Positions 1 through 29,284 of a stretch of DNA of 29,284 nt are shown piece after piece. The position numbers were made by a program, and so were the translations under genes. Within the stretch, counting starts at the first letter, position 1. Every line of letters begins with the position of its first letter. The stretch comes from a virus: IMG/VR virus record IMGVR_UViG_3300037041_000526, positions 1 through 29,284 of that record; one strand, written 5' to 3'. The notes beneath the pieces were generated by a model. That model searched no databases, was not told where the DNA came from, and saw only the letters and a list, made by a program, of their open reading frames with translations.

Positions 1-148
1 CGCCACCTTCGAAGCAATCATTGCGGCAGAGACTTGCAGCAAGCGAAAAGACGATGTTCGATTCCTGATGGAATATCTATTCAACGAGAAGTTTCGGCAG
101 CACGTCAGCGACGAATGCTGGAAGGCTGTGCAAGAGTTAACCCGATAA
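1..148 (+). CDS. C-terminal end of an unknown protein (partial)
   Basis: This open frame enters from the left edge (first full codon at 2) and ends at TAA 146-148. It shows 48 residues, rich in charged residues and helix formers, with two Cys and one Trp near the end (DECWKAVQEL). I recognise no family. It is followed directly by a strong GC-rich hairpin, so it is probably the last gene of an upstream transcription unit. The small size and unbroken frame support it as coding, but the start is outside the window. Confidence 0.6.
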   Translation, partial: ATFEAIIAAETCSKRKDDVRFLMEYLFNEKFRQHVSDECWKAVQELTR

Positions 149-155
149 ACGAACG

Positions 156-196
156 GCCCCGCTGTCAGATGGGCAGCGGGGCAAATGTTAAATTTT
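156..196 (+). terminator. Hairpin terminator after the first partial gene
   Basis: A perfect 9-bp stem pairs GCCCCGCTG (156-164) with CAGCGGGGC (174-182) around a 9-nt loop. It is followed by an AT-rich stretch ending in TTTT at 193-196, which also holds the upstream box of the next promoter. The T tract is weak and displaced, so termination efficiency is uncertain. Confidence 0.65.
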
Positions 197-236
197 CAAG
201 ATGCTGTTGACAATACCGGAAACGCTACTATCTTTG
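186..236 (+). promoter_or_regulatory. Early promoter 1 (Bacteroidota-type, with TGTTAAAT box)
   Basis: The -33 element TTG (207-209) and the -7 element TATCTTTG (229-236) are separated by 19 bp, as expected for the Bacteroidota primary sigma factor. An upstream box, TGTTAAATTTTCA (186-198), lies 21 bp before the TTG. The same box, spacing and following CTGTTGACAA recur at 822-849. Transcription would start near 243, leaving a short A/C-rich leader before the ATG at 264. Confidence 0.8.
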
Positions 237-263
237 ACCCAGTAACGAACAACAACACACGCC

Positions 264-800
264 ATGAACGCCACCACCGAACTCATCCAAGTAAAGGGCT
301 ACAAAGTATTGGGAGCATCTGACGAAGGTCAGTGTGACCGCTGCGGCAAGCAAGGTCTGAAGCGCACCGTAGCCATTCAGGCCGTTGATGCTGATGGCCT
401 TGGGTTCAGTGATTCCGTTGAACATTGGGGCGTGTGCTGTGCTGCTTACGCTAAGTACGGATCGAAAGGCAGTAAGGCTATGGCCCGCATCGAAGCCGAG
501 GCTACCAGGGCTGACAACGATCGGGCTTACGAAATTGAGACCAAGGGCAAGCGCATCGCAGCTGACCTGACCTACACCTACAAAGTAATGTTCCCAGTCT
601 CGCACACTGAGACCCTGACCTTTGATTGCTTGAAGAGTGCAGCGAATCGCAAGTATGCCATGACGGGCCGTTCATTGGTGGGCAGCTACTTCGCATCCAA
701 TGATCAGGGGCATATCGTTCGTGTTGATGGAAAAGATGCCGCCGATGTTTCTTTCTACGCAGAACGGGGATTCGTACAAGCAACGGCACCCGTGGCATAA
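264..800 (+). CDS. Small early protein with Cys pairs, possible zinc binding
   Basis: This 178-residue protein has CDRCG at residues 24-28 and a Cys pair (WGVCC) at 55-59, which could together form a small zinc site. The remainder is mixed alpha/beta with no domain I can name. It is the first gene behind early promoter 1 and starts after the CA-rich leader ACACGCC, so the ATG at 264 is well supported. No Shine-Dalgarno sequence is present, as usual in Bacteroidota. The function is unknown. As an early phage gene it may act in host takeover, but that is inference from position only. Confidence 0.8.
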   Translation: MNATTELIQVKGYKVLGASDEGQCDRCGKQGLKRTVAIQAVDADGLGFSDSVEHWGVCCAAYAKYGSKGSKAMARIEAEATRADNDRAYEIETKGKRIAADLTYTYKVMFPVSHTETLTFDCLKSAANRKYAMTGRSLVGSYFASNDQGHIVRVDGKDAADVSFYAERGFVQATAPVA

Positions 801-821
801 GCTGCTGACGGAATAGCCAAT

Positions 822-872
822 TGTTAAATTTTCACCTTGCTGTTGACAACAGCGAAAAGTCTGCTACATTTG
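822..872 (+). promoter_or_regulatory. Early promoter 2 with 15-bp dyad over the -33 element
   Basis: The box TGTTAAATTTTCA (822-834) is followed after 5 nt by CTGTTGACAA (840-849). TTG (843-845) and TACATTTG (865-872) are 19 bp apart. The layout matches promoter 1 base for base in spacing. The -33 region lies inside a perfect dyad, GCTGTTG-A-CAACAGC (839-853), a candidate operator. Confidence 0.82.
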
Positions 873-898
873 TCAAGTCAACGAAACACACACACGCC

Positions 899-1102
899 AT
901 GAACATCTACAAGCAAGCCGAAGTCCACACGCTTACCGAAGGTCTTTTGATTTACAAGGCCGGAGAAAGCTACTTCGTAGTGTCGCACATGGGCGAAGGC
1001 AAGACCAGCGTAATCTACGGGGTTACGAATACTGAACGTAAAGCAAGGAACGAGGCCGCTCGTGTTCTGAAGTATTCGCCGAACGAATTGATTGCAGCCT
1101 AA
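899..1102 (+). CDS. Small early protein, unknown function
   Basis: The protein has 67 residues. The frame is open from 821, but the promoter elements lie at 822-872, so the ATG at 899, just after the leader ACACACACACGCC, is the real start. It has no Cys, no membrane segment and no recognisable domain. The C-terminal half is basic and probably helical (TNTERKARNEAARVLKYS). It is monocistronic, bounded by its own promoter and by a very stable hairpin downstream, which suggests a highly expressed early gene. Confidence 0.75.
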   Translation: MNIYKQAEVHTLTEGLLIYKAGESYFVVSHMGEGKTSVIYGVTNTERKARNEAARVLKYSPNELIAA

Positions 1103-1108
1103 CCACAT

Positions 1109-1162
1109 AGGCCGGACCCGCCCCCCCATAGTTATTGAGTTGCAAGGGGGCGGGCCGGACCT
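1109..1162 (+). terminator. Long GC-rich hairpin between early genes
   Basis: CCCGCCCCC (1117-1125) pairs perfectly with GGGGGCGGG (1146-1154). After one bulged A on each side the stem continues with GGCC/CCGG-type pairing (1112-1115 with 1155-1158) and AGG/CCT (1109-1111 with 1160-1162), giving 16 pairs. The loop is about 20 nt. No T tract follows, so it may be a terminator, a processing or stability element, or an attenuator of the next gene, whose CA-repeat leader begins at 1166. Confidence 0.6.
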
Positions 1163-1186
1163 AATCACACACACACAGACACGACA

Positions 1187-1570
1187 ATGGAACGCAAGAC
1201 CTACTACCTATTCGGAGAAACGAACTACTACCAGGCTGCGAGGAACGCCAAGTTCAAGCACCGCCGTCGAATCGCCTGTCGCTTCTTCGACGGGACCGCA
1301 GAACAAGCAAGCCTAAAGCTGATGGGCTACTTGACGGACGAGTGCGATGACTACTACTGGAGCGATGACGCGAAGAGCATCACCTACGGCAACGCCGTCA
1401 TCTTCACTCTTGGCGAGATGAGTTACCACGATGACGGCTACACGTGGGAGTTCATTTCTGCTGATGAGATGAACGAAGAAGATGCTCGACTGGCGAATGA
1501 TATGTCGCTGCTGTCTGACGCAGACGAGGCGATGCTGAAGGACAAGTACGATCTGAACGGACAAGACTAA
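1187..1570 (+). CDS. Acidic early protein, unknown function
   Basis: This 127-residue protein has a basic, Tyr-rich N-terminus (YYLFGETNYYQAARNAKFKH) and a very acidic C-terminal half rich in Asp and Glu. The leader is CACACACACACA (1166-1177), then ATG at 1187. I recognise no family. Strongly acidic early phage proteins are sometimes DNA mimics or inhibitors, but nothing in the sequence proves that here. No promoter was found between the upstream hairpin and the ATG, so it may depend on read-through from promoter 2. Confidence 0.75.
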   Translation: MERKTYYLFGETNYYQAARNAKFKHRRRIACRFFDGTAEQASLKLMGYLTDECDDYYWSDDAKSITYGNAVIFTLGEMSYHDDGYTWEFISADEMNEEDARLANDMSLLSDADEAMLKDKYDLNGQD

Positions 1571-1583
1571 AACCAAACCAACC

Positions 1584-2042
1584 ATGAAACATTACGGTCA
1601 TTCAATCACGACGAGCGCGGCTCAAATCAACGACATCAAGACCCTGCACACGCAGACCGACACCGGATTTGAAGGTGCCTGTCCGGATGGTGACACGGTG
1701 TTTCTTTACAGCATCACCATCATCGATCAGGTGATTGAGATCTACGCGGAAACTGCTGAAGAAAGCTACAAGGCTTATCAATACCTGATCGACATGGTCA
1801 ATGCGATGGACCCGTTCGACCTGCTGTGGGCAGAGTTGAAGAAGTCAATCGTGATGGCGCGAACCAACAGCAGCACGCTCACGTCGAAAGACGATACCAG
1901 CGTGCAGGTCAGGGCCGGGGAGATCATGATGGTCCGTGCTGACGCGTTGATGAAAACGAAGCTGACAGACGATGAAGCGGTGAGCATTGCCGCCTCGTTG
2001 CTGGCTAACGTGGACCATGCGCAAATCAACGGACTGAAATGA
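1584..2042 (+). CDS. Early protein, unknown function
   Basis: The protein has 152 residues and starts 13 nt after the previous gene with an A/C-rich leader (AAACCAAACCAACC). The N-terminal half looks like a beta-rich domain (DGDTVFLYSITIIDQVIEIY) and the rest is helical. I recognise no family. The stop overlaps the ATG of the next gene (ATGA at 2039-2042), so the two are translationally coupled. Confidence 0.75.
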   Translation: MKHYGHSITTSAAQINDIKTLHTQTDTGFEGACPDGDTVFLYSITIIDQVIEIYAETAEESYKAYQYLIDMVNAMDPFDLLWAELKKSIVMARTNSSTLTSKDDTSVQVRAGEIMMVRADALMKTKLTDDEAVSIAASLLANVDHAQINGLK

Positions 2043-2293
2043 ACAGCGAAGTGACCATTCGACTCTTCCGTTTGCAGAGCGGCATCAAACGACTCTGCAC
2101 AGGGCCGGGATATATGTGGCTATTCGAAGACATCCCGTACATCACATCCGCAGCGAACACAACCAAGGCGAAGGAACACGTTCGCGCTATCTGCAACGGC
2201 AGGATTTGTCCGGCATGGGAACCAGTGCTGGATCAGATGGAACGGGCACTGGAAGCGAAGGGCTACGAGCCGTTGGGACAGGATGTTAAATGA
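2039..2293 (+). CDS. Small early protein, unknown function
   Basis: The protein has 84 residues and overlaps the preceding gene by 4 bp. It contains two Cys (IKRLCTGPG and ICNGRICPAW region) and a helical C-terminus, and has no domain I can name. Its last codons overlap the TGTTAAAT box of early promoter 3 (2284-2291), so the end of this gene also carries regulatory sequence for the recombination genes. Confidence 0.72.
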   Translation: MNSEVTIRLFRLQSGIKRLCTGPGYMWLFEDIPYITSAANTTKAKEHVRAICNGRICPAWEPVLDQMERALEAKGYEPLGQDVK

Positions 2294-2334
2294 TGCTAAC
2301 GATGTTAGCAAGAACGGATTCACTATTACATTTC
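2284..2334 (+). promoter_or_regulatory. Early promoter 3 with dyad, drives the recombination genes
   Basis: TGTTAAAT (2284-2291) lies 21 bp before TTA (2305-2307), which is 19 bp before TACATTTC (2327-2334). This is the same three-part geometry as promoters 1 and 2, with one mismatch each in the -33 and -7 elements. A perfect dyad, GCTAAC-GAT-GTTAGC (2295-2309), overlaps the -33 element and is a candidate repressor site. The CA-repeat leader (2336-2350) runs straight into the ATG at 2351. Confidence 0.72.
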
Positions 2335-2350
2335 GACACACACACACACA

Positions 2351-3115
2351 ATGGAAAACGAAGAACTGATTTTGAACCACGATGCGAACCTTGGCACGAA
2401 CACGATGCCAGGCTTCGGAACAAAGGATGCATTCGAACTGGCACAGCGACAGGCGATGGCGTTGTGCAAGTCAACGCTGGTGCCGAAGGACTACCAAGGT
2501 GTCAACAACTTGGGGAACTGCCTGATCGCGTTGGACATGGCCTATCGCATCGGAGCGAATCCGATGTTGGTGATGCAGAACCTGTACGTTGTGCAAGGCC
2601 GACCCGGATGGAGCAGCACCTTTCTCATTGCATCGGTCAATCATTGCGGCAAGTACACGGCATTGCGCTACGAGGAGCGTGGCGTTGAAGGCGAGAAGGA
2701 CTACGCTGTGCGGGCATGGGCGAACGAGAAAGCAAGTGGTGAACGACTGAACGGAACGTGGATAACCTGGGCAATGGTGGAGCAGGAAGGATGGTCGAAG
2801 AAAGCTGGCAGCAAGTGGCTGACGATGCCGGGGCAGATGTTCAAATACAGGGCTGCGGGATTTTGGGTACGGACCTATGCACCCGAAATTTCAATGGGGC
2901 TGCTCACGGCTGAAGAAGTGCAGGACATCACACCGACGAAGCCAACGGTGCAGCAGTCTATCAGATGGACGCAGAAGCAGATGGATGACTGCAAGTTCCA
3001 GGTCGAAGTGATTGGACGCGTGAGCGCAGATGAGATACTTGAGCAGTACCCGAACCTGGTACAGGATCAGCGTGACATCGTAGCGACTTACACCTTTCAA
3101 GCACAAGGAGCATGA
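2351..3115 (+). CDS. recT: RecT-like single-strand annealing protein
   Basis: This 254-residue protein resembles RecT-type recombinases. Its hallmark block at about residues 55-100 contains NCLIALDMAYRIGANPMLV, then MQNLYVVQGRPGWSSTFLI, followed by a conserved basic/aromatic core around KWLTMPGQMFKYRAAGFW. Such proteins anneal complementary single strands during phage recombination and replication. The next gene encodes a YqaJ-type exonuclease and overlaps by 4 bp, the usual exonuclease plus annealing protein pair, which strengthens the call. The start follows a 15-nt CA repeat directly. The assignment is by remembered family pattern, not by a search. Confidence 0.75.
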   Translation: MENEELILNHDANLGTNTMPGFGTKDAFELAQRQAMALCKSTLVPKDYQGVNNLGNCLIALDMAYRIGANPMLVMQNLYVVQGRPGWSSTFLIASVNHCGKYTALRYEERGVEGEKDYAVRAWANEKASGERLNGTWITWAMVEQEGWSKKAGSKWLTMPGQMFKYRAAGFWVRTYAPEISMGLLTAEEVQDITPTKPTVQQSIRWTQKQMDDCKFQVEVIGRVSADEILEQYPNLVQDQRDIVATYTFQAQGA

Positions 3116-3888
3116 TCGCGCTGACGGCACAAGACGTAGGGTGGAAGCAGACCAGGATGGGGAAGTTCACAGCCAGCACCATCGGGCAGTTGATGACATC
3201 ACCACGGAACAAGGCAGACCGCGAAGCTGGTGGGTGGTCAGCAACAGCGATGAAGCTGATCAAGGTCAAAGCGATTGAACGGCTGACTGGGCAGTACATA
3301 CGGGGAAGTGAAGTGGAAGCGATGCGCCGTGGCCTGTTGCTTGAACCTGCTGCGCTGCATCTGCTGAACAGGCATTGGAGGAACGTGGATGTCACAACGT
3401 GGCAGGAGTTCAACTCCTTCATCGGTGCGACACCGGATGGCCTGGTTGACCAAGGGACAGCAACGATGGATTTGAAATGCCCGATGAACGCGGCCGATGT
3501 CCTTCTGTTTCAAGATGAAGTGCAAGACGGAAGCTGGGAATCTCTTCTCGCGTGGGACAAGGACTACGCGTGGCAGATCATGACGCAAAGTCTTTGCTGT
3601 GAGTTGAACACCTGCTGGCTGGTCTACTTCACGGACCGTCTATCGATTCGCAAGTTCGAAGATGACGAGCGCGAAGAAGTGCAGAGTCTCATTGACCAAC
3701 GGGCTGAACTGCACAGCCAGGAATCGCTTTACCCTTGGTCGTACACCTTCGATTCGGACGGCTACTACTTCGCAGCAAAGCGATTCGAAAGGACTGACGA
3801 AATCACGATTCAGTTGCTTTCGACATTGGCAAGGGCGAACGAGGAATGTGATCGGCAGGTGGAACGTCTTAAAGCAATGATCCAATGA
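3112..3888 (+). CDS. YqaJ-type viral recombinase exonuclease
   Basis: This 258-residue protein has the lambda-exonuclease/YqaJ fold signature: RRGLLLEPAALHLL (E78), FIGATPDGLV (D109), MDLKCP (D120, K122) and a helix with AWQIMTQSLC. Acidic residues and Lys in this order form the PD-(D/E)XK metal site. The family degrades one strand of double-stranded ends so that the annealing partner can load. Here the E of the usual E-x-K is D, a conservative change. It is coupled to the RecT-like gene by ATGA. An AAGGAG sequence lies just before the ATG, one of few Shine-Dalgarno-like sites in the window. Confidence 0.85.
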   Translation: MIALTAQDVGWKQTRMGKFTASTIGQLMTSPRNKADREAGGWSATAMKLIKVKAIERLTGQYIRGSEVEAMRRGLLLEPAALHLLNRHWRNVDVTTWQEFNSFIGATPDGLVDQGTATMDLKCPMNAADVLLFQDEVQDGSWESLLAWDKDYAWQIMTQSLCCELNTCWLVYFTDRLSIRKFEDDEREEVQSLIDQRAELHSQESLYPWSYTFDSDGYYFAAKRFERTDEITIQLLSTLARANEECDRQVERLKAMIQ

Positions 3889-4292
3889 GCAGCGTCATGG
3901 TACTTCCGTCGAAGATGAACGAGGGCGATGAGTTCGCATCTCAGCATCCACCACGCCTATACACCTACGAACTCAACGGCGTGATACACACCTTGTCGGA
4001 TGAAGAACGACAGGCAGGTGAGCGCATTGGCTATCAGACCTACGATCAGTACGCACAGACAGCTACGGTCTATGAGGAAGGTCATGGTGGGTGGGAGTTC
4101 TTCGACCAACGACCGGGGAAGACGCAGCGTCAGAGTCTGAAAGAGGATGGGCAGTTCTCGTTAGCGGAGGACCAGGCTATCATCTACCTGTATCGCCAAG
4201 GTCATATGTGGGAGATCATCGCGGGCCAGCTGAACAGGAGCATCGGTGCTGTCAGCAGACGTTGGACGAGGATCAGAAACTTCTACCTATGA
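3885..4292 (+). CDS. Protein with C-terminal Myb/SANT-like DNA-binding domain
   Basis: The protein has 135 residues. Residues 91-131 (FSLAEDQAIIYLYRQGHMW, then EIIAGQLNRSIGAVSRRWTRI) look like a three-helix Myb/SANT or helix-turn-helix unit, with the typical pattern of an acidic first helix, a Trp, and GQLNRSIGAVSRRW as recognition helix. The N-terminal 90 residues are unrecognised and include a WEFFDQRPG segment. ATGA overlap couples it to the exonuclease gene. It may regulate transcription or assist replication, but the target is unknown. Confidence 0.75.
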   Translation: MSSVMVLPSKMNEGDEFASQHPPRLYTYELNGVIHTLSDEERQAGERIGYQTYDQYAQTATVYEEGHGGWEFFDQRPGKTQRQSLKEDGQFSLAEDQAIIYLYRQGHMWEIIAGQLNRSIGAVSRRWTRIRNFYL

Positions 4293-4570
4293 AGTGGGCA
4301 GTATTTCCAACTGGTCGCAGGGCTACAACGATGCCAAGCTACAAGGGACACATCGCGCTTCATGCGTTTCTATGCGGAGCGTGGGCTATCACGCGGGGCA
4401 ATTCATCTCTGAGCATGGGTGACGTGTTCGTCATGGGCAGCAAGGAAGGACTACCGAAAGGGGAAGACCTGCATGATGCGATGCGCATAGCTGAACGCTA
4501 TGGGAGTGAGTTTGTGGACAGCGAGAATCCTAACCGTTTCTCACAGCCTGTTCAAGGCGAATTGTTTTAG
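4289..4570 (+). CDS. Small protein with C-terminal clamp-binding-like motif
   Basis: The protein has 93 residues. The frame is open further upstream, but the ATG at 4289 overlaps the preceding stop by 4 bp (ATGA) like most junctions here, so it is the preferred start. The body contains MPSYKGHIALHAFLCGAW and a helical segment LHDAMRIAERYG. The protein ends in QPVQGELF; QGELF fits the Q-x-x-L-F pattern by which bacterial proteins bind the DNA polymerase sliding clamp. With the replication genes following, a link to the replisome is plausible but unproven. Confidence 0.72.
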   Translation: MKWAVFPTGRRATTMPSYKGHIALHAFLCGAWAITRGNSSLSMGDVFVMGSKEGLPKGEDLHDAMRIAERYGSEFVDSENPNRFSQPVQGELF

Positions 4571-4580
4571 CTTATCTTTA
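4551..4580 (+). promoter_or_regulatory. Possible promoter before the replication genes
   Basis: TATCTTTA (4573-4580) lies 19 bp after TTC (4551-4553), a near match to the TTG/TAnnTTTG promoter with one mismatch in each element. It has no TGTTAAAT box. It would produce a leader of about 110 nt that carries competing hairpins (4637-4690). The call is moderate because neither element is perfect. Confidence 0.4.
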
Positions 4581-4616
4581 ACCCGTCACGCAAGTGACCG
4601 CTGGTGTCCGACAGCG

Positions 4617-4712
4617 ATGAAGAACAAACCACATACCGCCCCAATGGGAACGTACCTGCGGACACAGGTGCAAGTACCTGCGGGGCGTTTCTTTTGCCAT
4701 GACGCGAGATAG
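4617..4712 (+). CDS. Possible 31-residue leader peptide
   Basis: An open frame of 31 codons runs through the structured leader of the replication operon and ends 14 nt inside the next gene. The product is basic and ends in AGRFFCHDAR. The frame covers both GTACCTGCGG repeats and the terminator-like stem, so its translation would change which hairpin forms. It may be a regulatory leader peptide or a chance frame. The start context (ACAGCG-ATG) is not especially good. Confidence 0.3.
   Translation: MKNKPHTAPMGTYLRTQVQVPAGRFFCHDAR
4637..4695 (+). promoter_or_regulatory. Structured leader with competing hairpins
   Basis: CGCCCC (4637-4642) can pair with GGGGCG (4682-4687), followed by TTTCTTTT, a terminator-like arrangement. 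Inside it, GTACCTG (4652-4658) pairs with CAGGTGC (4665-4671, one G-T pair). The same CAGGT (4665-4669) can instead pair with the downstream ACCTG (4676-4680). The direct repeat GTACCTGCGG (4652-4661 and 4674-4683) creates this choice. The layout suggests an attenuator or a switch just before the replication initiator. Confidence 0.4.
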
Positions 4713-5499
4713 CATAATCATCTACCGCAGCTGGTACGAGGCGATCAAGGAACTTGACGCTGATGTGAAGGTCTCGCTGTACGAGGCGATCATCCACTAC
4801 GGGCTGAACCAGGAAGAGCCGAAGCTGCATGGCATCGCACAGGTCGTGTGGCAACTAATCAAGCCGAACGTCGACGCGAACTATCGGAAGTGGGAGAACG
4901 GGCAGAAGGGAGCGCAGCACGGTGGCAAGGGAGGAAGACCCAAGAAACCCCAAGGAAACCCCACCGAAACCCCACAGGGGATTGAAGTCGAAACCCCAAG
5001 AAAACCCCAACGAAACCCCAAGCGAACCCCCAATGTAAATGTTAATGTAAATGAGAATGAGAATGTAGATGAGAATGTAAAGGAACAAGTGAGTCAAATT
5101 GAATGGCCCGCATGGGCAGGTCCGAACGTCTTGAAGACTTGGAAAGAGTTCAAGGCCTATCGACTCACAACGCATCGGGCCAAGTACAAGTCGAGCAGCA
5201 CAGAGCAGCACGCGGTGAACCTGCTTGCCAAGTATTACACGAAGGGCGAAGAATGCTTTGATGGTCTTAACCTTGCAATGGCGAAGGGATGGAGATTCCC
5301 TGTTGACCCGAAAGACCTTGCGCCGAAGCAGCCCAACGGCAAGCCATTCGAAGTAACCACCGAAGACAAGATGAGCGAGCAGAAGAGAATCCGGCTGGAG
5401 ATCGAAGAACGGTACGGCATCGAACCAGGTGGAGCAATCACGAAGGACATGGTGCCGAGAGAACAATGGGCGGTGATGGGCATGGATAAAATGATCTGA
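4699..5499 (+). CDS. Replication initiator / replisome organiser (DUF6291-type N-terminus)
   Basis: This 266-residue protein has three parts. Residues 1-80 match the N-terminal domain of phage replisome-organiser-like proteins (SIIIYRSWYEAIKELDADVK, YEAIIHYGLN, WQLIKPNVDANYRKWENG, ending GGRPKK). A low-complexity linker (about 82-131) is rich in Pro, Asn and Val and is encoded by DNA repeats. A helical C-terminal domain with WKEFKAYRLTTHRAKYKS and GWRFPVDP would contact DNA or helicase. The DnaB-type helicase starts 2 nt after the stop, supporting a role as origin binder and helicase loader. The iterons lie within its own coding sequence, as in lambda O. Confidence 0.78.
   Translation: MTRDSIIIYRSWYEAIKELDADVKVSLYEAIIHYGLNQEEPKLHGIAQVVWQLIKPNVDANYRKWENGQKGAQHGGKGGRPKKPQGNPTETPQGIEVETPRKPQRNPKRTPNVNVNVNENENVDENVKEQVSQIEWPAWAGPNVLKTWKEFKAYRLTTHRAKYKSSSTEQHAVNLLAKYYTKGEECFDGLNLAMAKGWRFPVDPKDLAPKQPNGKPFEVTTEDKMSEQKRIRLEIEERYGIEPGGAITKDMVPREQWAVMGMDKMI
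4944..5079 (+). repeat. Iteron array and AT-rich block: probable replication origin
   Basis: Exact copies of GAAACCCCA start at 4944, 4955, 4966, 4990 and 5012, with single-mismatch copies at 5001 and 5024. The spacing is 11 bp within each group (4944/4955/4966 and 4990/5001/5012). The copies are read in all three codon phases, so the repeat is kept at DNA level and not for a peptide. They are followed directly by eight hexamers of the AATGTA/AATGAG type (5032-5079), 25 percent GC and without any C on this strand. An initiator-binding array beside an easily melted block, inside an initiator gene, is the classic layout of a phage origin. Confidence 0.65.
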
Positions 5500-5501
5500 C
5501 G

Positions 5502-6785
5502 ATGGAACTGATACCAACAGACGTTGAACAGATAGTGATTGGTCAGATACTTCTTGACCATTCGGTGATGTCTACTGCTGCACAGATATTAAGGGCAGAG
5601 CATTTCGGGAACGACGAATGCCGCGAAGCCTACGAAGCCTGTCTTTCGGTGTGGCGCGGAGGAACTGGAGTGGACCTGCTGACCATCGCTGTGCAGTTAC
5701 AGCGAGAGCAGAGCGCAGGAATCGGAGAGACAATGGCGAAGATGGTCGGCTGGACGATGAGAGTATCAGCACCGAGGAACTTCGAAGCACACGCTACAAT
5801 CATTCGTGAGTGCTACGCGTCGAGAATTCTAAAGGATGCTGGCGAGCAGCTGGTTCGTGGAACCATCGAAGGGAAGGAATACACGGAACTGATTGCACCT
5901 GCAACGCGGGCATTGGCAAAGGCATCGATGGCGGAAGACAAGCCTGACGTCAACGCAGGAACACGGGCGTTTGAACTGATGAACAGCAGCGACAGACCTT
6001 CGCCTACTTACCTACAAGTCGCTGGATTGGATTCGCTGGTGTGGATCCTTCCGGGGAATGTGGTGGCGATTCGTGCCGACCCTGGAGTAGGCAAGACGGC
6101 GTTCGTTCTTTCGGTGGTGATGAATCTGATGCCAAGAATCAAACCTTGGTTCGTCTCACTTGAGATGCCAGCGGATGAACTGATCAAGAGGGCGTTGTGT
6201 CAGATAGCGATGGTAGACATTCAGTCCGTGATGGTGGACCGGATGACAGCACAGGAGCGCAACAGACTGGCACAGGCAGCGTCGAACTACGCTGATATAC
6301 TTGGCACGCTGGACATCGACGATAGTGGAAGCATGACCATTGATGAGTTCGCAGCCAAGGCTGAGAACAGAGTGAAGAACGGTGCAGGTCTCATCGTAGT
6401 AGACTACGCTCAACTGATGAGCGCAGATAGAAAGCTATACACCAACAAAGTTCAAGAACTGGAAGCGATATCGATGGGCATCCGCTCGACAGCAAGGAAG
6501 CTGAACGTGCCTATTCTTCTGATCGTCCATGTCAACAAACAAGGCGAAGACCACGGCACGATTCAGTTCGAGAAAGATGCTCACGTCAGGATGCACCTGT
6601 CGCGTGATGCTGATCAGATGACCATCGATGTGCTGAAGAATCGAAACGGAAGACCAGGCAAGATCACTACACCTTGCATGATGCGTTACGGCATCGTCGG
6701 CAGGAGCAGCCCGCCAAGCTGGGCGCAAGCTGATGACGAGTTCAACACGACACCACATCCGGACCGGAATCACACACCATTCTAA
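5502..6785 (+). CDS. dnaB: Replicative DNA helicase, DnaB family
   Basis: The protein has 427 residues. The N-terminal domain (about 1-105) begins with the DnaB-type VEQIVIGQILLD helix and includes LRAEHFGNDECREAY. The RecA-like motor carries Walker A RADPGVGKTAF (191-201), SLEMPADEL (219-226), Walker B LIVVDYAQLM (297-306), IVHVNKQ (341-347) and KNRNGRPGK (379-387), the DnaB order. It unwinds the phage fork as a hexamer. It starts 2 nt after the initiator gene. The C-terminus (about 395-427) is Pro- and His-rich and is probably disordered. Confidence 0.93.
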   Translation: MELIPTDVEQIVIGQILLDHSVMSTAAQILRAEHFGNDECREAYEACLSVWRGGTGVDLLTIAVQLQREQSAGIGETMAKMVGWTMRVSAPRNFEAHATIIRECYASRILKDAGEQLVRGTIEGKEYTELIAPATRALAKASMAEDKPDVNAGTRAFELMNSSDRPSPTYLQVAGLDSLVWILPGNVVAIRADPGVGKTAFVLSVVMNLMPRIKPWFVSLEMPADELIKRALCQIAMVDIQSVMVDRMTAQERNRLAQAASNYADILGTLDIDDSGSMTIDEFAAKAENRVKNGAGLIVVDYAQLMSADRKLYTNKVQELEAISMGIRSTARKLNVPILLIVHVNKQGEDHGTIQFEKDAHVRMHLSRDADQMTIDVLKNRNGRPGKITTPCMMRYGIVGRSSPPSWAQADDEFNTTPHPDRNHTPF

Positions 6786-6795
6786 ACACACACAC

Positions 6796-7230
6796 ATGAA
6801 ACACGTTGCAGTAGCAATCGCCATTCTGTTCGCACAGATGGCACAGGCACAGGTCAAGGAGTTGCTGGAGAGTTACCACGAAGCGACCAGCACCAAGCCG
6901 ATGAACGATGAAGCGTTCTATCTCGCATCCGGCCACGCATTCAAGCCATACCCAACGAGCATCGTCGGAACGTCTGATTGTCTTGGCACATGGTCTACAT
7001 TATTGGTGGTCATGCAGCGAGACCACAAGCACCTGGGCCGAACGGTGAACAAGGTGGTGCTTCCGAAGAGCGTTGTATCGATGACTGACTACGAAGCGAT
7101 GTCTGTGATGCTGCGGCTTGACCAAGCATCAGTCAAGGTACACGACGAGTTCCTGGTGAAGGGTGATACGATCGTGCTTTGCCTGTCCATGAAGCAGAAA
7201 GGAAGCAGCGTAACCCTTCTTGCCAAATGA
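6796..7230 (+). CDS. Exported protein with signal peptide, unknown function
   Basis: The protein has 144 residues. The ATG at 6796 follows a CA-repeat leader (6786-6795). The frame is open upstream, but only this start gives a clean signal peptide: MKH, a hydrophobic run VAVAIAILFAQM, then AQA-Q as cleavage site, a form typical of Bacteroidota. The mature part is about 125 residues, mixed alpha/beta, with two Cys (SDCLGTW and IVLCLSM). A phage-coded periplasmic protein could act in superinfection exclusion or envelope protection; that is inference. Confidence 0.78.
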   Translation: MKHVAVAIAILFAQMAQAQVKELLESYHEATSTKPMNDEAFYLASGHAFKPYPTSIVGTSDCLGTWSTLLVVMQRDHKHLGRTVNKVVLPKSVVSMTDYEAMSVMLRLDQASVKVHDEFLVKGDTIVLCLSMKQKGSSVTLLAK

Positions 7231-7421
7231 TGGAGGACGAACTGATCTACGCGGACGAGAACGGCATGATTGAGATGGTCGATACTGGTTCCAAGCTGCG
7301 ATTCGTCGTGACGAAGAAGGACGGAAGAGAAGTATGGACGAACGATCTCGAACGAGCGCATCAACTGCTTGCAGGGAAAATACAAACACCGAAGAACGAT
7401 GTTGAGGAAACAACTGAGTGA
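7227..7421 (+). CDS. Small protein, unknown function
   Basis: The protein has 64 residues and starts at the ATG of the ATGA overlap with the previous gene (MMEDELIYADENG). The body is a likely beta-hairpin domain (IEMVDTGSKLRFVVTKKDGR) followed by a helix with a charged tail. No family is recognised. It overlaps the next gene by 23 bp. Confidence 0.62.
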   Translation: MMEDELIYADENGMIEMVDTGSKLRFVVTKKDGREVWTNDLERAHQLLAGKIQTPKNDVEETTE

Positions 7422-7665
7422 CGCAGTAGGACAGCGTCAGAGAGCAATCACGCAGGGTTACAGCAAGCGCAAGGACGCTGCACGACTGAACGTTGCACTG
7501 ATCAGAGCGCAGCAGTTCCTGCACAGCTATCCTGTCGCGAACGACGAGCGCGTGAAGGACTGGTGCAAATCACACGAAGACGATGTGCGATTGATAGTGA
7601 TGTCATCACACCTTGAAAGACTGAAGATGCTGCTTCCCGTTTCTCAACTTCCACAAACGACATGA
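7399..7665 (+). CDS. Small basic helical protein, unknown function
   Basis: The protein has 88 residues from the ATG at 7399 and overlaps the previous gene by 23 bp. It is predicted helical with a basic N-terminal half (MLRKQLSDAVGQRQRAITQG) and a single Trp-Cys pair (VKDWCKSH). Alternative upstream starts are not ATG. It is linked to the next gene by a 4-bp ATGA overlap. No family is recognised; the basic character would suit nucleic acid binding. Confidence 0.6.
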   Translation: MLRKQLSDAVGQRQRAITQGYSKRKDAARLNVALIRAQQFLHSYPVANDERVKDWCKSHEDDVRLIVMSSHLERLKMLLPVSQLPQTT

Positions 7666-7907
7666 CCACGATGGAGAACCAACCACAACCAAAGCGCGAA
7701 ACCTTCTTCCAATACTTGACCCGTCCGACTGGATTCGGTCGCACGTCATGGGTCGCGTTCGCGCTGATTCAATCAATGGTCATCGCTATGATATCAGCAG
7801 GGGCAGCTACCATCAACGAAGCTGGATGGGTGGCGTTCATCATGGCCGCAGCGATTGAAGCTGTTCTATTTGGGATGTCTTACGTCAACTACAAGCAAAC
7901 ACGATGA
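7662..7907 (+). CDS. Small membrane protein with two membrane segments
   Basis: The protein has 81 residues: a soluble N-terminus (about 1-28, with KRETFFQYLTRPTG), a membrane segment around WVAFALIQSMVIAMISAG (29-47), a short turn, a second segment around WVAFIMAAAIEAVLFGMS (56-73), and a basic tail. The hairpin topology and size would fit a holin, but no lysis gene lies beside it, so I leave the role open. It is coupled by ATGA on both sides. Confidence 0.65.
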   Translation: MTTMENQPQPKRETFFQYLTRPTGFGRTSWVAFALIQSMVIAMISAGAATINEAGWVAFIMAAAIEAVLFGMSYVNYKQTR

Positions 7908-8188
7908 GCAACACGAAACGAGAGGCGTTGTTGAGTGATGACGGAATCACAAAAATGGTTCCACCGGAGGCGGATTTTTATGACTGCGAACTGACAGCGA
8001 GCCGAGTGCGCGAAGTTTACGAAGCAGCCCGCGCCAAGGACGCAGAGTTGATACAGATGCTGGTGGATGAACTACGGATTCTGCGCATTGAGTTCGGCAA
8101 TAGCGTAGGACAGACCACAGAGATAGGCATTGGTTCTCTGTCTGCTGCCGAAGCTGCCGGATTCACACCTTTAGGCTCAACCAACTGA
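7904..8188 (+). CDS. Small acidic protein, unknown function
   Basis: The protein has 94 residues and begins in the ATGA overlap. A long central helix is likely (about 30-65: SRVREVYEAARAKDAELIQM, then LVDELRILRIEF), followed by a flexible Gly/Ala/Ser tail. The stop shares its last base with the next start (TGATG at 8186-8190). No family is recognised. Confidence 0.62.
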   Translation: MSNTKREALLSDDGITKMVPPEADFYDCELTASRVREVYEAARAKDAELIQMLVDELRILRIEFGNSVGQTTEIGIGSLSAAEAAGFTPLGSTN

Positions 8189-8349
8189 TGAGCGAAGCCT
8201 ACTGGCAAGGCCGCAAGATGGGAGTCGCGATGCGTGGAAGCATGGACGACATCGAGTGGCTGAATCCGTATGCACACGGAAGCATTGACGCGATGGAGTG
8301 GGACCGAGGATTCAACCACGGCAGATATGCGAACAATTATGACGATTAA
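8188..8349 (+). CDS. Rmf/CrpP-like small protein
   Basis: This 53-residue protein follows the TGATG junction and overlaps the next gene by 11 bp. It carries a pattern of the ribosome modulation factor/CrpP group: YWQGRKMGVAMRG at the start, then NPYAHGSIDAMEWDRGFNHG, that is G..A...G, NPY, a small residue pair, then W-x-x-G-F. In bacteria, Rmf dimerises ribosomes into an inactive form; CrpP-like proteins of similar size occur on plasmids and phages. The phage version may act on host ribosomes, but the family link rests on a short motif. Confidence 0.55.
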   Translation: MSEAYWQGRKMGVAMRGSMDDIEWLNPYAHGSIDAMEWDRGFNHGRYANNYDD

Positions 8350-8758
8350 GACCAAGACGTATTGGATGGGACAGGCCGACAAGTGGTTCAGCGAGTTCGT
8401 CCGTCTCAGAGACAGCGACGATGAAGGAATAGCAACTTGCGTGACCAGCGGACGGCGAATGCATTGGCGCGAACTGGATTGTGGACACTACGTCAGCAGA
8501 GCGAAGCAAGCCACGCGATACGACGAACGGAACTGCCACGCACAGAGCAAGGGCCATAACAGATTTCAAGGCGGGCATTTCCCCGAACACGGTTTACGGA
8601 TCAACGAGATGTACGGACCAGGCACCGCCGACGAGTTGATTCGAAAGGGCATGATGCGATGCCCGCGAACGATTCACGACTTCAGATACCTGGCCGAGAC
8701 CTACAAGATGAAGGTGATGGAAATCAAAGCAGCGAACCCCAACAAGTACACACGATGA
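8339..8758 (+). CDS. ninG: NinG/Rap-like recombination protein with altered zinc residues
   Basis: The protein has 139 residues. It has the NinG core: WFSEFVRLRD, CVTSGRRMHWRELDCGHYVS, RYDERNCHAQSKGHN, GGHFPEHGLRINEMYG. Lambda NinG (Rap) cuts recombination intermediates such as D-loops and Holliday junctions. As I recall the family, two C-x-x-C pairs hold zinc; here they read C-V-T-S and S-K-G-H, so three of the four expected Cys are Ser or His. The DCGHYVSR and TRYDERN motifs are intact. The start at 8339 lies inside the end of the Rmf-like gene. Confidence 0.75.
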   Translation: MTIKTKTYWMGQADKWFSEFVRLRDSDDEGIATCVTSGRRMHWRELDCGHYVSRAKQATRYDERNCHAQSKGHNRFQGGHFPEHGLRINEMYGPGTADELIRKGMMRCPRTIHDFRYLAETYKMKVMEIKAANPNKYTR

Positions 8759-9231
8759 TAGTGACATTGACTGACGGCGAGATTGAAGTATGCCGCATGA
8801 TTGCACAGATGCGAGACAGGCAGAACACGGGCATCAACCACGAGAAGGTCAGCAACAAGACGCAGGAACAGCAGACCTTCGAAGGCGTGATGGGCGAAGT
8901 GGCGTTTGCCAAGGCAATGAACGTGTATCCTGACCTGTCCACCGAGCCGAGGAAGAACGGCTACGACTGCACGTACAAGGATAAAAGATGGGACATTAAG
9001 GCTACTGAATGCCGAACTGGACATCTACTGATTCCGAGTACGAAGAACAATCCTGATGTGGACGTTTACGCACTTGCAATCCTTCACGCGTTCCACGTGG
9101 AACTAATCGGCTGGGCATACAAGACAGACCTGATGCAGCCGGAGAACTTGAAAGACCTGGGCAAAGGTCTCAGCTATATGTTGACCCAACAGCAGCTAAG
9201 GAAGTTCAAACAAGACCTGCAACACGCATGA
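8755..9231 (+). CDS. Putative PD-(D/E)XK nuclease
   Basis: The protein has 158 residues from the ATG of the ATGA overlap. Key blocks are FEGVMGEVAFAKAMNVYPDL (about 40-60), which carries an acidic residue in a helix, NGYDCTYKDKRWDIKAT (about 67-85) with D...D-x-K, and TGHLLIPSTKNN and VDVYALAILHAF, with an AGW-like strand after it. The G-x-Y-D, D-x-K order matches small phage proteins with a restriction-endonuclease-like fold. It follows the NinG gene, so a role in DNA processing is likely. Catalytic activity is inferred from the motif only. Confidence 0.58.
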   Translation: MIVTLTDGEIEVCRMIAQMRDRQNTGINHEKVSNKTQEQQTFEGVMGEVAFAKAMNVYPDLSTEPRKNGYDCTYKDKRWDIKATECRTGHLLIPSTKNNPDVDVYALAILHAFHVELIGWAYKTDLMQPENLKDLGKGLSYMLTQQQLRKFKQDLQHA

Positions 9232-9875
9232 ACTACAGACTGCTGTTAAAGTACCCAACGCGAGCAAGGCCGGAGCAGTTCGTTGAAACGCTGAACGAAT
9301 ATGTGTTCAAGCTGGACCGACCTGACCTGGCCGAAGTAGTGATCAGCTGCGATGTTGATGACAGCACGATGGCGCAGTACGGTCACATGACATCCATTCA
9401 CTACGGGCGGAACAGGAGCAAGGTGCAAGCTATCAACGCCGATGTTGACAAGGCGCAAAGCGAATGGGACATCCTTCTGCTTGTCAGCGATGACATGATC
9501 CCGCAGGTGCAGGGATATGATACCAAGATCAGGAAGCAGTTCGCCAAACACTATCCCGATACCGATGGGGAACTATGGCTGTATGATGGCCGTCAGGACA
9601 GGATCAACACGATTCAATGTTTGGGACGTAAACGATACGACCACCTTGGGTACATTTATCATCCGGCTTACACCAGTCTGTGGTGCGACAATGAAGCGAC
9701 AGACGTAGGTATTCGCGATGGAAAGCTGACCTTCGTGGAGGAATGCATCATCAAGAACGAATCACCTGACTGGGGAGGGAACCAGCGGGGCGATGAGTTA
9801 TACCGAAGGAACAACAAGTTCTATCACGCTGACCGCAGAGTCTACGAGCAACGCAAACGCAAAGGCTTCACATGA
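9228..9875 (+). CDS. Glycosyltransferase-like protein (GT-A fold), first of the sugar island
   Basis: The protein has 215 residues. It begins LLLKYPTRARPEQF, then VVISCDVDDSTM (37-48), YGRNRSKVQAINADVD (59-74), and DILLLVSDDM (81-90), a pattern of GT-A glycosyltransferases with D-x-D-like acids. The middle part GYDTKIRKQFAKHYPDTDG, LGYIYHPAYTSLWCDNEATD is a block I associate with phage GT proteins. It opens a run of coupled sugar genes. The acceptor is unknown: DNA, virion protein or host glycan. Confidence 0.65.
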   Translation: MNYRLLLKYPTRARPEQFVETLNEYVFKLDRPDLAEVVISCDVDDSTMAQYGHMTSIHYGRNRSKVQAINADVDKAQSEWDILLLVSDDMIPQVQGYDTKIRKQFAKHYPDTDGELWLYDGRQDRINTIQCLGRKRYDHLGYIYHPAYTSLWCDNEATDVGIRDGKLTFVEECIIKNESPDWGGNQRGDELYRRNNKFYHADRRVYEQRKRKGFT

Positions 9876-10471
9876 GATCGCAGAACAACGAAGAGGCATT
9901 GGTCAAAGAATACTTTGGAACCAAGGCGGGAACCTTCATCGACATCGGTGCGAACGATGGCATGACCTTGTCGAACACCTATGCCGCAGCGCAGCGTGGA
10001 TGGAAGGGAGTGATGGTAGAACCATCGCCATCGGCATTCGCCAAGCTGTTGCCTAACATGAAGGGGCTGGATGTGCAATGCGTTCAAGCAGCAATCAACG
10101 ACAAGGCCGGAACGCAGACGCTGTACGATTCGGGAGAACATCTGAACGTGGGCGATACTGCTCTGCTATCTACTTTGGAAATCGAACACACGCACAAGTG
10201 GGGATGCACCTTTGAAAGCGTTGACGTTCGCGTGATCACCTTCGCGCAACTGCTCAAAGAAGTGAACATCGAACGGGCGGACCTGGTCAGCATCGATGCC
10301 GAAGGAGTTGACATGAATGTTCTCAAGCAGATCGACCTTCTTCAGATAGGCTGCAAGATGTTGATCATCGAACACGAACACGCCAACGAAGTTGAGATGC
10401 TGGAGTATTGCAGATCCTACGGCATGAAGAAGTACGCAAGGAACCATCAGAACTTGATCATGATCCGATGA
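9872..10471 (+). CDS. FkbM-family SAM-dependent methyltransferase
   Basis: The protein has 199 residues. The SAM-binding motif FIDIGANDG (22-30), VEPSP (49-53) and LVSIDAEGVDM (138-148) are the signature blocks of the FkbM family. These enzymes mostly O-methylate sugars or other small groups. The gene lies between two glycosyltransferase genes with 4-bp overlaps, so a methyl group on a sugar made by this operon is the simplest reading. No Cys-based or DNA-base methylase motif such as DPPY is present. Confidence 0.85.
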   Translation: MRSQNNEEALVKEYFGTKAGTFIDIGANDGMTLSNTYAAAQRGWKGVMVEPSPSAFAKLLPNMKGLDVQCVQAAINDKAGTQTLYDSGEHLNVGDTALLSTLEIEHTHKWGCTFESVDVRVITFAQLLKEVNIERADLVSIDAEGVDMNVLKQIDLLQIGCKMLIIEHEHANEVEMLEYCRSYGMKKYARNHQNLIMIR

Positions 10472-11046
10472 AGCTATCAATCTGCATCGCGACGATACCT
10501 GGCAGGGAGCATCTCTTCGGTAAGCTGATGGCACATCTATGGCGGCAGAGTGCTGGGCTACCTGTGGAGATCATCTACGATGCCAGCGACAAGCACGTGA
10601 TGAGCATCGGCGCAAAGCGACAGCGACTGATTGAAGCGGCAAGCGGTGACTACGTTGTCTTCATTGACGATGATGATTGGGTGCCGGACAACTACGTGGA
10701 AGACATTCTGCAAGCTACCTTGACAACACCGGACTGCATTGGATTCAAGGTCGAAGTGAACGGGATGGGGCGGAGGAAGTACGCGAGCGCATCGAATCGG
10801 TGGGAGCGATGGGGCGAGAAGGTGGAGGGTCAAGACTACGTTAGAACGATTTACCACAAGAACCCTGTCCTGCGCGAACACGCGTTGAAGATTGGTTACC
10901 GAGATATGCGCTTTGCCGAAGATCACGAATACAGCGACAGGCTGAAAGCATCGGGGCTGCTGAAGAAGGAAGTCTACCTTGACAAGGTGCTGTACATCTA
11001 CCGCTACAAGCACGAACCAATCAAGCAGAAGTTCGGCATCAAATGA
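10468..11046 (+). CDS. Family 2 glycosyltransferase
   Basis: The protein has 192 residues from ATG 10468, in an ATGA overlap. The N-terminus LSICIATIPGREHLFGKLM and YVVFIDDDDWVPDNY (62-76) are typical of GT2 enzymes, where the Asp residues bind the metal and nucleotide sugar. MRFAEDHEYSDRLKASG (147-163) supplies the ED catalytic base region. It is short for GT2, but the core is complete. Confidence 0.85.
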   Translation: MKLSICIATIPGREHLFGKLMAHLWRQSAGLPVEIIYDASDKHVMSIGAKRQRLIEAASGDYVVFIDDDDWVPDNYVEDILQATLTTPDCIGFKVEVNGMGRRKYASASNRWERWGEKVEGQDYVRTIYHKNPVLREHALKIGYRDMRFAEDHEYSDRLKASGLLKKEVYLDKVLYIYRYKHEPIKQKFGIK

Positions 11047-11774
11047 TAGTGACAACAGGGACCGGACTAACATCATGCCTATCGGTCAGGCTGCACGATG
11101 CTCACACCTACGCAAGGTATCACGGCTACTGGCCGAATGAAATCGACAGCAGCAAGCAGTTCGACATTTACAAGGTGAACCCATCAGAGCGCATTGACAC
11201 GCTCCTGCTTGGTGACTACAAGCAGCCAAGCATCAACCCAACTGGTTATGACCACGGCTGGCAGTACGGATGGTACGACGAGATTGACTTAGGAAACCTT
11301 TCACGGATTGCGATCGATGTCTGCCGACCATCGAACAACGTTCTCTCACAAGCAGCAGAGTACAGGAACAACATCGGCGATGCGACCTGTGTGATCTACA
11401 GGGGCAACGACAAAGCGAAAGAAATCGCGCCGATTGACTACAGCACAGCAATCGAAGCAGCATCGTCCATAGGCGGACCCTTCTTCGTGCAGACGGATGA
11501 ACAAGAGTTCTTGGAAGCATTCCTCAAAGCACATCCGAACACGGGCTACACCGACGAACTGCCGAGGATCCATAAGAACCATGACAAGTACGTGATGCCT
11601 GTGAATCGTAGTACCTTCGCTATTAAGTTCAACGCCATGCTGTGGGCGTTGGGCCAAGCTAACAAGCTGTTGATCACGACAGGGAACACGGGCATATGGC
11701 CTGTCCTTTATCGTGGGCATACGAACAGAGTTTGGCAGTTACACGGACAGCATCAGACCTGGAAGAAGATATGA
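11043..11774 (+). CDS. Glycosyltransferase, fucosyltransferase-like
   Basis: The protein has 243 residues. CVIYRGNDKAKEIAP is a variant of the H-x-R-R-x-D-K donor-binding block of GDP-fucose transferases (GT11/GT23 type), followed by PFFVQTDEQEFLEAF and, near the end, NKLLITTGNTGIWPVLYRG. The N-terminal part SVRLHDAHTYARYHG is less typical. It is coupled to the GT2 gene by ATGA. The family call is moderate; a different nucleotide-sugar transferase is possible. Confidence 0.55.
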   Translation: MIVTTGTGLTSCLSVRLHDAHTYARYHGYWPNEIDSSKQFDIYKVNPSERIDTLLLGDYKQPSINPTGYDHGWQYGWYDEIDLGNLSRIAIDVCRPSNNVLSQAAEYRNNIGDATCVIYRGNDKAKEIAPIDYSTAIEAASSIGGPFFVQTDEQEFLEAFLKAHPNTGYTDELPRIHKNHDKYVMPVNRSTFAIKFNAMLWALGQANKLLITTGNTGIWPVLYRGHTNRVWQLHGQHQTWKKI

Positions 11775-11932
11775 GATACATCGCAGCCCCTTTGGCTATC
11801 ATCATCGCCATCATGGGCGTGATCGTCTTACTGCCCGCCCTGCCGTTCATCGCCTGTGCTGGCATCTTCCTGGTCATTGCCGCTGGATTCGCGGAGATCA
11901 GCAAACGAAAGAAGGGAAATACCAACGCGTGA
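11771..11932 (+). CDS. Tiny membrane protein in the sugar island
   Basis: The protein has 53 residues from ATG 11771 (ATGA overlap with the previous gene). It has two hydrophobic stretches, APLAIIIAIMGVIVLLP and PFIACAGIFLVIAAGF, joined by a short turn, and a basic tail EISKRKKGN. The stop shares its last base with the next start (TGATG at 11930-11934). It could anchor a glycan enzyme at the membrane or be an unrelated small membrane protein. Confidence 0.6.
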   Translation: MRYIAAPLAIIIAIMGVIVLLPALPFIACAGIFLVIAAGFAEISKRKKGNTNA

Positions 11933-12663
11933 TGAAAGTACCAACAGGAAAGCTGAAGCCGAACCCATCGAACCCACGCATCCTGCGCGACGAGAAGTTC
12001 CTCAAGCTGAAGGCAAGCATTGAATCGTTCCCCGATATGCTCAACAAGCGGCCTATCGTGGCCGTGACCGACACCGATGGCAAGTACATGGTGATCGGCG
12101 GGAACATGAGGCTGCGGGCCTGTCAAGATCTGAAGCTGAAGGAAGTGCCAATCATCCTGGCTGACGAATGGACGGAAGAGCAGCGCCTGGAATTCATCAT
12201 CAAGGACAACGTGGGCTTCGGGGAATGGGACTGGGACCAACTGGCGAACGAATGGGACGCTGGCAAGTTGGAGGCGTGGGGACTGGACGTGCCGAACCTT
12301 GATGACGAGGACGATACCTACACGAAGAAGATTGAAGCACCGCTGTATGAACCGAAAGGGGCCAAGCCGAGCGAGGCTGAACTATACGATACACAGAAGT
12401 GCGATGAGTTGATCAAGCAGGTCAACGAAACCAAAGGGCTAACGGATATCGAGAAGCGATTCCTGATTGCAGCAGCCAAACGACACATCGTCTTTGACTA
12501 CGAGATGATTGCTGAGTTCTATGCTCATTCGTCCGAGCAAGTGCAGGAACTGATGGAGCGTTCCGCGCTGGTGATCATTGACTTCTCGCAAGCGATTGAA
12601 GAGGGATATGTCAAGTTGAGCAAAGACCTGGTTCAACAATACGGGGAGGAATATGGCAATTGA
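11932..12663 (+). CDS. ParB/sulfiredoxin-domain protein of modification islands
   Basis: The protein has 243 residues. The ParB/Srx N-terminal domain shows KLKPNPSNPRIL, KLKASIESFPDML, RPIVAV and MVIGGNMRLRACQDL (G-G-x-x-R). A middle linker precedes a helical C-terminal domain with LTDIEKRFLIAAAKRHIVF, DYEMIAEFYAHSSEQVQELM and ALVIIDFSQAIEEGYVKL. There is no helix-turn-helix as in partition ParB. I recall this domain layout next to TAGT glycosyltransferases in phage operons, which is what follows here (11-bp overlap). ParB/Srx domains bind nucleotides, so a role in base modification is plausible. Confidence 0.78.
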   Translation: MKVPTGKLKPNPSNPRILRDEKFLKLKASIESFPDMLNKRPIVAVTDTDGKYMVIGGNMRLRACQDLKLKEVPIILADEWTEEQRLEFIIKDNVGFGEWDWDQLANEWDAGKLEAWGLDVPNLDDEDDTYTKKIEAPLYEPKGAKPSEAELYDTQKCDELIKQVNETKGLTDIEKRFLIAAAKRHIVFDYEMIAEFYAHSSEQVQELMERSALVIIDFSQAIEEGYVKLSKDLVQQYGEEYGN

Positions 12664-13510
12664 CTTTGCGGTATTCATACTGACGCACGGCCGTCCCGAT
12701 AACGTCATAACCTTCAAGACGTTAAAGCAGCAGGGATATACTGGTGCCGTATATCTGATAGTGGACAACGAGGATAGTGCAACAGATGAATACGTGCAAC
12801 GTTTCGGGAAGGATAACGTCATCGTATTTGATAAGAAGGCCGAAGCAGACCAGGTAGACGAGGGCAACAACTTCGATGAGCGCAAGACCATTATCTACGC
12901 TCGTAACGCTTCGTTTAGAATAGCCAAGGAATTAGGCGTACGTCGATTCATACAACTGGACGATGATTACCAGTTCTTCGAGTGGAGGATGGAACCAGGT
13001 ATGCACAAGGTGCAACAACTGGACAAAGTATTCGCAGCGATGGGGGAGTTGTACGATGCCGCACCAATCGTATCGTTGGCATTCGCACAGGGCGGAGACT
13101 TCATCGGGGGAACCAACAGCAAGTCTTTCACAGAAGCGAAGCTGAAGCGCAAGTGCATGAACTCGTTCATCTGCTCAAACGAAAGACCGTTTCGATTCAT
13201 CGGGGCAATGAACGAAGACGTGAACACCTACACGACCTTGGCAAGTAGGGGCGCTCTGTTCTTCACGATGCCGCTCGTATCACTAACGCAGAAGGCTACG
13301 CAGTCGCAAGCCGGAGGCATCAGCGATATGTATCTGCGCTTCGGAACCTATTGCAAGGCATTCACTACCGTGATGATGATGCCTTCATGCGTCCAGGTGG
13401 CGATGATGGGCGATAAGCACAAGCGACTGCACCATCAGATACGGTGGAGGAACTGCGTGCCAGTAATTTTGCACGAGCGATTCTGCAAGCGATTAGGAAC
13501 AAACAAATAA
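12653..13510 (+). CDS. TET/JBP-associated glycosyltransferase (TAGT family)
   Basis: The protein has 285 residues, full length for the family. Blocks in order: FILTHGRPDNVITFKTLKQQ (8-27), GYTGAVYLIVDNED (28-41), IIYARNASFRIAKELG (80-95), FIQLDDDYQFF (99-109, metal/nucleotide site), FAQGGDFIGG (144-153), MNEDVNTYTTLASRG (186-200), TQSQAGGISDMYLRFGTY (216-233) and HKRLHHQIRW (256-265). TAGT enzymes are predicted DNA base glucosyltransferases, related to the enzyme that makes base J. A GGGGAGGA sequence lies just before the ATG. No hydroxylase or hydroxymethylase gene is visible in the window to make the acceptor base. Confidence 0.82.
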   Translation: MAIDFAVFILTHGRPDNVITFKTLKQQGYTGAVYLIVDNEDSATDEYVQRFGKDNVIVFDKKAEADQVDEGNNFDERKTIIYARNASFRIAKELGVRRFIQLDDDYQFFEWRMEPGMHKVQQLDKVFAAMGELYDAAPIVSLAFAQGGDFIGGTNSKSFTEAKLKRKCMNSFICSNERPFRFIGAMNEDVNTYTTLASRGALFFTMPLVSLTQKATQSQAGGISDMYLRFGTYCKAFTTVMMMPSCVQVAMMGDKHKRLHHQIRWRNCVPVILHERFCKRLGTNK

Positions 13511-13516
13511 CAAAGG

Positions 13517-13834
13517 ATGGCACGCCGAGGAGGAACACCTGAGAACCTTATCCCTGCACGCAAGGGAGAACCGTCGCGCAATCCCCACGGAAGGCCCAAG
13601 AAGCTGCCCGAAATCGACAAACTGCTGGCCGATGTACTGGGCGAGGAGAAGGACGGCATCACGGCAGCAGACGCAATCCTTCGCAAGTTGCGAGCAATGG
13701 CAGCGGCTGGCAACATTCGGGCTGCGGAGATACTGCTGGACCGCGCATACGGCAAGGCGAAGCAGCAGATGGACTTCACGAGCGGTGGCAATCCCGTTCC
13801 CATCCCGACGATCATCATGCCCAAGGATGAATGA
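13517..13834 (+). CDS. terS: Probable small terminase subunit
   Basis: The protein has 105 residues. RKGEPSRNPHGRPKKLPEI (about 15-33) is a DUF5681-like DNA-binding start with an AT-hook-like GRPKK, followed by a helical region with AGNIRAAEILLDRAYGKAKQQ, as in small terminase or terminase-associated proteins. It sits immediately before the large terminase gene with a 4-bp overlap. The 6-nt gap from the TAGT gene shows continuous transcription from the sugar island into packaging. Confidence 0.68.
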   Translation: MARRGGTPENLIPARKGEPSRNPHGRPKKLPEIDKLLADVLGEEKDGITAADAILRKLRAMAAAGNIRAAEILLDRAYGKAKQQMDFTSGGNPVPIPTIIMPKDE

Positions 13835-15210
13835 TCGCGCTATCGCAGAAGCAGAAGCAAGCGTGGAAGCTGCTCGACAGACCTGAGATCATCGAAGTCT
13901 TCGCAGGTGGCGGAGCAGGTGGCGGCAAGTCATACCTTGGATGTCTCAGGCAGATCTATCGACGGACTGCCTACCCAGGAACGCGTGGGTTCATTGGTCG
14001 TGAGGACTTCACGGCGATGCGTGATTCCACGATGAAGACCTACTTTCAGATCCTGTCGGAGTTGGGCTACAGGTCAATCGAACACTACACCTACAACGGT
14101 CAAGAGCATTCGATCTACTGGAAGAACGGCAGCGCGGAGTGGCCTGGCAGCGAGCAACATTTCCGATACATGAGGCATATGCCGAGCGACCCGGACTATA
14201 ACAGATTCGGATCGACTGAATACACGGATGCGTTCGTGGATGAAGCACCTGAAGTGGATGCCCGCGCCTGTCAGGTGCTGTTGTCACGATTGCGTTACGG
14301 TCACAGCAGGTACGATATCACGCCGGAAATCCTTTACACGGGCAACCCAGGCGAAAGCTGGATCAAGGACCAGTTCGTGCTTGACCACAACGCTGACCTT
14401 GTCACGCTGCCGAAGCACAGGGGAAGAGTGCTGTTTACAATACGAGATAATCCGGACGAAGTATTAAGGGATCAGTACATCAGTACGTTGATGCACCTTG
14501 ACCACTACGACAGGGCGCGTCTGCTTGACGGTGACTGGTCAGCACGACCAAAGGCGGAGCGTCCGTTTGCATTTGCATTCGACAGGAGGAAGCACGTTCG
14601 TCCGTTCGTGCTTGACAATAGACTGCCCGTGATCATCGGCATTGACTTCAACGTGGACCCGTTCTGCGCTTTGGTCTGCCAAGAACAGGGGAAGACGTTC
14701 GGTATCTCGCACGAGATCGACATCAAAGGGGGCAGCATTGAAGAGATGGTAGAGCGGATTACAGCAATCGCGCCGAACATCATGTACCATCAGTACACAG
14801 GTGACCACACGGGAACGGCGCGAAGGATACAGATGAAGTCTACGGCATCGATGTGGGATGATTTTATGACGGCTATCAGAGCGAGGGAATCCCAACTGAA
14901 GCTACCAGCGAACCCGACTCACAAGGAAAGCAGGGAGCAGGTGGCATACGTCCACCACCATCATGCGGACTTCCGAATCGACCCAAGCTGCACAGGCTTG
15001 ATCTATGACCTGGAATCGGTCGAAGTGGACGCTGACCTGCACATCATTAAGAGCGACAGGAGCAAGGCAAACCAGCGGGCTGACAAGTTGGACGTGATGC
15101 GCTATGTGATCAACACGTACCTTTGGAAGTGGATACAAACACACCGAAAGACCAATGCTCTGCAAAGACCAAGCGTTAGCCTACAGCCTGCGTCTGTGCG
15201 CGGAAGATGA
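13831..15210 (+). CDS. terL: Terminase large subunit
   Basis: The protein has 459 residues. The ATPase domain has Walker A FAGGGAGGGKSYLG (24-37), Walker B TDAFVDEAPE (132-141, D137 and E138) and a coupling motif LYTGNPGES (168-176). The nuclease domain has IIGIDFNVDP (268-277, D272), YTGDHTG (322-328, D325) and KLDVMRYVIN (419-428, D421), the three metal-binding acids of terminase nucleases. The protein packages DNA into the procapsid by ATP-driven translocation and cuts it. The next gene starts 56 bp before the stop. Confidence 0.93.
   Translation: MIALSQKQKQAWKLLDRPEIIEVFAGGGAGGGKSYLGCLRQIYRRTAYPGTRGFIGREDFTAMRDSTMKTYFQILSELGYRSIEHYTYNGQEHSIYWKNGSAEWPGSEQHFRYMRHMPSDPDYNRFGSTEYTDAFVDEAPEVDARACQVLLSRLRYGHSRYDITPEILYTGNPGESWIKDQFVLDHNADLVTLPKHRGRVLFTIRDNPDEVLRDQYISTLMHLDHYDRARLLDGDWSARPKAERPFAFAFDRRKHVRPFVLDNRLPVIIGIDFNVDPFCALVCQEQGKTFGISHEIDIKGGSIEEMVERITAIAPNIMYHQYTGDHTGTARRIQMKSTASMWDDFMTAIRARESQLKLPANPTHKESREQVAYVHHHHADFRIDPSCTGLIYDLESVEVDADLHIIKSDRSKANQRADKLDVMRYVINTYLWKWIQTHRKTNALQRPSVSLQPASVRGR
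15118..15125 (+). promoter_or_regulatory. Possible late promoter core (TACCTTTG)
   Basis: TACCTTTG lies 30 bp before the ATG at 15155, inside the end of the terminase gene. It is one of three identical 8-mers in the window, each just upstream of a gene start (also 23249 and 28049). No TTG is found at the right distance, so if it works it may need an activator. Confidence 0.3.
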
Positions 15211-15544
15211 CGCGATCATCTACATCGGCCAGTCCGAATGCGTGAACCTGGTCGTGCAGTTCACGGACCTTGCAACGGGGCGAGTGATTCACATTGACGC
15301 TGAAGTGAGCGGAGACGATCACTACATCCTTGCTTCGGACCTTGGCATCAATGAGTTCCACAGCTATTCCGTTCAACTGCTGAACCTTGGCGTACCTGTT
15401 CCGTTCACGCCGTATGTGATGGAGGGCTGCGACATTGAACCAGCGACAGAGGACTACAGCCAGGTGGTGGTATCGTTCGCAGGTATCATCACGCGAGGGA
15501 CCAGCTACTATACGAACACGGACCAATGGTTGACCATCTACTGA
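15155..15544 (+). CDS. Beta-rich protein, probably virion-associated
   Basis: The protein has 129 residues and starts inside the terminase gene; no other ATG in frame allows a shorter start near the terminase stop. Strand-rich stretches such as CVNLVVQFTDLATGRVIHID and YSVQLLNLGVPVPFTPYV suggest an immunoglobulin-like or other beta-sandwich fold. It has no signal peptide. Position before the tail chaperone suggests a structural or assembly role. No family is recognised. Confidence 0.68.
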   Translation: MLCKDQALAYSLRLCAEDDAIIYIGQSECVNLVVQFTDLATGRVIHIDAEVSGDDHYILASDLGINEFHSYSVQLLNLGVPVPFTPYVMEGCDIEPATEDYSQVVVSFAGIITRGTSYYTNTDQWLTIY

Positions 15545-15792
15545 TAGCAGCGTTGATGGCGATGGTAGCGCAAGGTGCGTACGCATCGCAGCAGGAGGGC
15601 ATGATACTGCACGTCCTGACGAAGGCGTGGAGCAAGCTGCCTACCATCTTCCATAAACCAACGTTCACCTGTCCGGTGTGCATGGTCAGCGTGTGGGGCA
15701 TTCCGACAGCGTTGCTGCTTGGATGTGAACCAATGCTGCTGCCTGTCTACCTGCTGGCTGCGGCTGGCATCAATGCTGTCGTGACCCAATGA
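15526..15792 (+). CDS. Membrane protein with CPVC motif
   Basis: The protein has 88 residues. The N-terminus LLIAALMAMVAQGAYASQQ is a membrane segment or uncleaved signal. Residues about 46-55 read KPTFTCPVCMVSVWG (C-x-x-C), followed by a second hydrophobic stretch ALLLGCEPMLLPVYLLAAAG. It resembles small phage membrane proteins with a CP-x-C turn between helices, for which I know no proven function. A holin role is possible by topology. It overlaps its neighbours by 19 bp upstream and 4 bp downstream. Confidence 0.65.
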   Translation: MVDHLLIAALMAMVAQGAYASQQEGMILHVLTKAWSKLPTIFHKPTFTCPVCMVSVWGIPTALLLGCEPMLLPVYLLAAAGINAVVTQ

Positions 15793-16424
15793 TAGGGCGC
15801 ATTCTCTTCCTGCTGTTCGGCAAGCAACTCAACAGCTTCATGGATTCGCAGAAGCTGCGGCCCAAGGGATTCGATGGAATGAAGCTGGCATACACCTGGC
15901 AGGGCGTGAAGTACTTCACATGGGAAGATCTCGCGGACTTCCCGGCGATCAGGCAGAAGCACGTCGAAAGGTGCAACAGGATGATTGATGCGGGCATCGG
16001 GCAGAAGACGCTGGATGATCTATGTACGTTGATCGAAGGCCACATCCTTGAAGCAGTCAAGACCAGCAAGCAGGACGAGCGGAACAAGCGACTGGTGAAA
16101 GCGACACAGGCTGTCGGTGAACTGAGGAACAGGCCGAACGAAGTGATACCGGAAGAGATAGCCTACGACCTGTGCGCGTTGTTCGTAGCGCGGGAAGATG
16201 AAGACCCACGGCTGTTCGACGCTACGATACACACGGAGAAGATTCAGGTGCTTAGGTCTGCCGGGAGAGCGGGCCATGATTTTTTTACCAGCGCGCCGTT
16301 GTGGCGCAGGCTCTACGGCTTATCGCTCACTACAGAGGCCGCATTCGACCAATTGTTGATGAGTTGGACCCTGGCACGAATCCGGAAGAAGGCGGTGCTA
16401 CAGATGCACGAATCCAAGCAGTAA
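15789..16424 (+). CDS. Tail assembly chaperone, unshifted form (gpG-like)
   Basis: This 211-residue protein lies directly upstream of the tape measure gene, where lambda-like phages encode gpG. It is helical and has FLLFGKQLNSFMDSQKL near the start and a conserved-looking block MKLAYTWQGVKYFTWEDLAD. A slippery T TTT TTT at 16280-16286 in the correct phase lets some ribosomes shift to the -1 frame and make a longer form. The unshifted frame continues 46 codons past the slip site. Chaperones of this type coat the tape measure protein before tail tube assembly. Confidence 0.72.
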   Translation: MIGRILFLLFGKQLNSFMDSQKLRPKGFDGMKLAYTWQGVKYFTWEDLADFPAIRQKHVERCNRMIDAGIGQKTLDDLCTLIEGHILEAVKTSKQDERNKRLVKATQAVGELRNRPNEVIPEEIAYDLCALFVAREDEDPRLFDATIHTEKIQVLRSAGRAGHDFFTSAPLWRRLYGLSLTTEAAFDQLLMSWTLARIRKKAVLQMHESKQ

Positions 16425-16609
16425 AGGCGATGAGAGCGTTCGATGACTTCACGTTCATGATCGCTGGTGGAGATGTCGAGCGAGTGCAGGTATTGGAGCG
16501 CGGACCGATGCGCGTCTACTGGAAGGTAGCCGAGCATCATCTGACGCAGCTACTGAGCGAAAAGAAACGCCAAGACAGGGCAAACAAGAAGACACGCTAT
16601 GGCAGATGA
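15789..16609 (+). CDS. Tail assembly chaperone, -1 frameshift fusion (gpGT-like)
   Basis: The first 166 codons are shared with the unshifted form. After slipping back one base at 16280-16286 the ribosome reads from 16286 in the -1 frame to TGA 16607-16609, adding 107 residues (total 273). The extension contains LIAHYRGRIRPIVDELDPG, QAVKAMRAFDDFTFMIAGG and VYWKVAEHHLTQLL, and has no convincing independent start. Its stop lies inside the tape measure start region. The fusion:unshifted ratio is normally critical for tail length control in this gene class. Confidence 0.75.
16280..16312 (+). promoter_or_regulatory. Programmed -1 frameshift site with downstream stem-loop
   Basis: The heptamer T TTT TTT occupies 16280-16286, with codons TTT-TTT at 16281-16286 in the incoming frame. 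A stem-loop follows: GCGCC (16293-16297) with GGCGC (16303-16307) around GTTGT, extended by AGC/GCT (16290-16292 with 16310-16312) across a 2-nt bulge. The stem begins 3 to 6 nt after the slip site, as in known frameshift signals. Confidence 0.78.
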
Positions 16610-19139
16610 ACAGGTAATCATAACCAAGTTCACGGCAGACCTTACCAACTTTGAGGCTGGCGTGAAGGTTTACAACGATCAGCTAAAAGAAGCTGAAGGA
16701 CTGGCGAAGAACCTTGACAAGACGGAGCAGAAGCTGTCGAATACCACGGGCAGTCTCGCTGACAAGTTCGACGTGGCTGCTGAAAGCGCAAAGGAAGCAG
16801 CAGAAGGCACGACGAAGCTGGGATCCGAAGTGCAGAAGAGCAGCACCTTCTTTGACAGAGCAGGGGCCAGCATCAAAGCGTTCGCTACCAATGCGAAGAC
16901 GAGCATCGCCAACGCGGGGAAGTCGCTCACGTCGTTCAAGGGACTGAGCAGCGGCATCGGCAATGTCTTTAGCGGAGTAGGTAAGACAGCATCAGCAGCG
17001 TTCGGATCGATCAAGAATAGCATTGGCGGAGTGGTTCAGTCAATCCCAGGCATCGGTGGGATTGCGACAGCGTTAGGTCCGGTGGGCATCGCTGCCGCTG
17101 CCGTTGGTGCTGGCCTGTTCAAGGTCATCACGAACTTCGATGCTGGTGCTACTGCGGTGCAGGGACTTGGCATCGGTGCGGGCGTGGCGTTCGACCGATT
17201 GAGCGGTGGAATTGCAAACGCCGCTGGCAAGGTGAGCGACTTTTTCGGTGACCTGTTCGAAGGCGGAACCATCGTGGGTGATGTGTTCGGTGCAATTACT
17301 GACGGCGTTGTGTTCTTCATTGAGAAACTCACGCCTATCGGTCTGATACTTGAATCGCTGGGCATCACGGCGCAAGGGCTCAAAGACGATTTCGCGTTCG
17401 GGCAGTTGATAGCGGAACAACTTGACCAGCAAGCGGACAAGCAACTGGTGGTGAACGAAACGCTGGCTGCAAACGAAACGGTGCTGGCAAAGAACCTGGC
17501 ACAGCTACGCAACACGAACCTGACAGCAGAGGAGCGTTTGAAAATCGCTGACGATATCACGCGAATTGAGGAGGAGAATTTGAAGATCAAGCAGAACCAG
17601 CTGCGCGCTGACCTTGCCATACTTCAAGCGCAAGCGGCAAGGCAGGCGTTGCCTATAGCGCAAGGTGGCAAGGGTGAAGTTGATGACGCGTTGAAGGCGC
17701 AGATCAGTGGTCTGAACGTGGCGTTGCAAGACGCAGAGACGGAGAGCGTTCGATTGACTGAGAAGGTAGCTGTGCGAAGGGAAGGAATCGTCGCAGGTGA
17801 AGAAGCACGGAAGGAAGCAATCCGGCAGAAGGCGAGGGAGGCGAGGAAGAAAGCCGAAGAGCAGGAGGCGAAGAACGCGGAGCAAAGAGTGCAGGCACAA
17901 GCGAAGTTGGATGACGTGCTGAACGGACTGGCCGATGATAGACTTGCGCGAACGCAGACCGATGCGGAGAAGGAGATCACAGCAACGGAGAAGAAGTACG
18001 CGGACCTGCAGAAAGTAGCACAGGAAGGTATTCAGAAGTTGCGTGAGGCATCGCCACCTGGTGCCGAGGCTGCTATAGCACAGCAGGAAGCGAACATCTT
18101 GGTGCAGATCGAAACGGCAAAGCAGGAAGAGTTAGCCGCAGTTCGACAGAAGTCAGCAGAGGAGTTGGCGAAGGAGCGTGAAGATGGCAGGGAGCAGCTA
18201 CGGAAGACGCTGCTTGACGATACGGAGTTGCAGCGTGAGGCGATACTGGAGCAGTTCGATGCAGACGTTGCGCTGGCTGAGAAATCCATTGAGAACCTGG
18301 AGGAGCGGAACGAAACGATTCGCAAGCTGACGGAACAGGCGCAGAAGGAGTTGACCGCAATAGTGACCACCGAAGAGCAGAAGCGGATCGACGCCGAGAC
18401 TGCCGCTGCGGAACAGCGCGCTGCGCTGCAACAGGCGAATCTTGATCTCATTAAAAGTTTCGCTGAACAAAGTCTCGCGACTCTCGTGCAATCAGCAGCA
18501 GAGGGAAAGGGGCTGCAAGAGGAGGCTGCTAAACAGCTGTTGGTGCTACTGCTCGACACGGTGGAAAAGATCGTTCTCTTGAATGCTATCAACGCACAGA
18601 CGGGTGCGATCGCTTTGGGATTCTCAACAGGTAACCCTGCCGCTGGTATCATCGCTGGTATTGCTGTAACCGCCATCATCAAGGGGCTATTTGCCGCTGT
18701 GAAGTCGAGCATCTTGGGCAACTACAAAGGCGACGACTTTGTTGGTGGCGATGGCAGCAGACCGATGTGGAGTGGTCGCGATGGATTCCTTCGACGGCTG
18801 GACTACGGCGAACGAGTAGTGACAGGCAAGACGAACGCCAAGTACTACGATGAGATGCAAGCGATGGAGGATGGGAACTGGGACCGATACCTGGACAACA
18901 ACTACATCCTTCCGGCTATTGAATCCATCCGATACAATGATGACGAGCGTGCTGTGAAGTTCGTGCAGACGGACATGGGACAAAGGATGGCGGCATCGAT
19001 TACGCTGCCAAGGATGTTTGACAAGAACATCGTCGAAAGCCAAATGGCGCAGAGCAAAGAGCAGCGCAGGACCAACAAGCTGCTGGAAGAGATGGTGCAT
19101 AACACACGGGCGCGGACCACCAACAACCGTTACTACTGA
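16599..19139 (+). CDS. Tape measure protein
   Basis: The protein has 846 residues. The N-terminal part (1-80) is helical (TKFTADLTNFEAGVKVYNDQ). A Gly/Ala/Ile-rich hydrophobic centre lies at about 110-260 (FSGVGKTASAAFGSIKNSIG, GIAAAAVGAGLFKVI). A long charged coiled coil (about 390-620, with EEARKEAIRQKAREARKKAE) precedes a second hydrophobic stretch at about 660-710. This is the usual tape measure layout. It sets tail length; at roughly 1.5 angstrom per residue, a tail near 125 nm is expected. The frameshifted chaperone gene directly upstream supports the call. Confidence 0.9.
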   Translation: MADEQVIITKFTADLTNFEAGVKVYNDQLKEAEGLAKNLDKTEQKLSNTTGSLADKFDVAAESAKEAAEGTTKLGSEVQKSSTFFDRAGASIKAFATNAKTSIANAGKSLTSFKGLSSGIGNVFSGVGKTASAAFGSIKNSIGGVVQSIPGIGGIATALGPVGIAAAAVGAGLFKVITNFDAGATAVQGLGIGAGVAFDRLSGGIANAAGKVSDFFGDLFEGGTIVGDVFGAITDGVVFFIEKLTPIGLILESLGITAQGLKDDFAFGQLIAEQLDQQADKQLVVNETLAANETVLAKNLAQLRNTNLTAEERLKIADDITRIEEENLKIKQNQLRADLAILQAQAARQALPIAQGGKGEVDDALKAQISGLNVALQDAETESVRLTEKVAVRREGIVAGEEARKEAIRQKAREARKKAEEQEAKNAEQRVQAQAKLDDVLNGLADDRLARTQTDAEKEITATEKKYADLQKVAQEGIQKLREASPPGAEAAIAQQEANILVQIETAKQEELAAVRQKSAEELAKEREDGREQLRKTLLDDTELQREAILEQFDADVALAEKSIENLEERNETIRKLTEQAQKELTAIVTTEEQKRIDAETAAAEQRAALQQANLDLIKSFAEQSLATLVQSAAEGKGLQEEAAKQLLVLLLDTVEKIVLLNAINAQTGAIALGFSTGNPAAGIIAGIAVTAIIKGLFAAVKSSILGNYKGDDFVGGDGSRPMWSGRDGFLRRLDYGERVVTGKTNAKYYDEMQAMEDGNWDRYLDNNYILPAIESIRYNDDERAVKFVQTDMGQRMAASITLPRMFDKNIVESQMAQSKEQRRTNKLLEEMVHNTRARTTNNRYY

Positions 19140-21058
19140 TGGACGGCACGATCACACACTACATCAACGGCACGCAGGTCGAAGAGCCGTTGGGATGGAG
19201 CGACTTTGAAGAGGAGTTGGACCGCGATATCAAAGAGCGACTGATTTCGGTGAAGTACAGCAGCGACCTGACGTTCACGGGACAGGGCTATGCGATGCTC
19301 AAAGAGATGTACGAGCAGAATGGCTTCTGTCAGATCATCACCTACCAAGCGTTGCAGGAATGCGCTGGCACGACGAACATCTGCGCGCGCGGCGTAATCA
19401 TCCTGGCCGATGCAGAGTGGAACCTGACCAGGTGCGAAGTAGCTGTTCCTGTCGTTGACGATGCGCTGGGTGCGCGTGTGATCAACAACAAGGCGATACC
19501 GATATCACCTACTGCTGACCTGACCAAGAACGGACTTGCTCTTACACCTGTTCCAACCTTCGCGATTCTGCTTCACGACCCGCAGACCAGTACGCTGCTG
19601 CCTGACACGCGTGATGCCTGGGACTGGTGGGACGCAATGAACCATGCAATCGCCTACATCACCGACAACGAAGTGACGTTGGTCAGCAACTGGGTGGGAT
19701 CGCTCAGTACTACGGAGCAGTATTGTCTCATGGATGGATATATGCTGCGGACGTTCACAGCATCTCCAAGGCGTGTCGTATGGACGTGGGAAGAACTCTT
19801 CCTTGACATGGCTGGCAGGTACAATCTGTGGCTATCAGCGGAGCGCGATTCGTCCGGCAATCCTGTTCTGCGGATTGAACCCGAAAGCTACTTCCTCGCG
19901 ACAGGCGGTGGCGTTCAGCAGTTGGACATCCAAGATCTGAAGAGGACGGTGGACGCAGACAGGCTGTATGCTGGCGTTGAGATAGGCAGCGAGGAGTTCA
20001 TTCAGCAGGTACTGGCTACACCGTTATCAATGCCCTACATCCCGCTGCTGACGCATGGCGAAGAGCGTTACAGCTTCAGCGGTGTATGCAATACCAGCGA
20101 GCAGCTTGATCTGAAGTTCAAGTTCGTGAGCGATTCCAACGTGATTGAGGATGTGATTCTGAACAACAACGAAGACTATGAAGAGAAGGTCTTCATCATT
20201 CAGTATTCCGTTCCTCCTGCTGTTGGTGGAGATCGCTCTACACCTTGGACATTCGACTTCGGTGCGGGAGTGACAACGCCATACAACGAGAAGATACTGA
20301 ACGGCGAGATCCTTCAGCGGTACTACTTGCAGAGTCCTGTTGGTAGCAACATCTCTGCACCTACACCGTTCAGCGACTTCATCGTGGGCTTTGGTCCTTC
20401 AGTACCGATCACAGCGTTGAACACGCAGAGTGCTTACTTCACACCGTTCGTGACCTACACGTCAACGGTGACTGCGTTCTATTACTTCGAGATCAACTTC
20501 GCGTGGCGAGTGATTTCGAATCTCAACTTACGGGTAGGTGAGGGCGCGAACTTCTTTCTTCAAGGAAGGATTGAATACAAGGTCGAACGATTCGATTCAA
20601 CGGCTACGCTGATTGACACGCAGAACTTCGGCTCGAACTACTTCTACCAGGTAGGGCAGTATAACATCTTCTTCCCATTGGCTTCGGTGCTGAATACGGG
20701 TGACTACTTGGTCGTGTCCTATCGATTTGTGACGGCGAACACCTACTACGAAGTGGACGGCACCGGACCCGAACAATCGCCCGTGATCACCATGTCCATC
20801 CGCGAACAGAGTTACATCATCCTGCTGTTCTCCAACGCCGGGGGATACATCACCGGACTTGGCAAGGGACCGATACTGAAGTATTCGTTCGACCGACACC
20901 TTGACCTATCGACGTGGTTATCTTTGACGAGCAGCCCACGCAACTCGCTGGACATTAGCTATACGGGTGACGTGCTGACCAGTGGATGGGTGGGCAACGC
21001 GAAGCGCAACGTATCAACAGGGGCGTGTAGTTGGGAAGTAATTGCTGAACAACAATGA
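19139..21058 (+). CDS. Tail protein after the tape measure (baseplate or tail tip)
   Basis: The protein has 639 residues and starts at the TGATG junction with the tape measure gene. The first third, with LISVKYSSDLTFTGQGYAML, LKEMYEQNGFCQIITYQ and WDWWDAMNHAIAYI, resembles tail-tip proteins of Bacteroidota phages as I recall them. The C-terminal half is beta-rich, with many Tyr, Phe and Thr, for example YYFEINFAWRVISNLNLRVG. Position right after the tape measure is where distal tail and tail-associated proteins lie. The exact role is unknown. Confidence 0.75.
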   Translation: MDGTITHYINGTQVEEPLGWSDFEEELDRDIKERLISVKYSSDLTFTGQGYAMLKEMYEQNGFCQIITYQALQECAGTTNICARGVIILADAEWNLTRCEVAVPVVDDALGARVINNKAIPISPTADLTKNGLALTPVPTFAILLHDPQTSTLLPDTRDAWDWWDAMNHAIAYITDNEVTLVSNWVGSLSTTEQYCLMDGYMLRTFTASPRRVVWTWEELFLDMAGRYNLWLSAERDSSGNPVLRIEPESYFLATGGGVQQLDIQDLKRTVDADRLYAGVEIGSEEFIQQVLATPLSMPYIPLLTHGEERYSFSGVCNTSEQLDLKFKFVSDSNVIEDVILNNNEDYEEKVFIIQYSVPPAVGGDRSTPWTFDFGAGVTTPYNEKILNGEILQRYYLQSPVGSNISAPTPFSDFIVGFGPSVPITALNTQSAYFTPFVTYTSTVTAFYYFEINFAWRVISNLNLRVGEGANFFLQGRIEYKVERFDSTATLIDTQNFGSNYFYQVGQYNIFFPLASVLNTGDYLVVSYRFVTANTYYEVDGTGPEQSPVITMSIREQSYIILLFSNAGGYITGLGKGPILKYSFDRHLDLSTWLSLTSSPRNSLDISYTGDVLTSGWVGNAKRNVSTGACSWEVIAEQQ

Positions 21059-22275
21059 GCATTGTAACGATTCCCAATCAGCCGGTGAACTTGACGGGCA
21101 GCACGCTGCAAGGATGCCTGTGCGACCCGTTGGTTCCTGCTACGTTGATAGCTGACAGCGACTTCATCGAAGTATGCTTCAGAGCGTATGCGTGTGCAGA
21201 TTCACCGTTGCTGTTCAGCAGCAGCACCTACCAAGGCAACTGGAAGGAAAGCGGCAACTGGCAGTTGAGCGAGGAAGGCATCTGCGTTACAGGGGCAGGT
21301 GACTACAGCAGCATCCTGGAAGAGATATCGTTCACGCCAATCTTCAACGAACGCTACGAACTGAGGCTGAACTTCAGCTTGCTGATCGGCACGATGAACG
21401 TCACGATTGGTGGATTCCAGGCTTTCATCAGTTCGCCTGGCGTTCACTTCTTTGTCTTCACAGCAACGGGAACAAATGGTCTTGAGATCAGCCCTGTCAC
21501 GGAGGAAACGCTGGCCTGTCTGTTCTTCAATGGCGTGAATCTGTACGAGGCGAACAACGACCTGACCGTCACGATGTATGATGATCAAGGCGTGCAAGTA
21601 TTCCAAACAGATTGGGACACCGACCCGCAATGGTTCACGTTCGTGAATGACTGGGTGGTCCTGTCGATACCGATGGAAGATACCGAAGTGACTGGCTGCT
21701 TCTATTTGAACGTGAGCGACTGCGATGTTCCTGCTGGGTTCAACTCACAGGTATTCCAGGTGATCACGAACACGGACTGCACGTTACTGTTCAGAGCGTG
21801 CAACGACAACGATGCGTTGGGCTTTCCTTCGTTGTTCACACCGATGCTGAGAGCGATGGCGAAGCTGGTGCGACCTACCTGGCAGTTCGATGTGAGCGAA
21901 GAGCGTCGAAGCAACGGTAGGAATATGCGCCACTACATCGACAGGCAGACTATCTACGACCTTCGCATTGACTTGCAGAACGAATACGCGATGCCGTTCG
22001 TCGCAGCGTTTCCCGTCTTCAACCACTTCTACATCGGTCAGCAGGAATACTTCATCGATGCCGACGAAGTGAGTCCGACGTACAGCGATATCTTTGATGC
22101 AACGGGCGGAGTCGAGATGAAGGTCAGACCCAAGCAGGAACTATTCCGCAACGTGATGTGCGGTGAAGAGAACACGGCGGGCTGCGTACCACCACCGAAC
22201 TTCCTGGTTCAGCGCAGAGGGCCGAACGAAGACTACGTCACGTTGCAGACAGGCGATAGAATTGCACTACACTAA
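21055..22275 (+). CDS. Tail protein, beta-rich, possible carbohydrate contact
   Basis: The protein has 406 residues, coupled by ATGA to the previous tail gene. The N-terminal 200 residues look like a jelly-roll domain (YQGNWKESGNWQLSEEGICV, then SILEEISFTPIFNERYELRL), reminiscent of galactose-binding-like modules. The C-terminal half has RHYIDRQTIYDLRIDLQNEY and AAFPVFNHFYIGQQEYFI, a block likely to join the tail tip. Several Cys occur. Host-surface contact is inferred from fold impression and position. Confidence 0.68.
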   Translation: MSIVTIPNQPVNLTGSTLQGCLCDPLVPATLIADSDFIEVCFRAYACADSPLLFSSSTYQGNWKESGNWQLSEEGICVTGAGDYSSILEEISFTPIFNERYELRLNFSLLIGTMNVTIGGFQAFISSPGVHFFVFTATGTNGLEISPVTEETLACLFFNGVNLYEANNDLTVTMYDDQGVQVFQTDWDTDPQWFTFVNDWVVLSIPMEDTEVTGCFYLNVSDCDVPAGFNSQVFQVITNTDCTLLFRACNDNDALGFPSLFTPMLRAMAKLVRPTWQFDVSEERRSNGRNMRHYIDRQTIYDLRIDLQNEYAMPFVAAFPVFNHFYIGQQEYFIDADEVSPTYSDIFDATGGVEMKVRPKQELFRNVMCGEENTAGCVPPPNFLVQRRGPNEDYVTLQTGDRIALH

Positions 22276-22286
22276 CCGAACCACCA

Positions 22287-22775
22287 ATGCCAAATCGCGC
22301 GATCAACCAATTCTCAAACGCAGCCAGTCTGCAAGACGGAGACCTGCTGTACGCTGTAAGGGGAACAACGGATTACAAGATTGACGCGGCCACGTTTGCC
22401 GGACGCATCCAATCCTTTCAGACAATCATCGCAAGTGCTGACGTTCTCACAATCGGAACCACACCTGTGATCGTTGTTCCTGCACCATCGGCATCGCAGG
22501 TGCTGCTTCCTGTATTGGTATTCTTCCAATACATCAACGGGACTACGGACTATATTTCGACTGGTGACCTATACCTGTACGACGGTTCCTTGGGCGAATA
22601 CTACGGATCAGCTTTTGGCATGGGAGCATCAGGGGATGGAAACGTGATGACTATGTATGGTGCGCCGCTTATCGCTGGCGCGGGACTTTATCTATCTACG
22701 CAAGATCTTGCGGACCCAACCACAGGTGATTACGACTTGAAGGTCATCGTCTATTACAGCGTTCACAATGCCTGA
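22287..22775 (+). CDS. Tail fibre-like protein, paralogue 1
   Basis: The protein has 162 residues. The start INQFSNAASLQDGDLLYAVR, then GTTDYKIDAATF, resembles the short N-terminal attachment domain of tail fibres (I-x-x-x-x-x-x-x-L-x-x-x-D-L-L-Y). The remainder is beta-rich and would form the outer domain. The next gene has a similar N-terminus, suggesting duplication. The leader is A/C-rich (CCGAACCACCA). Confidence 0.68.
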   Translation: MPNRAINQFSNAASLQDGDLLYAVRGTTDYKIDAATFAGRIQSFQTIIASADVLTIGTTPVIVVPAPSASQVLLPVLVFFQYINGTTDYISTGDLYLYDGSLGEYYGSAFGMGASGDGNVMTMYGAPLIAGAGLYLSTQDLADPTTGDYDLKVIVYYSVHNA

Positions 22776-23247
22776 CCAGTTCATTGAAGACCTTCCGGAT
22801 GGCGGCAACTTGCAGCCAACTGACCTGTTGTATTTCCAGCGGCGCATTGCTGGAACGTGGAACGATTTCAACATTCGCGCAGGTGCTGTGAACGGCGTGA
22901 ACGTCCTTGTCCATCAAGGCGTGTATACCGAAGCGGACGTTGTCGGATTGAACACAATCATCCTGTTCAGCGTTCCCGCTGGCAAGGTCGCTGTCTTTCT
23001 TCCCGGTGCGTTCGTCAAGTACGAATCAGCATCGCCGATTGGAGTGCTTACAAGCATTGAAATAGGATCCGCTGCGGAAGAATTGTCAGTAACGTGGAAT
23101 GACGTAAGCCCGATCGTGTATTTGAGTTTTAGAACGAATGGGAATATTTGCATTGCAGCACAGGCGTACTTGGAAGTGGGTTCGAATATTGCTGCTGGTC
23201 CGTTCACGTTGACCGTCTCAGTTCGCTATGTATTGGTGAGCGTTTAA
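22768..23247 (+). CDS. Tail fibre-like protein, paralogue 2
   Basis: The protein has 159 residues and overlaps the previous gene by 8 bp. The N-terminus FIEDLPDGGNLQPTDLLYFQ, RRIAGTWNDFNIRA aligns with paralogue 1 (LQ-x-x-D-L-L-Y and D-hydrophobic pattern), while the C-terminal beta-rich parts differ. Both end in a similar strand (KVIVYYSVHNA versus TVSVRYVLVSV). Two short fibres with a shared base and different tips would fit receptor binding. Confidence 0.68.
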   Translation: MPDQFIEDLPDGGNLQPTDLLYFQRRIAGTWNDFNIRAGAVNGVNVLVHQGVYTEADVVGLNTIILFSVPAGKVAVFLPGAFVKYESASPIGVLTSIEIGSAAEELSVTWNDVSPIVYLSFRTNGNICIAAQAYLEVGSNIAAGPFTLTVSVRYVLVSV

Positions 23248-23248
23248 C

Positions 23249-23308
23249 TACCTTTGAGGAGTTCGTCGTTCCGCCCGTTTCGCACCAAGGGGCAGATAAT
23301 GCTGGTGC
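23249..23308 (+). promoter_or_regulatory. Promoter core and hairpin in the leader of the 23333 gene
   Basis: TACCTTTG (23249-23256) lies in the 85-bp gap before the next gene. No clear TTG is found 19-21 bp upstream. Further down, GCACCA (23282-23287) pairs with TGGTGC (23303-23308), with an inner GCA/TGC pairing and a GATAA loop. This is the largest gap in the tail region, consistent with a separate, strongly expressed unit. Confidence 0.42.
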
Positions 23309-23332
23309 AAAACAACTAACCTGGCTAACGTC

Positions 23333-23887
23333 ATGGCTATTAACGACTGCCCCAAACCCTACTACTGTTACGACTATGAGGCGTATCCGGCACAGAGCGG
23401 CTGCGATACCAAAGAGTACTACCTAAGCGGCATCAGTTCCATCGGACTGCTGTCATGCGGTGCTGAACTGGTTGACCCAAGTGACGCAGACGAAGTACAG
23501 GCTCTGATTGACAGCGGAGATCTGATCATCATCAGCGGCATCAAGGCCGGATTCGATGACGCATCGCCGATCACGATCGATCCTGTTACTGCCTGTGGTA
23601 CTACCATCACCATCAACGCTGACCGCACGGTGTCCTTTGAGGATGCCAAGGTGAGCAAGGAAGTGGTGGAGTGGTACAACACCATCAAGTCACAGCGATT
23701 CGGTGGTGCGCTGCTTTATGAGTGCGCTGAGAATCGTGTGTCCTACGTTACCCAATACGTTACGATGACCGCAAACCGTGCTGGTGGAAACACCAACAGC
23801 GAGGCACAGCGGATCGCCGGAACGATTGCTTGGCGTTCGCAGGATGATCCAGTACCATATGACGCTCCCGGCACCATCTTCGGATGA
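23333..23887 (+). CDS. Probable structural protein, candidate major tail protein
   Basis: The protein has 184 residues. The N-terminus is Cys- and Tyr-rich (CPKPYYCYDYEAYPAQSGCD). The middle is an alternating strand pattern with TACGTTITINADRTVSFED, and the end reads GTIAWRSQDDPVPYDAPGTIF, similar in style to the ends of phage tail tube proteins. It has its own leader with promoter core and hairpin, fitting a highly expressed virion protein. It lies between the fibres and the portal, not beside the chaperone, so the assignment is tentative. Confidence 0.5.
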   Translation: MAINDCPKPYYCYDYEAYPAQSGCDTKEYYLSGISSIGLLSCGAELVDPSDADEVQALIDSGDLIIISGIKAGFDDASPITIDPVTACGTTITINADRTVSFEDAKVSKEVVEWYNTIKSQRFGGALLYECAENRVSYVTQYVTMTANRAGGNTNSEAQRIAGTIAWRSQDDPVPYDAPGTIFG

Positions 23888-24768
23888 TTGACGCGGTGAA
23901 CAACGAAGAGGCGAAGGGCAGGGGGAATTCCCCTGCCATTGCCATTTTCGCGTATGGTCGCAGAGGCTATGCACAGGCTGCGGAGAACCTTGCGCTGACG
24001 CTGCGTGAGCATTCACCGAATGTTCCCGTTCATCTGTGGGCAGGTGAAGGTCTGCGTGTAGATCACGCGTTGTTCACGAAGGTGCATCAGCTGGATTCGG
24101 AATGGTACAAGCAAGGGCCAGGGACATTGAAGGTGAGCGTGTACGAGATACTTCCGAAGGGCGATTGGCTGTTCATGGATGCAGATTCGTTGGTGATTGC
24201 TGACATCACGCCACACCTTGACGCCTTGAGCAAGCACGACTTCGCCATTGAAGTGAAAGGCAAGGGAGGCGAACAGGACGTGGTTGAATACACACCGTGG
24301 GCTACGAACGCCACCATCAAACGTGTGTGTGAATTGAAGAACGATGCCACCTACTACGGTGTGCAGAGTTCGTGGATGTGGATTCGCAAACCATCGAAGA
24401 AGGTAGCGCAGTTATTCAAATTAGCGTCTCAGGTTAATTATCAGCAGACCGATCTCAAGGAACCTTGGGGCAACGACATTCCCGACGAACTACGTTTGGC
24501 GAGTGCGCTGTCCTGCATTAACATAGATCTACCTGACCATCGAATGTCGTTCTACGGACAGGGCCACGAATACAAAGGACTGGGTGATGTTGCGAAGCAT
24601 CTGCCCATCGTTTGTTTGTATGGTGACCTGCGTCAGCATCGGCTGATCAAGCTGACCTGGTTTGAATCGTATGACCGTTACGTTCGTGGATTGTACAGGA
24701 AGCACGGAAGGCAGATGTGGTACAACTTGCATAGTGTCATGCAGGACAAATACGTGAACCGAAAATGA
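23884..24768 (+). CDS. Glycosyltransferase-like protein (GT8-like)
   Basis: The protein has 294 residues. AIAIFAYGRRGYAQAAENL (18-36), VPVHLWAG, KVSVYEILPKGDWLFMDADS (83-102, with D-A-D) and a later NDIPDELRLASALSCINIDL block fit a GT-A, GT8-like enzyme. It overlaps the structural gene by 4 bp and the next tiny gene by 4 bp, so it belongs to the structural operon, away from the other sugar genes. It may decorate a virion protein. A perfect hairpin lies at codons 12-18. Confidence 0.65.
   Translation: MIDAVNNEEAKGRGNSPAIAIFAYGRRGYAQAAENLALTLREHSPNVPVHLWAGEGLRVDHALFTKVHQLDSEWYKQGPGTLKVSVYEILPKGDWLFMDADSLVIADITPHLDALSKHDFAIEVKGKGGEQDVVEYTPWATNATIKRVCELKNDATYYGVQSSWMWIRKPSKKVAQLFKLASQVNYQQTDLKEPWGNDIPDELRLASALSCINIDLPDHRMSFYGQGHEYKGLGDVAKHLPIVCLYGDLRQHRLIKLTWFESYDRYVRGLYRKHGRQMWYNLHSVMQDKYVNRK
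23917..23937 (+). terminator. Perfect hairpin inside the start of the glycosyltransferase gene
   Basis: GGCAGGGG (23917-23924) pairs with CCCCTGCC (23930-23937) around GAATT, 8 GC-rich pairs. It lies 30 nt after the stop of the preceding structural gene and is followed by ATTGCCATTTTCG. It could reduce transcription or translation past the structural gene, but it is in coding sequence and its T tract is weak. Confidence 0.4.
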
Positions 24769-24854
24769 AATGCTGCGGAAGACCCAAGACCAAGCCTAAG
24801 TACCGGATGAACCTTGCATTGGTCTTCGGGCCAGTACATGAGCAACGGACCTGA
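24765..24854 (+). CDS. Tiny coupled gene (29 residues) before the portal
   Basis: This 30-codon frame is fitted exactly between its neighbours: its ATG overlaps the glycosyltransferase stop (ATGA 24765-24768) and its TGA shares a base with the portal start (TGATG 24852-24856). The product is basic, beginning MKCCGRPKTKPKYRM, with a Cys pair and a hydrophobic middle (LALVFG). The tiling makes chance unlikely. Without it, the 85-bp gap would break the coupling seen at nearly every other junction. The role is unknown. Confidence 0.6.
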   Translation: MKCCGRPKTKPKYRMNLALVFGPVHEQRT

Positions 24855-27187
24855 TGCTTACGGAAGAGCAGATTAACCTGGTCGTATCTGAGTTCGCAAA
24901 GAAAGCGCGAAGCTGGTACGTCGATGGAACCTTTCGCGAATACGGGAGGAACGGCATAGGCACCGCCAAGGCAAGCAAGTGGCCTGAGTTTTGGCCTGGC
25001 TACAACAAGGCTGTCAAGCAGCGTGACGAACTACGCGTTCACATTGAGAGCGGCAGCTTCCCTGCGCATCTGATTCACGACCGATCACCGAATCAGACCG
25101 AGGCGGAATTCGAATACGTTCGCAAGAACTTCAAGCAGGTCACGATTCCACATTATGTGGATTTCGAGAACATGATCATTGGTGCGTTGCATCAGAGCAA
25201 CTGGACCTTTGAGTTCGGACCTGCTGCTGGTGAAGACAACGACCCGCTGGCGTTTAAGAGTTACATCAACACACGGATTGACCAGTTCGATTCGTTGTCC
25301 GACTGGATGAAGCACATCCTTCCAAAGATCAAGACGCTTGATCCGATGGGAGTGGTATGCGTGATGCCAAAGAAGGTATCTGCTGTTGAAGGAACGACAG
25401 ACGATGGCGAAGTGGCGATGGTCATTGACCCGGATGTATTGATTGACCCGCAGCCGATCTACTTTCCCGTTGAACAAGTAGTGGGCAAAGAAGACGGCAG
25501 GTGGTATCTGCTGGTGACCAACGAAAGAACCATCATCAGCAAGGCCGGGAAGGACGTTCGCGAAGGCATGGTGCTGTGGCTCGTGGACGATATGAACTGC
25601 TGGCGCGTGGAGCAGTACGGCAAAGCGCATGACCTGACCTTCCAGTTCAGTCTTCATTTCGCACACGGCTGTGGCTATGTTCCTGCCGAGCCGTTGAAAG
25701 GCAGACCAGTGATTGAGAATGGTACGGTGATGTTCGAATCGTACTACCTGCCAGCGAAGGATCTCTTCGACCTGGTGCTGCTGGATTCGATGAACCTGTT
25801 CATGATCAAGTCGAACAGCGTCTATCCGATGCGTGTGATGCTTGGTCACGAATGCGACTACCAGGACATCAGCGGTGGTCAGCATTGCATCGGTGGAAGG
25901 CTACACCGTCAAGGCGATGAAGGTCTGATGGCTGTGGGCAAATGCCCGTCATGTGCAGGGACCGGAGTGGCTGCACGTCTTGGTCCTGCCGGAGTGCTGT
26001 TCGTGAAGGAGCAGAGCGCACGGGAAGCTGGACAGCAGGTGAAGGTCCAGGATGCAATGACCTTCGTGGAACCTACTGCTACGACACCGACCATCTTGCG
26101 TGAGGAGATCAGATCGAACACGGCAGAAGGTCGCAGGATGCTGCACCTGCACAGCGACATCAGCATCAGCGGAGGAAGTAGTGAGACTGCGACACAAGTT
26201 GGCGTAGGCGTGAAAGCCAGGGCGAACTTCATCGCTCCTATTGCATCGCAGATATTCGCGACAATTGACTTCGTGGCAAAGACGATTGCCATTGAACGGT
26301 ATGGTAGTGCAGAGGATTACTACACGATCATCCCTGCAACGCAGTATGATCTAAGGACTGAGGCGGACTACCTGTACTTACTTGGCGAGGCGATGGCGAA
26401 AGGACTGCCACCTGCTGCGATTGAGGAAGTGCTTCGTGGGTACTTCAACATCCGCTACGCAAGCGACCCGTATATGCAAGAGGCGATGTCTGTCATTGTA
26501 CAGGCTGACCGATTGGTGGCCGCGAACTGGCAGCAGATCGCAGCGATGCAAGCCAAGGGCGAAGTGAAAGGATGGGAAGTCGCTCTCCATCAACAGGCGT
26601 TGGGACTCTACGACAGACTGATGCAAGACCCGCTGTTCAGAGCGATGGACATCTTCGCCAAGTCTGATGCAATGCGTCAGTACGCGATGCAGCAGTTCGC
26701 GTCTGAGATCACTGCGATGAATGTTCCTATCGTTCGTCCTGCACAGATGATGGCGCAGAGCATCGTTGAGGAAACGGAGAACGACAACGACGATGACAAC
26801 GATGACGAGATGATTGAAGGAGTAATCGACATCCTTCGCGGCATCGGTGACATGGACAACAGGCAGCGCAGCGCAGAGGAACGTCTTGCGGACTTCGCCG
26901 AACAGGGCGTGGATGTTGATCGCGATGACTTCTTACGGAAGGTGATTGGAACCACAACCACAACGACGATGGCAGCACCGGAAGAGAACGTAGCGAACAC
27001 GGCATTGAACGGCGCACAGGTGCAGTCGTTGGTGCAGATCATCAACCAGGTGGGACTGGGAGTGATTACGCGACAGACGGCGAAGCCGCTTATTGAATCG
27101 GCATTCCCCGGCATTGCTGAAAGGACCATCGATGAAATGCTGGCTGGTGTGAAACCGTTGACATCTGAGCAAGCGCAGCAGGTATGA
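24854..27187 (+). CDS. Portal protein with a zinc-ribbon-like insertion
   Basis: The protein has 777 residues, long for a portal. The early part contains EFWPGYNKAVKQRDELRVHI and IPHYVDFENMIIGALHQ, then SDWMKHILPKIKTLDPMGVV. A region at about 330-380 has CDYQDISGGQHC and GKCPSCAGTGV, a likely zinc-binding insertion. FVEPTATTPTILREEIRSNT, ISGGSSETATQVGVGVKARA and the long helices after it fit the portal stem and wing. The acidic Asn/Asp stretch at about 640-655 is flexible. The following minor head gene and scaffold support the call. Confidence 0.78.
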   Translation: MLTEEQINLVVSEFAKKARSWYVDGTFREYGRNGIGTAKASKWPEFWPGYNKAVKQRDELRVHIESGSFPAHLIHDRSPNQTEAEFEYVRKNFKQVTIPHYVDFENMIIGALHQSNWTFEFGPAAGEDNDPLAFKSYINTRIDQFDSLSDWMKHILPKIKTLDPMGVVCVMPKKVSAVEGTTDDGEVAMVIDPDVLIDPQPIYFPVEQVVGKEDGRWYLLVTNERTIISKAGKDVREGMVLWLVDDMNCWRVEQYGKAHDLTFQFSLHFAHGCGYVPAEPLKGRPVIENGTVMFESYYLPAKDLFDLVLLDSMNLFMIKSNSVYPMRVMLGHECDYQDISGGQHCIGGRLHRQGDEGLMAVGKCPSCAGTGVAARLGPAGVLFVKEQSAREAGQQVKVQDAMTFVEPTATTPTILREEIRSNTAEGRRMLHLHSDISISGGSSETATQVGVGVKARANFIAPIASQIFATIDFVAKTIAIERYGSAEDYYTIIPATQYDLRTEADYLYLLGEAMAKGLPPAAIEEVLRGYFNIRYASDPYMQEAMSVIVQADRLVAANWQQIAAMQAKGEVKGWEVALHQQALGLYDRLMQDPLFRAMDIFAKSDAMRQYAMQQFASEITAMNVPIVRPAQMMAQSIVEETENDNDDDNDDEMIEGVIDILRGIGDMDNRQRSAEERLADFAEQGVDVDRDDFLRKVIGTTTTTTMAAPEENVANTALNGAQVQSLVQIINQVGLGVITRQTAKPLIESAFPGIAERTIDEMLAGVKPLTSEQAQQV

Positions 27188-28047
27188 CCTTCCTTGAATT
27201 TCTGAAGGGCCAAGCACAGGCGGATGCCGGAGTGCTGAAGCTGCTTGAGGAAATGGCATCGTTGCAGGGAAGGACTGCGACACGCATCGGTACTATCCTT
27301 GCCGACCTTGACATTCGTGATGGTAACCTGGTAGCGAGCGAGTCGAACATTGGCAAGCTGTCGCAGGTGATGGCCGACATTGAATCGGACTTCGTTGATC
27401 CGCAATGGAGAGAGGCGGTGAAGGAATACGTCAAGACCTTCGATGTGCTGGATGCCAACACGACCGAATGGGTGGGGCAGATCGGAAGCATAGACAAGGG
27501 ATTGATGAAGGCGTTGAGAACGCAGTACAAGCAGATCAGTGCCGAGTACCTTCTGAACGCACAATCATTCTCGCAGACGCTGCTGAACCCCATCGCCCAG
27601 GAAGTGGGTGCGTACATCGCAACGGGAAGTAGATACAGCGACCTGGTCAGTGCAGTCACGCAGATTGTCACGGGGGGTGATACCAGCGATGGCGCAATCC
27701 TTGGCAACGCAAGAACTACGGTCAATGACCTGGTGAGCGTGTACGAAAGGACAGCTACGAACATTGCATCGGAGCAGGTCGGTGCTGTGTTCTTCTTATA
27801 CCAAGGAAGGCCGATCAAAACTACGCGTCCGTTCTGCCGTGAACGGGCGAACAGATACTACCATAAGCAAGAGATCGCAAGCTGGGCAACGGAAGACTGG
27901 CAGGGCAAGACCGAGGGGACAAACAGCACGACTATCTTCAGCTACTTGGGTGGGTACAACTGCCGTCACGTTCTTGTTCCGGTTAGCGAACTGCAAGTTC
28001 CTGCTGATGATCTCGCGCGGATGAGACAAAAGGGCTTGATCACTTGA
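27184..28047 (+). CDS. Minor head protein (Mu F/SPP1 gp7-like)
   Basis: The protein has 287 residues: a helical N-terminal part, and a C-terminal domain with TRPFCRERANRYYHKQEIAS, WQGKTEGTNSTTIFSYLGGY and NCRHVLVPVS, the Cys/His pattern of phage head morphogenesis (Mu gpF-like) proteins. Such proteins bind the portal and are needed for DNA delivery or head assembly. It is coupled to the portal gene by ATGA. Confidence 0.82.
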   Translation: MTFLEFLKGQAQADAGVLKLLEEMASLQGRTATRIGTILADLDIRDGNLVASESNIGKLSQVMADIESDFVDPQWREAVKEYVKTFDVLDANTTEWVGQIGSIDKGLMKALRTQYKQISAEYLLNAQSFSQTLLNPIAQEVGAYIATGSRYSDLVSAVTQIVTGGDTSDGAILGNARTTVNDLVSVYERTATNIASEQVGAVFFLYQGRPIKTTRPFCRERANRYYHKQEIASWATEDWQGKTEGTNSTTIFSYLGGYNCRHVLVPVSELQVPADDLARMRQKGLIT

Positions 28048-28048
28048 C

Positions 28049-28056
28049 TACCTTTG
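28049..28056 (+). promoter_or_regulatory. Possible late promoter core (TACCTTTG)
   Basis: This is the third copy of TACCTTTG, 4 nt before the ATG at 28061. Transcription from it would give an almost leaderless mRNA. No matching -33 element was found. It sits in one of the few gaps of the head operon, which is the main reason to list it. Confidence 0.28.
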
Positions 28057-28060
28057 GTAC

Positions 28061-28294
28061 ATGAGTACCACAGACAAGATGGTCAGGTATCGCCTACCAG
28101 GTGATAAGCTGATCCGGACCTGCCCCGAAAGGCTGACGCGAACGAATGGTTTTCGGATTCAAGGTGGCGTAGTGCTGCAAGAGATGCAGCCCGTTTCACT
28201 ACCGAAGATCATGGAAACATTCGTCGAAGAGATGGACGAGGAGATCAGCAACGTTGTCGAAGTAAAGCGTCGCGGACGCAAACCCAAACAATAG
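28061..28294 (+). CDS. Small protein with AT-hook-like tail, unknown function
   Basis: The protein has 77 residues. The N-terminal part (KMVRYRLPGDKLIRTCPERL) is likely a small beta domain, the middle is acidic (FVEEMDEEISNVVEV) and it ends in KRRGRKPKQ, an AT-hook-like basic tail. Proteins of this size and tail occur between head genes of Bacteroidota phages in my memory, with no known function. It could contact packaged DNA. Confidence 0.66.
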   Translation: MSTTDKMVRYRLPGDKLIRTCPERLTRTNGFRIQGGVVLQEMQPVSLPKIMETFVEEMDEEISNVVEVKRRGRKPKQ

Positions 28295-28298
28295 CACC

Positions 28299-29132
28299 AT
28301 GCCAATCAAACCCGAAGACGCATTGGAAGTGATGGACTTCGACCTGTCAAAGTTTGACAGCGTAGAAGATTTCCGAAACGCGGTGGAGCGCAAATTCGTG
28401 TCACGAGAAACGGCACAGAACGACAAGGAACTGAGCGGCAAGATCCTGGGGAAATTCAATCGAGTCTTCCGCACGAAGCTGGGCAAGATCGGAAACGCTA
28501 TCGGCGCAGACGTTGATGATAGCTTGGAACCTTTGGACATCTTGGATCAGTTCATTCCCGCGATCAGCAACAAGGTCGGCGAGATTGACCAATGGAAGAA
28601 GAAGGCCGAGACGGCAGTAGCCGATGACGTTGTGAAGGAATGGCAGAGCAAGCTGAAGTCTACCGAGAAAGAGCGCGAGACCTTCAAGCAACAGGCCGTG
28701 GAGTGGCAGGAGAAGTTCAACGGATTGGATACCGAAGTGAAGACCACCAAACGCAAGAGCATCATTGACCGTGAGTGGGACCAGGCTCTGTCGGGCGTGG
28801 CGTTTCATCCTGGCGTTGATGATTTGAAGAAGCGCGGATTCGTAAGCGCAGCAAAGGAGCGATACCGCATTGATCTCGACGAAGAGTTGAAGCCGAAGAT
28901 GGTGGATGCGAGCGGCAACCCGATCAAACATCCGAAGTGGGCAGGTGAACTGATGTCGCTGTCTGATGCGGTAAAAGACATGGCGAAAGAGTTTAAACTT
29001 TTGCAGGACAATCCGCACGCGGGGAAGCCTGTGGCGCAGCCATTCCAGCAGCGACCGATTCAGCATAGTGTGCAGTCGGCACCACCTTCGCAAGGGGCGA
29101 TTCGCGCGCCGCGTAGGTTTGGTCAGCGATAG
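28299..29132 (+). CDS. Probable capsid scaffolding protein
   Basis: The protein has 277 residues. Highly charged helices dominate, including EIDQWKKKAETAVADDVVKE and KLKSTEKERETFKQQAVEWQ, a coiled-coil pattern typical of phage scaffolds. The C-terminus is Pro/Gln/Arg-rich (QPFQQRPIQHSVQSA, then APRRFGQR), which would suit capsid binding. It follows portal and minor head genes and is followed by a terminator, just before the window end where the major capsid gene would be expected. It starts 4 nt after the previous stop. Confidence 0.78.
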   Translation: MPIKPEDALEVMDFDLSKFDSVEDFRNAVERKFVSRETAQNDKELSGKILGKFNRVFRTKLGKIGNAIGADVDDSLEPLDILDQFIPAISNKVGEIDQWKKKAETAVADDVVKEWQSKLKSTEKERETFKQQAVEWQEKFNGLDTEVKTTKRKSIIDREWDQALSGVAFHPGVDDLKKRGFVSAAKERYRIDLDEELKPKMVDASGNPIKHPKWAGELMSLSDAVKDMAKEFKLLQDNPHAGKPVAQPFQQRPIQHSVQSAPPSQGAIRAPRRFGQR

Positions 29133-29137
29133 TAAGA

Positions 29138-29150
29138 GTGTGTGTGTGGG
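29138..29150 (+). other. GU-repeat element in the 3' end of the late transcript
   Basis: GTGTGTGTGTGGG lies between the scaffold stop and the terminator hairpin. It is the complement of the CA-repeat leaders of early genes (886-895, 1166-1177, 2336-2350, 6786-6795), which could pair with it over about 10 nt or more. It is the only such tract in this orientation that I noticed in a non-coding stretch. Confidence 0.5.
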
Positions 29151-29157
29151 TAAAGAG

Positions 29158-29190
29158 AATCGCTCTGCAAATGCAGGGCGATTTTCTTTT
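29158..29190 (+). terminator. Rho-independent terminator after the scaffold gene
   Basis: AATCGCTCTGC (29158-29168) pairs with GCAGGGCGATT (29173-29183) around AAAT, with one G-T pair, followed by TTTTCTTTT. This is the clearest intrinsic terminator in the window. Confidence 0.85.
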
Positions 29191-29197
29191 ACATTTG
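29190..29197 (+). promoter_or_regulatory. Promoter core for the next (outside) gene
   Basis: TACATTTG immediately follows the terminator T tract and matches the -7 element of early promoter 2 exactly. No TTG lies 19-21 bp upstream, where the terminator stem is. A promoter here would separately drive the gene beyond the window, expected to be the major capsid protein. Confidence 0.5.
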
Positions 29198-29284
29198 TCA
29201 GGACGAACTACCGTAGCTGCCGTCCTCGCGGCAAGGAACATTGCGAGGGATTGGGCTTACCGGATGCCGCCCCACCAATAGGCA
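29198..29284 (+). other. Non-coding end region with a hairpin
   Basis: No convincing gene start is present in this final stretch. CCTCGC (29224-29229) can pair with GCGAGG (29243-29248), and the right side can also extend to TTGCGAGG with a bulged left arm. The stretch may be the structured leader of the next gene. It does not fold as a tRNA by eye. Confidence 0.35.

Follow-up and report, generated by a model that had tools for sequence, protein, structure and literature searches.

The DNA analysed here, hereafter the window, is a stretch of 29,284 nucleotides from a virus. Its plus strand carries a gene of the DUF6291 family (PF19808; positions 4699-5499, Pfam E 2.7e-22), which encodes a protein of 266 residues, and next to it a gene for a DnaB-type replicative helicase (5502-6785, plus strand; PF03796 E 1.4e-31, PHROG 19 E 2.5e-55). 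The DUF6291 protein scored 79.1 bits against PF19808, where the Pfam gathering cut-off is 27.2, and is therefore a member of the family. In the AlphaFold model, residues 1-75 are helical with pLDDT values of 90-98, the linker is disordered, and helices are found at the C-terminus. Just ahead of the linker, the N-terminal domain is followed by a basic tail, ENGQKGAQHGGKGGRPKK (4894-4947, plus strand). The DNA of the linker contains a series of short direct repeats (iterons) and an AT-rich tract. In the non-coding DNA just 5' of the gene, at 4652-4683, two exact copies of GTACCTGCGG lie 22 nt apart and may be an operator.

A preliminary description, made from the sequence, had taken the gene to encode a replication initiator. 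It does look like one: the C-terminal domain of the DnaD-type phage replisome organisers ends 6 of 65 DUF6291 homologues, and DnaB or Toprim-DnaB / primase-helicase genes adjoin the DUF6291 gene in the window and in several relatives. The window protein itself matched neither DnaD model (PF07261 / TIGR01446), and its C-terminus gave no match in Pfam. Viral matches of the N-terminal domain were mostly DUF6291 proteins, some of them labelled replisome organiser. Searches of the PDB by sequence and by fold, with the full protein and with the N-terminal domain, returned no significant match, so that DNA binding by the putative initiator is an inference. A literature search on DUF6291 found no paper.

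Iterons and AT-rich tract in the window

Seven GAAACCCCA-type copies were located in the linker, five exact and two with one mismatch, at the positions first described. Iterons 1-3 (4944-4974, plus strand) are copies of GAAACCCCA starting at 4944, 4955 and 4966, and iterons 4-7 (4990-5032, plus strand) start at 4990, 5001 (AAAACCCCA), 5012 and 5024 (GAACCCCCA). The start-to-start spacings are 11, 11, 24, 11, 11 and 12 nt, which agrees with the earlier account of two groups with 11-bp spacing. The copy starts fall in codon phases 2, 1, 0, 0, 2, 1 and 1 of the open reading frame, so that every one of the three phases is used, as had also been claimed. No exact GAAACCCCA occurs elsewhere in the 29 kb, and no other 11/22-nt repeat of the window comes near the linker block, which scored 29 versus 5 for the runner-up. 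When the protein was held fixed and the codons were redrawn from the phage's own usage, five exact 9-mers appeared in none of 20,000 shuffles, and six 9-mers with at most one mismatch in three of the 20,000.

The CCCC-ACA-GGGG dyad noted earlier at 4970-4980 is present in the sequence, but it is not a separate element. It results from an inverted iteron, GGGGATT (4977-4983, minus strand), which forms an AAACCCC-ACA-GGGGATT dyad with the third direct copy. The same geometry recurs in relatives, in which the inverted copy lies 10 nt after a direct copy, the next direct copy follows 13-14 nt on, and the pair reads as NPLGV, NPIGV or TPEGI. The 24-nt phase break is therefore a shared building block. 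Inverted copies were found in 11 of 38 AAACCCC-type linkers.

The AT-rich hexamers described after the iterons are there as well: eight AATGTA-like hexamers fill 5032-5079 (plus strand) and code NVNVNVNENENVDENV. This tract holds the minima of duplex stability in the 29 kb for windows of both 40 and 50 bp, and is probably a DNA unwinding element. Within it, all seven Asn codons are AAT, whereas all ten Asn codons elsewhere in the gene are AAC. The cumulative GC skew of the window climbs steadily and does not turn near 5000, and is therefore uninformative as a test for an origin.

Selection on the linker DNA in relatives

Two scans yielded about 160 DUF6291 loci from phages and prophages, about a hundred of them distinct; further relatives, from Riemerella and Nitratiruptor phages, came from phage records. 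In 72 non-redundant linkers, base identity peaked at lags of 11, 22, 33 and 44 nt, with z values of 14.3, 15.6, 8.7 and 7.6 above protein-preserving shuffles, and the lags of 11, 22 and 44 nt are out of codon phase. The peaks were reproduced in the viral set, in the genome set and in each iteron class, and loci without a recognised iteron showed no 11-nt peak. The periodicity was also significant in single loci (44/67). Neighbouring copies were most often spaced by 11 nt (187 cases), then by 12 (31) and 10 (28), and all three phases were used in 53 of the 88 loci having three or more copies. The density of AAACCCC was 43 per kb in linkers versus 0.07 per kb in the rest of the loci. The three closest relatives showed no change in the cores of the seven direct copies; of eight changes, seven lay in spacers (Fisher p 0.006).

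The comparison of homologues proposed in the preliminary description supported its interpretation when it was run: the DNA repeat is retained, although its copy number, its phase and even the iteron itself vary, whereas the peptide sequence drifts. The linker repeat, consisting of tandem 7-9 bp iterons 11 bp (about one helical turn) apart, is under selection at the level of DNA, not of protein. The earlier suggestion that the linker peptide is a by-product of DNA constraint is supported by the failure of the protein-preserving shuffles to give the periodicity.

This failure also bears on another explanation, in which selection acts on the protein, a disordered linker rich in Pro and Asn whose peptide motif is periodic, and the DNA repeats follow from codon bias. 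The linker is indeed predicted to be disordered, and its Asn-x-Asn tract keeps one reading frame. The shuffles, however, preserve the protein without reproducing the period, the copies occur in all codon phases, and three iterons give three unrelated peptide patterns with a single 11-nt period. The frame of the tract can be explained by direct reading, because the second frame has a stop codon and the third gives Cys-Lys. We therefore regard selection on the peptide as highly improbable. A Lys-Cys repeat in one locus (L155) was considered as an out-of-frame tract and was dropped; the gene of this locus may be frameshifted.

Neutral tandem duplication by replication slippage could also produce repeats, and the 33-nt repeats of some relatives (e.g. 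L020, L088, L144) resemble recent duplications. A single 11-nt step, however, shifts the frame and would break the gene. Moreover, the motif is retained from copy to copy although the spacers vary (within-locus identity about 0.3-0.8), with the caveat that the identity of the cores is partly by construction, and inverted copies recur at fixed spacing. Slippage is thus also a highly improbable source of the repeats.

The AT-rich tract lies 3' of the iterons in all 64 of 64 loci. Its codon usage recurs across loci, with an AAT:AAC ratio of 492:43 in the tracts versus 57:129 in the iteron blocks. Six DUF6291 genes (L134, L145, L146, L147, L148 and L156) have neither an iteron linker nor an Asn tract, and the origin of these loci, if any, lies elsewhere than in the linker. 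Most of them come from genomes of Muribaculaceae and other Bacteroidales.

Iteron classes and the basic tail

The iterons of the relatives fall into classes that share one 11-nt period: AAACCCC (33 loci), AAACCNAA (30 loci) and AAGCAAA (17 loci). Read in three frames, AAACCCC gives Lys-Pro, Asn-Pro or Thr-Pro, AAACCNAA gives Lys-Pro-Asn, Asn-Gln or Thr-Lys, and AAGCAAA gives Lys-Gln, Ser-Lys or Glu-Ala, in each case matching the linker peptides seen.

The iteron class is tied to the basic tail that follows the N-terminal domain. An insert, G-[AG]-x-[HYF]-G-x-x, precedes GGRP in the tail of 33/33 AAACCCC loci, one of which was missed by the pattern and assigned by eye, versus 0/47 loci of the other classes; the tail of the window protein has this insert. 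GGRP is absent from the tail in 16 of 17 AAGCAAA loci. This correspondence suggests that the tail reads the iteron. Since tail and iterons adjoin in the DNA, it is likely that they are inherited together as one cassette. The tree of the core domain had too few supported branches to show many independent origins of the link between tail and iteron. We propose, tentatively and at somewhat less than even confidence, that the DUF6291 proteins form a widespread family of phage initiators whose iteron specificity is determined by the short basic tail, and that the adjacent tail and iterons are exchanged as one cassette. If this is true, such an exchange would let phages switch origin specificity with the rest of the initiator unchanged. 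The link between tail and iteron also points to a readable protein-DNA recognition code.

A proposed origin inside the DUF6291 gene

Since it is the DNA pattern and not the protein that is conserved in relatives, genome replication in the phage very probably begins in the linker, which would be a theta-type replication origin inside its own putative initiator gene. The N-terminal domain and the tail would bind to the iterons on a single helix face, and the assembly of the protein there would melt the AT-rich tract. The C-terminal domain, together with the neighbouring DnaB, might then load the helicase. The Pro/Asn/Val linker would be whatever the DNA happens to encode.

The main competing explanation is an internal operator or copy-control site: the repeats would then be bound by the DUF6291 protein or by another regulator, without being a replication start. 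Arrays outside the linker are relevant here. In one locus (L121:2380-2456), a non-coding 11-nt array of AACCAAAGTAT, of the same class as the linker iterons, lies just 5' of the DUF6291 start codon, as expected of an autoregulatory operator. In another (L162:502-556), a non-coding minus-strand array of AGCAAGTAGTG lies upstream of the gene, and the linker has no iterons but keeps the Asn tract. For these two cases, in which the arrays are non-coding, protein-level explanations fail. Across the loci, however, the upstream 300 bp showed no overall enrichment of iterons (0 for AAACCCC), whereas the linker is nearly always enriched. An operator, moreover, does not need an adjacent AT-rich melting tract, yet such a tract is always found 3' of the iterons. 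An operator or copy-control role in place of an origin therefore seems unlikely.

Other elements near the genes vary between loci. The array of L121 adjoins two DnaA-box-like TGTGGATAA sites; the only other DnaA box near iterons was a single one in L085, so that these boxes are not a general feature. A second array of the same class was found at the start of the open reading frame in L037. Together with the non-coding arrays of L121 and L162, likewise same-class, it adds to the case for the origin reading. Downstream of the DUF6291 gene of L140 (4310-4375), CAGTGGTTTG repeats lie about 22 nt apart; their core, GGTTT, corresponds to the AAACC core of the iterons read on the opposite strand.

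The proposed arrangement resembles known origins. In phage lambda, and also in the O genes of Stx phages, iterons lie in the middle of the O gene beside an AT-rich tract, and the O protein has an N-terminal DNA-binding domain and a C-terminal partner domain with a flexible linker between them (PMC6022878, PMC7466680). The DUF6291 linker is similar in that iterons lie inside a putative initiator gene, with an AT-rich tract adjoining and a flexible linker encoded. The lambda iterons, however, are 18-19 bp long with hyphenated dyad symmetry, whereas those of DUF6291 measure 7-9 bp and are arranged head to tail, with one in every 11 bp. Homology between DUF6291 and lambda O was not detectable, and Pfam gave DUF6291 only. 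In SPP1, oriL has direct repeats and an AT-rich unwinding element within gene 38, which encodes the origin-binding protein, and helicase genes follow (PMC6316719). The DUF6291 locus shares with it the repeats and AT-rich element in the gene of a putative initiator and the helicase gene next to it. It differs in protein family, and an 11-nt period and coding in three frames are not described in the text consulted (PMC6316719). Lambda ori and SPP1 oriL already share this layout, so that placing an origin inside an initiator gene is not a novel idea. Our literature searches found no description of the DUF6291 family, of iterons spaced by one helical turn and coded in three frames, or of iteron classes linked to the tail.

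Replisome organisers of the PF09681 family were considered as a second family with the same device. The 11-nt pattern was absent from those sampled, and the device is therefore not universal; this negative comparison, and no other, rests on a probe that was a hand-typed, consensus-like domain sequence of a bacteriophage protein.

With the origin reading, a large family that occurs in phages and prophages of Bacteroidota, Clostridia, Campylobacterota and others would gain a function open to testing. Its unusual KP/NP/TP and NVNVN linkers would be accounted for as DNA signals that are translated, and the origin could be marked from sequence alone in many uncultured phages. The linker also offers a clean natural case of DNA constraint dictating protein sequence.

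Two further genes of the window are worth mentioning. The gene at 12653-13510 had a strong PHROG match to beta-glucosyl-HMC-alpha-glucosyltransferase (E 1.3e-68), which suggests that the phage DNA is glucosylated or otherwise modified. Adjoining it, at 11713-12663, is a gene for a ParB-like / DNA methyltransferase-type protein.
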